Origin: Spirochaetaceae bacterium
GTDB lineage: Bacteria > Spirochaetota > Spirochaetia > SZUA-6 > Bin103
Assembly (NCBI GenBank): GCA_028821475.1
Contig: JAPPGB010000131.1
Coordinates: 1 to 59,331 of the forward strand
Reading direction: 5' to 3'
DNA length: 59,331 nt
Shown: piece by piece, positions 1 through 59,331 of the stretch
How the letters are laid out: the number at the start of each line of letters is the position of its first letter
Position numbering within the stretch: position 1 is the first letter of the stretch
Position numbers and translations under genes: made by a program
The notes under the pieces: model-generated
The model's database searches: none
What the model was told of the DNA's origin: nothing
What the model saw: only the letters and a program-made list of their open reading frames with translations

Positions 1-318
1 GATCCGGCCCGCGAGAGCCGCGCCCAGGGCGACCGCGGGCGCGGTGTTGCGCGCCGCCGGCTCGCCGACGACGTAGCAGGGCGCCGCTGCCGGCGCCGCG
101 CCCTGGGCGGCGATTTGCGCGGCCACCATGTCCACCTGGTCCTCGGCAGTCACCACCATCACGGCGTCGGACGACACCGCCCGCGCGCGCAGCAGCGCCT
201 GTTGCAGGTAGCTTGGCCCGCCGTCGAAGCTCAGGTACTGCTTGGGCACGGCGGCACGTGAGGCGGGCCACAGGCGCGTACCGCTGCCGCCGGCCAGGAT
301 CAGGGTAATCAGGCTCAT
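1..318 (-). CDS. manC: Mannose-1-phosphate guanylyltransferase, N-terminal part (runs off the window)
   Basis: The first 106 residues are present; the rest lies left of base 1. Translating back from the ATG at 318 gives the sugar-nucleotidyltransferase signature LILAGGSGTRLWP at residues 6-18, followed by VPKQYL (the Lys-Gln pair that follows this motif in the family), and a later GEPAARNTAPAVALGA block typical of the GDP-mannose pyrophosphorylase branch. The enzyme joins mannose-1-phosphate and GTP to make GDP-mannose in the cytoplasm, feeding GDP-fucose and surface glycan synthesis. No clear Shine-Dalgarno precedes the ATG. The gene follows the phytanoyl-CoA dioxygenase relative on the same strand, separated by 139 bases. 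Other nucleotidyltransferases share the first motif, but the PxxRNTAPA block favours ManC. Confidence 0.85.
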   Translation of the reverse strand, partial: MSLITLILAGGSGTRLWPASRAAVPKQYLSFDGGPSYLQQALLRARAVSSDAVMVVTAEDQVDMVAAQIAAQGAAPAAAPCYVVGEPAARNTAPAVALGAALAGRI

Positions 319-457
319 GGTGGCGTTCAGGGGGGCACCGGGCGGCCGGAGAGGGGTGTCGGCCGCGGCCGTGGCGCCGGTACCAAAGTGATCAGGCTCA
401 TCGCGTCGCCGGGCAGGTGCGCGAGGTGCGTGGACAGGTATTGCCGCGACTCCGCAC

Positions 458-1171
458 TCAGGGCAGTACCAGGCGGTCGGAGAGCGGCGCCAGCCGGTGG
501 CGCAGCTCCGGCGACAGGGTAGCGGCGATCTCGTACTGGGTGGCGCCTCCCGCGCGGGTGTACCCGAGGTGCAGCATGCGCCGCGGGCCGGAGCTGTAGT
601 TGGCCCGTGCACCGTGCCAAGTGTCGCCGTGCAGCAGGATCGCCGACCCGGCCGGGCAGGTGGCCAGCACCTCTCCCGGCACCGCTGCGAATGGATCGTC
701 CACCTCGGTGCCCGGAAACGGCCGCCGGTGAGAACCGGGCACGAGGCGCGTGGCGCCGTTCTCGGCGGTGATGTCGTCCAGGGCCCACAACACGTTGAAG
801 TAGGCGGGGGTGTCGTGCCAACTCTGCCGGTCGGCGTGTATCGCCTGGTGTGGATGGTGGTGGCCGGGCCACGGATCGTGGGCGTTCATGGCGTGCCAGG
901 TCATCGGCCGGCCGATCATCAATTCGGCGAATTCCAGCACCAGCGGATCGGTGGCCAGCTCGACGAACCGGTCGCCCTTGCTGAACAGGTTGCACAGCCG
1001 GCGTACGAACGGCGCCACCGCGGGCTGCTCCCAGCCGGCACGCGCGCCTTCGCGCGCGTACAGATCCTCGACCGCGTCGACCAGCGCCGCGACCCGCGGC
1101 GCCGGCAGGTAGCGCTCGACGATCACGTATCCGTCGCGCCGGAACGCGGCGCGCAGTTCGTCATTGCTCAC
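458..1171 (-). CDS. Phytanoyl-CoA dioxygenase (PhyH) family protein
   Basis: A 237-residue protein matching the Fe(II)/2-oxoglutarate-dependent PhyH family. The metal triad is visible as H112-x-D114 (AIHADRQ) and H186 (GDTWHG). Between them lies the family block ENGATRLVPGSHRR (residues 138-150). The C-terminal GPRRMLHLGYTR segment probably supplies the arginine that binds 2-oxoglutarate. Members hydroxylate diverse small molecules, and substrates cannot be read from sequence. Length is normal for the compact bacterial members (230-290). It starts at the only upstream ATG (MSNDELRAAF), since family members begin just before a similar helix. It sits upstream of manC on the same strand, but the 139-base gap makes co-transcription uncertain. 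Confidence 0.85.
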   Translation of the reverse strand: MSNDELRAAFRRDGYVIVERYLPAPRVAALVDAVEDLYAREGARAGWEQPAVAPFVRRLCNLFSKGDRFVELATDPLVLEFAELMIGRPMTWHAMNAHDPWPGHHHPHQAIHADRQSWHDTPAYFNVLWALDDITAENGATRLVPGSHRRPFPGTEVDDPFAAVPGEVLATCPAGSAILLHGDTWHGARANYSSGPRRMLHLGYTRAGGATQYEIAATLSPELRHRLAPLSDRLVLP

Positions 1172-1273
1172 CCCGCCATCGTAAGCACTGCGGCGGCACG
1201 GTCAAGAGCACCGAGGCAGCGAGGTGCCGGCGAAGGCCACGAACTGCCGACATGCGCGGCAGGAGGGGCGGCA

Positions 1274-1720
1274 TCAGTAGCTGCGGGCGTCGATCGGTTC
1301 ATCGCCGGCGCCCTCCACGGCCACGAAGACGCGATTGGGCAGGCACGCGATCCACTGGCCGGGCCGCGACACGGTGCCGGTCTTGACGCAGATCTGGTTG
1401 GCGCACGGGGCGGACTCCACGAATACCTCGCCGCCGCGCACCACGATGCGATTGCTGCCGAGGGGGCCGGCCACCTCCAGCACCTGGTCCTCGTCGGGGC
1501 GCAGCAGCCAGGTGGCGCTGGGCGCGGTCACGCGGATCATCGCCCTCCCGCCGCGCGAGCCGAGCACCCAGCGCGTGATGGCACCCGCAACCCCGAGCGA
1601 GAGGAGCAGCGCCGCGACATCCAGCAGCCGCAACGGCAGCCAACTCAGGAAGCGGCGCCGTGACGGGTCGGCCGGTACGCCGCGGTGCGCGCCGCTTGAA
1701 TGCAGCAGGGGTTTCGCCAC
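1274..1720 (-). CDS. NusG domain II-containing membrane-anchored protein
   Basis: A 148-residue protein with a basic N-terminus, one hydrophobic segment at about residues 31-50, and a C-terminal beta-rich domain. That domain carries GSNRIVVRGGEVFVESAPCANQ and then CVKTGTVSRPGQWIACLPNR. This layout, with a CxxxxC pair and the phrase GxIxxxGQxIACLPN, is that of the NusG_II (DUF1312) family found mainly in Firmicutes and spirochaetes. The domain is expected outside the cytoplasmic membrane; its biochemical role is not established. The gene is divergent from the Nudix hydrolase gene at 1800. Confidence 0.8.
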   Translation of the reverse strand: MAKPLLHSSGAHRGVPADPSRRRFLSWLPLRLLDVAALLLSLGVAGAITRWVLGSRGGRAMIRVTAPSATWLLRPDEDQVLEVAGPLGSNRIVVRGGEVFVESAPCANQICVKTGTVSRPGQWIACLPNRVFVAVEGAGDEPIDARSY

Positions 1721-1799
1721 GGGCTAGCGGCTCCCTCCGGTGCGGCGTCGGTTGCCGCCGGCTGTTGACCGGCGTCGGCGCAGGACGTATGCATGCCGT

Positions 1800-2288
1800 G
1801 TGAGCGTATACACCCCCATCGTGGGAACCCTCGGCTACGTCGTCTCTCCCGATCGCCTGCGCACCCTGCTTGTGTACCGCATCGCCCGCCCCGACGATGA
1901 CCACCTCGGCAAGTACAACGGCCTTGGCGGCAAGATGGAGCCGCGGGAAGACATTGCCACCTGCATGCGGCGCGAGATACGGGAGGAAGCGGGCATCGAG
2001 TGCCGTGAGATGTCGTTGCGCGGCACCATCAACTGGACCGGTTTCGGACCGCGCGGCGAGGACTGGCTCGGGTTCATCTTCCGCATCGACCGCTTCGACG
2101 GTCAGCCGTACACCAGCAATCCGGAGGGGGTACTGGAGTGGCATGCGATTGCCGACCTCCTGTCGCTGCCGCTGTGGGACGGCGACCGCCACTTCCTGGC
2201 GATGGTGTTCGACGAAGATCCGCGGCCGTTTCATGGCTACATGCCGTACGAGAACGACCGCGCGCTCGAGTGGCGGTACGTGCGCTGA
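1800..2288 (+). CDS. NUDIX hydrolase (8-oxo-dGTP diphosphatase-like)
   Basis: A 162-residue protein if the GTG at 1800 is used. The Nudix box G-x5-E-x7-RE-x2-EE-x-G-I is complete, from G44 to I66 (GGKMEPRED ... REIREEAGI). The neighbouring HLGKYNGLGGK and FGPRGEDWLGFIFR pieces resemble MutT/MTH1-type 8-oxo-dGTPases that clean the nucleotide pool. A longer frame reaches a GTG at 1740, but the extra 20 residues are arginine-rich and unlike the family, so 1800 is preferred; no strong ribosome binding site decides it. The exact substrate is an inference. Confidence 0.85.
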   Translation: MSVYTPIVGTLGYVVSPDRLRTLLVYRIARPDDDHLGKYNGLGGKMEPREDIATCMRREIREEAGIECREMSLRGTINWTGFGPRGEDWLGFIFRIDRFDGQPYTSNPEGVLEWHAIADLLSLPLWDGDRHFLAMVFDEDPRPFHGYMPYENDRALEWRYVR

Positions 2289-2321
2289 GGTGGCGCGCGC
2301 CGCAGGGGCGGCCGGCGTGCC

Positions 2322-3317
2322 TCACGACGGGGACGGTCGCCGCCGGTCCGCGCTGACCGCCTGGATCAGGGCGCGAATGTAGCCGAGGATATACGCTTCT
2401 CCCGCACCGCCGGTGCCGCTGCCATCCTCGAGTTGCGGCACGTGGTCCGGAACCACCATGCCGTCGTAGCCAACCTCGGCGAGCGCCGTCATGATCCGGT
2501 ACATGTCCAGGTAGCCGTTGTCAGGGAAGGTTTCGTGGAAGTCGGGCATCGGCGAACTGATGTTGCGGAAGTGCACCTGGAAGATATGCCCGCGGCTGCC
2601 GAATTCGTAGATCGCTCCGGCCACGTCTTCGCCGCTGCCCTCGGGGCCGAACATCTCGGCAAAGCAGCCCACGCAGAACAGGATTCCGGAGTGTGGGCTG
2701 TGGCCGGCAATCTCCATGGCGCGGCGGAACGCCACCCGGCTGCTGAACAGGCGGGGGACGCCCTGGTGGTCCACCGGCGGGTCGTTGGGGTGCAGTTGCA
2801 GGCGCACGCCGTGCTCCTCCGCCACCGGCAGGACCTCGCGGATGAACGCGGCGTAGTTGTCCCACAGCTCGTCGTGCGAGTAGCGCCGGTCGTAGGCGTC
2901 GGGCAGCGCCTGCGCCTCGGCGAGTTGGAACAGGCGCGTGCTGCAGCCGCGCGTCTCGGTGCGGCCGGTGGCGTAGGCGCCGCCGGTGTGCCAGGCGTAG
3001 GTCATGACGCCGACGCCGGCCCGCCCGAGGTCGCGGATGAAACGCTTGAACAGGTCGATCTCGGCGCCGCTCTCGGGCAGGCCGAGGGCGATGGGGCGGC
3101 AACTGTAGCGGTCGGCGAGCATGATCTCGTGCAGCCCCAGGCCGGCCCCCTCGACCGTGTCGCGGACCCGGCAGATGTCGTCGTAGCCGCACTCGCTGCT
3201 CGGGATGCGCACCTCGACCTTCTCCACCCCCATCTGGCGCAGGAAGCGCATGCGCTGCGGGGTCAGGGTTGCGGGAGTCTGGTGGCTGACGCCGAGTTGC
3301 AGGGCAGGGGAACTCAT
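2322..3317 (-). CDS. Mannonate dehydratase-like sugar acid dehydratase/isomerase (UxuA family)
   Basis: A 331-residue TIM-barrel protein. It carries UxuA-like blocks: LQLHPNDPP (about residue 175), FCVGCFAEM, a metal-site HFRNI, then FHETFPDNGYLDMYR and VVPDHVP near the C-terminus. D-mannonate dehydratase converts D-mannonate to 2-keto-3-deoxygluconate in hexuronate catabolism. Many UxuA paralogues in sugar-rich genomes act on other acids, so the substrate is uncertain. It is the second gene of a pair: the SDR gene ends 10 bases upstream of its ATG. A dehydrogenase beside a dehydratase fits a hexuronate or aldonate route (fructuronate reductase-like step, then dehydration). Length is close to the usual 340-390. 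Confidence 0.8.
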   Translation of the reverse strand: MSSPALQLGVSHQTPATLTPQRMRFLRQMGVEKVEVRIPSSECGYDDICRVRDTVEGAGLGLHEIMLADRYSCRPIALGLPESGAEIDLFKRFIRDLGRAGVGVMTYAWHTGGAYATGRTETRGCSTRLFQLAEAQALPDAYDRRYSHDELWDNYAAFIREVLPVAEEHGVRLQLHPNDPPVDHQGVPRLFSSRVAFRRAMEIAGHSPHSGILFCVGCFAEMFGPEGSGEDVAGAIYEFGSRGHIFQVHFRNISSPMPDFHETFPDNGYLDMYRIMTALAEVGYDGMVVPDHVPQLEDGSGTGGAGEAYILGYIRALIQAVSADRRRPSPS

Positions 3318-3327
3318 CGCCGCAATC

Positions 3328-4134
3328 CTACCACTCCGGTACCGGCGGCGCCCAGGCGCCGATCGCCATCACGCCGCCGTCCACGTTCACGTACTCGCCG
3401 GTCATGAAGCCGGCGTGCTCGCTGGCCAGGAACACCATCGCCTTGCCGATGTCCGCGGGACGCCCGAGGCGCCCGAGCGGCTGGTTGCGCGCGAACATCG
3501 CCAGCGCCGCGGCCGGATCGTCGGTGGCGGCCGCCGCCTCCTGTACCAGCGGCGTGTCGATGGTGCCGGGGTTGACCGCCAGCACACGGATGCCCTCCTT
3601 GGCGTAGTCGATCGACATCTGGCGGGTCAGCGACAGGATGCCGCCCTTGCTGGCCGCGTACGCCGGCACCTCGGGCATCGACTGCAGGCCCTGAACGCTG
3701 GCCACGTTGATCACCGCGCCACCGCCGCGCCTGCGGATTTCCGGGATGCAATACTTGGCCATCAGAAAGTGGCTCTTCAGGTTCACCGCCAGGATGCGGT
3801 CCCACAGCTCCTCGGGCGTGTCCTCGACGGTGCGGTAGGAGTCGGTGCTCTGGATGCCGACGTTGTTGATCAGCACGTCGATGGCGCCGAAGTGTGCCAC
3901 GGTCTCGGCCGCCGCTCGCCGGCACTCGTCGGTGATGCCGAGATCGGCGCCTATGAACACCGCTCCCGGGCCGCGCGCGGCCGCCTCCCGGGCGGTCGCC
4001 GCGCCGTGCTGGGCGGCCACGTCCACCACCGCCACGCGCGCCCCGCTGGCCGCGAACTCCAGCGCGATGCCGCGCCCGATGCCCTGCGCGGCGCCGGTCA
4101 CCAGCACCACCCTGCCGCCGTAGTCGATCGTCAT
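3328..4134 (-). CDS. SDR family NAD(P)-dependent oxidoreductase
   Basis: A 268-residue classical short-chain dehydrogenase. The cofactor motif TGAAQGIG is at residues 13-20, the NNVG (NNAG-like) motif follows DVLI, and the catalytic S...YAASK set is clear (NVASVQG, then VPAYAASKGG). The C-terminal FLASEHAGFMTGEYVNVDGG is the standard family ending. The ATG at 4134 has a GAGGAGG ribosome binding site 6 bases upstream, so the longer in-frame extension to 4503 is rejected. It is the first gene of a pair with the UxuA-like gene, suggesting it reduces or oxidises a sugar acid in the same pathway (inference). Confidence 0.88.
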   Translation of the reverse strand: MTIDYGGRVVLVTGAAQGIGRGIALEFAASGARVAVVDVAAQHGAATAREAAARGPGAVFIGADLGITDECRRAAAETVAHFGAIDVLINNVGIQSTDSYRTVEDTPEELWDRILAVNLKSHFLMAKYCIPEIRRRGGGAVINVASVQGLQSMPEVPAYAASKGGILSLTRQMSIDYAKEGIRVLAVNPGTIDTPLVQEAAAATDDPAAALAMFARNQPLGRLGRPADIGKAMVFLASEHAGFMTGEYVNVDGGVMAIGAWAPPVPEW

Positions 4135-4225
4135 GCTGCCTCCTCGGCACCCATGATACCCGCTGTGCGGGTCCGTGCGTATGCCGCAGGGCGCTGGCCG
4201 GTGCGCTGCCGGAAACGGGGAGCGT

Positions 4226-5308
4226 TCAGCTCCAGCGCGGCTTGAGCACGTGGTAGCCCCGGTGCGCGCTGAGCTTGCGCGCGATCTCTGCGACCTGCGC
4301 ATTGGGGTCGTACAACGCCAGTTCGAACAGCCGGCGGTGCTGCCGCGGGTCGAACCGTGCCAGCTCCCGCGCCGTGGATAGCCGGACGACGTCGTCCGGG
4401 TCGCGCAGGCCGCGCACGCACCAGTCCGCGGAGTCCCCGCCGCCGAGGTGCACCAGGCCGGCCACCGCGGCCGCGCGTAGCCCCTTGTGACTACATCGTG
4501 CATACGGTACCAGGAGGTGCGGGTCGCCTTCCTCGGAACGGGCGATCAGTTCCAGGGCCGTGCGGCGCACCGTGCGGTCCGCATCGCCGAGCATCAGCGC
4601 ACACCAATCGACCAGGTCGGGATCGCCGGCGCGGCGCAGCCGCTTCAGGCCGCGCAGGCGGCGCCGCGCGTTGCCGGAGACGAGCGCATCCTCCACGTCG
4701 CCGGCGAGATCTTCCGTGTTACCGGCCTCCTCCAGGTCGGGAAGCACGGTCAGTTCGGCGGCGTGCCGGTGGACCCGCAGGGTCGCGGGGTCTATTGACA
4801 CGTTCCGGAACCACTCCGGCAGCCAGCCGGTTGCGCGCTCCAGGATCTCGGCGTCGCGCAGGCGCGAGCGCGGCTGTGACATGCGCCGGTTGCGGATCCA
4901 GCGCGCCAGCCGTAGCAGGCCGGGATCGCGGCGGCCGATGCCGCGATACGCCTTGAGCCCAAGTACGTTGTTCAGCCATGCCGCCAGTTCCGGCTCCGAG
5001 GAGGGCGGGTCCCACACCCCGGGCGCATGGCGCAGCACCGTGACCGGCAGGCTTCCGTTGATCGACACGATGCCCGCCCGGTACACCACCCGCTTGCTGC
5101 CGAGCCTACGCCGCAACGCCGCAAGGTCGAGCTCGCACAGCAACACCACCGGGCGGTCGTGCCTGCGCCGTGCCTTCACCTTGGCACGGCGCAGCGCGTA
5201 TCCCTTGCTCTGCGCGAACCACACGCGCCGCGACGGCTTGCGCGGCGCAAATCCCTCGATGGCGATCTGCTCGGCGCTGCGCCGCGTGGTGCCGTGGTAC
5301 AGCAGCAT
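4226..5308 (-). CDS. ART-like (KptA/ADP-ribosyltransferase-type) domain fused to HEAT repeats
   Basis: A 360-residue protein with two parts. Residues 1-100 begin LLYHGTTRRSAEQIAIEGF and continue with VWFAQSKGYALRRAK and PVVLLCELDL. An N-terminal Y-H-G-T, then a second block of a loop followed by paired arginines, is the pattern of KptA (RNA 2'-phosphotransferase) and related ADP-ribosyltransferase-fold enzymes. Residues about 200-350 form short helical repeats (WCALMLGDADRTVRRTAL, WCVRGLRDPDDVVRLSTA) typical of HEAT/PBS-lyase repeats. The middle (120-190) is charged and not recognised. The gene starts 4 bases after the stop of a degenerate class III cyclase, so the two are almost certainly co-translated. 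The fold call is by motif only; activity and target are unknown. Confidence 0.6.
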   Translation of the reverse strand: MLLYHGTTRRSAEQIAIEGFAPRKPSRRVWFAQSKGYALRRAKVKARRRHDRPVVLLCELDLAALRRRLGSKRVVYRAGIVSINGSLPVTVLRHAPGVWDPPSSEPELAAWLNNVLGLKAYRGIGRRDPGLLRLARWIRNRRMSQPRSRLRDAEILERATGWLPEWFRNVSIDPATLRVHRHAAELTVLPDLEEAGNTEDLAGDVEDALVSGNARRRLRGLKRLRRAGDPDLVDWCALMLGDADRTVRRTALELIARSEEGDPHLLVPYARCSHKGLRAAAVAGLVHLGGGDSADWCVRGLRDPDDVVRLSTARELARFDPRQHRRLFELALYDPNAQVAEIARKLSAHRGYHVLKPRWS

Positions 5309-5312
5309 GCCG

Positions 5313-5891
5313 CTACCCGGCCCGCTCGGCGCGGTAGTGATACGAAACAGGCGGCGTGTGCTTGTCGAACCGTTGCCTGCTCGCGTGGTCCAGTTGCCGG
5401 TACGCCTGCGCGGTCAGCACCACGCCCCGTCCGCCGAGCCGCGCGGCCACGTTCACCGCCTTGCCGATCACGTCATAGCGGCGCAAGCCGGGCGGGCCGA
5501 ACTCGCCGCTCACCACCGCACCGAAGTGCACGCGGGCGTTCAGGTGAGCGTCGAAGCCGCGGTCGCAGGCCAGCCCGCGCACCTCGCCGGCGAGCTCGCA
5601 CAGCGCACGCACCCCGGCCGCCATGCGGCCTGCCGGGATCACGCACAGGCCCTCGGCGCCGTTCAGCTTCACCAAGCGTGCACCGGCATCGGCGAGCGCG
5701 CGGCCGGCAAGAACATAGCAGGACTGCAGAAGCTCGGCGACGTACCGATCCTCGCTGGCCGAATGCCACTCGCGAAGCCGGCCGAGACCGAAGAAGGCGA
5801 CCCCCAGTTCCTCACTCTGCCACTGAACCGGAGATGCGTGTGCGGAGGCGGGTCGGACCTCGCCAACCCCGCGGACGGGATATTCGGACAT
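5313..5891 (-). CDS. Class III adenylate/guanylate cyclase-like domain, metal-site degenerate
   Basis: A 192-residue single-domain protein. The C-terminal half is plainly class III cyclase: ARVHFGAVVSGEFG, then RRYDVIGKAVNVAARL, keeping the Asn and Arg that stabilise the transition state (VNVAAR). Both metal-binding aspartates look lost. The usual FxDI motif reads FFGLGRL, and the usual GD in VKxxGDG reads VKLNGAEG. It is therefore expected to be inactive, a nucleotide sensor, or half of a heterodimer. The ATG at 5891 is preferred over 5939 because AGGAGC lies 6 bases upstream. It is translationally linked to the ART/HEAT gene (4-base gap). Confidence 0.7.
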   Translation of the reverse strand: MSEYPVRGVGEVRPASAHASPVQWQSEELGVAFFGLGRLREWHSASEDRYVAELLQSCYVLAGRALADAGARLVKLNGAEGLCVIPAGRMAAGVRALCELAGEVRGLACDRGFDAHLNARVHFGAVVSGEFGPPGLRRYDVIGKAVNVAARLGGRGVVLTAQAYRQLDHASRQRFDKHTPPVSYHYRAERAG

Positions 5892-5998
5892 GATGCGCTC
5901 CTGGTAAGGCGTATACTGACGACGAATCTGGGCAACCATCGGCCGCCCACCCGCGCCATCCTCAATCTATCATCGCTCGAGGCGGAGTTGCAATGCCT

Positions 5999-6190
5999 TC
6001 ATGTGCCGATGCGGGAGCGCTCGGCGTCGATGAATTCACGCGGCGACACGACGCGCACGCCGGCTCGGCGGTCAGGAGTGAAGTGATCGCCGTTCCCGGT
6101 TACCAGATACTCTGCCCTCGCGGCGACCGCCACTTCGAGAAACGGCTCGTCGTCGGGATCCGGAAGGCGCACCGCCAAGGGGACCGGTGC
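5999..6190 (-). pseudogene. PIN-domain toxin remnant (C-terminal piece only)
   Basis: The 64 C-terminal codons read PLAVRLPDPDDEPFLEVA, then AEYLVTGNGDHF and VVSPREFI. This is the ending of the putative toxin component PIN-family proteins (COG1569 type), including the acidic DxDD and the TGNGDHF motif near the active site. The first half of a roughly 135-residue PIN domain, including the first catalytic aspartate, is missing. Upstream codons to 6274 do not resemble the family. No antitoxin gene is beside it. It is best read as a decayed VapC-like gene. Confidence 0.6.
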
Positions 6191-6283
6191 TTGCCTCCTG
6201 GTTCTCGTTCGTGTACACGATTGTGTATCAATCCGTGCGCGGACGACAAGCCCATCACTTACGCCGACCGTCATGTCGTACGC

Positions 6284-7878
6284 TCAGCCGGGGGCGGTCT
6301 CGAACGCGACGATGGCGCGGGTTTCGGCGCTGATCTCGACGCCGATGAGGTGGACCGCGTGGCCGGCGGCTCGGTGCTTGTCGGCGTAGCGGCGCGCTCG
6401 CAACTGGGCAAGTGCGGCGCCCGGTTCCGACCGTTCGGCCACCTTGAATTCGAACAGGTAGGCGTTCTGGCCGAGGCGCACCGCCAGGTCCAGGCGCCCG
6501 CGGCTGGTGGCTTCCTCGGCGGTCACGCCGTCCATCGAGGCCTGGAACCAAGCGTAAAACACGCTCGACCAGTACCCTTCGTAGCGGGCGATTTCGTTCC
6601 TCCGATGCCAGTCGTGCGGAATGCCGGCCAGCAGCCTGCGCAACAGCGCTTCGACGCCGGCCCAGTCCTCGGCGGCAAGCACGCGGCGCAGCACGGCGCC
6701 TTCGCCTGCCGCGCGCCAGTTCGGCGCGAGCGCGTCCAGCAAGTGTTCGTTCAGGCCGCGCCGTACCTCACGGTTGGGATAGCCGAGCCGGTAGCGCGGA
6801 TAGTCGTTCGGCTGCTGCTCCACGCCCGTGATCGTCAGGTACCCGGTCTGGAACAGCAGCGCTTCCGGGGCGATGAATTCCACGTCGAAGGCCGACAGCA
6901 GCGTCTCGCTGGCGTGAACACGTTCGAGGTCCGGGGCGGCAAAACCGCGGCGGAGCAGGGTGTCGATCAAGAACCGCGGCGTGGCAGTCTCGAACCAGTG
7001 CGCCCGGAACAAGCGGCTGCGGAACAGCTTGAGCAGGCAGAAGGGGTTGTAGACCTTGTCCTCGTCTTCGCCCCACCGGTAGCCGTTGTACCAGGCGCGG
7101 ATCTCGTCCCGGTCCAGACCGGGCAGCTCCGGGGCAAACACGGTGTCCAGGTTCGCCTCGGTGTAGCCGCAGATCGCCGCGTAGGCGGGGTCCAGGGTGA
7201 GGTCGGTGAGGTTGTTCAGATCGAAAAAAGGCTCACCTTGCTGAACTTGCTCACCCCGGTGATGAAGGTGAGTTCCACGTGCGCATCGCACGCCTTGAGC
7301 GTCCCGTACAGGCCGCGCAGGTCGTCCCGGTTGGCCTCCGCGATCTCCGGATCGTCCATCGCGTCCAGGATCGGCTTGTCGTATTCGTCCACCAGCACGA
7401 CCACCCGTCGCCTGCTACGGCGGTGCAGCGTTTCCAGCAGCGTGGCGAAGCGCCCAGACAGCGTGTCGTCCTCGAACGGCGCCGGACTCCGTCCGCGAAG
7501 CACATCCATCAGTCTTGCCAGTGGTCCCGGCGTAGCTTGTTGTTGTGCCGCGATCAGTTGGCGCATGGCGCTCGCGTGCAGCTCTCCGGGTTGCTTGAAG
7601 GTGCCGCCGCTGAAGTCCAGCCTGACCACCGGGTGGCGCTGCGACCAGTCCCAGCCGTCGTGAATCGCCAGGCCGCGGAACAACCTCTCGCTGCCTTCGA
7701 ACAACTCCTTGAGCGTGTCCACGAACAGGCTCTTGCCGAAGCGGCGCGGGCGGGAGAGGAAGTAGTGCTTGCCGGCGTCCTCCACGAGCCGGCGGGCGTA
7801 GAAGGTCTTGTCCACGTAGTAGTAGCCTTCCTCCCGGATCTGACGGAAGGTCTGGATGCCGATCGGCAGCTTACTCAT
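6284..7878 (-). pseudogene. AAA-ATPase / PD-(D/E)XK nuclease-like protein, frameshifted in a T6 run
   Basis: Two adjoining frames make one family member of about 530 residues. The first (from the ATG at 7878) has GIQTFRQIREEGYYYVDKT, the P-loop variant SRPRRFGKSLF and the Walker B-like VVVLVDEYDKPI, and runs to FITGVSKFSKVSLFS before a stop. The second frame takes up exactly where the family continues (DLNNLTDLTLDP) and ends with GRLDLAVRLGQNAYLFEFKV, a PD-(D/E)XK-like nuclease core (Pfam AAA-ATPase_like plus PDDEXK_9). The break falls at six A on the plus strand (7224-7229). A seventh would restore a single frame. It may be a pseudogene, a sequencing error in a homopolymer, or a slippage-controlled gene. 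These proteins are widespread and poorly characterised. Confidence 0.8.
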
Positions 7879-8077
7879 CACGGCCCCGTGCCCGCCGAAC
7901 GCCGACGGGGATTATCCGTCGGTCCATGTGCACTCTGAATAGCGTCGACTGTGCGTACGCCGATGGCCCGAACCCGGACAGGATAAGCAGTCGGCCGTCG
8001 GAGATCGGCGTGCGCCACTCTCGGCGGATGTCTGGCTCGTAACGCGGAACGCGCATCGCGCTCGCTGGGTTGCTCAT
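7871..8077 (-). CDS. Small ORF of unknown function, possible fragment of a DprA-like protein
   Basis: A 68-codon frame whose ATG overlaps the stop of the YhcG-type gene (ATGA) and whose end overlaps the start of the AAA gene by 8 bases. That arrangement favours real translation. The stretch EWRTPISDGRLLILSGFG resembles, by eye, the segment linking domains in some DprA-like Rossmann proteins (xxALxxGRLLxLSPF), but too little remains for a firm call. The arginine-rich tail (residues 52-68) is unlike a folded domain. It could be a decayed gene kept in frame by its neighbours. Confidence 0.3.
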   Translation of the reverse strand: MSNPASAMRVPRYEPDIRREWRTPISDGRLLILSGFGPSAYAQSTLFRVHMDRRIIPVGVRRARGRDE

Positions 8078-9102
8078 TCGACGGTATCCAGCAGTCGGGC
8101 GATTTCCTGCGGCGAGGGTAACTGTCCCTCCAGTTCTTTCGGCAACTGCCGGCTGATACGGTAGGTGGCCACGCCGATCGGCTTGCGGGCGTCGTGCAGG
8201 GCGTATTCGACCACCGTGCGTTTCTTCTCCTTGCAGAGGATGATTCCAATGGACGGGTTCTCATCGGTTTCGCGTACGGTGCGGTCGAGCGCGGCAAGAT
8301 AGAACTGCATCTTGCCGACGAACTCCGGCTGAAACTTGCCGATCTTCAGGTCCACCGCCACCAGGCATCGCAGGCGGCGGTGGAACAGCAGCAGGTCGAT
8401 GAAGTACTCGTCACCGTCTACCTCCAGACGGAACTGGCTCCCCAGAAAGGCGAACATCCCGCCCATTGCGCGCAGGAAGTCTTCGACGCGCGCAATCAAC
8501 GCCTTCTCCAGCTCCCGTTCGCTATGCTCGTCGCCCAGTTCGAGAAAGTCGAAGGTGTACTCGTCACGGACCGCTAGGTGCGCCTGGGCGCGCAGTTCCG
8601 GTGTGACCGTCCGATCGAAGTTGGTCTGACCCAGCAGGTACTTCCGGTAGCTCTGGTTCTCGATCTGGTGCATGAGAACATTCTTGGTCCAGCCGAACTT
8701 GCGCGTCATGCGGATGTAGAACTCGCGCTCCAGCGGCTCCTTGCAGCGCTGAAGAATGGTCAGATTGTGAGTCCAGCCGATTTGTGCAACCAGCGGTTGC
8801 ACTTTCGGCAAGTCTCGATAGAGCAGGTAGAACTCCCGCATGTAAAACACGTTGCGCCGGGAAAACCCGGCGATGCCTGGGAACTCGGCCTGCAGGTCAC
8901 GGGTCAACCGCTCGACAACGGCATCTCCGTGGGTCCCGTCAATCTGACGCTCCACGATCAACCTGCCGATGTCCCAATAGAGGCCGACCAGTTCGTTATT
9001 TACCGCCCTCAGAGCCGCGTACCGAGCCGCACGGACCCGCTCCGTCACTTCCGCCAGGAGGCTCACATAGTCAGCCGGCACTCGCGCCCCGCTCTCATCC
9101 AT
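8074..9102 (-). CDS. PDDEXK nuclease domain protein, YhcG/DUF1016 family
   Basis: A 342-residue protein. The N-terminal DUF1016 part contains NNELVGLYWDIGRLIVER and RNVFYMREFYLLY, then IGWTHNLTILQRCKE. The C-terminal nuclease part contains FRLEVDGDEYFIDLLLFHR and LVAVDLKIGKF, giving the D...DxK core of the PD-(D/E)XK fold (D in place of the common E). GIILCKEKKRTVVEYAL is another family hallmark. YhcG proteins are frequent beside restriction systems and other defence genes and are thought to cut or bind DNA; the true role is unsettled. The start at 9102 (MDESGARVPADY) matches family length better than the ATG at 9192. No partner methyltransferase is present here. Confidence 0.85.
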   Translation of the reverse strand: MDESGARVPADYVSLLAEVTERVRAARYAALRAVNNELVGLYWDIGRLIVERQIDGTHGDAVVERLTRDLQAEFPGIAGFSRRNVFYMREFYLLYRDLPKVQPLVAQIGWTHNLTILQRCKEPLEREFYIRMTRKFGWTKNVLMHQIENQSYRKYLLGQTNFDRTVTPELRAQAHLAVRDEYTFDFLELGDEHSERELEKALIARVEDFLRAMGGMFAFLGSQFRLEVDGDEYFIDLLLFHRRLRCLVAVDLKIGKFQPEFVGKMQFYLAALDRTVRETDENPSIGIILCKEKKRTVVEYALHDARKPIGVATYRISRQLPKELEGQLPSPQEIARLLDTVE

Positions 9103-9232
9103 GGCTGCCCGCCAGTACCCAAGCGCAGTTGATGGTTCGGCGAAAGATAGGTTCTTGGCGATCGTGCCGGGTAGAACTCCTGGACGGAGCACATAGCGCT
9201 GTTGTCTGAGTGTACAGGCCCCGAGTCGGAAA

Positions 9233-9248
9233 CGTGATCGCCATCACA
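9233..9248. promoter_or_regulatory. CRP/FNR-like palindrome
   Basis: The sequence CGTGA-N6-TCACA matches the CRP consensus TGTGA-N6-TCACA at nine of ten positions. It lies between the end of the sugar permease gene (9275) and the start of the YhcG-type gene (9102), 130 bases upstream of the latter. The same bases could form a short hairpin (5-base stem, 4-base loop) after the permease gene, followed by only three T, so a weak terminator is the alternative. A single site in GC-rich DNA can arise by chance. Confidence 0.3.
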
Positions 9249-9274
9249 CGCCGCCTATCACGATCTCACCCAGT

Positions 9275-10198
9275 CTAACCCTTGACGGCGCCGACGGTGA
9301 AGCCTTGGATGAGGCGGTCGAGGAACAGGTTGTATACCAGGCCGACCGGGATGGCGATGATCAGGGCGGAGGCGAGCAGCGGCTGCCAGAAGAACACGTC
9401 GCCGAGGATCAGTTCGGAGGGCACGCCGACGCTCAGCGTGCGCCACTCGGAGCGGGTGATGAACACGAGTGCGTAGATGAACTCGTGCAGGGTCAGGGTG
9501 AAGCTGAACACGATCACGGAGATGATGCCGGGGCGCGCCAGCGGCAGCGCCACGCGCAGGAAGGCGCCGTAGGGGTGGTAGCCGTCGCACAGCGCCGCCT
9601 CCTCGGTCTCCGGCGGGATCGACTTGAAGAAGCCCATCAGCAGCCAGGCGCTGAACGGCACCGTGATGGTGGGGTAGACCGCGATCAGCGACAGCAGCGA
9701 GTTGCTCAGGCCGAGCGCGACGATGATCCGGAACAGGGGGATGAACAGCAGCGTCGGCGGCACCAGGTAGACGATGAACATCAGGATGCCGGCGCGCTCG
9801 CCCCAGCGTCCGGTGAGGCGTGCCAGCGAGTAGGCGGCCGGCAGCGCCAGCAGCAGCGTGATGACCACCACCGACGCGCCCACCACCATCGAGTTGCGGA
9901 TGAAGACTACGTAGTTGGTGTCGTTGAACAGGTTGTCCAGGTGCTCCAGGGTGGGTGCCTCGGCGTAGTCGAACGGACTCGCGTCGCGCCGGTACAGGTC
10001 CTTGTCGGTCTGGAACGTGGTGATGCCCATCACCAGGAACGGCGCTGCGGCAACGAGGCAGAACAGCAGCACGGCCACGGTGTAGAGCGTGCCCTTGATG
10101 ACGCGCTGCGGACTGACGCGTGCGAACGAACCGCGGGCACGCGCCGGCGGCGCCGGCCGGCCGGCCGCGTGCGCACCCGGCGTCACGGAGGCTGCCAT
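9275..10198 (-). CDS. Carbohydrate ABC transporter permease (MalG/UgpE type)
   Basis: A 307-residue inner-membrane protein with six expected transmembrane helices, the first at about residues 38-60 after a Pro/Ala/Arg-rich cytoplasmic tail. The EAA loop that contacts the ATPase reads EAALCDGYHPYGAFLRVALP. The C-terminus GFTVGAVKG is the common ending of MalG-type subunits (..G.t.GavKG). Its ATG overlaps the stop of the preceding permease gene by one base (TGATG), so the two are coupled. It works as the partner of the MalF-type subunit and the MalK-type ATPase in importing a sugar or glycoside. Confidence 0.92.
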   Translation of the reverse strand: MAASVTPGAHAAGRPAPPARARGSFARVSPQRVIKGTLYTVAVLLFCLVAAAPFLVMGITTFQTDKDLYRRDASPFDYAEAPTLEHLDNLFNDTNYVVFIRNSMVVGASVVVITLLLALPAAYSLARLTGRWGERAGILMFIVYLVPPTLLFIPLFRIIVALGLSNSLLSLIAVYPTITVPFSAWLLMGFFKSIPPETEEAALCDGYHPYGAFLRVALPLARPGIISVIVFSFTLTLHEFIYALVFITRSEWRTLSVGVPSELILGDVFFWQPLLASALIIAIPVGLVYNLFLDRLIQGFTVGAVKG

Positions 10199-11208
10199 CA
10201 GCGCACCTGGGCCCGGCTGGCGCCGCGTAGCATCACGATCGCCACCGCCAGCAGCACCGGAAATATGAACAGCGCGATCGCCGCCCCCTGCGACAGGTTG
10301 CCGCCGTCGATGCCGACCAGGAAGCTGTACATCGGCAGCGTCAGCGTGTGGTTGATCGGCCCGCCGCGGGTCAGCACGTACACCACGGTCAGGTCGCCGA
10401 ACGTGAAGATGAACGAGAACAGCAGCGAGTTCAGCATGATCGGCAGGATCAGCGGCAGCTTGACCTGGAACAGCGCCCGGAAGTAGCGCGCGCCGTCCGC
10501 CTTGGCCTGGTCGGACAGGTCGGTGGGGATGCTCGACAGGCCGGCCATCAGGATCACGGTCGCCAGCGGCGTCATGCGCCACACGTGCACGAAGATGATC
10601 GACGCCTTGGCCAGGTAGGTCTTGCCCAGCCAGGTGAGGTTGCGGGAAGGCCCCCACACGCTGCCCGGGCCGAGCAGGCCGACCTGCTCCAGCAGGTAGT
10701 CGATCGGGCTGTACTTGGAGTCGAACATCCACAGCCAGCCGATCACCGATAGCGCCAGCGGCGTGGCCCACGGCATGATGAGCAACAGGCGCGCGCCCCA
10801 CATGCCGCCGCGCACCAGGCGGTTCTGCGGCAGCGGCGCGGTGAGGATCAGCGCCAGCATGTTGGCCAGGATCAGCACGAACACCTGGGCGACGATCGTG
10901 AACACGAAGGTGTTGCGCAGGGCGGCGTGGAAGTCGGGTGCGCTCAGCACGGTCTCGAAGTTGCGCAGGCCGGCGAATCGGAAGTCGGTGTTGCCGACCG
11001 TGGCGTCGCTCAAGCTGTAGGCGAAGGCGGTGACGAACGGCACGCCGATCAGCAGCGCGATGTATACCACCGCCGGCGCCAGGAACGCGAACCCCATCAG
11101 GCGGCGGTTGTCGAGCAGGCCGCCGGTTGCCGCCACCGCCCCGGTGCCCGGTGCGGGCGAGCCGTGCGGTCGCCGCTCGCCGCGGCTGTCCACAGCGTTG
11201 CCGCTCAC
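10198..11208 (-). CDS. Carbohydrate ABC transporter permease (MalF/UgpA type)
   Basis: A 336-residue membrane protein. After an approximately 35-residue Gly/Pro-rich tail, the first helix begins at MGFAFLAPAVVYIALLIGVP. The EAA loop reads QAKADGARYFRALFQVKLP. The GGP.NHT motif near the end (TRGGPINHTLTLPMYSF) is diagnostic of MalF/UgpA-type subunits. It starts with GTG at 11208, which overlaps the TGA of the small upstream ORF as GTGA. It is the membrane partner of the MalG-type subunit. Confidence 0.92.
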   Translation of the reverse strand: MSGNAVDSRGERRPHGSPAPGTGAVAATGGLLDNRRLMGFAFLAPAVVYIALLIGVPFVTAFAYSLSDATVGNTDFRFAGLRNFETVLSAPDFHAALRNTFVFTIVAQVFVLILANMLALILTAPLPQNRLVRGGMWGARLLLIMPWATPLALSVIGWLWMFDSKYSPIDYLLEQVGLLGPGSVWGPSRNLTWLGKTYLAKASIIFVHVWRMTPLATVILMAGLSSIPTDLSDQAKADGARYFRALFQVKLPLILPIMLNSLLFSFIFTFGDLTVVYVLTRGGPINHTLTLPMYSFLVGIDGGNLSQGAAIALFIFPVLLAVAIVMLRGASRAQVR

Positions 11209-11471
11209 GGCGAGGCGGTCCTGGCGGCGCCGTGTTCGGCGCCGCTGTCGATGCCGGGACGGATGACGCCGGGAATCGGATCTGCGCCGGATTCGGTCGG
11301 GGACGGCGCCGGAACGGCTGTGTCGCTGCCCGCCGCGGCCAGGGTGCTCCGGGCCGCTGTCGATGCCGAGCCGCTCGGGGCGGTCCGTGGCGCGGGGGCT
11401 GGGGGCAGCGCTCGGATGGAGGGCACCGGTCGGCGGTCGTTCCGGATCTCGGTTCCGAGCGGACCGATCAT
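11205..11471 (-). CDS. Small Pro/Ala-rich protein, coupled to its neighbours, unknown function
   Basis: An 88-residue frame rich in Pro, Ala, Ser and Thr, with no predicted helix or membrane segment and no family I recognise. Its ATG overlaps the stop of the ABC ATPase gene (ATGA at 11468-11471), and its TGA overlaps the GTG of the MalF-type permease gene (GTGA at 11205-11208). Coupling at both ends argues that ribosomes pass through it. The low-complexity composition argues that it may only be a translated spacer. Alternatives are a disordered extension or chance frame in GC-rich DNA. Confidence 0.4.
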   Translation of the reverse strand: MIGPLGTEIRNDRRPVPSIRALPPAPAPRTAPSGSASTAARSTLAAAGSDTAVPAPSPTESGADPIPGVIRPGIDSGAEHGAARTASP

Positions 11472-12538
11472 CGGGGCGCCCTCCCGGCGTGGCTGCCGTC
11501 CGCGCGTTCGCCCGCCAGCCGAGCGCCGCTACGGCGGTCGAACCGGTGCGCGCGGGTAACCGCGAACGGGTAGGTGCGGCCTACGTCAAGCGCCACCGTG
11601 ACGTTGCTTGGCAGGCGGGCCAGGGTCAGGTGCGGGTTGCCCTGGTAGTCGTCCACGTTGCCGTACAGCAGGCGGTCGGCGCCCAGGTACTCCAGGCGGG
11701 TGACGCGGAAGTCGAAGCGCCTCGTCGAGCCGGCGGGGGCCGCGCCGTCCTCCGCCGGCTGCAGGTGCTCTGGACGGAAGCCGAGCAGCTCGTCCTGGGC
11801 CACCGGCAGCAGGTTCATGCCCGGTGAGCCCAGGAAGGTGGCGACGAAGGTATTGGCCGGCTGGTCGTAGATTGCCTGCGGTGGTCCCACCTGCTGCACC
11901 AGGCCGTGCTCCATCACCACGATGCGGTCGCCGAGGCCCATCGCTTCGATCTGGTCGTGAGTCACGAAGATGGTGGTGATGCCGAGTTCGCGCTGAAAGA
12001 ACTTCAACTCGTCGCGGGCGTAGGCGCGCAGCTTGGCGTCCAGGTTGCTGAGCGGCTCGTCGAGCAGCAGCACCTCCGGCTCGGTGACGATGGCGCGCGC
12101 GATCGCCACCCGCTGCCGTTCGCCGCCGGAGAGCTGGCGCGGGCGCCGGTCGAGCAGGTGGTCGATGCTCACCTTGCGCGCAGCCTGAAGCACCCGCTCG
12201 GCGCGCTCATTGCGGTCCGGGCAGCGCCCCTGCGCCTTGAGCGGAAAGGCGATATTGTTCGCCACCGTCATGTGCGGGTACAGCGCGTAGGACTGGAACA
12301 CCATCGCGATACCGCGCTTGCGCGGCGGCAGGGCGGTGACGTCGCGCTCACCGATGTGCACCCGCCCCGCGGTCGGCGTCTCCAGGCCCGCCACGGTGCG
12401 CATCAGCGTGGTCTTGCCGCACCCGGACGGCCCCAGCACCACCAGGAACTCGCCCGATTCGACCTCCAGGTCCACCCCGGCCACGGCCACGACATCGCCG
12501 AACCGCTTCACAACCCCGGCCAAGCGAACCGAACTCAT
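11468..12538 (-). CDS. ABC transporter ATP-binding protein (MalK/UgpC/MsmX type)
   Basis: A 356-residue ATPase. Walker A GPSGCGKT is at residues 36-43, the signature [14 protein letters not shown] at about 140, Walker [13 protein letters not shown] just after, and the switch histidine in [11 protein letters not shown]. The C-terminal 120 residues form the TOBE/regulatory domain of the sugar-importer branch, including FRPEHL. It drives import through the two permeases encoded downstream. The ATG is preceded by AAGGACAGGG. It lies only 9 bases after the truncated DUF4276 gene, so it is probably transcribed through from the binding-protein promoter. Confidence 0.95.
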
Positions 12539-12547
12539 CCCTGTCCT

Positions 12548-12889
12548 TCAGGAGGTCGCCGAGTAGCTGCCGTTGAGAAACGCTTGATCGTTCCGAGCAC
12601 CCTGGGGCTGCGACCAGCAATCACGATTCCGCAGATGCTCCCATGCGGTGGTTCCGTCCCCGACGCTTTCTTCGCTGTCTACCAGCAAGACCGGGAGCTT
12701 ACGTGCCTTCGGCGTGCCGACTGCATGAGTGAACTTGTCGTACGTCTGGTTTCGGCTACCGCCACGCACGATGGCAGGCATTCGGCCGGACAGTCCTGCC
12801 GATCTGAAGAATTCGCTCCAGGCCTTGCGGAAATTCCTTTCATGCATCTGCCCCTCGCCGCCGCCCTCGATGAAGATCTGTGCGCTCAC
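12548..12889 (-). pseudogene. DUF4276 (TOPRIM-like) protein, C-terminally truncated
   Basis: 113 residues starting from a GTG that overlaps the stop of the AAA ATPase gene (GTGA). IFIEGGGEGQ, FRSAGLSGRMPAIVRGGSR and LLVDSEESV are the first half of the DUF4276 family, whose N-terminal acidic loop resembles a TOPRIM fold. Family members continue past a P.GA..DQ motif (here QPQGARNDQ) for about another 90-100 residues; here the frame turns into LNGSYSATS and stops. The C-terminal half with the remaining expected acidic residues is gone, and the malK-type gene follows at once. It was probably the effector partner of the upstream ATPase and is now inactive. Confidence 0.7.
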
Positions 12890-14181
12890 CAACGGTTGCC
12901 TCCGATGTCCCCGCTACTCCAGAGATCTCCAAGCGTTGCCGACGCGCTGTAATTCTCCAACCACTGCTTCAAGTGCCCTTCGTCCAGACGTTCGAAGTGA
13001 GATGCGCCATCCTCCTTGGTACATACGACCACGCTGGAAGGATGCGCGGTCAACGCATCCACCAGCATCCGGGAGTGGGTCGTCACTACGAGCTGCATGC
13101 GCCTCGACGCCTCGACCAACAGTTCGGCAATCTCCGGGATCAGATCGGGATGAAGCCCAAGCTCCGGCTCCTCAATTGCAACCAACGGCGGTGGATCGGG
13201 ATGCAACAGGATGCAAAGAAGGGTCATGTAGCGTAGCGTACCGTCGGAGAGACGGGCCATGGTGATCAGACGGCCGCCGCTCTCCTTAAGGGAGAGCAAC
13301 AGGTTGCCGTCACGAACCGTTGCGTAGATGCCATCGACGCCTTCGTATAACTGACGTAGCGCGTCGACGAAGCGATCCTCGACGCGCGGAAGAATACTGG
13401 AGAGCACAAGAATCAGATTGTCGGCGCCGTCGTCGAGGATGTCGTTTCTGCCGTGACTGCTCTGCATGCGCCGGAGCGACGTCGAAGGACCGAATGTCCA
13501 ATCCCGGTACAGCCGGATCTGTTCGTATTGGTCCTGGAGCCACCCGAGCACCGGATACCGCTCGGGGTCCTTCACCTGTGACAGGATCGACATCTCCGGC
13601 TTCACGCTCTCGCGTCGAAGCCCGCGGGCTTCCGGATCGTTGATGAACGGCTCTCCGTGCTGGTAACGGTAAAAAAAATACGTGTCCGTATGGCCGGCCT
13701 GCGGATGTTCGTTTTCGATACGCTCGTCTGCCACCTCGAAGCGGTCACCATGCCGAGTGATCTCCAGAACGTGACGTAGCGGCAATGGTCCCTGCGGTGG
13801 TGACTGAACAACCGCGTCAATGGTCGCGGCGTTCACCGTTTTGGTCAGTCCGGCAACCGTCGGCGCCTTCCACAGCCACTCGTCGACACCGCCGATCGCC
13901 TTGATTGGAGGGCGGCGCCGTGGCGGGCACGCCGGCACTGGCGGTGCGCTCGTCGGCGAACGCCGACGACCTGCCGGGTCTTTCCTTCGCTGGCCAGCAG
14001 GAGACGTTTCTGGGGCGGGGAGATTGATTGGCGACGCGCGCAACAGGGCCAGCACTTCGAGCAGATTCGACTTCCCCGAGCCGTTCGGACCTATCAGGAC
14101 GTTCAGCGGCTGCAGCGGCAGGTCGATCCCTTCCGGTCCGAACGACAACAGCCCGGCCACCTTGAGCCGATGTATCAACAT
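12886..14181 (-). CDS. AAA family ATPase (AAA_21/OLD-like), probable defence ATPase
   Basis: A 431-residue protein. Walker A is GPNGSGKSN at about residues 32-40 after LNVLI. The ABC-like signature region reads [18 protein letters not shown], Walker B is [12 protein letters not shown], and the H-loop is [13 protein letters not shown]. This is the SMC/OLD-like layout of AAA_21 proteins. With a DUF4276 partner it resembles other ATPase-plus-TOPRIM two-gene anti-phage modules (named here by analogy: PARIS, Gabija). Residues about 65-105 are an unusual Pro/Arg-rich insertion. The ATG at 14181 has GAGGAG 14 bases upstream, rather far. The stop overlaps the DUF4276 start. It interrupts a sugar ABC operon. 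Confidence 0.85.
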
Positions 14182-14215
14182 GCCGCGCGGGAACTCTCCT
14201 CTACGGCGGGGTGGG

Positions 14216-15526
14216 TCAGCGCAGGTAGCCGCGGGCGCGCCAGTCGGCGAAGATCTCCTCGGCACGCGCGTGCGCCTCGGCCACCGACTCCTCGGCGCTC
14301 TGCTCGCCCTTCGCCACCCGGGCCACCATGTTGACCACCAGGTTCTCGCCGAACGCCTGCATCACGGCCGGGTTGGCGGTGCCGGGGTAGCCGATGTACA
14401 CCGACCACTCGTTGACCGTTTCCAGCACCTTGAGCTTGTCCGCCGGCTGCGAGCCGAACGGGTCATCCGCCAGCCAGCCGGACAACTCCGGCACGGTGCT
14501 CGGGTAGCACGGGAAGTTGTACAGCTCGGAGTTGTAGACCGCATCGCTGTACGCCGCGGTGTGGTCGAGGATGAACTTCTTGGCCGCCTCCAGCTCCGCG
14601 CCCTGCACGTACGTGGGAATGACGTAGATCTGCCACACGTGGCTGGATGCGAAGGCGCCGGCCGGACCCGCGAGGGCCGGTACGAAGCCGATGTCGGCGG
14701 CCGCTTCCTCGTCGATCTTCTGCAGCGAGCGGTAGGCGGAGATCGAATTGAGAATGTAGCTCAGCTCGCCGGCGATCAGCCCCTGGTTGTTGGAGGAGGC
14801 GGTCCAGCCGAACACCTCGTCGGTCATGGCGTCGTTCTGCAGCTTGGCGTAGTACTTGACCGCGGCGATGGTCTCCGGTGAGTTGAGCACCACGTTTTCG
14901 TCCGCGTCCTGCACGCTGCCGCCGTGCGACCAGATCACGGCGCGCGTGGCCATGCGGCTGTCGAGTTCCGGGCTCAAGCCGATGCCGACCGGGACGCCGT
15001 GCTTCCGGTAGACGGCGAGGCCGCCCTCGTACAGCTCGTCCCAGGTGGAAGGCCCGTCCGGCATGCCCACGTCCGCCCACAGGCTGATCTGGTAGTCCCC
15101 CGGGTCGGGGATGTAGCCGTGGGTAAAGCCGACGTAGGTATCGTTGATCGGCAGGTAGCTGGTCGCCTGGCAGTTGGCCGTGCGCTCGCCGTGCGCGGCG
15201 GCCGCAGCCTCGTTGACGTCGTTGAGCGGATGCAGCCCTTCGATGAACGCGGTAGGCGGAAACACCATCTCGATGATGCTCGGCCCTTCACCCGCCTCGA
15301 TGGCGGCGGTCAGCGCCGCCGGCAACTCCGCCACGTTGACGTGGTCGACGCGTACCGTGAACCCGTTCGCCTCGCCCCAATCCTCGGCCCAGGCGTCGAA
15401 CCACTTGTCGTAGCGCGGTACGAAGTGGCTCCACTGCAGGAGAGAAAGCTCCTGCGCCAGTGCCAGCGGTGCGCTGCCGGCCATCAGCAACGCCACCGCC
15501 AACCGAAACACACGTGAAAGACCCAT
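14216..15526 (-). CDS. ABC transporter substrate-binding protein (carbohydrate type)
   Basis: A 436-residue exported protein. Residues 1-24 are a signal peptide ending ALA with likely cleavage before QELSLLQW. The mature part has the extracellular solute-binding family 1 layout: SHFVPRYDKWFDAWAEDWGE, then LPINDTYVGF, TWDELYEGG, and GLIAGELSYILNS near the hinge. There is no lipobox cysteine, so it is periplasmic rather than lipid-anchored. GGAGGG lies just upstream of the ATG. It is the first gene of the importer operon, separated from the ATPase and permease genes by the inserted AAA/DUF4276 pair. The transported sugar is unknown; the fucosidases beside it hint at fucosylated or related glycosides. 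Confidence 0.9.
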   Translation of the reverse strand: MGLSRVFRLAVALLMAGSAPLALAQELSLLQWSHFVPRYDKWFDAWAEDWGEANGFTVRVDHVNVAELPAALTAAIEAGEGPSIIEMVFPPTAFIEGLHPLNDVNEAAAAAHGERTANCQATSYLPINDTYVGFTHGYIPDPGDYQISLWADVGMPDGPSTWDELYEGGLAVYRKHGVPVGIGLSPELDSRMATRAVIWSHGGSVQDADENVVLNSPETIAAVKYYAKLQNDAMTDEVFGWTASSNNQGLIAGELSYILNSISAYRSLQKIDEEAAADIGFVPALAGPAGAFASSHVWQIYVIPTYVQGAELEAAKKFILDHTAAYSDAVYNSELYNFPCYPSTVPELSGWLADDPFGSQPADKLKVLETVNEWSVYIGYPGTANPAVMQAFGENLVVNMVARVAKGEQSAEESVAEAHARAEEIFADWRARGYLR

Positions 15527-15612
15527 ACGGCCCTCCTTTCGGGAAGTGATTCCGCTTACTCTATCTCATCGCGATACCGCTGCCAAACACGGTGAGTCGC
15601 GACGGTGCCGCC

Positions 15613-17355
15613 TCACGCCGGTCGCAGGGTGGCGCCGAACACCGTCACCCCGTCCGGCGTCCCGTCCACCACGCGGATGGCACGCAGCGTGAAGCGGTGC
15701 GTACCGGGCTCGCCGACCTCGACGCGGCCGAGGGCAACCGCGTACTCGGGGAAATACTGCGAGCGCGCAGTGTCGATCGCGGTTGCGGCGCGCAACGGCC
15801 CGCCGGCCGCGCTGCCGGCGGCGGCCACTTCCAGGTGGTGCTCGTCCACCTCCGTGGTGTCGTACCGCGGGGCGGTGATCACCGTCACCTCGTAGCTGCC
15901 GGGTTCGCACACCTTCACCTGCCACGACAGTTCGCTCGCGGTGTCCATCCAGCCGGCGGTCATGCCGTTGGACAGAACCTCCAGGGTAGAATCCGGCTCC
16001 TTCGCCACGCTCGCCAGGTGGGCGTGCAGGTGGATGGCCCCGTCCGGCTGCTGCACGGTGAGGGGGTCGGTTTCCGCGTCGCCGGCCAGGTCGAGCGCAA
16101 TCACGGGAACCGGCTCGCAGCCGCTCAGGTCGGGCAGCCCGATGCGCAGCCGATCGACTTCGCCGGCGCGGGAGCGGTCCTGCTCGAAGTGCACCTCCGC
16201 CTCCGACCCCAGCAGCCGGGCGCCGGTTACCCGCGACCGCAGTCCGTGCACGGCGATCTCTTGCGCCGGCTGCAGCAGGTGCAGGTAGAGGCAGCCCGGT
16301 TTGGCCGTCATGCGCAGCCCGTCGTGCTCGTAGGGAAACGGGCTGCCCTGCGTGCCGTAGATCGCCTCGCCGTTCACCTGCAGCCAGGCGCCGATGGCGC
16401 GCAGCCGCTCGGCGCTCGGTTCCGGTATCACCCCCTCCGCCGTGGGACCGACGTTGAGCAGGTAGTTCACTCCCTTGCTCGCCAGGTCGATCAGCAGCAG
16501 CAGCAGGGTCTGCACCGACTTCCAGTTGTGATCGTGGGTCTTGTACCCCCAGGTGTCGTTCAGCGTGGCCGGGGTCTCGTAATCGGCCTGCACGCGCCCG
16601 GCGGGAATCTGGTTGTCGCCCAGGCTGCCGTAGTCGCCCACGTCGTTGCCGATACGCCCGCTCACCAGGCAGTCCGGTTGCAGCCGGTGCACGAAGTCGC
16701 GCAGATCGATGCTGTGCTCGCGGCTGATGGAGTAGGGCGTGTCGAACCAGATCAGCCCCACCGGCCCGTACCCGGTCAGCAGCTCGCGCAACTGCGGCTT
16801 GACCTTGCGCTCCAGGTAGGCGCCGAAGTCCTTCTCCTCCGGGGCGAAGTCCCAGTCGTTGCGGGAGCCGCCCGGGTCGTGCCAGTCCTGGTCCTGCGAG
16901 TAGTAGAAGCCGAGCCTGATCCCCGCATCCCGGCAGGCATCCGCCAGCTCGGCCAGCGGGTCGCGCCCGTACGGGGTGGCGTCCACGATGTTGTAGGGAC
17001 AGCAGGGCGAGTGGAACAGGGCGAAACCGTCGTGGTGCTTGGCGGTAATCACCAGGTAGCGCATGCCCGCCTGCACGGCAAGGTCTACCCACGCCTTCGC
17101 ATCGAACCTGACCGGGTTGAACTGCTTCGCCAGCGGCTCGTACTCGACACGCGGAATGCGCCTGCGGAACATGATCCACTCGCCGATGCCGTCCACCGGC
17201 TCGCCCTTCCAGACGCCCGCCGGAATGGCGTACAGGCCCCAGTGAATGAACATGCCGAACCGCGCCTCGCGCCACCAGCCCAAGCCCGGATGATCAACCA
17301 CGGGCGCGGCATTGCGGCCGCCCATGCGCGCCCGCCAGGTCGTGAACTCTGCCAT
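15613..17355 (-). CDS. Alpha-L-fucosidase (GH29), larger form
   Basis: A 580-residue glycoside hydrolase. The N-terminal TIM barrel begins WWREARFGMFIHWGLYAIP, followed by YLVITAKHHDGFALFHS and GFYYSQDQDWH. The nucleophile region is VGLIWFDTPYS (Asp). Later come KGVNYLLNVGPTAEG and INGEAIYGT-like text (VNGEAIYGTQGS), all GH29 hallmarks. About 160 C-terminal residues form an extra beta-domain. The enzyme releases alpha-L-fucose, and no signal peptide is visible, so it probably acts on imported fragments. The start at 17355 (MAEFTTWRARMGG) is chosen because the longer frame has no family resemblance upstream. It lies downstream of nothing on its strand and diverges from the amidohydrolase gene with about 55 bases between starts. 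Confidence 0.92.
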   Translation of the reverse strand: MAEFTTWRARMGGRNAAPVVDHPGLGWWREARFGMFIHWGLYAIPAGVWKGEPVDGIGEWIMFRRRIPRVEYEPLAKQFNPVRFDAKAWVDLAVQAGMRYLVITAKHHDGFALFHSPCCPYNIVDATPYGRDPLAELADACRDAGIRLGFYYSQDQDWHDPGGSRNDWDFAPEEKDFGAYLERKVKPQLRELLTGYGPVGLIWFDTPYSISREHSIDLRDFVHRLQPDCLVSGRIGNDVGDYGSLGDNQIPAGRVQADYETPATLNDTWGYKTHDHNWKSVQTLLLLLIDLASKGVNYLLNVGPTAEGVIPEPSAERLRAIGAWLQVNGEAIYGTQGSPFPYEHDGLRMTAKPGCLYLHLLQPAQEIAVHGLRSRVTGARLLGSEAEVHFEQDRSRAGEVDRLRIGLPDLSGCEPVPVIALDLAGDAETDPLTVQQPDGAIHLHAHLASVAKEPDSTLEVLSNGMTAGWMDTASELSWQVKVCEPGSYEVTVITAPRYDTTEVDEHHLEVAAAGSAAGGPLRAATAIDTARSQYFPEYAVALGRVEVGEPGTHRFTLRAIRVVDGTPDGVTVFGATLRPA

Positions 17356-17410
17356 GGCGCGCAGGGTAGCGGAACTCACGCTCAGGTTCCACTGCCGGCG
17401 CGCGTGCGCT

Positions 17411-18529
17411 ATGATGCCGCGCATCATGGCGGATACCCTGGTGCAAGCTTCGCAGACGCCCGCGGCGCCCGCGGCCACCACCGGCTTCATCGACGCGGAC
17501 TGCCACGCCGCCCCCGCGTCGATCGAGGCTCTGTACCCCTACCTGGCGCCGCGCTGGCGCGCGTTCGTGCAGGACACCGGCTACGCGGAGCCGACGGCGA
17601 TTCACTACCCGAAGGTGTACGCCAACGCCGCGCGCCGCGACGCCTACCCGCCGGGGGGCGGCAAGCCGGGCACCGATGAGCGGTTCGCGGCCCGGCAGCT
17701 CCTGGACACCTGGGGCCTTGCCTACGCAATCATCAATCCTCTGTACGCCCACTCGCTGGTGCGCAACCTGCATCTCGGCAGCGAGTTCATGCGGGCGGTG
17801 AACCGCTGGCTGGCGGACGAGTGGCTGGACGCCGACTCGCGCTGGCGCGGATCGATCGTGGTGAACATCGAAGACCCCGATGCCGCGGCGGAGGAGATCC
17901 TCACGGTGGCGCGCGATGGCCGATTCGTGCAGGTGCTGCTGCTGGTGCGTTCGCCGGAACCTTACGGCCGGCAGCGGTTCCGGCCCATCTTCCGTGCCGC
18001 GACCGAGGCGGGGCTGCCGGTAGGCATCCACTTCGGCGGCGGCGGCGGCCCGATCACCGGCGTCGGCTGGCCCTCCTACTACATCGAGGACCACACCGGC
18101 ATGGCGCAGGCGTTTCAATCGCAGGTGATCAGCCTGGTGTGCGAGGGGGTGCTGGAGGAGCTGCCGGAGTGCCGCATCGCCCTGATCGAGGGCGGCTTCG
18201 CCTGGTTGCCGCCGCTGATGTGGCGCCTCGACAAGAACTACCGGGGGTTGCGGCAGGAGGTGCCCTGGCTCACCCGGCTGCCGAGCGAGTACATTCGCGA
18301 GCAGTTTCGCGCCACCACCCAGCCGATGGAGGAGCCGGAGGATCCGCGGCACCTGCTGCAGATCATCGACATGATCGGCAACGACGAATTCCTGATGTTC
18401 GCCACCGACTATCCGCACTGGGACTTTGACGCCCCCGACCAGGCGATCCGGGCGCTCCGCCTCACGGCCCTGCACGGCGCCATCGCAAGCGAGAATGCGC
18501 GCCGGTTCTACGACTTCGAGCGCGCCTGA
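17411..18529 (+). CDS. Amidohydrolase family protein (ACMSD-like)
   Basis: About 372 residues. The N-terminal metal-site region reads FIDADCHAAP (the usual DxHxH is DCH here), a mid-barrel histidine lies in GIHFGGGG, and the C-terminal metal Asp is in FATDYPHWDFD. This set belongs to the amidohydrolase_2 superfamily (ACMSD, gamma-resorcylate decarboxylase and relatives). The start is ambiguous among ATGs at 17411, 17414 and 17426 and has no ribosome binding site. A Rieske protein gene follows 7 bases after its stop, so the two probably act together on an oxidised or aromatic compound (inference). Confidence 0.8.
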   Translation: MMPRIMADTLVQASQTPAAPAATTGFIDADCHAAPASIEALYPYLAPRWRAFVQDTGYAEPTAIHYPKVYANAARRDAYPPGGGKPGTDERFAARQLLDTWGLAYAIINPLYAHSLVRNLHLGSEFMRAVNRWLADEWLDADSRWRGSIVVNIEDPDAAAEEILTVARDGRFVQVLLLVRSPEPYGRQRFRPIFRAATEAGLPVGIHFGGGGGPITGVGWPSYYIEDHTGMAQAFQSQVISLVCEGVLEELPECRIALIEGGFAWLPPLMWRLDKNYRGLRQEVPWLTRLPSEYIREQFRATTQPMEEPEDPRHLLQIIDMIGNDEFLMFATDYPHWDFDAPDQAIRALRLTALHGAIASENARRFYDFERA

Positions 18530-18536
18530 ACCGCGC

Positions 18537-18938
18537 GTGGAACGAGCTGGCGCAGACAGGCGAGTCACCGGTGTCGATGTGGGGCCGGTGGCGGCGTTCC
18601 CCGACGGCAGTGTCCGGCCGGTAGTCGTCGGGCGGCGATCACTCGTGGTGGTGCACCACGCGGGGTGCTGGCACGCGCTGCGCGATCGTTGCCCGCACCA
18701 GGGCGCACCGCTGTCCCGGGGACGCATAGTCGAACAGGCGTGCGCCCACCTCGAACAGGGGCGTCCGGTGTTCGGAGACGCGGTGCCCGTCCTGCAGTGT
18801 CCCTGGCACGGCTGGTCGTTCCTGCTTGCCGACGGCCTGCTTGCCGCCGCCACCTCCGCGGCAACGGCCACCGCGCGCGTGCGCAGCTACCCGGTGCGCG
18901 TCGTCGCGGGCCGCGTCACCATCGAATTGCCGCAATAG
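18537..18938 (+). CDS. Rieske [2Fe-2S] ferredoxin-like protein
   Basis: A 133-residue protein from a GTG just after the amidohydrolase stop. The two Rieske cluster motifs are visible: CPHQGAPLSRG and CPWHGWSF, giving the two Cys and two His ligands, about 30 residues apart. The rest is the small beta-barrel expected of a soluble Rieske ferredoxin. It may deliver electrons to an oxygenase not seen in this window. A longer in-frame start at 18426 lies inside the amidohydrolase gene and is rejected. Confidence 0.82.
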   Translation: MERAGADRRVTGVDVGPVAAFPDGSVRPVVVGRRSLVVVHHAGCWHALRDRCPHQGAPLSRGRIVEQACAHLEQGRPVFGDAVPVLQCPWHGWSFLLADGLLAAATSAATATARVRSYPVRVVAGRVTIELPQ

Positions 18939-19002
18939 GGTAGAGTCCGGCATCCGTGAGTAACGGCACATTGCACATGACACATTGCGAAGGAGCAGAT
19001 CG

Positions 19003-20412
19003 ATGAACAGCTACCAACCCACCTGGTCGTCTCTGGCCACCCACCCCACGCCGCGATGGTTCCTGGATGCGAAGTTCGGCATCTACACGCATTGGGGCCC
19101 CTACTCGGTCGCCGCCTACGGTACCAATGGAACCTGGTACCCCAAGCAGATGTACAACCCCGAACGTCCCGAGTATCGCTACCACAGCGAGACCTTCGGG
19201 CCCCCGGAGCGGGTCGGCTACAAGGAGTTGATCGCCCGCTTCACCGCGGAGAAGTTCGATGCCGACGAGTGGGCGGAACTGTTTGCCGCCTCCGGGGCGC
19301 GCTTTGCCGGTCCGGTGGCCGAGCACCACGACGGCTTCTCGATGTGGGATTCCCGGATCAACAGTTGGAATGCCGCCCGCATGGGGCCGAAGCGGGACGT
19401 GACCGGCGAACTGGCGGCGGCGATCCGGAGCCGCGGAATGAAGTTCGCCGCCACCTTCCACCACGCCCAGAACTGGTACATGTTTCCCACCGACGATCAG
19501 CGCTACGACTGCGCCGACTCCCGCTACCGTGACCTGTACACCGGCCCGCACGCCGCCGACGCCCGTCCCGACGATTGGTTTCTCGACCGCTGGGAGGGCA
19601 AGCTGTACGAGGTGGTGGACGGCTATCGGCCCGACCTGATCTGGTTCGACTTCGGGCTCGGCTTCATTCGCGAACAGCGCCGCAAGCGGTTCCTGGCCTA
19701 CTACTACAACAAGGAACGGGAGTGGGGCAGCGGCGTCGTGGTGACCTTCAAGGAAATTCCCAAGGGTTGGTTCAACCTGCCGCCGATGACCGGGGTGGCG
19801 GACCTGGAACTGGGCAGAATGTGGGAGCTGACCAACCACGTCTGGCTGACCGACACGACCGTCGACGCGCACGGCGTGTGGTCGTACGTCAAGGACGCCG
19901 GCTACAAGTCGGTCGAGCGTCTCGTTCACAACCTCGTGGACCGGGTCAGCAAGAACGGGCACCTGTTGCTGAACGTCGGGCCGCGCCCCGACGGCACCAT
20001 TCCCGACCAGGCCGCCGACTGCCTGCGCGGTATGGGGCGCTGGCTGGAGATCAACGGCGAAGCGATCTACGGCACCACGCCATGGGTGTCGTTCGGCGAA
20101 GGGCCTACGCAGCGGGAGGGGAGCGGCCACTTCACCGAGAAGAGCGAGCCGCGCTTCACAGCCGAGGACATCCGCTTCACGACCAAGGGCGACGCGGTGT
20201 ACGCGATCTGTCTCGGCCGACCCGGCGACGCCATCACCATCGAGGCGCTGCGCCTGTTCTACGACGACGAGGTGGCAGCCGTCACCGCGCTCGGCGTACC
20301 CGGCGAACTGAAGTGGCGCCGCACCGACGCGGGGATGACCATCGAAGTGCCGCGCCGCCTGCGGGGTGAGCACGCCTTCACCTTCAAGGTGCAACTCGCA
20401 CCCGCTGCCTGA
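19003..20412 (+). CDS. Alpha-L-fucosidase (GH29), compact form
   Basis: A 469-residue GH29 enzyme. Landmarks are WFLDAKFGIYTHWGPYSV, then FAGPVAEHHDGFSMWDS, FAATFHHAQNW, and the nucleophile region DLIWFDFGLG. NGHLLLNVGPRPDGTIP and INGEAIYGTTPW close the catalytic domain, and a short beta-domain follows. There is no signal peptide. The ATG at 19003 has AGGAG 7 bases upstream. It shares only the family pattern with the first GH29 gene 1.6 kb away, so it is a paralogue rather than a recent copy. Together they suggest two fucose linkages or substrates. Confidence 0.92.
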   Translation: MNSYQPTWSSLATHPTPRWFLDAKFGIYTHWGPYSVAAYGTNGTWYPKQMYNPERPEYRYHSETFGPPERVGYKELIARFTAEKFDADEWAELFAASGARFAGPVAEHHDGFSMWDSRINSWNAARMGPKRDVTGELAAAIRSRGMKFAATFHHAQNWYMFPTDDQRYDCADSRYRDLYTGPHAADARPDDWFLDRWEGKLYEVVDGYRPDLIWFDFGLGFIREQRRKRFLAYYYNKEREWGSGVVVTFKEIPKGWFNLPPMTGVADLELGRMWELTNHVWLTDTTVDAHGVWSYVKDAGYKSVERLVHNLVDRVSKNGHLLLNVGPRPDGTIPDQAADCLRGMGRWLEINGEAIYGTTPWVSFGEGPTQREGSGHFTEKSEPRFTAEDIRFTTKGDAVYAICLGRPGDAITIEALRLFYDDEVAAVTALGVPGELKWRRTDAGMTIEVPRRLRGEHAFTFKVQLAPAA

Positions 20413-20490
20413 ACATCCTGCCGGGGGGCTCGCCGTCGAGCTATCCGTGCAATTCACTGGCCTGCGCCGACACGACGAATCCGATAGCCC

Positions 20491-20539
20491 AAAAAAACGC
20501 CGGAGCGCACTCACCTGAACCGGTGAGAGCGCTCCGGCG
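20491..20539 (-). terminator. Strong intrinsic terminator of the giant repeat-protein gene
   Basis: An 11-base-pair stem, one A-A mismatch, a further 6-base-pair stem and a TGAACC loop span 20498-20539. On the minus strand the hairpin is followed by seven T (seven A at 20491-20497). It begins 25 bases after the stop of the giant gene at 20564. On the plus strand no T run follows, so it would slow but not clearly terminate the converging fucosidase transcript. Confidence 0.9.
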
Positions 20540-20563
20540 GTAAAACCGCGCCGTTATCAGGCT

Positions 20564-23500
20564 CTACGGCGCGGCTACGTACACCTGCGTGAACTCCACC
20601 GGACCGTGGAGGGTACGCAGTGCGATCACGTCGCCGCCACGCACGCCCGTACCGACGTTGACGGTGAGTTGCTCCTCGCCGTTGACCAGGAGCGTCGTCA
20701 TGCCCGTGTCGCTGTAGAGTGCCTCCACGTTGATCATCGAGGCGAGGCCATGCGGGATCCTGCTGCTCGCGAGCCACATCAGCGTGTTGTCGTCCGCCGA
20801 CTCATAGAACTGCAGGTGCAGATCCTCCGAGTCGTAGAACGGATCCTGGGTCACCCACAGCAGATAGGAGTTACCGTAGTTCCAGGTATTCCCCGAATCC
20901 GGCGTAGCGGAGGCCAGAATGTGCAGTCCGAATCCAACCTTGCTTCCGCCGTCGGCGTTGGCCGAGAATCCGAACAACAGCTTGTCCGCCGACTGGTCCG
21001 CCGGAATCGAGAACTTGGCGTGGGTCGAGTCGGCGTCGGACTGAACGACCGATCCACCCTGTGAATCCCACGTTCCTTCGCCCGGAAGCGCCTCCCCGTC
21101 GGCAAACCCGTTCACCACGAAGTTGCCGGTTCGGATCAGGTTGTCGCGGGCAAGTTCGCCGCGGGTTCGCACGTCCCAACCGTCATCGCTCGCCGCCACC
21201 ATCACCTGGCCGTCGGCGCCGCGGGTCAGCGTCAGGGTGTGGGCACGGCCCTCGATCCCTACGTTGGAGATGACCAGCCTGTCATCCTGGAGAGTCGGTT
21301 GCGCCGCATCGAGCTGCAACGAATCGGCGACCAGGTTGGCTCCCTCGAACAGCGCCGTTGCGGTCGCCGCACCGGCGTCGTAGCGAATTCGCGCCGACAC
21401 CGGGGCGCCGGCATACTGGATTCCGGAAATGTAGACCTCGTTCGGGCCGGCGGCCGACAGGGAGGCCGCTTCAAGATCGAGCAGACCGATGTTCAGGCCA
21501 GGCAGGCTCGACCCTTCCATGAGAGCGGCGATTTCCGTCTCCAGCGCCATCGCACGGCTCTCGGCGGTGTCCAGCGCATCGTTTGCCGCGTCCAACTCGC
21601 TGTTCGCCGCGGCCAGCGCGTTGTTCGCCGCGGCCAGCGCCAGGCGCGCTGCTTCGGCATCGGCATTCGCCGCATCGAGTTCCTGCTTCTGCGCAGCGAG
21701 CTCGGTCAGCGCCGCGGACAACTCCGCTCGCGCATCGGCCAAGTCCGCCCGCGCATCGGCCAACAGGGCATCCGGCTTCGTCGGCAGGTTCACGCGGTTC
21801 AGGCCGGATACCTGCAACTGCCCGTCCCCGGTGTACTGCAGCGTACCGGAGTATCCGACACCGCCGACACCGACGTTGGAGACCCTGAACGAGTCCGGGG
21901 ACTCGAAGGCGACCGTGGTCTGTGAAAGGTCGACCGAGTCGGGAATCAACTTGCCGACCGGCCCGAACACGTACTGCACGGTGGCGCTCGTACCGCCCGC
22001 GTACTTGAGCAGCGCGGAGTAGGGCTGACCATCGTACATGATGTTCGAGACGTAGATGGCGTCGGGTCCGGCCAGCGAAACCTGCGCGCCGCTGAAGTCG
22101 GCCAGACCGGCGTCGAGTTGAGAGAAGGCGACCTGCACCGCCGAAGGCTGGTGCATCGCCATCTTCATGGCGTCCATCTCGGCTTCCGCCGCCGCGGCGC
22201 GCGCCATCGCGGCGTCCACCCTGGCATCGGCGTCAGCCATGGCGGCGCTGACCATCTGGTCCGCCTCGGCCATCGCCGCGCTCACCTGAGCTTCGGCGTC
22301 GGCCATGGCGGCACTCACCGCGGCATCGGCGTCGGCCATGGCGGCGCTGACCATCCGGTCCGCGTCGGCCATCGCCGCGTCGATCGCCGCGGCGGCCTTC
22401 TCGGCCTCGGTCGGCGGCAGGGTGACGCGGCGAATGCCGGTCACCTGCAACTGCCCGTTGCCGGTGTATTGCAGCGTGCCGGAGTAGCCGACGCCGCCCA
22501 CGTTGACGTTGGAGACCGCGAAGGAATCGGGCGATACGAAGGCGACCGTGGTCTGCGACAGTCCGACCGCGTCGGGAATCAGTTTGCCGGCCGTCCCGTA
22601 TACGCCGAGCACGGTAGCGGTGGTTCCGCCCTCGTACTTGACCAGCGCGGAGTAGGGCTGCCCGTCGTACATGATCGACGAGATGTAGATCCTGTCCGGG
22701 CCGGCGAGCGACGCCTGCGCGTTGTCGAAGTTGGCCAGCGCGGCGTCCAGGCTGCCGAACGAAACCATCACGTCGGCTGCCTGCCGCATGGCCATCTTCA
22801 TGGCTTCCAGCTCGGCGCGCGCCGCATCGGCTTCCGCCCTGGCGTCGGCCACCCTGGCATCGGCGGCGGCCTCGGCTGCGGCCACTTCTGCCGCGGCGTC
22901 AGCCATGGCCGCGCTCACCATCTCCTCGGCCTCGGCCTTGGCGTCGCTCACCATCTGAGCTGCTTCGGCCTTGGCCGCCTCGATGGCGGCAGCGGCCATC
23001 TCCGCCTCGGTCGGCGGAAGCGTGACGCGGCGGATGCCGGTCACCTGCAGTTGTCCGTTGCCGGTGTACTGCAGCGTGCCCGAGTATCCGTTGCCACCGA
23101 CCGACACGTTCGACACTGCGAAGGTGTCAGGAGACCGGAAGGCGATCTCGGTCTGCGCCAGACTTACCGAATCGGGAATCAGCTTGCCGTCCGGTCCGAA
23201 CACCTGCTTCACGACGGCGGTGGTGCCACCGGCGTATGCGAGCAGGGCCGAGTAGGGCCGTCCGGCGTACATGATGTTGGAAACGTAGATGGCGTCCGGT
23301 CCGGCCAGAGACGCGACCGCGCTGCCGAAGTCCACCAGACTGGCGTCCAGGTCGTCGAACGAGACCATCACCTCGGATGGCTGCTGCATCCCCATCTTCA
23401 TCGCGTCGAGTTCCGCGTTGGCCATGTCCGCGGCATCCTGCGCGGCGTCGGCAGCCGCCTGTGCCGCTTCGGCCTCGGCCTGTGCCGCTTCAAGGGCGCT

Positions 23501-26500
23501 CTGTGCGGCCTGTAGTTCGGACTCCAGAGCCGCAATCTGCTCACCCTTTGCGCTGGCGTCGGCAAGAGCGGCTTCGAGTTCCGCCTGGGCGTCGGCCAGC
23601 ATGTCCATCGTGGTCGGCGGCAGTTGCACTTGGCGAATGCCGGTTACCTGCAACTTGCCGTTGCCCGCGTACTCCAAGGTCCCGGAATAGCCGGCGCCGC
23701 CCACGGAGACGTTGGAGACCTCCCAGGCATTCGGCGCCACGAAGACCAGCTCCGTCTGCGACAGATCCACGGAGTCCGGGATCAGCTTGCCGCTGCTGCC
23801 GAATACGTGGCTGACCTCGGCGGTCGTGCCACCGGTGTAGCGCAGCAACGCGGAGTAGTGTTGGCCGTCATACATGATCGACGACACGTACACGGAATCG
23901 GGCCCCGCAAGGGAGACCCGTGCGCCGGCGAAGCTGGCGCGGCTCGGATCGATCTGGCTGTCCGAGATCATGATCGCGGACGGCTGGAACGCGGCGGCGA
24001 TCATGGCGGCGAGTTCGTCGCCGGCCATGTCCGCTTCCGCCTGCGCTTCATCGGCAGCGGCCTGCGCGGCGGACGCCATGTCGTTGGCGGCCGCCAGATC
24101 CGCTGCCAGGGCAGCAATCTCCTCGCTCTGCGCGCTGTTCTCCGCTTGCGCGGATGCCAACACCGCCTGCATTTCAGCCAACGCGGCCTGTGCCTCTTCC
24201 AGCGCGGTAGGTGGCAGCTCTACCATGCGAATGCCGGTGACCTGCAGCGTGCCGTCGCCGGCGTACTCCAGCGTGCCGGAGTAGCCGACCCCGCCCACGG
24301 AGACGTTGGACACCTCCCAGGCGTTCGGCGCCATGAACACCATCTCGGTCTGCGACAGGTCCACGGAGTCGGGAATCAGTTTCCCCGCCGCGCCGTAGAC
24401 CTGCTTCACCTCGGCGGTGGTGCCGCCGGTGTAGCGCAGCAGCGCCGAGTAGCGCTGGCCGTCGTACATGATCGAAGACACGTACACGGAATCGGGACCT
24501 GCGACCGCCACCCGGGCGTCGGCGAAGCTCGCCTTGCTCGGGTCGATCTGGCCATCCGAGATCATCACCACGGACGGTTGGAAGGCGTCCGCCATCATCG
24601 CTTCAAGCTCGGCCTTGGCCATGTCGGCGTCCGCCATCGACATCGCCGCGCTCGCGTGCGCGTCGGCGAGATCCGCCTCCAGAGAAGCGATCATCTCGCC
24701 CTGCGCGGCGCTGTCCGCTTGCAGGGCATCGTTGGCGGCCTGCGCGGCTGCCAGCGCCGCCTCGACCTCGGCCAGGGCGGCCTGCGCCTCTTCCAGCGCG
24801 GTAGGCGGCAACTCCACCATGCGAATGCCGGTGACCTGCAGCGTGCCGTCGCCGGTGTAGGCGAGCGTGCCGGAGTAGCCGGTCCCGCCTACCGAGACGT
24901 TGGACACCTCCCAGGCGTTGGGGGACACGAACACCAGCTCGGTCTGTGACAGGTCCACGGAGTCGGGAATCAGTTTGCCCGCCGAGCCGTAGATCTGCCG
25001 CACTTCGGCGGTGGTGCCGCCGGTGTAGCGCAGCAGCGCCGAGTAGCGCTGGCCGTCGTACATGATCGAAGACACGTACACGGAATCGGGACCTGCGACC
25101 GCCACCCGGGCGTCGGCGAAGCTCGCCTTGCTCGGGTCGATCTGGCCATCCGAGATCATCACCACGGACGGTTGGAAGGCGTCCGCCATCATCGCTTCAA
25201 GCTCGGCCTTGGCCATGTCGGCGTCCGCCATCGACATCGCCGCGCTCGCCTGCGCGTCATCGGCCATCGCCCTCGCGTCGGCAAGGTCCGCCGCAAGAGC
25301 GTCGTTGGCGGCCTGCGCGGCTGCCAGCGCCGCCTCGACCTCGGCCAGGGCGGCCTGCGCCTCTTCCAGCGCGGTAGGCGGCAACTCCACCATGCGAATG
25401 CCGGTGACCTGCAGCGTGCCGTCGCCGGTGTAGGCGAGCGTGCCGGAGTAGCCGGTCCCGCCTACCGAGACGTTGGACACCTCCCAGGCGTTGGGGGACA
25501 CGAACACCAGCTCGGTCTGTGACAGGTCCACGGAGTCGGGAATCAGTTTGCCCGCCGAGCCGTAGATCTGCCGCACTTCGGCGGTGGTGCCGCCGGTGTA
25601 GCGCAGCAGCGCCGAGTAGCGCTGGCCGTCGTACATGATCGAAGACACGTACACGGAATCGGGACCTGCGACCGCCACCCGGGCGTCGGCGAAGCTCGCC
25701 TTGCTCGGGTCGATCTGGCCATCCGAGATCATCACCACGGACGGTTGGAAGGCGTCCGCCATCATCGCTTCAAGCTCGGCCTTGGCCATGTCGGCGTCCG
25801 CCATCGACATCGCCGCGCTCGCCTGCGCGTCATCGGCCATCGCCCTCGCGTCGGCAAGGTCCGCCGCAAGAGCGTCGTTGGCGGCCTGCGCGGCTGCCAG
25901 CGCCGCCTCGACCTCGGCCAGGGCGGCCTGCGCCTCTTCCAGCGCGGTAGGCGGCAACTCCACCATGCGAATGCCGGTGACCTGCAGCGTGCCGTCGCCG
26001 GTGTAGGCGAGCGTGCCGGAGTAGCCGGTCCCGCCTACCGAGACGTTGGACACCTCCCAGGCGTTGGGGGACACGAACACCAGCTCGGTCTGCGACAGGT
26101 CGACGGAATCGGGAATCAGTTTGCCCGCCGCGCCGTAAATCTGTTGCACCTCGGCGGTCGTGCCGCCGGTGTACTTGAGCAGCGCCGAGTAGCGCTGGCC
26201 GTCGTACAGGATCGAAGACACGTACACGGAATCGGGGCCGGCGACCGCCACGCGCGCGTCGGCGAAGCTCGCCTTGCTCGGGTCGATCTGGCCGTCCGAG
26301 ATCATGATCGCCGACGGTTGATACGCGTCGGCCATCATGGCGTCGATGGTGGCCTTTGCATCGGCAGCCATGGCGTGCCCCTCGTCGGCACTGAACTGAG
26401 CGGCCTGCAGATCTGCCTCCAGGGAGGTTACGTCGCCTTCGAGCGATGCTACGTTCGCCTCGAGAGAGGCTACCTGCTCGCTCATCGCGGCGTTGTCCGC

Positions 26501-28057
26501 CTGCGACGCCGCCAGCGCGGCCTCCACCTGGGCCAGCGCGGCCTGCGCTTCGTCCAGGGCGTCAGGCGGCAGTTCGACCTGCCGGATGCCGGTGACCTGC
26601 AGCTTGCCGTCGCCGGCGTACGTCAGCGTACCGGAGTAGCCGACCCCGCCAACGGACACGTTGGACACCTGCAGGCTGTTGGGCGCCACGAACGTCAGCT
26701 CGGTCTGCGAAAGATCGACGGAGTCGGGAATCAGCTTCCCGGCGCTGCCGTAGACCTGCCTGACTTCGGCGGTGGTGCCGCCGGTGTACTTGAGCAGGGC
26801 CGAGTAGCTCTGCCCGCCGTAACTGATCGAAGAGATGTACACGGAGTCGGGGCCGGCAACGGCGACGCGCGCGTCAGCCAAGCTGCCCAGGCTCGGATCG
26901 AGTTGGTCATCCGAGACCATGATCGCGGACGGCTGGACCATGTCGGCCAGCAAGGAATCGAGCGCGGCACGCGCCGCCGCGGCGTCGGTCTCTGCCACCC
27001 ACTGCGCGACGCTGGCGTCCTCGGCCATGATTTGCGCTTCCGATCTGGCCAACTGGGCGGCATTCCGCTCGGCGCGCGCGGCTTCCGCGTCGGCCATGGC
27101 AGCCTCGGCTTCGGCGCGGGCATCGCCGGCGGCAACGTCCGCCTGCAGCACCAGCGCCTCGGCGGCGGCCAGTTCGGCGCGCAAGGCAGTGATCTGTTCG
27201 TCCGCGGTGGGCGGAAGCACGACGCTGCGCAGGCCGGTGACCTGCAGCTTGTTGCCGCCAACGTGCGTCAACTCGCCGGAGTACCCCGCGGAGCCGACGG
27301 CGACGTTGGCCACCATCAGCTTGTCAGGACCCCGGAAAACCAGCCTGGTTCGGCTCAGGTCGACGGAATCGGGAATCATCTTGCCGCTGGCTCCGAAGAT
27401 GGCCGCCACCGTGGCGGTGGTCCCGCCGGAGTACTCAAGCAATGCCGAATAGGTCTGCCCGTCGTACATGATGGACGATACGTAGATCGAGTCCGGACCG
27501 GCCAGCGAGGCGCGCGCGGCGCTGATGTCGAGCAGGCTGGGGTCGAACCGATCCGCCGACACCATCACCTCGGCGGGATGGGGAGCCATCGCCATCATCA
27601 GCTTGTCGGAGGCCGCATCGGCTTCCGAACGCGCCATTTCGGCGTCCTTCATGGCGCCCTCGGCTTCCGAGCGTGCCATCTCGGCATCCATCATGGCGCC
27701 TTCCGCTTCCGCGCGCGCCATTTCCGCCTCTTTCATCGCCGCTGCCGCCGCCGCCTCGGCGTTGGCCTGCGCCGCTGCCGCCGCCTCGGCGGCAGCCATC
27801 GACTCCTTGGCCTGGGCCATGGCCTGCTCGGCCTCGGCCTGCGCCGCGGCCAGCGCCGGATCGGAGTGATCGGCCGCCTGCAGCGACGCGCACGCTGTAG
27901 CCGCGACCGCACACGCCGATAACAGTAACAGGCGCAGATGCTTGAGCTTGAGGCGCGGGCGGGTCGACTTCGGAGGTGAGGGATTGTCGTCCATCTCGTC
28001 AACTGAATCGAATGAATCCGTAGTGAGGGAAACGGTACCGAGGCTTATCTTGCGCAT
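20564..28057 (-). CDS. Giant repeat protein: beta-modules alternating with Ala-rich coiled coils, putative exported lipoprotein
   Basis: 2497 residues with no family I recognise. A hydrophobic segment (about 38-56, LRLLLLSACAVAATAC) gives a possible lipobox (LSAC at Cys49, or TAC at Cys56), after a 37-residue acidic and basic lead. Residues 65-158 are an Ala/Glu/Met coiled coil. Then come ten copies of a module of about 108 residues (AGPDSVYVSSIMYDGQ, GKLIPDSVDLSQT, VSNVSVGG, GYSGTL, LQVTGIR), each followed by an Ala-rich heptad-like linker of 80-105 residues. An eleventh module near 21500-21180 is degenerate. Module starts on the DNA are near 27577, 26937, 26321, 25747, 25174, 24580, 23986, 23386, 22783, 22150 and 21513. 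The last 190 residues are a distinct jelly-roll-like domain. GGAGGAGGAG precedes the ATG. It is probably a long surface or periplasmic fibre (inference). Confidence 0.85.
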   Translation of the reverse strand: MRKISLGTVSLTTDSFDSVDEMDDNPSPPKSTRPRLKLKHLRLLLLSACAVAATACASLQAADHSDPALAAAQAEAEQAMAQAKESMAAAEAAAAAQANAEAAAAAAMKEAEMARAEAEGAMMDAEMARSEAEGAMKDAEMARSEADAASDKLMMAMAPHPAEVMVSADRFDPSLLDISAARASLAGPDSIYVSSIMYDGQTYSALLEYSGGTTATVAAIFGASGKMIPDSVDLSRTRLVFRGPDKLMVANVAVGSAGYSGELTHVGGNKLQVTGLRSVVLPPTADEQITALRAELAAAEALVLQADVAAGDARAEAEAAMADAEAARAERNAAQLARSEAQIMAEDASVAQWVAETDAAAARAALDSLLADMVQPSAIMVSDDQLDPSLGSLADARVAVAGPDSVYISSISYGGQSYSALLKYTGGTTAEVRQVYGSAGKLIPDSVDLSQTELTFVAPNSLQVSNVSVGGVGYSGTLTYAGDGKLQVTGIRQVELPPDALDEAQAALAQVEAALAASQADNAAMSEQVASLEANVASLEGDVTSLEADLQAAQFSADEGHAMAADAKATIDAMMADAYQPSAIMISDGQIDPSKASFADARVAVAGPDSVYVSSILYDGQRYSALLKYTGGTTAEVQQIYGAAGKLIPDSVDLSQTELVFVSPNAWEVSNVSVGGTGYSGTLAYTGDGTLQVTGIRMVELPPTALEEAQAALAEVEAALAAAQAANDALAADLADARAMADDAQASAAMSMADADMAKAELEAMMADAFQPSVVMISDGQIDPSKASFADARVAVAGPDSVYVSSIMYDGQRYSALLRYTGGTTAEVRQIYGSAGKLIPDSVDLSQTELVFVSPNAWEVSNVSVGGTGYSGTLAYTGDGTLQVTGIRMVELPPTALEEAQAALAEVEAALAAAQAANDALAADLADARAMADDAQASAAMSMADADMAKAELEAMMADAFQPSVVMISDGQIDPSKASFADARVAVAGPDSVYVSSIMYDGQRYSALLRYTGGTTAEVRQIYGSAGKLIPDSVDLSQTELVFVSPNAWEVSNVSVGGTGYSGTLAYTGDGTLQVTGIRMVELPPTALEEAQAALAEVEAALAAAQAANDALQADSAAQGEMIASLEADLADAHASAAMSMADADMAKAELEAMMADAFQPSVVMISDGQIDPSKASFADARVAVAGPDSVYVSSIMYDGQRYSALLRYTGGTTAEVKQVYGAAGKLIPDSVDLSQTEMVFMAPNAWEVSNVSVGGVGYSGTLEYAGDGTLQVTGIRMVELPPTALEEAQAALAEMQAVLASAQAENSAQSEEIAALAADLAAANDMASAAQAAADEAQAEADMAGDELAAMIAAAFQPSAIMISDSQIDPSRASFAGARVSLAGPDSVYVSSIMYDGQHYSALLRYTGGTTAEVSHVFGSSGKLIPDSVDLSQTELVFVAPNAWEVSNVSVGGAGYSGTLEYAGNGKLQVTGIRQVQLPPTTMDMLADAQAELEAALADASAKGEQIAALESELQAAQSALEAAQAEAEAAQAAADAAQDAADMANAELDAMKMGMQQPSEVMVSFDDLDASLVDFGSAVASLAGPDAIYVSNIMYAGRPYSALLAYAGGTTAVVKQVFGPDGKLIPDSVSLAQTEIAFRSPDTFAVSNVSVGGNGYSGTLQYTGNGQLQVTGIRRVTLPPTEAEMAAAAIEAAKAEAAQMVSDAKAEAEEMVSAAMADAAAEVAAAEAAADARVADARAEADAARAELEAMKMAMRQAADVMVSFGSLDAALANFDNAQASLAGPDRIYISSIMYDGQPYSALVKYEGGTTATVLGVYGTAGKLIPDAVGLSQTTVAFVSPDSFAVSNVNVGGVGYSGTLQYTGNGQLQVTGIRRVTLPPTEAEKAAAAIDAAMADADRMVSAAMADADAAVSAAMADAEAQVSAAMAEADQMVSAAMADADARVDAAMARAAAAEAEMDAMKMAMHQPSAVQVAFSQLDAGLADFSGAQVSLAGPDAIYVSNIMYDGQPYSALLKYAGGTSATVQYVFGPVGKLIPDSVDLSQTTVAFESPDSFRVSNVGVGGVGYSGTLQYTGDGQLQVSGLNRVNLPTKPDALLADARADLADARAELSAALTELAAQKQELDAANADAEAARLALAAANNALAAANSELDAANDALDTAESRAMALETEIAALMEGSSLPGLNIGLLDLEAASLSAAGPNEVYISGIQYAGAPVSARIRYDAGAATATALFEGANLVADSLQLDAAQPTLQDDRLVISNVGIEGRAHTLTLTRGADGQVMVAASDDGWDVRTRGELARDNLIRTGNFVVNGFADGEALPGEGTWDSQGGSVVQSDADSTHAKFSIPADQSADKLLFGFSANADGGSKVGFGLHILASATPDSGNTWNYGNSYLLWVTQDPFYDSEDLHLQFYESADDNTLMWLASSRIPHGLASMINVEALYSDTGMTTLLVNGEEQLTVNVGTGVRGGDVIALRTLHGPVEFTQVYVAAP
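24727..26093. repeat. Near-identical tandem repeat, 573-base period, inside the giant gene
   Basis: The stretch from about 24727 to 25520 reads the same as 25300 to 26093 when shifted by 573 bases, with no difference seen by eye. The unit is 191 codons, one beta-module plus one linker. Outside it, neighbouring modules differ at many positions, and the next unit toward the gene 3' end is 594 bases long because of 7 extra linker codons. This is the mark of a recent unit duplication, and such arrays easily gain or lose copies or collapse in assembly. Confidence 0.9.
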
Positions 28058-28224
28058 GTGCTCCTCCTCCGTAGCTTGGCGCCGCGCACCGCCGTAACCC
28101 GCGCCCACGCCGTGCCGGAGAATATTTTGTTGTCTAGCTTGAACGATAGCGGCGGGCGTGTCCACTACTTTCGAACGGACACGGTGCCGGCACTTTCGCG
28201 CAAGCGTGCGATCTATCCTGCGCT

Positions 28225-28253
28225 ATAATCCCAAACGCGGGGGCGTCTGTCAA
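28225..28253 (-). promoter_or_regulatory. Sigma70-type promoter for the giant repeat-protein gene
   Basis: On the minus strand, TTGACA (28248-28253) is a perfect -35 box, followed after 17 bases by GATTAT (28225-28230), a four-of-six -10 box. Transcription would start near 28218, leaving an untranslated leader of about 160 bases before the ATG at 28057. No other promoter-like pair of this quality is seen in the 270-base gap. Confidence 0.6.
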
Positions 28254-28331
28254 ACATGAATCGAGACGCGCGTCGGCGTGGCCCCGGATCGGCTGCGACG
28301 AGCCGTCACTCGGGTGCCGGAACCGCCGTTC

Positions 28332-28667
28332 TCACACCGCGTCGAAGGGTGCCCCTGTCATCGCAACGCTGGTCAGCGCCTCCGCGTCATCGGGCTGCCG
28401 GTGGCCGCCGGCGACCCGGTTGACCCGTACCGCGCCGCATCTCTCGCAGCGATGCACCAACTGCCAGCCCTTGCCTCCGGCCCACTTCAATCCCATCGGC
28501 GCCATCAGTCCGCCGCAGTCGCTGGCGCGGTCTCCGGGCAGCACGTCGAGGTGCAGCGAGTACAGGCACCGCGGACAGTGGTTGCGATAGCTGCCGTCCG
28601 CTACCGGCTCCACCTGGCTGCCGCAGCGGAGACAGCGAAAGCCGGTGTTGTGCCGTTTCTGTCCCAC
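28332..28667 (-). CDS. RNHCP domain zinc-ribbon protein
   Basis: A 111-residue protein from a GTG that overlaps the end of the PPIase gene by a few bases. It has NTGFRCLRCG (CxxC), RNHCPRCLYS (CxxC, the name-giving RNHCP), GDRASDCGG, and a third CxxC in VHRCERCG. These give two or three zinc-binding knuckles. RNHCP proteins are small, widespread and of unknown function, possibly RNA-linked. No other start codon lies closer to the conserved region, so the GTG is accepted. Confidence 0.8.
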   Translation of the reverse strand: MGQKRHNTGFRCLRCGSQVEPVADGSYRNHCPRCLYSLHLDVLPGDRASDCGGLMAPMGLKWAGGKGWQLVHRCERCGAVRVNRVAGGHRQPDDAEALTSVAMTGAPFDAV

Positions 28668-28675
28668 CCCGACCG

Positions 28676-29740
28676 CTACAGCGACAAGAGCTCCAACTCG
28701 AATACCAGGAACGAGTCGGGAGGTATCACTCCGGGCACGCCGCGACGTCCGTAGCCGAGTTCCGGCGGAATGATCACGGTGCGCTGTTCGCCCTGCACCA
28801 TGTCCAGGAGCGCCTCGTTGACGCCCGCGATGAGCTGTCCGATGGTGAACTGCGCCGGGCTGCCCCGGTCGTGCGAGCTGTCGAACTTGGTACCGTCGAG
28901 CAGCTTGCCCGTATAGTGAACCGTGACCGCCTGGCCCTGCTTCGGCTTCTCGGTTCCGGAGCCGGCGGCGGTGACCTGGTACCACAGACCGGACTCCGTG
29001 GTCACCGCGTCTGGCCAGGTGGCGGCGATGATCCGTTCGGCCTCGGCGCGCTCCTCGGCCGCGGCCCGTTGCGACCGCCCCCCTACTTGCTCGAGCAGAG
29101 CGTCGAACCGTTCCTGGTCGACGCCGTAAGCCTCCGCGTCGCTGCCGATGCGGAGGATCTTCACCTCTTCGATGGTGTCGCCCTGCTTCACCGCATTCAC
29201 GACATCCTGTCCTTGAACGACCCGCCCGAATACCGTGTGGCGCCCGTCGAGCCACGGCGTCGCGACGTGGGTAATGAAGAACTGGCTGCCGTTGGTGTTG
29301 GGGCCGGCGTTGGCCATCGACAGCACGCCGGGGCCGTCGTGGGTCAGCTCGGGAACGATCTCGTCGGGGAACGAGTACCCCGGTCCGCCGCTGCCGGTGC
29401 CGTGCGGGTCGCCGCCCTGAATCATGAACTCGGGAATGACCCGGTGGAACGCGAGGCCGTCGTAGTACGGTCCGGGGTTCCGGTTCTGGAACGCTATGGT
29501 GCCCTCCGCGAGGCCGACGAAGTTGGCCACGGTCAGCGGCGCGCGTTCATGTTCGAGCAGCAGGTAGATGGTGCCGTGGGTCGTCTTGAGGGCTGCGTAC
29601 AGGCCGTCGTCGAGCTTCGGTTGCTGTTCGCCCGATGCGCACGACGTCAGGGTCACGGCAAGCGCCGGCAGCAGCACCGGCAACGTGGCGAGCCGACGGC
29701 CCTGCGGCAGGAGTCGGTGGAGCGGGTGTCGATTGATCAT
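28676..29740 (-). CDS. Dual-domain peptidyl-prolyl isomerase lipoprotein (cyclophilin + FKBP)
   Basis: A 354-residue lipoprotein. The signal ends with lipobox LTSC, giving a lipidated Cys at about residue 34. The cyclophilin domain (about 50-200) has [33 protein letters not shown] and [12 protein letters not shown], all active-site landmarks. The FKBP domain (about 250-354) has [28 protein letters not shown] and a final FELELLSL. It would assist folding of exported proteins in the periplasm. Cyclophilin-then-FKBP fusions are rare; to my recollection spirochaetes are among the bacteria that have them. It lies in a run with the RNHCP gene, which overlaps its end. Confidence 0.93.
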
Positions 29741-29784
29741 GTCGGGGCAGTGTATTGCAGCTTCCGAGGCCCCGGCAACAGACT

Positions 29785-30702
29785 CTAACGGCTGCGAGCG
29801 GCAAGAATTACCCACGTAAGGGTAGAAATCCCGCGGTCCGGGCCGGTGCGCAGCCCGCCGCGCTCCGGAAGCGCTGCCCCGAGCCACTCGGCAGTTCCGG
29901 TGACGTCGTCCACGCTGAAGAACGCCAAGTCCGCTCCGTCACCGTCGAACCCGGGCGGCGGCATCGCGTGCAGCGCCAGCGGTTCCCCGAGCCTTGCCCC
30001 GAATGGATGCAGGGCCCACATCGCCAGGGGCCGGTAGCGCGCGTCCGGCGCCGCCAACTCGTACTCCGGCCATGCCTCGGGCGGAATCCGGGCGCCGCCG
30101 ATCACCGCGGACGCCGCACCGCCGGTGCCGGCGCCGGTTGCCCGTTGCAGTGCGCCCAGGTCGACCGGCCCGGAGGGAACCAGGCTCAGCCCGGCGAACT
30201 CGACCGGCTCCGTGCCCTCCCAGCCGATCGCCGTGGCGTCGTGCAACTGCACCGGCGGCAGGTCCCGGCCGGCCGCGGTCAACTCCACCGGCAGCACTAC
30301 GGAGGTGAGGGTGCGCCCCGCCACCGATCCGCCGCGTACGTCCAGGACGTAGCGCTCCACCGGCAGCGACGGATAATGGAACCGGCCCGATTCGTCAGTG
30401 GTGGTGGGCCAGCAGGCGCTCGCGCACATCGCCACCGACACGTCGGGCAGCGGAGCGCCGCCGGCGTCGGTCACCACTCCGCCGAACGGCGCGTGGCCGG
30501 CTGCGGCGGTCCCGGACGCCGCGCCGTCACGGAATGCTGCATCGAGTCCGGCCGCCGGCTCGCTCCGACCTCTGCCGTGAGCAGTGTCGGGGGACACGAG
30601 GAGGCCGGTGGCCAGCATGCAGATCACGGCGGCAACTGCGCCGCCCCCGCGCCGACGGCGCGGTCCGCACGTGCCGCAAACGGAAACGTGGCGGCCTGTC
30701 AC
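29785..30702 (-). CDS. Secreted protein with a carboxypeptidase-regulatory-like beta domain
   Basis: A 305-residue protein. A signal anchor or peptide is at about residues 20-42 ([20 protein letters not shown]). Residues about 72-135 form an Ig-like module: [19 protein letters not shown], then [13 protein letters not shown] and YVLDV, the usual pattern of the carboxypeptidase regulatory-like fold. The rest (about 145-305) is not recognised but contains proline-rich and DxDGAD-like acidic loops. The ATG overlaps the stop of the DUF1223 gene (ATGA). It may act with that protein at the cell surface; function is unknown. Confidence 0.7.
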
Positions 30703-31433
30703 GGGAGCGCGGTGGCGGCAACGATGCCGAGCGTCTCCCGGCGCTGCACGTACGCCACCAGGAACCCCTCACCGGACACCAGTTCCTCCGGCACCTCAAT
30801 GCTGACCACGCCGGCGCTGTCTCCCGGTCCCAGGGTCACCGTACTGAATCCGCGCACGACGTTGCGATGGCGCAGCGTGCGCCCGGCGTTTTCGCCGCGC
30901 GGCACGTGGTTCTCCAGGCTGGATTCCAGGGCCGCGACCAGGAGGGTACAACCGGCCGGCACGCCGGAGACCTCGTAGTTCACGCGGATGGCGTGCGGTC
31001 GGCGGTCGACGTCCGCAAGCGCCACCCGCGGCAGCGATTCTGCGGCCGTCTCCGGACCGAGGGCGGTCAGCGCCGACGAGCGCACCAGGTGGTAGTCCTG
31101 GGCCGGACGCACGATGCTGCGCCCGTTGAGCACCATCTGCGGCGTATAGACGCCGCTGCCGAGCACCTGTCCATAGCGCCGCTGCCGCCGCGCCGCCTCC
31201 GGGATGGCATACGGGTCGGGCCAGCCGAGGTAGTCCCAGTAGTGGACGTGCCACTCGATCGGAAACACCGCCAGTCCTTCGGTGTCCTCGACCAGCCGCG
31301 CCAGCGCCTCCTCGGCACGCGGGCAACTGTTGCAACCCTGCGACGTAAACAACTCCACCACCGCGAACGACGACGTTGCATCCGCGGCCGCGGCGAACGC
31401 CGTCCAGACAAGTACCAAAGTGCGCACGTACAT
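30699..31433 (-). CDS. DUF1223 (thioredoxin-fold) secreted protein
   Basis: A 244-residue protein with a short signal peptide (MYVRTLVLVWTAFAAAADA). VVELFTSQGCNSCPRAEEAL supplies a CxxC motif at the usual thioredoxin-fold position, followed by HVHYWDYLGWPDP and GVYTPQMVLNGR. All are hallmarks of the DUF1223 family, whose members are predicted periplasmic thiol proteins. The ATG at 31433 is chosen since it directly precedes the signal peptide; the frame to 31469 adds a non-signal-like lead. Translationally coupled to the following gene. Confidence 0.88.
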   Translation of the reverse strand: MYVRTLVLVWTAFAAAADATSSFAVVELFTSQGCNSCPRAEEALARLVEDTEGLAVFPIEWHVHYWDYLGWPDPYAIPEAARRQRRYGQVLGSGVYTPQMVLNGRSIVRPAQDYHLVRSSALTALGPETAAESLPRVALADVDRRPHAIRVNYEVSGVPAGCTLLVAALESSLENHVPRGENAGRTLRHRNVVRGFSTVTLGPGDSAGVVSIEVPEELVSGEGFLVAYVQRRETLGIVAATALP

Positions 31434-31508
31434 GCATTCAGCGTATTGGAGCGGCATTGACCCGGTCAACTCGCGCGGCCGGTTTCCGGCGACGGTGCGG
31501 CGCCGCGC

Positions 31509-32576
31509 TCAGCGATCGGAATCGCCGTGCGCCGAGTGCGAACCCAGCGTAATCTCGCCGCCCTGTTCGAGTTCGCGGATCGTCGCGGCCACCCGCTGCT
31601 GGGCAGCTTCGACGGCGCCGAGACGAATGTTGCCGAGCGCCCGCATGGCGTCCTGCAGCAATGCCGCGCCGCGCTTCGACATGGCGCCGGTGACGCGCTC
31701 CGCCATGTCCTGGTCTACCGCCTTCAGCGCCGCGGCAAGATCGTTGCGGCTCACTGCGCGCAGCACGCGCCGCAGCGAGCCGTCGTCGAGCAGCCACAGA
31801 TCCTCGAACGCGAACATCTGCTGCTTCAGTTCGTCGCTGAGCGCCGGATCCTCGTCCCCTATGGCATCGATGATGGTGCGCTCGGTGGCGCGGTCCAGGT
31901 GATGCAGGATCTTCAGCACGCGTCGGTTACCGCCCGACACGACGTACGCGTTGTCGGTACGCTTGCGCGAGACTCTCGATACTCTGGCGAGACGGCGCTG
32001 CAATACTCGCTCCACCTCGACGACCACCTCCGGGATGGTCTGCTCCAGGGTGGCGACGCGGCGCGCCACGTCCGCCTGCACCGTGTAGGGCAGGCTGGCG
32101 AGCAGCGCTGCCGCGTCATCCGGCTTCAGGTAGGCAAGGACCAGCGCGATGGTCTGCGGGTGTTCGCCGCGTATGGACGCCAGCACCTGTCCGGAGTCGG
32201 AACGGCGTACGAATCCGAACGGCCGGGCGTGCAGCGCCCGCGTCACTCGCCCGATCATGGCTACCGCCCGTTCCGCGCCGAGCGATTTTTCGAGCACGTC
32301 GCGCGCGTAATCGAGGCCGCCGCCACGGTTCGCGCCGCGGGTCAGCATGAGTTTCTGGAATTCGGCGAGCGCGGCGTCCTGCTGAGCGGGGGCTACCTGC
32401 CCCAACTGCGCAATCGCCAGGGAGAGCTGTTCTATTTCGTGTTCGTCGAGATGCTCGAAGATCCGTGCGGCAAGATCGGTGCCGAGCAGCACCAGAATCA
32501 CCGCTGCCTTCTGCTGCCCGGTAAGGTGACCCCCGGGCGCGGCGTCCGGAGGTTCGCCGGCTCCCGCCGCCCTCAT
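31509..32576 (-). CDS. fliG: Flagellar motor switch protein FliG
   Basis: A 355-residue protein with the three FliG domains. FliG-N has LTGQQKAAVILVLLGTD and ARIFEHLDEHEIEQLSLAIA. FliG-M has IRGEHPQTIALVLAYL. FliG-C has LKQQMFAFEDLWLLDDGSLRRVLR, where the charged torque helix normally reads MFVFEDIxxLDDRSIQRVLR. The C-terminal LEQGGEI matches as well. It sits on the cytoplasmic face of the rotor and sets rotation direction. No other flagellar gene is nearby, which is common for extra FliG copies in spirochaetes. Which paralogue this is cannot be told. Confidence 0.93.
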   Translation of the reverse strand: MRAAGAGEPPDAAPGGHLTGQQKAAVILVLLGTDLAARIFEHLDEHEIEQLSLAIAQLGQVAPAQQDAALAEFQKLMLTRGANRGGGLDYARDVLEKSLGAERAVAMIGRVTRALHARPFGFVRRSDSGQVLASIRGEHPQTIALVLAYLKPDDAAALLASLPYTVQADVARRVATLEQTIPEVVVEVERVLQRRLARVSRVSRKRTDNAYVVSGGNRRVLKILHHLDRATERTIIDAIGDEDPALSDELKQQMFAFEDLWLLDDGSLRRVLRAVSRNDLAAALKAVDQDMAERVTGAMSKRGAALLQDAMRALGNIRLGAVEAAQQRVAATIRELEQGGEITLGSHSAHGDSDR

Positions 32577-32717
32577 TGCGCGCTGGCCCTCCCGTCGCCG
32601 GCGTCGTATGGGACAGCCGGCGAAGGAGCGCAGCGTATTACTTTGCGGCGTGCACCGGCAACCGCCGCCGCATCCGGACGCGCCGGGTGCGCGCCGGCAA
32701 CGGCGGCCAGAGGCGCT

Positions 32718-32984
32718 CTACCAGCGCGAACGTTCCTCCCGCGGCCGCGCCACTTCGACGGTAATCCGGCGGCCGTCGAGCTCGGTCTCGTTGAGGGCCT
32801 CGGAGGCGGTCTGAGCTTCCGCCGGGGTGCTCATCTCCACGAAACCGAACCCGCGCGACTCGCCGGTGTACTTGTCGGTGACGACCCGCGCCGAGTCCAC
32901 CGTCCCATGGACGGCGAACACTTCCTCAAGGCGCTCATCCGTGACTTTGTAGGGAAGGCCTCCGACGAACAGCTTCTTGTTCAT
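32718..32984 (-). CDS. RNA-binding protein with a single RRM
   Basis: An 88-residue protein that is one RNA recognition motif. RNP2 is LFVGGL at residues 5-10, and RNP1 is RGFGFVEM at about 44-51. It lacks the glycine-rich tail seen in many cyanobacterial relatives and ends with a short basic stretch. AGGAGATAGAAC lies just before the ATG. Such small RRM proteins are common in spirochaetes and probably act as RNA chaperones. Confidence 0.93.
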   Translation of the reverse strand: MNKKLFVGGLPYKVTDERLEEVFAVHGTVDSARVVTDKYTGESRGFGFVEMSTPAEAQTASEALNETELDGRRITVEVARPREERSRW

Positions 32985-33321
32985 GTTCTATCTCCTGCAG
33001 AACCTCGTTCTCCTCCGACCGGTCAACCGCGACTAAGGGGGCAGTCAGTCTTGAACGGCGGCGATACAACGAAAGTCGACCAAACAGGGGAAACTGCGTC
33101 CGTGCCCGCAGCGGGCGCGCGATTGGTGGGGTGGGAGGGAAGTGAGTAGTCTTGCGCCCCGAAGTGTATAGCTATCGGTGCCGGCGGGTCAACGTGTCAC
33201 GAAGCCCCGGCATCCGAGTTGGCAGTCGCGGCGAAACCGCGCGCCCGGTATTGACCATTCGTGGCGTTTCGATGCATTCTGCGCGGCACAACGAGAGCCG
33301 CGTGCGCTGACGCGGCGAAAC
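32985..33321. other. Intergenic region between the RRM gene and tRNA-Val, regulatory
   Basis: 337 bases with no convincing coding frame. It must carry the promoter and leader of the RRM gene (minus strand) and the promoter of the tRNA (plus strand). I find one plausible tRNA promoter (33251-33280) and no clear promoter pair for the RRM gene. Nothing else is recognised. Confidence 0.5.
33251..33280 (+). promoter_or_regulatory. Possible promoter of tRNA-Val
   Basis: TTGACC (33251-33256), 18 bases, then CATTCT (33275-33280). This is five-of-six for the -35 box and three-of-six for the -10 box. It would leave a leader of about 35 bases before the mature tRNA at 33322. Confidence 0.4.
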
Positions 33322-33395
33322 GGGCGGTTAGCTCAGTTGGCTAGAGCACTAGCTCGACACGCTAGGGGTCACTGGTTCGAGTCCAGTACCGCCCA
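33322..33395 (+). tRNA. tRNA-Val (anticodon GAC), with C at position 33
   Basis: 74 bases fold as a full cloverleaf. The acceptor stem is GGGCGGT/ACCGCCC with discriminator A (33395), the D stem GCTC/GAGC, the anticodon stem CTAGC/GCTAG, and the T arm ACTGG-TTCGAGT-CCAGT. CCA is not encoded. The anticodon loop reads TCGACAC, so position 34-36 is GAC (Val) and position 33 is C, where U33 is nearly universal. Position 38 is also C. The rest of the sequence is like ordinary bacterial tRNA-Val(GAC). Confidence 0.92.
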
Positions 33396-33536
33396 AGCCC
33401 TGCCCATGCGTTGCACGGTGAACCTGCGCCCGACGAGCGCAAGGAACGGTGACTGGTCCGCGAAGGCCGGCCGGCGGCAGGTGCCTGGGCAGCGGTCTTC
33501 ATCGTCTTCCATGTCACGGAGTGGCCGAACAGATAC

Positions 33537-34331
33537 ATGACGGATTCGCAAAACCCCGGCAGTCGTCCGCGTCATGGCGGAGCACTGTCCAAACTGTCCA
33601 AGGAAGCCATCAACGAGCTTCCTGCCGGCAGCTTTCCGGGCCGCATCGAGGTGGTCGAGGGAACGCATGCGGCATCCGCCGCCTGCGATGCCCTGCGCAC
33701 CGGCGCGGCGCACGGCGAGATGGCGGTGCTCGGTTTCGACACCGAGTCGCGGCCCGCGTTCCGGCGTGGCGAACGCCACCCCATCGCCCTGGTACAGCTC
33801 GCCAGCGCCGACTTGGCGTGCCTGTTCCGCATCGACCCGCGGCTCGGTCCGCCGCCGCCGTTGCACGAGCTGCTTGCCAACCGTGAGGTGGTCAAGGTGG
33901 CGCAGGCGCCCGCGGACGAGGTGCGTGAACTGCGCGACCGCTGGCGCGTGGAGGTGCGCCGGGTGGTCGACCTGGTCCCGATCGCGCGCGCGGCCGGCTG
34001 CACCCCGCTGAGCCTGCGCGCCCTCGCCGCCGCCTACCTTTCGATTCGCATCTCCAAGGGGGCACAGACCTCCAACTGGGCGGCGCCGCGGCTCAGCGAG
34101 CGGCAGCGCCGCTACGCCGCCACCGATGCCTGGGCGTGCCGGGAGATATTCCTTGCCATGGGTTCGCCGCCGGCTGCCGAACTGCGCCTGAACGACGCCA
34201 CGCCGTCCGCTCGTGGCGCACGACGGCGCCGCCCCCGGCGGCGTTCCGTATCGCCGCCGGAGGCGGAGCGCCGAGACGCCGGACGATCCGGTTCGGGGCG
34301 CGTCCCCGCGGCGCGTGCGAGGGGGAGTTGA
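33537..34331 (+). CDS. 3'-5' exonuclease domain protein (RNase D-like)
   Basis: A 264-residue protein. The DEDDy motifs are present: VLGFDTESRP (Exo I, D-x-E), VAQAPADEVREL (Exo II region), and YAATDAWACREIF (Exo III, Y...D). This is the RNase D/WRN-exonuclease core without the HRDC domain. The last 55 residues are Arg/Ser-rich and probably disordered. It probably trims structured RNAs such as tRNA 3' ends, fitting its place just after a tRNA gene (inference). A lipoprotein gene starts 3 bases past its stop. Confidence 0.82.
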   Translation: MTDSQNPGSRPRHGGALSKLSKEAINELPAGSFPGRIEVVEGTHAASAACDALRTGAAHGEMAVLGFDTESRPAFRRGERHPIALVQLASADLACLFRIDPRLGPPPPLHELLANREVVKVAQAPADEVRELRDRWRVEVRRVVDLVPIARAAGCTPLSLRALAAAYLSIRISKGAQTSNWAAPRLSERQRRYAATDAWACREIFLAMGSPPAAELRLNDATPSARGARRRRPRRRSVSPPEAERRDAGRSGSGRVPAARARGS

Positions 34332-34333
34332 CG

Positions 34334-35014
34334 ATGCCACTTGCGGAGACGGCGTGCAGTGCCGGGTGCCCGCGGGGCCGGCAGGCGGGGCGCGGGACAG
34401 CGCCGCGGCGCCGCGCACTGGCACTCGCCGCGGCGGTCTGCATGCTCGGGCTCGCGTCCTGCATCAGTATCGAGTCGCGGTTCACGTTCGATGCCGACGG
34501 CAGCGGCGAACTGCAGCTTCGCTACCTGCTGGACGGCGCGCTCGCGCGACTCGGCGTTGCGTCCGATTCCGAGGCGCTGGCGCTGCCGCTGAGCGAGGCG
34601 GAGTTTCGGGCGGCGGCAGCGGCGATCGAGGGCCTGGAACTGGTCAGCTATCGGCGCGCGGATCAGGGCGACCAGGCGGAGGTGGTAGCGGTGTTGCAGT
34701 TCGACCGGGTGGAACGCGTCGCCGAGCTGGCCAGCTTCGCGCCGCTGCATCCGCGCCTGCACGGCGACGACCCCGCGGTGTTCGAGCTGGCGGTCAGCCC
34801 GGGCGGCGACCAGCCTCTGGATGAGGCGACGGTGCACTTTCTTGGCACGTTGCTAGGCAGTCACACGGTCAGCTTCGTGGTAGTGGCGCCGCGGCCGATT
34901 CGAGATGCCGGTGCGGGCACGCTGGCGGAGGACGGCAGCCGGGTAACGCTGTCGATCCGGCTGGCCGACTACGCCGCGGACATCGAGCCGAGGATGCTCC
35001 GCGTAAGCTGGTAA
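34334..35014 (+). CDS. Putative lipoprotein of unknown function
   Basis: A 226-residue protein. Its hydrophobic lead LALAAAVCMLGLASC ends in a good lipobox (LASC), and ISIESRFTFDADGSGELQLRYLL follows, a beta-hairpin style seen in spirochaete lipoproteins that carry a conserved outer-membrane-associated beta domain. Two more acidic/Gly strands follow (VVAVLQFDRVERV and GTLAEDGSRVTLSIRLADY). Family not recognised. The ATG at 34334 is directly after the exonuclease stop. Confidence 0.7.
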   Translation: MPLAETACSAGCPRGRQAGRGTAPRRRALALAAAVCMLGLASCISIESRFTFDADGSGELQLRYLLDGALARLGVASDSEALALPLSEAEFRAAAAAIEGLELVSYRRADQGDQAEVVAVLQFDRVERVAELASFAPLHPRLHGDDPAVFELAVSPGGDQPLDEATVHFLGTLLGSHTVSFVVVAPRPIRDAGAGTLAEDGSRVTLSIRLADYAADIEPRMLRVSW

Positions 35015-35083
35015 AGCGCGCCCCGCGCGCTCTGGGGACGGCCGCGCAGGCTCGCGCGGGCGTGCGCGGCCGTGCGATTTCCG

Positions 35084-35112
35084 TTGACACGAAAGAGCGC
35101 AATTGGCATAGT
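35084..35112 (+). promoter_or_regulatory. Sigma70-type promoter of the A/V-ATPase operon
   Basis: A perfect TTGACA (35084-35089), 17 bases, and CATAGT (35107-35112, four of six). Transcription would begin about 190 bases before the first ATG at 35309. The rest of the 294-base gap from 35015 holds nothing else recognised. Confidence 0.65.
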
Positions 35113-35308
35113 TACGGCAATCCCACGAGAATCTTCGCAGCGGTGCACCACCGACCCTCGCCGGTCTTCCGTGCCCGTCTCGCAAGGGACTTGGTGGCCG
35201 CTCGCAGGCGGTGCCCGATCCCACCCGGCATGCGAAGGGGCTTCACCGGGTCAGTAACCGAGCGTGCCGCCGCGCGGGGCACCGAACGGGGAGGGAGTGA
35301 CACCGCTC

Positions 35309-35617
35309 ATGGATGTCCTCAAGGATGTGAAGAACGCCGAAGCCGAGGCCGAGCGTATCGAGGAGCAGTACCGCTCTCGCGCCGCCGATCTGGTGGCTCG
35401 CTGTGCGACCGACCTGGACAGCGAACGCAAGCGGCGCGTCGGAGCAATTGAAGAGGAGTTGCGGCACTACCGCGACGAACTCCGCCGCGACCTCGCCGCC
35501 GGGCGGACCAGGGTACACGAACAGGGTGCGCGTGAGTTGGCGCAGCTTGAACGCCGCGCGAGCGCCAATCGAGAAGGCGCGGTCGCCGCGCTGCTCGCTG
35601 ATCTGAACAAGCGCTAG
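35309..35617 (+). CDS. A/V-type ATPase subunit G/H (peripheral stalk)
   Basis: A 102-residue all-helical protein. LKDVKNAEAEAERIEEQYR and the heptads to the C-terminus match the stalk subunit (AhaH/NtpF-like) that pairs with subunit E. The ATG at 35309 is preferred over the GTG at 35297 because GGGAGGG lies 13 bases upstream of the former and overlaps the latter. It is first in the nine-gene operon, as in Thermus. Confidence 0.8.
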   Translation: MDVLKDVKNAEAEAERIEEQYRSRAADLVARCATDLDSERKRRVGAIEEELRHYRDELRRDLAAGRTRVHEQGARELAQLERRASANREGAVAALLADLNKR

Positions 35618-35653
35618 CGCATCCCGCCGCCGCTTCACCGCCGCTGATCGTAG

Positions 35654-37669
35654 ATGGCAATCGCCACCCTCACCAAGGCCGAACTGGTCGCCCCGCGCGA
35701 GGCGGTTCCCGGCCTGCTGCAGTCCTTGGAGCAGGCTGCTCTGCTGCACGTCGACGACGTCCACGAAGGCATTTCCGACGAACTGGCGCAATGGGAGCAG
35801 CGCGAGCCCGTCGATACCTCGTCGGTAGACGGCATGCTGGCCTCCGTGCGTTGGATTCTCGACCTGTTTCAGCGCTTCGCGCCGCACAAGACCGGGATGC
35901 TGGAGGATTTCTTCGGTTCGCCGCCGGCCGTGGGCGATGCCGAATTCAAACAGCTCGTGGCATCGGTCGACGTGCAGGCCTACCGGGCAGAACTGGAGCG
36001 GCGCCTGGCTGAATACGAAGAGGTGGAGTCCGACCTGGCGGCGCTGCGCGAACGGATCGCACGGGTCACGCCGTGGCAGCGGTTGGGCGTCGACCTGGCC
36101 GATGTTGCGCGCAGCGGTTTTGCGGCACTTACCGCGATTCGCGTGCCGGCGGCCGCGGTCGCGGAACTGGAACGGTTGCTGGCGGAGCGCGGCGGGCATC
36201 TGCGGCTCGCTTCGGTGAGCGAGGCCGCCAAGAGCGCTTATGCCATCGTGGTGTCCCTGCCGGCCGACCTGGACGCGGTCGGGGTGGCGTTGCGGCAAGT
36301 GCGCGGCGAAGAGATCGAGCTGCCGAAACTGCCCGCTTCCGCCGCCGACGCCCTGCAGGCGGCGCGGCAACAGAGCGTGGAACTGGAGCAGCGCCGCGAC
36401 CGGCTGGCCGCCGCGCTGGCCGCGGAGGCGCACGAGCGGCGCCGGGCGCTGCAGGCGATCGCCGACGAGTATGAGAACCGGCGCGCCGGTCTCGATGCGC
36501 GCAGCCGCGTCTTCTACTCGCGCCACGCCGCCGTGATCGTCGGCTGGGTGGAGGAGACCCGGCGCCCGGCGCTGGAAGAGTTGCTTGCCGTCCACCATCC
36601 GCACGTCCGCTACCGCCTGTCCGAGCCCGGCGCCGGCGACCGGCCGCCGGTCAAGCTCGAAAACGGATCCCTCGCGCGCCCGTTCCAGACCCTGATTTCC
36701 ATGTACGGCATGCCCAACTACTTCGGCGTCGACCCGACGCCGTTCGTGGCGGTCGCCATGACCGTGTTCTACGCGATCGCGCTCGGCGACTTCGGCTACG
36801 GCGTGCTGCAGATTCTGTTGGCGGCGTGGTTGCGCAAGCGCTTTCAGTCGGTCGGCGAGACGCGCCTGTTCCTTACCATGTTCGTGTACATGGGCGTGGC
36901 CACCCTGGTGGTCGGCGTGTTGACCTGGAGCTTCTTCGGGTTCTCGCCCGGCGCCACCGAGGAGTCCAAGTTCCTCGGCTTCCTGCCGCTGGTCAGTCCG
37001 ACCAGGGACATCATCCCGCTGATCGGAATCGCGGTCGGCGTCGGCATCGTGTTTCAGCTCGCCTCCATCACCGCCGGATTCGTCAACCTGCTCAAGCGCG
37101 GCGACCGCACCAGCGCCATCTGCGACAACCTGGCATGGCTGGCGTTGCTGATCGGCGGCCTGCTCGCCCTCGGCGGCGTGTTCCTGGCGCAACCGGCGCT
37201 CACCGGCGTGGGCGCGGTGCTCGCGGCGGCCGGTGCGCTGGTGATCGTGTTCTTCGCCGGGCGCGACAGCAAGAACTTCGTGGCGCGCATTCTGGCCGGC
37301 GTGGTGTCGCTGTACGGCATCGTGGGCTACTACGGGCTGGTGGGGTTCTTCTCCGACGGCCTGTCCTACATGCGCCTGGCGATTCTCAACATGACCTCGG
37401 CGTTCATCGCCTTCGTGGCGCAGGTGATCGGCGGGCTGTTTCTCGGCGGCGGCAACTCGGTCGTCATGGTGGTGATCGCGGCCGTGATCGGCGGGGTGAT
37501 CTTCGTGTTTTTCCACCTGCTCAACCTCGTCCTGTCGATGCTCGGCGCGTTCGTACATTCGTTGCGACTCAACTATCTGGAATCGTTTCAGCGCTACTAC
37601 CCGGAAGGGGGGAGGGCGTTTTCGCCGTTCCGGCGCACCGGTCGGTTCTTCCGGCGGGTCGATGAATAA
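35654..37669 (+). CDS. ntpI: A/V-type ATP synthase subunit I
   Basis: A 671-residue membrane protein. The first 330 residues are a long cytoplasmic coiled-coil arm, which holds the peripheral stalks. The C-terminal half has seven or eight transmembrane segments, beginning near FVAVAMTVFYAIALGDFGYG. GDFGYG and LNYLESFQRYYPEGG are family landmarks near the half channels. The conserved arginine of the proton or sodium path lies in the SYMRLAILNMTSAFI-type region (Met-Arg-Leu-Ala). Subunit I is the stator through which ions pass. Confidence 0.95.
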   Translation: MAIATLTKAELVAPREAVPGLLQSLEQAALLHVDDVHEGISDELAQWEQREPVDTSSVDGMLASVRWILDLFQRFAPHKTGMLEDFFGSPPAVGDAEFKQLVASVDVQAYRAELERRLAEYEEVESDLAALRERIARVTPWQRLGVDLADVARSGFAALTAIRVPAAAVAELERLLAERGGHLRLASVSEAAKSAYAIVVSLPADLDAVGVALRQVRGEEIELPKLPASAADALQAARQQSVELEQRRDRLAAALAAEAHERRRALQAIADEYENRRAGLDARSRVFYSRHAAVIVGWVEETRRPALEELLAVHHPHVRYRLSEPGAGDRPPVKLENGSLARPFQTLISMYGMPNYFGVDPTPFVAVAMTVFYAIALGDFGYGVLQILLAAWLRKRFQSVGETRLFLTMFVYMGVATLVVGVLTWSFFGFSPGATEESKFLGFLPLVSPTRDIIPLIGIAVGVGIVFQLASITAGFVNLLKRGDRTSAICDNLAWLALLIGGLLALGGVFLAQPALTGVGAVLAAAGALVIVFFAGRDSKNFVARILAGVVSLYGIVGYYGLVGFFSDGLSYMRLAILNMTSAFIAFVAQVIGGLFLGGGNSVVMVVIAAVIGGVIFVFFHLLNLVLSMLGAFVHSLRLNYLESFQRYYPEGGRAFSPFRRTGRFFRRVDE

Positions 37670-37732
37670 GGTGCTTCGATGAGTAAGGTGCTTCAAGGTG
37701 CTTCGTGCGCTTACCTAATGGAGGAGAACTAG

Positions 37733-38215
37733 ATGATTTCGATTGGATTCGCTCTCGCGATCCTTGGCGGCGGCCTGGCTGCCGGCATGGCGGCGTACGG
37801 GTCGTCGGTCGGCGTCGGCAAGGCGGGCGAGATGGCCGGAGGGGTAATCTCCGAAGACCCGGACAAGTTCGGGTCGATGCTGATTCTGCAGGCGTTGCCG
37901 GCCACCCAGTCGATCTACGGCCTGGTGGTGGCGATCCTGGTGCTGGTGAAGCTGGACGGGTTCGGCGCCGGCGCGATGCTCGATCTGGGACTGGCCCCCG
38001 GAATGGCGATCTTCGCCGCCTGCGTACCGGCGATGTTCGGTGAGCTGATCTCCGCCATCTGGCAGGGCAAGGTCGCGGTTTCGTCGATGGGCGTGGTGGC
38101 CAAGAAGCCGGACGCCTTCGGACGTGCCGTCATCATGCCGGTACTGGTAGAGACCTTCGGGCTGTTCGCCCTGATTGCGACGATCATCATCCTGATGGTG
38201 GTCATCCAACTGTAG
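37733..38215 (+). CDS. ntpK: A/V-type ATP synthase subunit K (rotor ring), Na+-type
   Basis: A 160-residue protein with two hairpins, four transmembrane helices. The ion site residues of the Na+-binding Enterococcus NtpK can be matched: L55 (LPATQ, main chain), T58, Q59, Q111 (WQGKVA) and the carboxylate E140 (VLVETFG). The Q111 to E140 spacing of 29 is exactly that of Enterococcus (110 to 139). It forms the c-like ring in the membrane. Only the second hairpin carries the acidic residue, as usual for NtpK-type fused subunits. GGAGGAG is nearby before the ATG. Confidence 0.95.
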   Translation: MISIGFALAILGGGLAAGMAAYGSSVGVGKAGEMAGGVISEDPDKFGSMLILQALPATQSIYGLVVAILVLVKLDGFGAGAMLDLGLAPGMAIFAACVPAMFGELISAIWQGKVAVSSMGVVAKKPDAFGRAVIMPVLVETFGLFALIATIIILMVVIQL

Positions 38216-38230
38216 CGCGGCCGCACTCCA

Positions 38231-38803
38231 ATGGCCGAGAACATCGTCGACCAGATACTGGACGCCGCGCGCAATGCCGGCGAAGACACGCTCGCCGCCG
38301 CACAGACGCACTACGACACCGAGCTGCAAGCGGGGCGCGCCGCCCTGGAGCGGGAGCTGGATGAACTGCGCCGCCGCGGCCGCCGGCAGGCGGAGGAAGC
38401 CGTGCAGCAGGAGTTGTCCACGGCGCGCTTGGAGCAGCGCCGCAAGCTGGCCAACGAAAAGCGGCGGCTGCTCGACCAGGTGTACGACGAGGCATGGCGG
38501 CAGTTGACCGAGGAGTCCGCCTACCGCGCCTGGCTGCAGCGGCAACTGAGCGCGCACGCGCAGCGCGGCGACACGGTGGTGGTGGCGGCCCGCGAGCGTG
38601 AGCGGTTTCAGGGCAGTCTCCGCGGCCTGCTGGAGGAGCACGGGGTTACGCTCTCCGAAGAGGTGGGGCGGTTCCGCGCGGGATTCGTGATCGACCGCGG
38701 CGAGACGCGGTTGAACTGCTCCCTCGACGAGGAGTTTCGCGCCCTGGCCGCGGAGTCGGAAATCGAGATCAGCGCGGCGCTGTTCGCCGGCGAACGGCGC
38801 TGA
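38231..38803 (+). CDS. ntpE: A/V-type ATP synthase subunit E
   Basis: A 190-residue stalk subunit. The N-terminal helix MAENIVDQILDAARNAGED gives way to an Arg/Glu-rich coiled coil (about 35-95) and a C-terminal domain ending with GETRLNCSLDEEF, matching vATP-synt_E. It pairs with the G/H subunit to make a peripheral stalk. Start agrees with the family N-terminus. Confidence 0.88.
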   Translation: MAENIVDQILDAARNAGEDTLAAAQTHYDTELQAGRAALERELDELRRRGRRQAEEAVQQELSTARLEQRRKLANEKRRLLDQVYDEAWRQLTEESAYRAWLQRQLSAHAQRGDTVVVAARERERFQGSLRGLLEEHGVTLSEEVGRFRAGFVIDRGETRLNCSLDEEFRALAAESEIEISAALFAGERR

Positions 38804-38818
38804 TCGGGGCTGTGCGGC

Positions 38819-39907
38819 GTGCCCGGCGTGGTAAATTTCGGTAACGGCGGCTCCGGTCGCGGTGAGGCGGACTACAACTACCTGTACGGGCTGATACGCA
38901 GCCGCGAGGGAGAATTGATCGACGGCGCGCGGCTGCGGGCGCTGGTCGGCATGGCCCGGATCGACGAGATCGTGCAGATCTGTCCGGAGTCGCCGTTCAT
39001 GGATGCGTTCGCGCCCGACCTGGACGAAGCCGCCCTGGAGCGCGCCATCGCCAGCGAGCAGGCCGATCTGCGCTGGCTGATCGACCGCTACGCTCCCGAG
39101 CCGGCGTTGCGCGAGTTGCTGCTGGTACCGCGCGACCTGTACAACCTCAAGGTCGCCCTGCGCCTGCACGCCAACTCAGCCGGCGCGGACGATGACGCCG
39201 ATCAGGACGCGCTCTACGGTCCTCCCGGTACCCGCGCCGTGGCGACCGTTCGAGCGGCCGTTGCCGATGACGGGCCGGGCTTGACCTCCGCCGGCGACAT
39301 CGACCGCGCGAGTCGCGCTCTGGCGGGATGTCTGGAGCGCGCCCTGGGCGCGTTCTATGCCGCGGGGCGCAGTGGCCAGGTGCTGGAACTGGCCATCGAC
39401 CGCCTCGCACACCTGTTCCGCATCGCCACCGCCGGCGCGGTGGATGCGGACGTGGGTTCCGTGTACCGCGACGCCGCCGCCATCGCCGCCGGCGAACTGC
39501 TGGCGCGCGGCAGTGCCGCCGGGCTGCCCTGGGAGGTGGCGCGCTGGGGGTTGCTGGACCTGCCGTCGCAAGCCGACTTGGAAACGGTGTACGAAACGCC
39601 GCCGGGCGATTGGGGCTCCCGCCTGACGGCGTTCAACGGCGTGCTTCGCGCGCTGCTGGCGCGCATCGGCGAGGGGATGGAAACCCGCGCCGCGGTGCGT
39701 GCCGCGCAGGAGGCCGTCGCAAAGCGGATCGCCGCCTGGCGCTATGCCCCGCCGTCATTCGCGTTCGCGGTCTACTACGTGTGTAAGAAACAGGCCGACT
39801 TGGCGGCGTTGCGCATGATCTGTCTCGCCAAGCTGAAAGGAGTCGGCGAGGACACTATCGGCGCGCGCGTGGGCGGGGTGCTGATGGGACAGGAGTTGGC
39901 GGCGTGA
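38819..39907 (+). CDS. ntpC: A/V-type ATP synthase subunit C
   Basis: A 362-residue protein of the C/d-subunit (funnel) type. YNYLYGLIRSREGELI and LIDRYAPEPALRELLLVPRDLYNLKVALR match the central socket domain. KKQADLAALRMICLAKLKGV matches the conserved C-terminus (N.....r.I...K..g). The GTG start lies 15 bases past the stop of subunit E. It joins rotor ring K to shaft D-F. Confidence 0.9.
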   Translation: MPGVVNFGNGGSGRGEADYNYLYGLIRSREGELIDGARLRALVGMARIDEIVQICPESPFMDAFAPDLDEAALERAIASEQADLRWLIDRYAPEPALRELLLVPRDLYNLKVALRLHANSAGADDDADQDALYGPPGTRAVATVRAAVADDGPGLTSAGDIDRASRALAGCLERALGAFYAAGRSGQVLELAIDRLAHLFRIATAGAVDADVGSVYRDAAAIAAGELLARGSAAGLPWEVARWGLLDLPSQADLETVYETPPGDWGSRLTAFNGVLRALLARIGEGMETRAAVRAAQEAVAKRIAAWRYAPPSFAFAVYYVCKKQADLAALRMICLAKLKGVGEDTIGARVGGVLMGQELAA

Positions 39908-39924
39908 GGCGCAGGAGATGAGCG

Positions 39925-40320
39925 ATGTCTGACGTTCGATCCGCGGTGCGCACGTTTCATATTGCGATGATCGGCGACAGCTCAACGGTACGCGGGTTTG
40001 CCGCCGGCGGCGTGCACGCCTATCCGGCGGCCGAGAGCGAGGCCGCGCTGGCCACGCTGCGCGAACTGGTCGCCGGCGGGCGCTATGCGATCATCTTCAT
40101 TACCGAGGCGCTGGCGGAGCCGATCCTGGATACCATCAGCCGGTTGCGCACCGGCGCGGTGCCCGCGGTGATCGTGGTGCCCGACCAGTCCGGCGCGCGC
40201 GGCATCGGCTTCGAGAAGACCCGTCTGGCGGTGGAGCGCGCCATCGGCATCGACCTGCTCGGCCAGACCCGCGCCCGCAATGCGGACGCGCGCAAAGCGG
40301 GCACCGGCAACGAGCAGTGA
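39925..40320 (+). CDS. ntpF: A/V-type ATP synthase subunit F
   Basis: A 131-residue Rossmann-like protein. HIAMIGDSSTVRGFAAGGV is the conserved N-terminal strand-loop of subunit F. GRYAIIFITEALAEPI and PAVIVVPDQSG follow. It binds the shaft with subunit D. AGGAG lies 9 bases before the ATG. The C-terminal 15 residues are a non-conserved tail. Note that some naming schemes use G for this subunit. Confidence 0.9.
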   Translation: MSDVRSAVRTFHIAMIGDSSTVRGFAAGGVHAYPAAESEAALATLRELVAGGRYAIIFITEALAEPILDTISRLRTGAVPAVIVVPDQSGARGIGFEKTRLAVERAIGIDLLGQTRARNADARKAGTGNEQ

Positions 40321-40338
40321 CAAGGAAGAGGTAGCATC

Positions 40339-42131
<1,793 letters not shown>

Positions 42132-42132
<1 letters not shown>

Positions 42133-43532
42133 TGATCAAGGAATATCGCAGCGCACGCGGCCTGGACGGGCCGCTGATGATCGTGGAAGAGGTGGACGAC
42201 GTCACCTACGGCGAGCTGGCCGACGTCGAGCTGCCCGACGGCTCGGTGCGGCGCGGCCAGGTGCTGGAGGCGGCCGCCGGGCGCGCCCTGGTGCAGTTGT
42301 TCGAGGCGCCGCAGGGCATCTCCACCAGTCTGGCCACGGTGCGCTTCACCGGCCAGCGGATGATGGCGCGCGTGTCGCGCGACATGCTCGGACGCATTCT
42401 GAACGGCGTCGGCGAGCCGCTCGACGATGCCGGCGCGGTGATCCCGGAGCAGTTGCGCGACATCAACGGGTCGCCGATCAACCCCTACGCGCGCGATTTC
42501 CCGGAGGAGTTCATCCAGACCGGGATCTCTGCCATCGACGGCAACCTGACCCTGGTGCGCGGCCAGAAGCTGCCGATTTTCTCCGGCTCGGGGCTGCCGC
42601 ACTCCGAGCTGGCGGCGCAGATCGCGCGCCAGGCGCGCACCCTGCACGGCGAGGAGCCGTTCGCGGTGGTGTTCGCGGCGATGGGCATTACCTTCGAGGA
42701 AGCCAACTTCTTCATGGAGGACTTCCGCCGCACCGGCGCCATCGAGCGCGCGGCGCTGTTCATCAACCTGGCCGACGACCCGGTGATCGAGCGTATCTCG
42801 ATCCCGCGCGTGGCGCTGACCACGGCGGAATACCTGGCGTTCGACTGCGACATGCACGTGCTGGTGATCCTCACCGACATGACCAACTACTGCGACGCCC
42901 TGCGCGAGATTTCGTCGGCGCGCAAGGAGGTGCCGGGGCGGCGCGCCTACCCCGGCTACATGTACACCGACCTGTCGCTGATCTACGAGCGCGCCGGGCG
43001 CATCAAGGGCAAGCGCGGGTCGATTACCCAGGTGCCGATTCTCAGCATGCCGGAAGACGACAAGACGCACCCGATTCCGGACCTGACCGGCTACATCACC
43101 GAGGGACAGGTCATCCTGAGCCGCTCGCTGCACCGCAAGGGCATCGAGCCGCCGATCGACGTGCTGCCGTCGTTGTCGCGGCTGATGCAGAAGGGCATCG
43201 GCGAAGGCAGCACGCGCGAGGATCACTCCGGCGTGGCCAACCAGTTGTTCGCGGCCTATGCGCGCGGCGGCGATGCGCGCGAGCTGGCGGTGGTGCTCGG
43301 CGAGGCGGCGCTGACCCCGATCGACCGCCAGTACGCAACGTTTGCCGAGCAGTTCGAACAGCGCTTCGTGAACCAGGGCTTCCAGGAGAACCGCAGCATC
43401 GAGGACACCCTGACCATCGGCTGGCAGCTCCTGGAGCTGCTGCCGCGCTCCGAGCTGACCCGCATCGACGCCGAGCTGATCGACAAGTACCTCGGACCCG
43501 CCGAAGCGGCCGCGGTCGCCACGCCGGCGTAG
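42132..43532 (+). CDS. ntpB: A/V-type ATP synthase subunit B
   Basis: A 466-residue non-catalytic partner of A. It lacks a P-loop at the position where F1 beta has one (here the region is [19 protein letters not shown]). [38 protein letters not shown] and [15 protein letters not shown] are diagnostic. The GTG start overlaps the stop of A by one base, so translation is coupled. The usual length is 455-470. Confidence 0.98.
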
Positions 43533-43558
43533 TGCGCCGGACGGAGTAGGGCAACAGG

Positions 43559-44179
43559 ATGGCAACCGCCGCCGTCAGTCCCAATCGCATGGAGCTGCTG
43601 CGCATGAAGAAGAAGCAGCAGTTTGCGCAGCGCGGCCACAAGCTGCTGAAGGACAAGCTCGAGGGCCTGCTCAAGGATTTCACCGGCATCGTGCAGGGGT
43701 ACGCCGTGCTGCGCGACCAGGTGGACAGCGAACTCGGCGAGCTGTTTCAGCAGTTCATCGTGGCGTCTGCTTCGATGCCGGCGGAGGTGTACCGCAGCGC
43801 CCTGGCGTTCCCGGAGTGCGAGGCGGAGTTGACCATGACCGAGAAGCTGATCATGAACGTGCGCGTACCGGAGTTCTCATTCGCCATTGAGGGCAACCTG
43901 CTCTCCTACGGCACCGACGGCACCGTGGTCGAGCTGGACCAGGCCATCGTCAAGCTCAAGGAAGTGCTGGAGCGCCTGGTGAAGCTCGCCGAGGCGGAAA
44001 AGACCATCGAGCTGGTCGCCGACGAAATCGAGAAGACCCGCCGCCGGGTCAACGCCCTGGAGTACGTTCTCATCCCGCAGCAGGCGGAAACCATCCGCAT
44101 GATCTCCTCCAAGCTCGAGGAACTGGAGCGCGGCAACATCACCCGCCTCATGCGCATCAAGCAACTCCTCGCCATGTAG
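43559..44179 (+). CDS. ntpD: A/V-type ATP synthase subunit D
   Basis: A 206-residue shaft subunit. VSPNRMELLRMKKKQQFAQRG and HKLLKDKLEGLL form the N-terminal helix, and TRRRVNALEYVLIPQ with IISSKLEELER-like text (MISSKLEELERGN) the C-terminal helix of this coiled-coil rotor. It is last in the operon; no clear terminator follows before the hipB operators. Confidence 0.96.
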   Translation: MATAAVSPNRMELLRMKKKQQFAQRGHKLLKDKLEGLLKDFTGIVQGYAVLRDQVDSELGELFQQFIVASASMPAEVYRSALAFPECEAELTMTEKLIMNVRVPEFSFAIEGNLLSYGTDGTVVELDQAIVKLKEVLERLVKLAEAEKTIELVADEIEKTRRRVNALEYVLIPQQAETIRMISSKLEELERGNITRLMRIKQLLAM

Positions 44180-44208
44180 CTGACGCCGGAGCAACGATGG
44201 TTGCCGGA

Positions 44209-44226
44209 TTGTCCCGAGCAGGACAA
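44209..44226. promoter_or_regulatory. HipB-type operator 1
   Basis: TTGTCC-CGAGCA-GGACAA, a perfect 6-base inverted repeat spaced by 6 bases. The core TCCCGAGC-GGA is shared with a second site 49 bases downstream, and both sit just upstream of the antitoxin gene. It resembles the TATCC-N8-GGATA half-sites of E. coli HipB, with a shorter spacer. Probably autoregulatory. Confidence 0.6.
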
Positions 44227-44231
44227 TTCGG

Positions 44232-44260
44232 TTGTCGATCGGCCCGGACCGCCGTATCTT
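44232..44260 (+). promoter_or_regulatory. hipBA promoter overlapping the operator
   Basis: TTGTCG (44232-44237), 17 bases, TATCTT (44255-44260). The -10 box overlaps the left arm of operator 2 (44258-44275), so antitoxin binding would block polymerase. Confidence 0.55.
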
Positions 44261-44275
44261 TCCCGAGCGGGAAAG
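44258..44275. promoter_or_regulatory. HipB-type operator 2
   Basis: CTTTCCCG-AG-CGGGAAAG, an 18-base inverted repeat with 8-base arms. Same core as operator 1 (TCCCGAGC-GGA). Its right end is 6 bases from the antitoxin ATG at 44282. Confidence 0.65.
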
Positions 44276-44281
44276 CAAGGC

Positions 44282-44509
44282 ATGAGTCCCACACAGATTG
44301 GGCAGCTCGTTCGCAGCGTACGGCGGGCGCAGGGCCTTCGTCAGGACCAGTTGGCGGCGGCCGCCGGTGTCGGCGTACGCTTTCTGGTCGAGGTGGAGCG
44401 CGGTAAGCCGACGGCTCAACTCGGCAAGGTGCTCGCCGTACTCGATGCGCTAGGATGTATGCTCCGGATCGAGCCGCCTCCGAGTGTCGATGACTTCGAG
44501 GCGAGGTAG
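44282..44509 (+). CDS. hipB: HipB-like antitoxin (HTH, XRE family)
   Basis: A 75-residue DNA-binding protein. The helix-turn-helix spans IGQLVRSVRRAQGLRQDQLAAAAGVGVRFLVEVERGKP, here cited in pieces: IGQLVRSVRRAQGL, then RQDQLAAAAGVGVRFL, then VEVERGKPTAQLGKVL. This is the HipB pattern, including the C-terminal ALGCMLRIEPP strand. The two upstream palindromes fit autoregulation. The TAG overlaps the GTG of the toxin gene by one base. Confidence 0.85.
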   Translation: MSPTQIGQLVRSVRRAQGLRQDQLAAAAGVGVRFLVEVERGKPTAQLGKVLAVLDALGCMLRIEPPPSVDDFEAR

Positions 44510-45273
44510 TGACGCGCGCTCTGACGGTGTGGTGGGAGGGGGCGGTGGTTGGATTGCTTGCTCTCGACCGCGATGGTCAGATGCAGTTTTCCTACGCGCC
44601 GGAATGGCTGCGCGGGGGGCACACGCCCGCGCTGTCGGTAGCGGCGGTGGAGCCGCGGTCGGTTGCCGGGCGCGCCTACCTGTTGGTGCAACGCTACGAT
44701 CGCCGCGCCGACCAGCATGGCGGCGTGACGCGGCTGCACCAGGAGGATTTCTGCCAGGCACTTGGTCTCCTGCCGCATCGCACGTACGCGGCCGACGGCG
44801 GCCCAGCGGCCGGGCACTGCTTCGAACTCGTGCGGCGCGTTTGCAGCCAGCCGGCCGTCGAGCTGCTCAAGCTCCTCGATGCATTCCTCTTTCACGCATT
44901 GATCGGCAATGCGGATGCACACGGCAAGAACTACAGCCTGTTGTATCGCGGTGCGGCGGTCGGACTCGCACCCCTGTACGACTTGCTGTCGACGGTGGCG
45001 TATCCGGAACTCGACACCGGGTTCGCGATGCGAATCGGCGGACGCAGGACGTTGGAAGAGCTACGTGGCGGGGACTGGGACAGGTTCGCGCGGACGGCGG
45101 GAATGGGAGCGCCGTACGTGCGGCGGCGGGTACGGGAACTGGCCGACCGCACGCGGGAGTGCGCCGAACCGGTTGCTGCCGAACTGTCGCTTCCGGGACT
45201 GAGCGACAAGGTGCTTGCCGGCTGTGCCGCCCGCACGTCCAAGCGCGCGCAATGGCTCGCCGGTACAATGTAA
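44509..45273 (+). CDS. hipA: HipA-like toxin with a large internal deletion
   Basis: A 254-residue protein, against about 400-440 for intact HipA-type kinases. The N-terminal WWEGAVVGLLALDRDGQMQF matches the HipA N1 subdomain, and the C-terminal part has DAFLFHALIGNADAHGKNYS (catalytic loop, NADAHGKN) and LAPLYDLLSTVAYP (metal-binding D). Between them, at about residue 43, the frame passes from PALSVAAVEPRSVAGR straight to AYLLVQRYDRR. The ATP-binding P-loop and autophosphorylation region (about 170 residues) are missing. The junction is in frame. It is probably dead as a kinase, while its partner and operators stay intact. It starts with GTG coupled to hipB. Confidence 0.8.
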   Translation: MTRALTVWWEGAVVGLLALDRDGQMQFSYAPEWLRGGHTPALSVAAVEPRSVAGRAYLLVQRYDRRADQHGGVTRLHQEDFCQALGLLPHRTYAADGGPAAGHCFELVRRVCSQPAVELLKLLDAFLFHALIGNADAHGKNYSLLYRGAAVGLAPLYDLLSTVAYPELDTGFAMRIGGRRTLEELRGGDWDRFARTAGMGAPYVRRRVRELADRTRECAEPVAAELSLPGLSDKVLAGCAARTSKRAQWLAGTM

Positions 45274-45365
45274 CGGGCTGTGGGCGTCCAAGAGCGCTGG
45301 ACCGCAACTCCCTGGGCGCCGCAGCCGCCCACACGGAGCGGGCAATCCGTCCGCGCGTTTCGGGA

Positions 45366-46220
45366 TCAGCCGGGTCCCGGTGGCTCGTCGGGAGTCCGTG
45401 GTCCATCCTGCCCGTCGGCGGGGTTGGCCGTCCGCGCCTGTCCCTCGTCGGCAGTGGGGGTATCCTGGGAGGGCTCCGACACCTTCCGCTGGGCGTGGTC
45501 CGCGAGGAAACGATGCAGCGAGGCGAGGCTCGTGCTCGCGAGGGCGGTCGCTCGTTCCGCGTCGGCCGCGGTCGGGTCGCCGAGCGGCAGGAGGCCTGAC
45601 TCCGCGGGATATCGGCCGCGGTAGATCTCGTCGAGGAAGTCGATGTCGTCCGCAGACAGGACGAGCGCCACGCGATAGTCAGCCGCAATCGCCGTAAGTC
45701 GATGTATGCTGTGTATCTTTTCCAGTTCCCAGCCGACAACCAGCAGCATCGTCTTGATTGATCTTTCGATGCACAGTTGTGCGTGGTAGCACGCGCCGCG
45801 ATGAAATCCACCGGCATGAAGGTAGTCGGCCGTGCTTCGCTCCTCCTCGGCCTGGCGGCGCCACGCCTCCGTCCCGTCTCGCATGTAGATGCAGACCCCC
45901 TCACTGACGACTTTGCTCACGAATGGGCTGCCGCGACGCAGGTGCTCGGCAAAGAGCGAACGGCTCACGACGTAGTCATCGATGTCGTACGTCCGGCGGA
46001 ACGGTCGCAAAGCCGAGCGGAGCGCGGCGCGGCGACCCTGTGCGCCGAGGTGGCCGTCGTCGTCGGTCACCACCAGGAGATCGAGGTCGTTCCCGGTCGT
46101 TGCCCCGGCGACGGAGCCGAACAGGATGATTTCCAGGGGATCGATCGCCTCGACCACCGCGTCCCGCACGCGGGCGGCTGTCTCGCGGGTCACCACACTT
46201 GTACGGATTCCATGTGCCAT
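45366..46220 (-). CDS. Nucleotidyltransferase-HEPN fusion protein (MNT-HEPN type)
   Basis: A 284-residue protein. The N-terminal minimal nucleotidyltransferase has LFGSVAGATTGNDLDLLVV (GSxxxG...DxD with D45 and D47). The C-terminal HEPN-like domain (from about 118) reads YHAQLCIERSIKTML, with HSIHRLTAIA further on. These are normally encoded as two genes, the toxin HepT and the antidote MntA, which modifies it with AMP. Here they are one chain, followed by a disordered Pro/Asp-rich tail of about 45 residues. It may be a self-neutralised pair or a distinct enzyme. It runs convergent with the hip genes. Confidence 0.7.
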   Translation of the reverse strand: MAHGIRTSVVTRETAARVRDAVVEAIDPLEIILFGSVAGATTGNDLDLLVVTDDDGHLGAQGRRAALRSALRPFRRTYDIDDYVVSRSLFAEHLRRGSPFVSKVVSEGVCIYMRDGTEAWRRQAEEERSTADYLHAGGFHRGACYHAQLCIERSIKTMLLVVGWELEKIHSIHRLTAIAADYRVALVLSADDIDFLDEIYRGRYPAESGLLPLGDPTAADAERATALASTSLASLHRFLADHAQRKVSEPSQDTPTADEGQARTANPADGQDGPRTPDEPPGPG

Positions 46221-46254
46221 TCGTGCATGTCCACGGAGGGGCTTCTCACTGTTC

Positions 46255-47001
46255 TCACGGTGACTCCGGGTCGCGGCCGTAGAGGGAGATGTGGCTGGTG
46301 CTGGCGGCGGTGAACGGGGCGCCGGTCCAGTCGCTCCAGCGCTCGCGCAGGCGCAGGCCGGCGAGGCGCGCCATCAGGTCCAGTTCCGACGGCCAGGCGT
46401 AGCGGATCTGCACCGGGTAGAGGCGGGTTCCGGACTCGGACAGCACCACCTGCTGGGAGTACACCCGCTGGTGCAGCGCGTCGTGACGGGCCACCTCCAG
46501 GGTCGCGCTGTCCGTGTCGACGCGGGTAACGCCGACTCGCTGCCCGCCGGAGAAGCGCGCCGGATCGGGTACGAACGCCTCGATCAAGAACGTGCCGCCG
46601 TCAGCCAGGCGTCCGGCCACTCGCCGGAAGCATCGTACCTGTGCGTCCTGGGTGGTGAGCGCGAAGAACGTGTTGAACACGGCAAAGATCAGCGTGAAGG
46701 TGCCGCCCACCGGAACATCGGCGAAGTCCCCGACGGTAAGGGGAATCTCCGCGCCGCCCGGCTTGGCCCGTAACGCCGCGGCCATCGCCTCGGAGGCATC
46801 GATGCCGTGTATGGCCACCCCCAGTTCGGCGAGCGGCAGCGCCACCCTGCCGGTGCCGATGCCCAGCTCCAGCGCACGACCGCCGCCCGCCAGCCGTGCC
46901 AGCGCGCGCACCTCGGGCGTGGCGCTGCCCGTGCCGGGGTACAACCGGTCGTAGATGTCGGCGATGCGATCGCCGTAGGTGGCAGATCCGTATTCGTTCA
47001 T
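46255..47001 (-). CDS. Class I SAM-dependent methyltransferase
   Basis: A 248-residue protein. Motif I ALELGIGTGRVALPLA is at about residues 43-58, and the acidic residue of motif II is in GIDASEAM. TLIFAVFNTFFAL and LADGGTFLIEAFVP follow in the canonical order. The YGDRIADIYDRLYP lead is common to the small-molecule or ubiquinone-like methyltransferase group. Substrate cannot be read from sequence. It follows the photolyase gene on the same strand with about 70 bases between. Confidence 0.82.
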   Translation of the reverse strand: MNEYGSATYGDRIADIYDRLYPGTGSATPEVRALARLAGGGRALELGIGTGRVALPLAELGVAIHGIDASEAMAAALRAKPGGAEIPLTVGDFADVPVGGTFTLIFAVFNTFFALTTQDAQVRCFRRVAGRLADGGTFLIEAFVPDPARFSGGQRVGVTRVDTDSATLEVARHDALHQRVYSQQVVLSESGTRLYPVQIRYAWPSELDLMARLAGLRLRERWSDWTGAPFTAASTSHISLYGRDPESP

Positions 47002-47070
47002 GGTCGTGGTCGTCAGCGGGAAGCGTGATTCATACCACGTCGGCGTGGCGCCATGCCATGGGTTGGTCGG

Positions 47071-48519
47071 TCAGTCCGCGGACGGCCCGGAGCCGGAGAG
47101 CGCGCGGTAGTCGGCAAGTGCGCGGCGTCGAGTCCGGGCGAGGTCGACGCAGGGAAAGGGGTAGGTGGCGCCGAGCGTGACCCCTGCGGCTGCCAGCACC
47201 GCAGCCGGCGCCTGCCAGGGTGCGTGGATGTGTGACGCCGGGAGCGGCGCGAGTTCCGGCACCCAGCGGCGGACGTAAGCGCCGTCGGGGTCGTACCTGC
47301 GGCCCTGCAGCACCGGGTTGAAGATGCGGAAGTAGGGCGCGGCGTCGGCGCCCGATCCCGCCACCCACTGCCACGACGCCGAATTGTTGGCGAGGTCGGC
47401 GTCGACCAGCGTGTCCCAGAACCAGGCTGCGCCGAGCCGCCAGTCGACGCGCATGTTCTTGACCAGGAGCGAGGCGGCGATCATGCGGACGCGGTTGTGC
47501 ATCCAGCCGGTGTGCCACAGCTCGCGCATGCCGGCGTCGACGATCGGGATGCCGGTGCGGCCGCGCTGCCACCGCCGCAGCATGGCCTTGGAGCCAGGGT
47601 AGCGCATCGCCGCGAACCTGGGCCGGAACGGCCGCTCCGGCAGGGTGGGGACGTGGATCAGCAGATGGGCCGAGAACTCGCGCCACAGCAACTGGCGCAG
47701 GAACGCCTGCCCTCCCGGCGCGGCCGCCGGATCTGCCGCGATCCCGGCCTGCACCGCGTGCCAGCACTGCCGCGGCGTGACCTCCCCGAAGTGCAGGTGC
47801 GGAGACAGCCGGGAGGTTCCTGCGCGGCCGGGCCGCTCCCGGTCCCCCAAGTAATCGCTCACTACGGTGTTTGCGACAGCGGCCACCCGGCCTTGCGCCT
47901 GCGGTTCGCCCGGGCGCCACGCAGCGCGCAGCCCGCCCGACCAGTCGGGCCGTACCGGCAACAGTCCCCAGCCGGTCAGTGCATCGCCGGGCGGGACGCG
48001 CGCAGGTGCCACCATGCTCTTTGGCGCGGGCAGCGGCGGGTCGGGCGGAGGCGCCGCCAGGCAGGCCTTCGAGAACGGCGTGAACACCCGGAACGGAGTT
48101 CCAGATACGGTGCGCACGTGTTCGGGGTCGAACAGGAGGCCGCCCGCGAAGCGGTGAAGCTCGATGTCCAGGGCGCTCAGGCGGTGCTCGTCGCGCCGCG
48201 CCCACGGCTCGCAGGCGCGATTGCAGTACAACGCCGCGGCGCCGGTCTCCTCGATCAGCTCCGACACTACCGCTACCGCTTCGCCGCGGCGGAGTGTGAG
48301 CGCCACGCCGCGGCGGGTGAGCCGGCGGGAGAGCGAATGGAGACTGTGGTGCAGCCACCAACGGCCTGCCCCGCCGAGGCGCCACTTGCCGGGCGTGGCG
48401 TCATCGAGAACGTAGAACGGCACTATGGGCCGACCCGTTGCGGCGGCGGCGTGCAGCGCCGGATTGTCGCTCAGCCGCAGGTCGTTGCGGAGCCATACGA
48501 GAACGGGTGCGGCGGCCAT
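47071..48519 (-). CDS. phrB: Deoxyribodipyrimidine photolyase (CPD class I)
   Basis: A 482-residue flavoprotein. VLVWLRNDLRLSDNPAL opens the antenna domain. The FAD domain has TSRLSPHLHFGEVTP, FLRQLLWREFSAHLL, TGIPIVDAGMRELWHTGWMHNRVRM and WFWDTLVDADLANNSASWQWVAGSG. The last is the conserved W/N block around the active site. It splits cyclobutane pyrimidine dimers using blue light. It sits 15 bases downstream of ddl, in the same transcript. A cryptochrome is the alternative but lacks this exact CPD block. Confidence 0.95.
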   Translation of the reverse strand: MAAAPVLVWLRNDLRLSDNPALHAAAATGRPIVPFYVLDDATPGKWRLGGAGRWWLHHSLHSLSRRLTRRGVALTLRRGEAVAVVSELIEETGAAALYCNRACEPWARRDEHRLSALDIELHRFAGGLLFDPEHVRTVSGTPFRVFTPFSKACLAAPPPDPPLPAPKSMVAPARVPPGDALTGWGLLPVRPDWSGGLRAAWRPGEPQAQGRVAAVANTVVSDYLGDRERPGRAGTSRLSPHLHFGEVTPRQCWHAVQAGIAADPAAAPGGQAFLRQLLWREFSAHLLIHVPTLPERPFRPRFAAMRYPGSKAMLRRWQRGRTGIPIVDAGMRELWHTGWMHNRVRMIAASLLVKNMRVDWRLGAAWFWDTLVDADLANNSASWQWVAGSGADAAPYFRIFNPVLQGRRYDPDGAYVRRWVPELAPLPASHIHAPWQAPAAVLAAAGVTLGATYPFPCVDLARTRRRALADYRALSGSGPSAD

Positions 48520-48534
48520 GTCCGCGGTTCGCCG

Positions 48535-49614
48535 TCAGGCTTCGCGCGGGCGGGTCCGGTGACGCTCGAGGGCGAGGTCGAGCAGGCGGCGCAGCAACCG
48601 CGGTAAGGGCAGGCCGCTCGCCTCCCACAGCTTCGCGTACATGCTGATCGCCGTGAAGCCGGGGATAGTGTTGATCTCGCTCACCAGCAGCTCGCGGTCC
48701 CGGCCGTCGCCGGAGCCGCGCAAAAAGAAGTCCACGCGCGCCATCCCCTGCACCTCCAGGGCGGCACAAGCGCGGCACGCGAGGTCGGCGGCGCGCGCCT
48801 GCTCGGCCGCCGTCAGCGGCGCGGGAATCAGCAGCCGTGCGCCGTCCTCGTCGAGGTACTTGGCGGCGTAGTCGTAGAACGGGTGGTGCCCCCCGGTGAC
48901 GACTTCACCCGCCACCGAGGCGGTTCGCCGCTCGTTGCCGAGGACCGACACCTCCAACTCCCGCCCAACGATCTCTTCCTCAATCAGAACCTTCCGGTCA
49001 TGACGCAGGGCGTCCGCCACCGCGCCGGCCAGTTCGTCGGCTTCGCTCACCCGATGGACCCCCACCGAAGAACCGAGATTGGCCGGCTTCACGAACAGCG
49101 GCAACCCGAGGTCGGCGCAGATGCGCGCGGTGGCGGCGGCCGACGGCGGCTCGCGGACGACGGTGAAGCGAGCGACCGCTATTCCGGCGTCGCGCAGGAT
49201 GCGCTTGGTCATATCCTTGTCCATCGCCACCGCGGAGCCGAGCACGCCGGCTCCGACGTAGGGTACGCCGACGAGTTCAAGCAGCCCCTGCACGGTGCCG
49301 TCCTCGCCGAACGGACCATGCAGTACCGGGAACACTACGTCCAGGTCGGTCAACCGGACGGCGCCGGCAAGTTCTCCGCGGTGCGGGATCGCCGGCGGTA
49401 CCGCGGACGGCGGCGGCGCCGGCAGCGCGGGAGGCGTACCCGGTTCGGCCGCAATGAACCGGCGCACGTCCCCGGTCTGCCAGACCCCATCGCGTCCAAT
49501 ATAGATGAGCTTGATGTGGTGATCGCCGGCGAGGGCGCTGGTCACGGCGTGCGCCGAGCGCAGCGATATGTCGTGTTCGGCGGACTTCCCGCCGCAGATG
49601 ACGCCGATGTGAAT
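48535..49614 (-). CDS. ddl: D-alanine--D-alanine ligase with a probable ATT start codon
   Basis: A 359-residue ATP-grasp ligase that makes the D-Ala-D-Ala dipeptide for peptidoglycan. Visible blocks are VFPVLHGPFGEDGTVQGLLE, the ATP-grasp FVKPANLGSSVGV, KVLIEEEIVGRELEVSVLG and VSEINTIPGFTAISMY. The N-terminal substrate motif CGGKSAEHDISLRSAHA is in the same open frame only if translation begins upstream of the first ATG/GTG/TTG-type codon at 49545. The best candidate is ATT at 49612-49614, with GGAG (49622-49625) exactly 7 bases before it. An in-frame stop lies above. Starting at 49545 would delete this essential motif. Confidence 0.88.
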   Translation of the reverse strand: MHIGVICGGKSAEHDISLRSAHAVTSALAGDHHIKLIYIGRDGVWQTGDVRRFIAAEPGTPPALPAPPPSAVPPAIPHRGELAGAVRLTDLDVVFPVLHGPFGEDGTVQGLLELVGVPYVGAGVLGSAVAMDKDMTKRILRDAGIAVARFTVVREPPSAAATARICADLGLPLFVKPANLGSSVGVHRVSEADELAGAVADALRHDRKVLIEEEIVGRELEVSVLGNERRTASVAGEVVTGGHHPFYDYAAKYLDEDGARLLIPAPLTAAEQARAADLACRACAALEVQGMARVDFFLRGSGDGRDRELLVSEINTIPGFTAISMYAKLWEASGLPLPRLLRRLLDLALERHRTRPREA

Positions 49615-49621
49615 TGTTCTG

Positions 49622-49625
49622 CTCC
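49622..49625 (-). promoter_or_regulatory. Shine-Dalgarno GGAG deciding the ddl start
   Basis: GGAG on the minus strand, 7 bases upstream of the ATT at 49614. No ATG, GTG or TTG lies between the upstream in-frame TGA and the conserved GGKSAEHDIS codons. It supports non-canonical AUU initiation, known from infC. Confidence 0.55.
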
Positions 49626-49710
49626 GCGAGCGGATTGTCGCGCCGGAGGCCCGTGCGGGTCAAACCCCCGATTCCCGGAACCGGGCAGCAACGCCTGCAC
49701 GAGACGGGGT

Positions 49711-50538
49711 ATGATGCGCGGCGTGAGAGTCAAACAATCTGTGTGTTTTCCGATCTTTCGGTCGGCGTTTCCGTCCCTGGAGGAGCTGTTCGCCGCAGTT
49801 GCGGCCAACGGCTACCGTGCGGTGGAGTTCTGGGCGCATCGCGGCCTGTCCGCCGACGAGGAGTTTGCGGTCGCCGAGGTGGCGTCGCTGGCATCGCGCC
49901 ACGGCCTGGTCGTGGCGAGCTTCTCCGGGCACGCGTCACTGCCCGACGGCTGCAACGACCCCGGCAACCACGACCGCATCGAGGCCGAGCTGCGGGCTTC
50001 GATCGAACTGGCCGCGGCGCATGGCGTACCGGGGTTGATCTGTTTCTCCGGCAACCGGCTGCACGGGCAGAGCGACTACGAGGGGCTGGTGGAGTGCGCG
50101 CGGCTGCTGCGCCGCGTGGCGCCGCATGCCGAGCAGCACGGCGTCAACCTCAACATGGAGCTGCTCAACAGCAAGGTGAATCACCCGGACTACCTGGCGG
50201 ACCGCAGTGACTGGGGATTGGCGCTGTGCGAGATGGTACGCAGCCCGCGCGTCAAGCTGCTGTTCGACATCTATCACATGCAGATCATGGAGGGCGACGT
50301 AATCCGCTCCATTCGGCGGCTGCTGCCGCTTATCGGACACTTTCATACCGCCGGCAACCCGGGCCGCAACGAGCTCGACGACACCCAGGAGCTCAACTAC
50401 CGCGGCATCTCCAGCGCCATCGCGGCCACCGACTACGACCTGTACGTCGGCCACGAATTCACCCCGCTCGGCGACCCGGGCGAGGCGCTGCGCACGGCGT
50501 TCGCGGCGTGCGACGCGGGCGGCGATCAGGGAGGCTAG
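49711..50538 (+). CDS. Hydroxypyruvate isomerase / sugar phosphate isomerase family (Hyi-like)
   Basis: A 275-residue TIM barrel. LLFDIYHMQIMEGDVIRSI and IGHFHTAGNPGRNELDDTQ, with LNMELLNSKVNHPDY, are the metal-site and loop landmarks of hydroxypyruvate isomerase-like proteins. The enzyme interconverts hydroxypyruvate and tartronate semialdehyde in the glyoxylate route. Family members with other ketose substrates are known, so the substrate is tentative. The start is the ATG at 49711 or 49714. It probably forms an operon with the Gfo/Idh gene, 8 bases on. Confidence 0.85.
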   Translation: MMRGVRVKQSVCFPIFRSAFPSLEELFAAVAANGYRAVEFWAHRGLSADEEFAVAEVASLASRHGLVVASFSGHASLPDGCNDPGNHDRIEAELRASIELAAAHGVPGLICFSGNRLHGQSDYEGLVECARLLRRVAPHAEQHGVNLNMELLNSKVNHPDYLADRSDWGLALCEMVRSPRVKLLFDIYHMQIMEGDVIRSIRRLLPLIGHFHTAGNPGRNELDDTQELNYRGISSAIAATDYDLYVGHEFTPLGDPGEALRTAFAACDAGGDQGG

Positions 50539-50546
50539 GCGGGACC

Positions 50547-51566
50547 GTGCCGCGAGCCGGGCCCAGGGCGTGCACGGCTCCGCTCGGCTGGGGCGTGATC
50601 GGCTGCGGCGACGTGGTGGAGCACAAGAGCGGGCCGTCGATCACGGCCGCTGAGCGCAGCCGCATGGCGATCGTGATGCGCCGTAACGCGCCGCCGGCGC
50701 GCGACTTCGCGCGCCGGCACGCGGTCGCCGAGTGGACCGACGACGCCGCGGCAGTGGTGGGCAACGCGCGCGTCGACGTGGTCTACGTGGCAACCCCGCC
50801 CTCCTCCCACCTGCAATACGTGCGTGCCGCGGCGGCGGCGGGCAAGCACGTGCTGGTGGAGAAGCCGATGGCACTGAACGCCGCCGAGGCGCGCCTCATG
50901 GTGGACGCGTGCGCAGGTGCCGGCGTGCAGTTGTTCGTGGCCTACTACCGGCGCTTTCAGCCGCACGTGCTGCGCATGCGGGAGCTGCTCGCGGCGGGGG
51001 CGATCGGGCGGGCGGCGCACGGCTGCGCGGATATCGCGGTGGCGAGTGTCGCGCGCGCGGTTGCCGCGGGCGCGCGCCCGTGGCGCGCCGACCCCGTGCT
51101 CGCCGGCGGCGGCTGGTTCGTCGACATGGCCAGCCATCGCATCGACCTGCTGGTGTGGCTGCTCGGTGCGGTCGCCGACGCCGCCGGGGTGGCCGCGCGC
51201 TACCGGCAGGACTTGGCGGTGGAACAGTCCGCGGTCGCCGCGATGCGCATGCGCTGCGGGGCGCTGTGCAGCGTGAGCGCCGACTTTCACTCCGGGCGCG
51301 ACGCGGACCGGTTCGCGATCCACGGAGCGTGCGGCACGCTCACCGCCGACCCGCTGGACGGACACGTCGTGACGCTCGCCACGGCGGCGGCGAGCGAGGA
51401 GATCCGGTGCACACCGTTCCCGGCGCCCCACCTCGGGCTGGTGCGGCACGTCGAGAGGGTACTGCTCGACGGCGCCCCCAACCAGGCATCCGGCGCGGAA
51501 GGCATGGTCACCGAGACAGTGCTGGACCGCGCCGTGCGCGGGCGCGCGGCCCTCGTGCGGACGTAG
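50547..51566 (+). CDS. Gfo/Idh/MocA family oxidoreductase
   Basis: A 339-residue NAD(P)-dependent dehydrogenase. The Rossmann motif WGVIGCGDVVE is at about residues 12-22. VYVATPPSSHLQYV, LVEKPMALNAAEARLMV and LFVAYYRRFQPHVLRMREL are the family blocks, with the catalytic EKP lysine. A DMASHRIDLLVWLLG helix (catalytic His/Asp) follows. GTG at 50547 is the nearest start downstream of the isomerase gene. It oxidises or reduces a sugar or inositol-type compound (not identifiable). Pairing with a Hyi-like gene is typical of polyol/sugar-acid clusters. Confidence 0.9.
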   Translation: MPRAGPRACTAPLGWGVIGCGDVVEHKSGPSITAAERSRMAIVMRRNAPPARDFARRHAVAEWTDDAAAVVGNARVDVVYVATPPSSHLQYVRAAAAAGKHVLVEKPMALNAAEARLMVDACAGAGVQLFVAYYRRFQPHVLRMRELLAAGAIGRAAHGCADIAVASVARAVAAGARPWRADPVLAGGGWFVDMASHRIDLLVWLLGAVADAAGVAARYRQDLAVEQSAVAAMRMRCGALCSVSADFHSGRDADRFAIHGACGTLTADPLDGHVVTLATAAASEEIRCTPFPAPHLGLVRHVERVLLDGAPNQASGAEGMVTETVLDRAVRGRAALVRT

Positions 51567-51800
51567 CCGCCCGTGCCGCCCCTGCCGGCGGTGCGGCGTG
51601 CCTGGGACGCAGGGCCGTCGATCACCGATAAGGCGAGTCGCGGCACGGTGGGCAGTCGTGCCCGAGACTGCTGCCGGCCTTCAGTCGTGGCAGCGGAGGC
51701 TGCGAGTTGGCGTTCGTCATGGGCGCAGCCCGCGTTTGCCGGAACCCAGGGCGGGCGGCGCCCGGAAGCGTCGGTCCCGGTTGCTGCCGGCCGCGTCCGG

Positions 51801-52904
51801 TCACGGCCACCCGGCGGCCGCATCGCCACGGTACAGCGCGGCGATGCGTGCGGCGATCGGATCCCAGTCCAACTCGCGGGTGCGCTGCAGCGCCGCGCGG
51901 CGCGCGGCCTCCAGGTCCAGCGAGCGCGCCGCGGCCAGGGCGCCGGCGAGCGCGCCTTCGGCGGCGGGATCGTAGAGCAGGCCGGCACCGCCGGCCACCA
52001 GTTCCGGCAGGCACCCGAGCCGCGGCACGACGAGCGGCGTACCGAAGCCGAGCGCCTGGATGGCGGTTCCGGAGGTAAGCACCGCCGTGAACGGCAGCAC
52101 CGCCACGTCCGCGGCGTTGAGGAAGTACTGGAACTCGTCGGCGGGAAAGTAGCGCGACGAGTGAATGCGTATCCGCTCGTCGTGCGCCGCCAGCGAGCGC
52201 AGCTCGGGGATCAGGCCGGGGCTGCGCGCGTTCTCGCGCAGCACCAGCGCCAGCACGCTGTCCGCGTCGGCGGCGTGCCGAAACGCGGCGATCAGGTCGG
52301 CCACTCCCTTGTAGCCGCGCGCGTTGCCGAAGAACAGGTAGACGAATTGCGCACCGCCGATCGCCAGCCGGGCCCGCGCCTGCTCGCGGGTTACGGTATC
52401 GGGAAAGATCCGCAGGTAGTTGCCGTGCGGAATCACCCTGACCGGGCGCGGCGGATCGTACAGCGCCTCGATGCGGTCGGCGGCGAACCGGCAATGGGCG
52501 ATGACGTGGTCCGCTTCGCGGGCGACCAGGGCGTTGACCAGCCGGTCCAGGTGCGGATAGCGGCGCTCGTGCGGGAACAGGTTGTGCACCGTCCAGATCA
52601 GCCGATAGCCGAGCCGGCGGGCATGAATCACGTTCTCGGTGAACTCGGCGAAGCGTTCGCACGCCGCATCCGGGTCGCGCGGCTCGTCGAAGCGGGCATA
52701 GAAGCGGTCCAGCCAGTTGAGGTGCAGCACATCGCAGGCGGCACGCGACTGGTCCAGCCAGGAGCGGGTAAACCGGTAGTCGCCCTCGGTCAGCTCCACG
52801 CCGTGACGGCACAGGGCAGCGGCCAGCAGAGCGCCGTAGGGATTGGCCCGTCCGAGTTGCAGACCGCTCCCCTCCCAGAAGAACATGCCGCGCATCGGCG
52901 TCAT
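51801..52904 (-). CDS. Glycosyltransferase family 4
   Basis: A 367-residue GT-B enzyme. WTVHNLFPHERRYP and VRVIPHGNYLRIFPD lie in the N-domain, and FFGNARGYKGVADLIAAFR and LTSGTAIQALGFGTPLVV in the C-domain, followed by GCLPELVAGGAGLLYDP, the donor-binding E-x7-E like block of GT4. It transfers a sugar from a nucleotide sugar, for surface glycan building. The ATG overlaps the stop of the heparinase-like gene (ATGA), so they are coupled. Confidence 0.86.
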   Translation of the reverse strand: MTPMRGMFFWEGSGLQLGRANPYGALLAAALCRHGVELTEGDYRFTRSWLDQSRAACDVLHLNWLDRFYARFDEPRDPDAACERFAEFTENVIHARRLGYRLIWTVHNLFPHERRYPHLDRLVNALVAREADHVIAHCRFAADRIEALYDPPRPVRVIPHGNYLRIFPDTVTREQARARLAIGGAQFVYLFFGNARGYKGVADLIAAFRHAADADSVLALVLRENARSPGLIPELRSLAAHDERIRIHSSRYFPADEFQYFLNAADVAVLPFTAVLTSGTAIQALGFGTPLVVPRLGCLPELVAGGAGLLYDPAAEGALAGALAAARSLDLEAARRAALQRTRELDWDPIAARIAALYRGDAAAGWP

Positions 52905-55078
52905 GGCAGGGGCATCATGGCGGGAGTGCGCCCGGGGTCAGCGCCGGCGAGGCGCCAACGGTCTTTGCGTCCGTCCACAACCACCTCCAGGGTAACGGTG
53001 TCGTGCGCCCCGCCGTGCACGGCGGCGGCCAGGTGACCGGGACGCGCGCACGGGTGAATCACCGCCAGGAACGTGGTGGCCCGTGCGTACCGCGTGCGTA
53101 TCAGCGAGTGCAGGCGCTCGCTGGCCGGATTCGATGGCGCCTCTCCAACGGCAAGGGCCGTTCCCCGCTCATCCGGGAACAACACCTGCAAGACCCCGCC
53201 GCGCAACGACCAGTGCACCTCGACCGAGCCGCCGCCACCAGCGGTGCTCACCGATCGACGCCGCGCGATGTGCCTCCACCCCGGGCCGCGCGGCAAGATC
53301 ACCGGTGCCCGGTCGTTCAGGGCCGCCCCGTGCAACTCGCGCAGCGTGCCATGCACGTGCAGCAGCCAGTCGATGCGCCGCCGCGCGGGGCAGCGCACGT
53401 GGAACCAGTCGACGAAGTAGGGATCGCGCCAAGCTATCGCCCGCCGCATGGTGACGCCGTCATACACGCCGCTGGAGATCCCGGACCATCGCACGCCCGC
53501 CTCGGCAACCGTGGCTGGTATGCGCGGTACGCCTCCCGCACGTGAGGACGGTGGTGGACGCCGATCCGCCGCGCCGCCGGCACGAGGTGAGGCGAAGTGG
53601 CACAGCGTTCCCGTGGCCGCAAGTTGCGACCGGCCGCTGACCATAACGGTGTTGTGGCTGACCGTCTGCCGGTACCATTGTCGATGCAGGCTGATACCAT
53701 AGCCCTGGCTGCCGAGATCGGTTGCAGCCGGCGCGCCGCGCGCGTAGAGGGTGATGGCGAGCTTGTCGGGGTGGCCGTGCGAGCCACCGTGCGGCCCATG
53801 CTTGAGCAGCACCAGCGACTGCCGGTCGAGCGGATCCTCGCTGCGCACCATGGCGAAGCCGGAGTGGGGCAGCACGTCCGAGCGCGGTCGAAACAGGCCG
53901 CGCTCGGCGCCGCCACCGTCCCTGGCAACGCGGTCGGGGCCGTGCAGCAGCGCCTCCTCGCTGTTCCGCTCACCATGGCGATAGATTGCTGCCAGCAGGT
54001 CCTGGTACGCCGGTTGCGGCCACCACCCGGCCGCCATCTCGTACAGTGCGGCCGCCGGCGGCACGCCGTGGCATACCTCGCCCCACAGCGATGACGACGC
54101 CCAGCAGTCGTTGCTCGCCGGCATCCGCCCGTCCGGCAGCACCAGGGTGAGCGGCGCCGTCAACATGGCGGCGAACCGGTTCGGCGCCTGCCACCCGGCA
54201 TCGCGGGCGCGCAGGAAGGCGGCGGTGGTCAGGAGCGCCGCCACGGTGTAGTAGTGATAGCTTGAGGAACCCTCCCACCACATCCCGTCGCGGCAGGTGC
54301 CGGCCTCGATCTGGTGGTGGAATCCGAACTCGCCATGGACGGCCTGGTCGCGGATCGCGTCGTTGCCGGTTACCGTGGCCGCCGCTGTCAACGCCGCGAT
54401 ATGCCAGCACTCGATGTTGTGGACACGCCGGAAGCGGTTCTCGTCCAGGTGAGCAATCGCTATTCCAAACAGGTCGCGCTCCACCATGCCGCGGTTCACG
54501 TCGTCGAGATCCGCGGCCATGAGGTCGTAGCAGCGTGCGAGCCGGACGGTCAGGTGCGCTTCGTCGAGGGACTGGTAGGTCGCCCTGCCGCGGCCGTCGC
54601 CCGCGGCGGAACGGACGGAACCGACAGGGTAGTGAGGGTAGCGCCGGGCATAACCGGTCAGAATTGCAGCGGCGCGCCGCAGGCAGCGCGCGTCTCCGGA
54701 CAGGCGCCAGCGCAGCGCGAGCAGCACCGCTGCGCGTCCGAGCAGCAGGTTGGCCCCGAATCGCCATGCGGCGTCGAAGCGGCGGCCGGCCAGCAGTTGC
54801 CCGTCCACCGGGCAGCGGTGGTTTCCCGGCTGCCCGGGATCGAAGTGCAGTTCGATCGCGTGGTGAGGGCAGAAATAGTCGTGATAGTACCCGGCCGGCT
54901 CGTCCGGGGGTTGGAGGTCCAGGGTCAGGAGTGCGTCGGTTTCCCTGGTCAGACGCCGCCAGGCAGCCTGAAACGACGCCGTGCGAGTGCGCCGGCGCGC
55001 CCGCTGCAATGTTGCCGAGTCGACCAGCAGCGGCTGGTAGCGGTGGTAACCGAGCGGATGCTCGACAGGTGCGCTCAT
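52901..55078 (-). CDS. Heparinase II/III family protein
   Basis: A 725-residue protein in two halves. The first (1-400) is the alpha/alpha barrel (YQSLDEAHLTVRLARCYDLMA, HNIECWHIAALTAA, GMWWEGSSSYHYYTVAAL). The second is the beta-domain with HGGSHGHPDKLAITLYARG, then TVSHNTVMVSGRSQ, and a final beta-sandwich. The HGHPDKL and SHN residues include the probable catalytic Tyr/His set of polysaccharide lyases in this family (alginate, heparan, or other uronic acid polymers). No signal peptide is visible. The start at 55078 (MSAPVEHP) is chosen; the longer frame is the shadow of hslO. Confidence 0.87.
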   Translation of the reverse strand: MSAPVEHPLGYHRYQPLLVDSATLQRARRRTRTASFQAAWRRLTRETDALLTLDLQPPDEPAGYYHDYFCPHHAIELHFDPGQPGNHRCPVDGQLLAGRRFDAAWRFGANLLLGRAAVLLALRWRLSGDARCLRRAAAILTGYARRYPHYPVGSVRSAAGDGRGRATYQSLDEAHLTVRLARCYDLMAADLDDVNRGMVERDLFGIAIAHLDENRFRRVHNIECWHIAALTAAATVTGNDAIRDQAVHGEFGFHHQIEAGTCRDGMWWEGSSSYHYYTVAALLTTAAFLRARDAGWQAPNRFAAMLTAPLTLVLPDGRMPASNDCWASSSLWGEVCHGVPPAAALYEMAAGWWPQPAYQDLLAAIYRHGERNSEEALLHGPDRVARDGGGAERGLFRPRSDVLPHSGFAMVRSEDPLDRQSLVLLKHGPHGGSHGHPDKLAITLYARGAPAATDLGSQGYGISLHRQWYRQTVSHNTVMVSGRSQLAATGTLCHFASPRAGGAADRRPPPSSRAGGVPRIPATVAEAGVRWSGISSGVYDGVTMRRAIAWRDPYFVDWFHVRCPARRRIDWLLHVHGTLRELHGAALNDRAPVILPRGPGWRHIARRRSVSTAGGGGSVEVHWSLRGGVLQVLFPDERGTALAVGEAPSNPASERLHSLIRTRYARATTFLAVIHPCARPGHLAAAVHGGAHDTVTLEVVVDGRKDRWRLAGADPGRTPAMMPLP

Positions 55079-55097
55079 GCTCGTGACGGGGTGCGCA

Positions 55098-56036
55098 TCA
55101 GCGTGACTGCTTGAGAAGCTGCATGATGATTTCGCGTCCGAAGCGGTACGTGGTGTTGCAGAACAGGCAGGTGGTGACCACCGGCAGCGGGCCGCTTTCC
55201 AGGATGTCTTCCAGCTCGTCGCGCGGCAGTGCGGCCAAGTGGTGGCGAAAGCGTTCGGCACTGCAGTGGCACATGAACAACACACGGCGGCGGGCGAGGA
55301 TTACGGGCTGATGTGCGCCGAACACCCGCTCGAGCAGATCCGGCGGTTCCTCGCCGTCGGCGAATGCGGCGCCGATCGCCGACTCGTCGCGCAGGCGCCG
55401 CTCCACCTCGCGCACGCTCGCGTGGCGGGCGCCCGGCAGCGCCTGGATGAATATACCCCCGGCGCCTGTGGGGTGGCCGGCACCGTCGAAGGATACGCTC
55501 AGGTTCAGCGCGCTCGGTGTCTGCTCGGAGGTGGCGTAGTAGTATGCCAGGTCTTCGGCGAGGCTGCCGTAACGCATGTCCACGACTCCGGTAAAAGGGC
55601 TCGACCCGCCGCGCAGGCGCTTGGTCACCGCGAGGGTGCCGGGGCCGGTGCCGAACAGGTCGCGCAGCCGCGGCACGCCGCCGTCGGCCTGCACCGGGAT
55701 CGGGTTTCGGCTCAGGTAGCCGCGCACCTCGCCGTGCGCGCTCCCCTCGACGGCAAGCCCGCCGATCGGCCCCGAGCATTCGATCCTGACGGTGAGACTC
55801 TCGGGCGACTTCAGGTTGACGCACATCATGCCGGCCGCCACGTACGCCTGTCCGAGCACCAGCGTCTCGAGCGGACCGAGGTCATGGTTGGCGCGCATCT
55901 CGCCCACCATCCTGGTGGCGTGCAACACGGCGCCACGTACCTGGCCGGAGTCGAGCAGGAACTGGTAGAGCTGATCACGGCGGTGCGCGCGGAGTCGAAT
56001 CGCAGGCGTGTCGCCCGGCAGGGATCGCTTCTCCAT
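55098..56036 (-). CDS. hslO: Hsp33 molecular chaperone (redox-regulated)
   Basis: A 312-residue protein. RLRAHRRDQLYQFLLDSGQVRGAV starts the family-like N-terminus. GLAVEGSAHGEVRGYLSRN and GSLAEDLAYYYATSEQTPSAL follow. The C-terminal redox switch is CHC (CMCHCSAERF region) and CLFC, a CxC...CxxC zinc site. The chaperone unfolds and turns on when oxidised, protecting proteins during bleach-like stress. The ATG at 56036 is preferred over starts at 56264 since the preceding residues are unlike the family. It lies 19 bases upstream of the heparinase start. Confidence 0.93.
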   Translation of the reverse strand: MEKRSLPGDTPAIRLRAHRRDQLYQFLLDSGQVRGAVLHATRMVGEMRANHDLGPLETLVLGQAYVAAGMMCVNLKSPESLTVRIECSGPIGGLAVEGSAHGEVRGYLSRNPIPVQADGGVPRLRDLFGTGPGTLAVTKRLRGGSSPFTGVVDMRYGSLAEDLAYYYATSEQTPSALNLSVSFDGAGHPTGAGGIFIQALPGARHASVREVERRLRDESAIGAAFADGEEPPDLLERVFGAHQPVILARRRVLFMCHCSAERFRHHLAALPRDELEDILESGPLPVVTTCLFCNTTYRFGREIIMQLLKQSR

Positions 56037-56342
56037 GGTACCTCGCCGCATCATAGCCTGCTTCGGCATCCCGTGGGCGGCGTACCGGGAAGCCGCGTAC
56101 GAGCATGCGCTCGGGCACACGGCCAACCTGTTGGCAGTGTCGTCGCCAAGGCCGTGAACGCCATGGTATGAGCGTTCGCTCGCCAAACAGAGTATCCGCT
56201 CACAGTGTGATTGGGACCGGAATCTGCTCGTTTCGAGCGCTTCCGGGGCGGATTTCGGCGTCAAAACCGGCGCAAAGGTTCAAGGATGTCGTGAAGCGGG
56301 TCGAAAAAGACAACGACGATAGCCGGTGGATTCCGATCTGCA
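56037..56342. other. Divergent intergenic region between hslO and the surface-protein gene
   Basis: 306 bases with no credible coding frame. It must hold the promoters of both flanking genes, but I see no strong TTGACA/TATAAT pair on either strand. No hairpin with a T run is visible. Confidence 0.4.
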
Positions 56343-59331
56343 ATGACGAGCCGACACCACCCCTGGGGGACCGAAGACCCGCCAAAACCGCAATTGCCGC
56401 CTGGCGTGCAGGGCGCAGATGCTGCGGGCGCAGATGCTGCGGGCGCAGATGCTGGGCGCGCAGATGCTGCGGGCCCAGGTGCTGTGCCCGGTGCACACGG
56501 CCCACATGCCCCGGATTCGCCTGGCGCAGCCTCACCCGACACGCTCACCAGGTCTGCTGTCAACTCCTTGAAGGCCGTACGGCGCGTCTGCGCAGGGCTG
56601 GTCGTCCTGGCGGCGTCCTTCGCGGCAACTCCGCCAGCCGTTGCCGAGCCGTCGGCAACCACCGGTCGGGCGGCTGTCTTGCGTACCGTGGAGCGCACCG
56701 AAACTACGCCGCGCAACCCTTCCGCCATTGCGGAGGGGCCGACACGAGTCGTCTTGTCGTGGCAGGCGCCCGCGGCCGCCAACCTGCCGGAGATCACCGG
56801 TTACGGCATTCAGTTTTCGGATGACGGCGGCGCCAACTGGTCCATGCTGCCCTCGGTTGACCGGCACACCACCTCCTTCGTCCACACCGTGGGGCTGCGC
56901 CCGAATGCCTCCCTTCTCTATCGCGTCTTCTCCATCAGCGAGGAGGGGGCGGGTCCGGCAGCGGTCGTGAGCGCCGCCACGCCGGCCATGACGATGCCGC
57001 GGATTGTCGACGTGAAGGTCACCACCGACGAGGGCACCACCCGCTGGTATCCGCCGCGGCGCGACATCGTCGTGACGGTGCAGTTCGACCAGGCGGTGTC
57101 CGTGTACACTGAGCGCGGCACTCCGCAGGTGGTCCTCACGCTGGGGCGCCCGCCGCGCCGCCAGTCGGGGTACGCGAGTGCTTACTCGGGTGGCTCGGGT
57201 ACCGATCGGCTGACCTTCCGCTACCGGGCAGACTGGAACCAGGATCTCCGCGACATCGAGATCGGCCCCGACGCCCTGCACCGGAACGGCGCCCGCATCA
57301 CCAACCTCCAGGCCAGCCACGGCGCGACCCTGGCCCACGGCCCGGCGACGCTCCGGAAACTCGACCAAGGAGACCCTCGGTCCGACACCGTCCTGGTGAT
57401 GGGCACGCACCCGCCGACTCCGGCGCCGGCGAGTCCCGATCCGGACCTGCGGATTGCCGGGATTGCAAAGGACGACTCGAGCCGCACCTCAAAGGTTGCG
57501 GCCATGCTCACCGCCGCCGGCGCGCTGGTCGCCCGAACCGAGGTCGCGCGCCGGTCAGCGCCGGCCGACGGTCGCGGGGAGCTGGAGCGCACCAGCGATT
57601 CGACTCCCGGACCGGGCCGCGACAGCTCACTTGCAGCGGTGGCCGTGGGTCTTGGCAACGGCGTTGGACGCCGTGCCGCAGCCACCGCCCCCAAGGCGCT
57701 CAGGCTGAGTTCCTATGGCTTGACGCAAACGAGAGTCACCATCTTTTGGTACGGCATTGGCCAAGGAGGGGATCCCGACGACTACCTGATCGAATACTCA
57801 GACAATGCGGGTTCGACGTGGGTGAATCTTCTCGGTTACGATGACCAGGAAAACGACATCTACCGTCCTGCTTCCGAGGGCAGGCAGTACGAAGACACCG
57901 GCCTCGCGCCCGGAACCACCCGCTCCTATCGCGTCACGGCGCGCAACAGCGGCGGGGTCACCACATCGAACGAGCTGAGCATAACGACTAAGCAGATGAT
58001 GGCCGTTCCCGCATGTTCCGGCGCCCTCTGGTCCACGGAAATCAGCGTGGGGAACCACCAGAACGGCTCCGCGGGATTCACCAAGAATGCCGGCACGTCC
58101 TCGGATTTCGGCTCGGTCAACGACGCCGATTTCGCGTTCCAAGGCACCACGCATAGCTTGGTGCAGGCGTACTTTATCAAGGCCAGGCCGGGCTACAACG
58201 TTGGCTTCGCGCTCGGTCCGGACGAAGAGGACGGCTGGGACGGGCTGACGTTCCACATCGGCGATGTGGCGCTTCCGCTCGCCGATGCCTACGCGGCCAC
58301 ACGGCAACCGAGCAGTGTCCACACTCATTATCGTGCGTACGCGTGGAAGGGCAGTCAATACTCCGGCACGTTCGATTACGAACTCGATGACTGGGTCAAG
58401 GTGTGCCTGGTCGATGACAGACCCCGCGTGACGCTGACTCTGACGCCGGACTCGATTTCCGAGAACGGCGCGAGCAGCACTGTCACCGCAACCGTGCCAA
58501 CTGCTTCGGATACGCCCTTCACGGTCACCGTATCGGCAGCGCCCGATTCGCCGGCCGTCGATGCCGATTTCTCCTTGAGCACCAACAGGATCCTGAGTTT
58601 CGCCGCCAACGCCACCGAGAGCACCGGCACCGTGACCATCACCGCCGTGAACAACAGCGTCGATACGCCCGACAAGACCATCCAGGTCAAGGGCGAGCTG
58701 TCGAGCGGGGCGGACCTGCGCGCCCCCAAGGATGTCGCCCTCACGATCACCGACGACGATGCCGCGCCGGAACTCACCCTGTCCGTGAGCCCGGCGACCA
58801 TCGCGGAAGACGGCGGCGAGGCGGCCGTCACGGTCAGCACCGCCGGCTCCACCTTCGCCGCGCAACAGGTCATCACGCTCACCTTCGCGGGGGCGGCGAC
58901 GAAGGGCACCGACTACCGCGTGACGACGGAGACGCTGACGCTGGGCGTGGGTGCGCGCTCCGTCTCTACGACGGTCACCGCCGTCGACGACGCCGCCGAC
59001 GAGAGCGACGAGGCAATCCTGGTCACGGCGACCCATGACGGCAGCACGGTCGGTGACCAGCAGCAGATCACCATTGCCGACACGTTGGCCGCACAAGTGA
59101 GCGATCACTCGTCCAGCGTGAACGAAGGGGACGATGCGGAGTTCACGGTGATGCTTACCGGCGGGACAAGCACGGCTGCGGTGGAAGTGAGCTACGCGGT
59201 GGACGCGAGCTCGACGGCGACGTCGGGGGACGACTACACGGCGCCGAGCGGGAAGCTGACGATCGCTGCGGGAGATAGCAGCGCAACGATCACGATCGAG
59301 ACGCTGACCGACCAGGTGCTCGATCCCGGCG
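56343..59331 (+). CDS. Large surface/adhesin-like protein with FnIII and Calx-beta domains (open at the window end)
   Basis: An uninterrupted frame of 996 codons that runs off the right edge. Residues 1-75 are Ala/Asp/Gly-rich, with a five-copy G-A-D-A-A repeat. A signal peptide follows (KAVRRVCAGLVVLAASFAAT then PPAVAEPS), and an in-frame TTG at 56568 (codon 76) directly before it is a plausible true start. FnIII-like domains follow (VVLSWQAPAAANLPEITGY, then GLRPNASLLYRVFSI; and a second near codon 460, YDDQENDIYRPAS and GTTRSYRVTARNSGG). Then come Calx-beta domains (SISENGASSTVTATVP, LTITDDDAAPELTLSVSP, IAEDGGEAAVTVS, and another beginning SVNEGDDAEFTVML). Probably exported and cell-surface-bound or secreted. 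C-terminus unknown. Confidence 0.85.
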   Translation, partial: MTSRHHPWGTEDPPKPQLPPGVQGADAAGADAAGADAGRADAAGPGAVPGAHGPHAPDSPGAASPDTLTRSAVNSLKAVRRVCAGLVVLAASFAATPPAVAEPSATTGRAAVLRTVERTETTPRNPSAIAEGPTRVVLSWQAPAAANLPEITGYGIQFSDDGGANWSMLPSVDRHTTSFVHTVGLRPNASLLYRVFSISEEGAGPAAVVSAATPAMTMPRIVDVKVTTDEGTTRWYPPRRDIVVTVQFDQAVSVYTERGTPQVVLTLGRPPRRQSGYASAYSGGSGTDRLTFRYRADWNQDLRDIEIGPDALHRNGARITNLQASHGATLAHGPATLRKLDQGDPRSDTVLVMGTHPPTPAPASPDPDLRIAGIAKDDSSRTSKVAAMLTAAGALVARTEVARRSAPADGRGELERTSDSTPGPGRDSSLAAVAVGLGNGVGRRAAATAPKALRLSSYGLTQTRVTIFWYGIGQGGDPDDYLIEYSDNAGSTWVNLLGYDDQENDIYRPASEGRQYEDTGLAPGTTRSYRVTARNSGGVTTSNELSITTKQMMAVPACSGALWSTEISVGNHQNGSAGFTKNAGTSSDFGSVNDADFAFQGTTHSLVQAYFIKARPGYNVGFALGPDEEDGWDGLTFHIGDVALPLADAYAATRQPSSVHTHYRAYAWKGSQYSGTFDYELDDWVKVCLVDDRPRVTLTLTPDSISENGASSTVTATVPTASDTPFTVTVSAAPDSPAVDADFSLSTNRILSFAANATESTGTVTITAVNNSVDTPDKTIQVKGELSSGADLRAPKDVALTITDDDAAPELTLSVSPATIAEDGGEAAVTVSTAGSTFAAQQVITLTFAGAATKGTDYRVTTETLTLGVGARSVSTTVTAVDDAADESDEAILVTATHDGSTVGDQQQITIADTLAAQVSDHSSSVNEGDDAEFTVMLTGGTSTAAVEVSYAVDASSTATSGDDYTAPSGKLTIAAGDSSATITIETLTDQVLDPG
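56411..56485 (+). repeat. Five 15-base tandem repeats in the 5' end of the surface-protein gene
   Basis: The octamer CAGATGCT recurs at 56416, 56431, 56446 and 56461, and as CAGGTGCT at 56476, exactly 15 bases apart, with GCGGGCG-type spacers. The period keeps the frame and encodes G-A-D-A-A. It is a simple-sequence array prone to slippage, possibly changing the length of the N-terminal lead. Confidence 0.9.

Follow-up and report, generated by a model that had tools for sequence, protein, structure and literature searches.

The window analysed here, a stretch of 59,331 nucleotides from a Spirochaetaceae bacterium, carries on its minus strand a gene of 2,497 codons plus stop (20564..28057), as revealed by ORF analysis and the coding GC pattern. 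The start ATG was placed at 28057 and the stop at 20566-20564; the start is backed by the orthologue in the related genome bin103, the same Met beginning both proteins, and is preceded at a distance of three bases by the ribosome-binding site GGAGGAGGAG (28061..28070, minus strand), which was assigned from the sequence and the comparison with the orthologue. GC contents of 0.68/0.49/0.85 at the three codon positions show the pattern of the Pfam-matched neighbouring genes. The plus-strand reading of 20564-28057 was rejected as a gene, its translation having stops. The initial annotation of this DNA had described a giant protein of 2497 residues in which beta-modules alternate with Ala-rich coils, and this was confirmed for the minus strand.

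An own promoter-like sequence and a strong terminator had likewise been proposed, and both were recovered. The promoter-like element TTGACA-17-GATTAT, with a TG preceding the second hexamer (28225..28253, minus strand), is identical in the bin103 orthologue, though the flanking sequence has diverged. The intrinsic terminator (20491..20539, minus strand) consists of a 17-bp stem followed by U7, with z = -7.1 against shuffled sequences, and recurs in similar form in bin103. Among the genes adjoining the giant gene, none was recognised as serving secretion or assembly. Close upstream lies a gene in which cyclophilin and FKBP-type peptidyl-prolyl isomerase domains are fused in a single protein (28676-29887, minus strand); after it, and still upstream of the giant gene, comes a small gene for an RNHCP zinc-ribbon protein (28332-28673). 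On the other side, an alpha-L-fucosidase gene (18985-20409, plus strand) is convergent with the giant gene and is adjoined by an amidohydrolase gene (17312-18526).

From its N terminus, the protein comprises an export signal, an Ala-rich coil, ten 121-residue modules alternating with helical linkers, a divergent eleventh module and a C-terminal domain. On the minus strand, the modules were mapped to 27212..27574 (module 1, residues 162-282), 26567..26929 (module 2, 377-497), 25952..26314 (module 3, 582-702), 25379..25741 (module 4, 773-893), 24806..25168 (module 5, 964-1084), 24212..24574 (module 6, 1162-1282), 23618..23980 (module 7, 1360-1480), 23015..23377 (module 8, 1561-1681), 22415..22777 (module 9, 1761-1881) and 21782..22144 (module 10, 1972-2092). 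Their pairwise identity is 58-100%, rising to 79-100% among modules 2-7, and modules 4 and 5 have identical DNA. The 108-residue repeat reported initially is thus real as a repeat unit, cut here as 121 residues. Since each full copy scores about 140-157 bits against the module profile and orthologous copies of window and bin103 are under purifying selection (dN/dS 0.06-0.34), the repeat is not due to chance. An exact 791-bp direct repeat with a 573-bp period inside the gene (24729-26092, minus strand) marks a very recent duplication. Because such a repeat could make a short-read assembly miscount, the module count of ten is to be taken as the number of the assembly.

The eleventh module (residues 2183-2292; 21182..21511, minus strand) belongs to a distinct distal subtype, which is present in all paralogues. 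Ten module copies stood as first described; the description of the eleventh as decayed did not. Because every paralogue and orthologue has this subtype immediately before its C-terminal domain, and because the module is constrained (dN/dS 0.22), we read it, from sequence comparison, as a conserved distal subtype and no decaying copy.

Each module was found to be an internal duplication of a beta unit of ~43 residues. A profile comparison of the first and second module halves aligned 43 columns with a probability of 97.7% (E 2e-12), and 30 column-shuffled profiles used as a control reached at most 1.5%. In the AlphaFold2 model of modules with linkers, the modules are all-beta, mainly strands, at modest confidence (pLDDT about 55-65). 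A match to a named domain or the lack of a folded beta unit had been offered initially as findings that would speak against a new module; the model contains the beta unit, and no named domain was matched in Pfam, NCBIfam or PDB sequences. Odorant-binding proteins, the only PDB sequence matches of the module profile, scored E 0.15 and were treated as chance. A search of the module-linker model with Foldseek and VIA gave no PDB match at E 0.001, and structure matches to flagellin and V-ATPase (Z about 8) are long-helix matches and no evidence of kinship. As these searches used the module joined to its linkers, the module may still have a known fold. Matches of the full protein to Stimulus_sens_1 and DUF6438 in Pfam were rejected as sums of weak matches in the repeats, of which no stretch passes alone, and SMC-related, Rad50 and PgrA matches in NCBIfam as coiled-coil look-alikes far under the cut-offs.

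The first coil, an Ala-rich segment of ~105 residues (57-161; 27575..27889, minus strand), shows identity peaks at lags 7, 14 and 21. The linkers after modules 1-10 are 94, 84, 70, 70, 77, 77, 80, 79, 90 and 86 residues long. Hence, the 80-105 residues given initially for the linkers did not hold (70-94 for the linkers, ~105 for the N-terminal coil), but their heptad-like character did in most of them: linkers 8 and 9, which flank module 9, have a period of 11 (hendecad), and the remaining linkers have identity peaks at lag 7 or lag 14. Summed over the linkers, the 7/2 (heptad) periodicity was matched by 34 of 2000 shuffles; by the same measure, single linkers were mostly not significant individually. 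In the AlphaFold2 model, the all-beta modules are connected by single uninterrupted helices, 74 and 86 residues long. A comparison of position-matched linkers with the orthologue revealed length differences of 0, 7, 7, 7, 7, 11 and 11 residues, the two differences of 11 falling exactly in the hendecad linkers. Taken together, the unbroken predicted helices, the 7/11 periodicity and the 7/11 length steps support a reading of the linkers as register-bound coiled coils, where the 7- and 11-residue steps may in part stem from DNA slippage of coil-length repeats.

Coiled-coil segments together with many near-identical modules could favour self-association, which raises the alternative of a matrix or cell-cell scaffold, in which chains would associate sideways via their coils and modules to form sheets or bundles that join symbiont cells. 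Considering that the giant gene stands alone between its own promoter-like site and terminator, with no recognised secretion or assembly neighbour, we hold this to be very improbable.

The N-terminal hydrophobic segment with a Cys, as noted initially, was substantiated as a lipoprotein-type export signal (residues 1-56; 27890..28057, minus strand) with the candidate lipobox cysteines Cys49 (LSAC) and Cys56 (ATAC), which were assigned from the sequence and the lipoboxes of the paralogues. These are the only two Cys in the 2,497 residues, both lying within the signal and both conserved, and the paralogues carry the textbook lipoboxes LAGC, LGGC and LASC. Its export signal terminates in a lipobox Cys, and the giant protein is probably lipid-anchored via its N-terminal Cys. 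We know of no membrane sorting rule for lipoproteins of this spirochaete group; in Borrelia, export of lipoproteins to the surface was reportedly found by Schulze and Zuckert in 2006 (cited in PMC2987989) to be the default.

At the opposite end, the C-terminal domain (about residues 2305-2497; 20567..21145, minus strand) was modelled from four sequences with a pLDDT of about 60-80 over most of the domain. The comparison of the model with CBM66 of Bacillus subtilis in VIA-align gave Z 17.2 and an rmsd of 2.9 over 158 residues, many L-type lectin and calreticulin domains, ERGIC-53 among them, followed at Z 15-16, a Foldseek comparison reached a probability of 1.00, and galectin-8 was matched as well. 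The domain is therefore predicted to be a jelly-roll sandwich of concanavalin/galectin/CBM66-like topology, in line with the different, jelly-roll-like C-terminal domain anticipated initially (Z 17 to CBM66). No Pfam family was reached at gathering score and no PDB sequence was matched. The domain has 16 positions that never vary among nine diverse spirochaete relatives, the giant protein included, and its dN/dS between window and orthologue is 0.15. A shared fold alone does not demonstrate function, and the lectin role of this tip is a predicted one.

A C-terminal-alignment scan of genome contigs returned, as named relatives, only contigs of one MAG, Spirochaetaceae bacterium bin103. This Spirochaetes genome comes from the sponge Aplysina aerophoba and has a GC content of 67.36% (PMC5649159). 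The window genome belongs to the same genus and, judging from this congener, its organism is probably sponge-associated as well. Synteny between the window and bin103 spans 15.6-33 kb and includes the orthologue, a protein of 1,874 residues with seven full modules versus 10 in the window; this difference in repeat number is one between two species and is to be read with the assembly caution that follows from the 791-bp repeat. By DNA identity, modules 1, 2, 3, 7, 8, 9 and 10 of the window pair with bin103 modules 1-7, leaving modules 4-6 as extra copies. Because these three all resemble bin103 module 3, it would follow that three module units were gained in the window lineage or lost in bin103.

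Paralogues were found in both genomes. A short one of 589-595 residues without full modules is present in each, and a middle one of 1,069 residues with three full modules occurs in bin103, its counterpart in the window genome apparently lying in two parts at the ends of contigs C84 and C131. The shorter paralogues carry a related C-terminal tip, which is the part retained in all paralogues. The initial proposal that size is set by module number is borne out by this series, with ten modules here, seven in the orthologue, and three and none in the bin103 paralogues.

Searching for the module in other genomes, as had been suggested, yielded relatives not only in bin103 but also in the class at large, with the module present in 29 of 395 genomes drawn from Spirochaetia. 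The initial statement that no family was known was upheld in that no named domain matched, but the protein is not without relatives, since one-module proteins occur across Spirochaetia. Nearly all module proteins whose frame was followed to the end consist of a signal, one module, a coil and the C-terminal domain. These small proteins (e.g., L050, L067 and L082) have homologues of the giant protein's module and C-terminal domain, placed in the same order; they differ in having one module (two in L071), a plain signal peptide in those inspected and a length of about 380-760 residues. Among the genomes searched, only the genus of the window and bin103 has more than two modules. At the sensitivity of the search, the module was absent from the other two family genomes searched, one of them with a completeness of only 81%.

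The C-terminal domain has a wider distribution in the phylum, being found in 41 of 393 genomes drawn, in small exported proteins, at the ends of coils and at the ends of transglutaminase-like/TPR-like proteins with long Pro/Ala-rich spacers. Three of the last type (L087, L088 and L089) were seen to have about 1,100-1,480 residues, a transglutaminase-like/TPR-like region recognised by eye, very long Pro/Ala-rich spacers and the same lectin-like domain at the C-terminus. In L054 (4380-5810, plus strand), the module-coil and lectin-like parts lie in two consecutive same-frame stretches with one stop codon between, which would fit a split gene, a pseudogene or a sequencing error. No module relatives were found in viral contigs and no C-terminal domain relatives on plasmids, and a by-eye reading of the listed gene neighbourhoods of the small relatives noticed nothing recurrent.

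An export signal, alternating modules and linkers, a constant C-terminal domain and a module number differing between sister species are what the sequences present, and they can be combined into a stalk lipoprotein of variable length that is lipid-anchored and presents a lectin-like tip, a reading to which we give an even chance. The lipidated N-terminal Cys would hold the chain in the outer membrane, and neighbouring chains would bundle through their Ala-rich heptad and hendecad helices into a stiff rod with the beta modules as beads. Projecting from the cell, the rod would present its lectin-like domain to a glycan, probably of sponge tissue or neighbouring cells. Gain or loss of a module-plus-coil unit of ~190-200 residues would lengthen or shorten the reach and leave the tip unchanged, so that the genus may change how far from the cell the tip is held. 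With a rise of 0.1485 nm for each helical residue and 3-4 nm assumed for each module, the giant protein would measure about 156-168 nm when fully extended, the orthologue 113-122 nm and the two shorter paralogues about 56-61 nm and 37-39 nm, which would place the related tips of these two roughly 60 and 40 nm out. The exported lipoprotein fibre of the initial annotation is supported by the lipoprotein signal and by the rod of beta units and helical spacers.

The wide occurrence of the tip domain bears on its ligand. Because Spirochaetia carry it widely, also in proteins with a plain signal peptide and in periplasmic-looking fusions, the first ligand of the tip was probably no host glycan; this distribution favours an envelope ligand, and the surface reading is therefore held with only moderate confidence. 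It also lends weight to an envelope tether, in which the N-terminal lipid would sit in one membrane and the tip would bind the cell's own peptidoglycan or surface polysaccharide, the chain forming a long strut along or across the periplasm: that in many Spirochaetia the domain forms the end of coils or linkers, also in signal-peptide and transglutaminase-like/TPR-like proteins, suggests a common envelope ligand, and the 589-residue paralogue, at about 38 nm, could span an envelope. We nevertheless regard the tether as unlikely, as an extended length of about 155-170 nm exceeds the usual width of the periplasm several-fold, a length difference of ~45 nm between sister species is hardly tolerable for a spanning strut, and no peptidoglycan-binding family was matched in Pfam or NCBIfam. 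The initial idea of a spacer that keeps the outer membrane or cell wall at a fixed distance is hard to reconcile with ~150 nm of extended length and with seven versus 10 modules in the sister species.

A periplasm widened by flagella is unlikely, since neither flagellin (PF00669) nor the rod/hook family (PF06429) was detected in the window MAG or bin103, and this apparent absence also argues against the tether. A related flagellated genome, G013, served as a positive and gave five PF06429 matches and two FliG. Window genome and bin103 each have one FliG homologue (window copy at 31509-32576, minus strand), an orphan FliG in apparently flagellum-less spirochaetes.

The giant protein is highly acidic, with a net charge of about -207. 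Along with its great length, the variation of this length between species and its confinement, among the searched genomes, to a sponge-associated genus, this would suit a surface brush or shield, a dense acidic coat keeping off sponge phagocytes, phages and neighbouring cells, to which the tip would be minor. The tip is constrained (dN/dS 0.15) and kept in all paralogues, unlike what a passive coat would call for, and we consider such a shield improbable. Given the lectin-like tip, reaching a ligand would be likelier than passive spacing.

The stalk was compared with known surface fibres. Periscope Proteins (SasG, Rib, Sgo0707 and others) share folded domains in near-identical tandem copies, which are believed to build a rod, a varying repeat number and a distal functional domain (PMC9704523). 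The giant protein likewise has repeats of more than 50 residues with high identity (79-100% for modules 2-7) and a repeat number that varies among close relatives, namely 10 versus 7 in two species; it differs in its coiled coils between modules, its predicted N-terminal lipid anchor and its undescribed repeat family. The Periscope class is defined as monomeric and leaves out stalks of the coiled-coil type seen in trimeric autotransporters (PMC9704523), and the coiled-coil-like behaviour of the linkers would argue against such a monomeric chain. Trimeric autotransporter adhesins (YadA, BadA and AtaA, the last forming fibres of about 260 nm; PMC13082670) resemble it in their long stalk, where coiled coils alternate with beta units, and in carrying a binding head at its far end. 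They differ in polarity, the giant protein having its anchor N-terminal and its tip C-terminal, and in having less uniform repeats. Its C-terminal region gave no Pfam match to a YadA-type membrane anchor, a lectin-like jelly roll being predicted there instead. We suggest by analogy that the giant protein works like both systems and assign it to neither class.

With fibrillar adhesins generally, the protein shares the arrangement of anchor, stalk repeats and distal domain, and it differs in that stalk module and tip are both outside Pfam; the word 'lipoprotein' is absent from the text of the fibrillar-adhesin survey (PMC8286594). The tip has the predicted jelly-roll fold in common with CBM66, galectins and L-type lectins (Z 15-17), with no detectable sequence relation. 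It is possible, if somewhat doubtful, that a new class of diderm surface fibre is represented here: a lipid-anchored, coiled-coil-bundled rod beaded with an undescribed, internally duplicated beta module, whose length would be tuned by whole-unit duplication and register-preserving 7/11-residue steps, the three paralogues holding one kind of tip at three heights on flagellum-less, sponge-symbiotic spirochaetes.

The analysis brought out two Spirochaetia domain families absent from Pfam and NCBIfam, and the intermediates outline a route by which a small secreted protein with a single module could have grown into the giant beaded fibre of this sponge-associated genus. Should the tip bind a glycan of sponge or microbial origin, it would give a testable molecular way into how these uncultured spirochaete symbionts, apparently without flagella, grip or distance their host. 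The giant protein appears to join to a lipoprotein-type anchor the traits of two adhesin designs that have been kept apart, the tandem-domain rods of Periscope Proteins and the coiled-coil stalks of trimeric autotransporters.

Follow-up and report, generated by a model that had tools for sequence, protein, structure and literature searches.

A recurrent, probably tuned cytidine 33 in the tRNA-Val(GAC) gene of a Spirochaetaceae bacterium and of other bacteria

The window, a stretch of 59,331 nt of DNA from a Spirochaetaceae bacterium that was analysed as a whole, contains a sole tRNA gene according to ARAGORN, a tRNA-Val(gac) of 74 bases on the + strand (33322-33395) in which CCA is not encoded. 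Rfam RF00005 gives a match of 66 bits over the whole gene, where 29 bits is the threshold, and the gene has the full cloverleaf and the anticodon GAC by which we assign it to bacterial tRNA-Val(GAC). On one side lies a FliG gene on the - strand (31509-32576), and on the other a gene with a 3'-5' exonuclease domain on the + strand (33537-34331), beyond which are V-type ATPase genes. The initial annotation credited the gene with a promoter-like site, which was not recovered: a sigma-70-type consensus scan of 33150-33560 gave none on the + strand and one on the - strand, and scanning the same interval found no terminator-like site. Valine codons of the GTC and GTT types account for 79 of the 222 in the window ORFs tested (8 of the 9 with Pfam support), so tRNA-Val(GAC) has work to do here unless Val-UAC takes over. 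Elsewhere in the window, both on the - strand, are a 2533-aa ORF (20564-28165) with many similar repeats, in which a stretch like AVAGPDSVYVSSI recurs, between Ala/Glu-rich stretches, and an ORF (28676-29887) that combines cyclophilin-type and FKBP-type prolyl isomerase domains in one protein.

The anticodon arm is made up of the 5' strand CTAGC at positions 27-31 (33349-33353), ending in G30 and C31, the loop TCGACAC at positions 32-38 (33354-33360) and the 3' strand GCTAG at positions 39-43 (33361-33365), the two strands forming five Watson-Crick pairs. The anticodon GAC (33356-33358), as called by ARAGORN, is expected under standard decoding rules to read the valine codons GUC and GUU. Residue 33 is taught as a nearly invariant U that makes the anticodon turn, and U33 is near-universal in tRNAs but not family-defining for tRNA-Val(GAC); the window tRNA has a C in its place (33355), as has the congener G002, and a further C at position 38 (33360), the loop position with which C33 is associated in the counts given below. 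This description of a tRNA-Val(GAC) with the loop TCGACAC, C33 and C38 was first made in the initial annotation and is borne out by ARAGORN, RF00005 and the arm sequence, while the perfect stems that it reported are confirmed for the anticodon stem. As far as can be read from the sequence, the valine identity elements A35, C36, A73 and G3-C70 of the bacterial list in PMC9976931 are all present. The U4-A69 pair of the same list is absent, the window tRNA having C4-G69 instead; this is an acceptor-stem element and was not treated as family-defining.

The genome from which the window derives (G000; 5.73 Mb in 183 contigs, 95.74% complete) yielded 48 tRNA genes. T33 is present in 47 of them, and the one exception, with C33, is Val-GAC. 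The genome-wide check of valine tRNAs that had been proposed along with the annotation gave one GAC gene together with Val-CAC and Val-TAC, both of which have T33 and C38, and no second GAC copy. In the congener G002 the same 74 bases recur at 100% identity, in a locus whose aligned pieces are about 81-84% identical to those of G000; no Val-GAC match was found in the other congener, G001, which is 81% complete.

Across the class, a survey of 394 genomes found the C33 pattern in 69, a non-C33 pattern in 97 and neither in 228, genomes without a match being uninformative since the search patterns need exact consensus bases; some C33 genes were missed for this reason, as in G007, which has C33 but no pattern match. 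None of the class genomes has both C33 and non-C33 patterns, and among the matches listed all of the non-C33 ones have T33. Both states occur within the families f1, f25, f31, f38 and f42. In three of these five mixed families position 33 differs along with 38 (TCGACAC vs TTGACAT), and in the other two it differs along with 32, often with 31 as well (TCGACAC vs ATGACAC).

Beyond the class, a scan of named genomes found at least 119 stretches with TCGACAC in a tRNA context (loci L078-L196). Going by record titles, which also underlie the group names of the phylum samples, these belong to Spirochaetes, Alphaproteobacteria (including one Pelagibacteraceae), Planctomycetota, Elusimicrobia, Desulfovibrio, Nocardiopsis, Latescibacterota, Verrucomicrobia and others; Candidatus Marispirochaeta associata (Spirochaetia; L097) provides one of the C33 loci. 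ARAGORN called tRNA-Val(gac) with C33 at 116 of the 119 loci and made no such call at three. The GC content of the 116 C33 loci ranges from 27 to 73%, and 11 loci at 27-30% GC keep C33 and C38. When 44 named C33 genomes, which hold 44 of the 119 pattern loci, were searched whole, 43 gave C33 matches only, and the only non-C33 extra was a second GAC-type arm with the loop GTGACAT in the Elusimicrobia genome that contains L120 (G422, C36:547-583), beside its C33 gene. Two C33 copies are found in each of four Nocardiopsis genomes. The exact C33 Val-GAC context also occurs in two contigs of a viral collection (IMG/VR; L203 and L204).

Further samples were taken by phylum around centre genomes that had been picked for having C33, and with these centres included in the counts C33 was found in 48 of 107 genomes with a match in the phylum of Nocardiopsis (198 searched, 91 uninformative), in 53 of 95 in that of Gemmataceae (119 searched, 24 uninformative) and in 7 of 42 in that of Desulfovibrionaceae (118 searched, 76 uninformative). 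The phylum of an alphaproteobacterium gave matches in 224 of 249 genomes (25 uninformative), and C33 was present only in the C33-chosen centre genome among the matches listed. One genome of the Gemmataceae-phylum sample (G898) has both C33 and non-C33 forms. Bacillota and Bacteroidota were not knowingly among the phyla sampled. Rather than the oddity of a single gene that it first appeared to be, C33 is, in the class and phylum samples, a recurrent bacterial variant: the swap recurs in tRNA-Val(GAC) of many bacterial phyla and looks like a working variant, not an error.

The base at position 33 is associated with its neighbours in a set of 17-base anticodon arms comprising 413 rows from 410 genomes, in which related genomes inflate the following counts: with a GC/GC stem end (G30-C40/C31-G39), a pyrimidine at 32 and C38, C33 was present in 95 of 95 rows, compared with 6 of 91 where a CC/GG stem end (C30-G40/C31-G39) was combined with the same pyrimidine 32 and C38. 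Of the 66 rows with A38, 64 have C33; of the 105 with U38, 92 have U33, as do all 54 with A32; position 32 itself is T in 169 of the 178 C33 rows. Reducing the set to distinct 17-mers, by which relatedness is only partly removed, leaves counts of 15, 2, 0 and 5 in the table of 33 against 38 for GC/GC arms with T32 (Fisher p = 0.0008) and of 10, 0, 4 and 6 in the table of GC/GC against CC/GG stem ends (Fisher p = 0.011). The rule is not strict, since position 33 alone differs between some arms of the Nocardiopsis-phylum sample, both with a CG/CG stem and T38 (TCGACAT vs TTGACAT) and with a CC/GG stem and C38 (TCGACAC vs TTGACAC).

Positions 32-37 of a Val-GAC gene with U32 and U33 spell TTGACA, the -35 consensus, and the C33, A32 and C32 forms break this word, which is probably coincidence. 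A role of C33 as destroyer of an intragenic -35-like TTGACA was considered and dropped, the word being kept in many lineages (49 of 166, 26 of 107, 42 of 98 and 20 of 42 typed rows, and most of the matches listed for the alphaproteobacterium's phylum).

Given that C33 is conserved, sits in the sole GAC copy found, is kept at 27-30% GC and is associated with its neighbours, the simplest reading is that it is functional in the mature tRNA. We consider it probable, if some way from certain, that the gene encodes an ordinary elongator in which C33, functional and not edited, forms a 'C-turn' within an anticodon arm matched to it. The tRNA would enter the ribosome with C at 33, and its backbone would reverse after this residue despite the C. 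The contact between phosphate 36 and the N3-H of U33 (PMC8080527) would be lost, while the one between the 2'-OH of residue 33 and purine 35, counted as a stability term in PMC9023292, would presumably be kept with A35. C33 may be tolerated or even preferred since the rest of the anticodon arm, through the 32-38 opposition and the closing pairs, matches it; it is the norm in arms with GC/GC, pyrimidine 32 and C38 and in A38 arms, as U33 is with U38 or A32. Such a module would most likely determine how the GAC anticodon loop is shaped and how strongly it binds, a role ascribed to the 32-38 pair in other tRNAs; the 32-38 interaction is described as tuning anticodon strength (PMC6720975). Another turn, with C33 working as a C, had been one of the options listed in the initial annotation and is now the best supported of them because C33 is associated with position 38 and the stem end; we infer the C-turn geometry, as well as expression of the gene, retention of C33 in the mature RNA and the tuning role. 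Counting against a C-turn is the yeast tRNA-Gln(CUG) U33C mutant, whose phenotype is connected by the authors with poor decoding or charging (PMC3664417).

The alternative that survives best, which we nevertheless judge unlikely, is that post-transcriptional deamination turns C33 into U, giving a normal U-turn in a mature loop UUGACAC. There is a bacterial precedent for C-to-U editing in the anticodon loop in Vibrio TrcP, which edits C32 of tRNA-Tyr (PMC9553926); the prevalent T32 of the C33 rows could be the context of an editor, and the edited loop would fit the form UU-N-AC-AC that Val-CAC and Val-TAC have in G000. Two C33 genomes of the class (G030 and G007) also encode a protein with a TadA-like deaminase domain; with TadA-model scores of 71.6 and 64.1 bits these are the best two matches in the class, though below that model's cut-off of 150 bits. 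These proteins (G030:C1, L205 742-1608, and G007:C17, L206 682-1554) are 288-290 aa long and have matches to PF00383 and PF14437 as well as a C-terminal part of about 130-190 aa without a Pfam match. They offer no general explanation, because none was found in G000, but they are a lead.

Against editing, the two PF00383 proteins of G000 are a cytidine deaminase and RibD by NCBIfam, the best match of the TadA model in that genome is again RibD, and a TadA-type tRNA deaminase was not found in it at 95.74% completeness. As the search of this deaminase family turned up no more than a free cytidine deaminase and RibD in G000, the edited option of the initial annotation became less likely. The TadA model reaches at most 71.6 bits across 34 class genomes; four genomes from outside the class give 130-175 bits, a single one of them passing the cut-off, and among 14 control genomes 12 match, five of them above it. 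Nor does the PF00383 copy number separate C33 genomes from their T33 relatives, the respective counts being 2, 2 vs 2 in f1, 3 vs 2, 2 in f25, 3, 3, 3 vs 4, 2, 3 in f31, 3, 2 vs 2, 3, 2 in f38 and 2, 2 vs 3, 3, 2 in f42, and an extra deaminase was on these numbers rejected as a mark of C33. Furthermore, a mature base that is always U leaves the association of C33 with 38 and with the 30-40 pair unexpected, unless the editor needs them. A bolder version, in which C33 is recoded to U by a hitherto unrecognised cytidine editor of tRNAs, widespread in bacteria and dependent on U32 and a certain stem end, and the gene keeps the C so that the strength of GUC/GUU decoding can be switched, seems to us quite improbable. 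In G000 (L050; deaminase loci L197 and L198) we found no tRNA-Arg(ACG) and no TadA, a tRNA-Arg(GCG) being present instead; Borrelia and Treponema are named in PMC3711424 among bacteria with another quartet-box strategy, and the pattern of tRNA-Arg(GCG) without TadA may already be known for spirochaetes.

Little probability attaches to the proposal that C33 is an antideterminant which stops the t6A enzymes from acting on A37 in a valine tRNA similar to tRNA-Ile(GAU), their substrate. C33 is described as an antideterminant for the bacterial t6A enzymes, with U36-A37-A38 as the determinant (PMC9654439), and the valine arms with C36-A37-A38 are those that have C33 in all but two of 66 rows. The window tRNA, however, has C38 and lacks both A38 and U36, so this reason covers the A38 class only, and in tRNA-Gly(GCC) of G000 C36-A37-A38 occurs together with U33. 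As a t6A antideterminant, C33 may be explained in the A38 class.

A comparably small chance is left for C33 as a guard against zipping of the loop, in which pairing of U32 with A38 and of U33 with A37 would leave a GAC triloop. The near-constant C33 of A38 loops agrees with this, and RNAfold predicts a U33-A37 probability of 0.67 in U33 versions of the U32/A38 arms; in other tRNAs t6A is described as blocking U33-A37 pairing (PMC9654439), and this tRNA would lack t6A. Yet the U32-A38 pair is still predicted with C33, and the gain in open 7-base loop is small, from about 0.02 to 0.06 (RNAfold). For the C38 of the window no such pairing is predicted (0.017), and tRNA-Gly(GCC) keeps TTGCCAA with U33. 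Loop collapse was rejected as a general reason, being predicted in U32/A38 arms only. RNAfold offers no reason for C33 in the C38 class that includes the window; neither the t6A nor the loop-collapse reason reaches this class, in which C38 with a GC/GC stem end goes with C33.

More doubtful still is that C33 acts as an antideterminant against a wrong synthetase such as IleRS, tRNA-Ile(GAU) differing from Val(GAC) at position 36. The valine and isoleucine identities are close, and what is presumably the Ile row of the identity table has A35, U36, A37 and A38 (PMC9976931); the A38 valine arms are, as noted, nearly always C33. This is countered by three genomes of the Nocardiopsis-phylum sample (G461, G488 and G512) that have GC/GC C33 valine arms but CC/GG-ended isoleucine arms, and by G003 (T33) and G000 (C33), which share one isoleucine arm; the Ile pattern behind these comparisons matched 26 of 48 chosen genomes, and one match was no tRNA by eye. 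An IleRS antideterminant acting via a shared stem is weakened by these unmatched stem ends and by the comparison of G003 with G000. That C33 is a sequencing error, or the gene a pseudogene or in decay, is scarcely credible: the unusual base is all that speaks for it, the mis-sequencing suggested at first is very unlikely with an identical gene in G002 and the TCGACAC loop in many assemblies, and the full-length 66-bit match, the perfect anticodon stem and the status of sole GAC gene found are not those of a pseudogene.

Compared with the canonical bacterial tRNA-Val(GAC), e.g., the U33 form with TTGACAT, the window tRNA shares the cloverleaf, anticodon, A37, A73 and sequence family, and it differs in having C33 in place of U33 and C38 in place of the U38 of most rows listed for the alphaproteobacterium's phylum. 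A natural C33 in a functional tRNA is described for the eukaryotic initiator tRNA-Met (PMC9023262, PMC8080527); that tRNA has the anticodon CAU, whereas the window tRNA is an elongator for valine codons. An 'unusual C33' in an elongator gene is reported for tRNA-Cys(GCA) of Sulfolobales, which is archaeal and serves another amino acid, and which the authors could not isolate (PMC7668247). The tRNA-Ser(CAG) of Candida also departs from U33 in an elongator, having G33, or C33 in C. tropicalis and C. sojae (PMC1991585, PMC8645108), but it reassigns a codon in one yeast clade, while C33 tRNA-Val is an ordinary tRNA for valine, present in many bacterial phyla. Vibrio tRNA-Tyr shares with the window tRNA a gene-encoded C in a bacterial anticodon loop; there the C is at position 32 and becomes pseudouridine, with a known editor (PMC9553926), and for the C33 of the window none was found among TadA and PF00383 proteins. 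We found no description of C33 in bacterial tRNA-Val in the open-access literature searched, which is weak evidence of absence, and those who work with full tRNA alignments may already be aware of it.

By its anticodon and most of its identity elements the window tRNA is a valine tRNA, with a C33 that is recurrent and probably tuned. An elongator with C33 as the sole GAC valine tRNA found in many genomes is a natural experiment on the need for U33, to which the switches of state within families, along with 38 or 32, add further cases. In cultured lineages such as Nocardiopsis, arm tuning or protection from t6A becomes directly testable, and engineering or gene-finding rules that demand T33 could mishandle real tRNAs.
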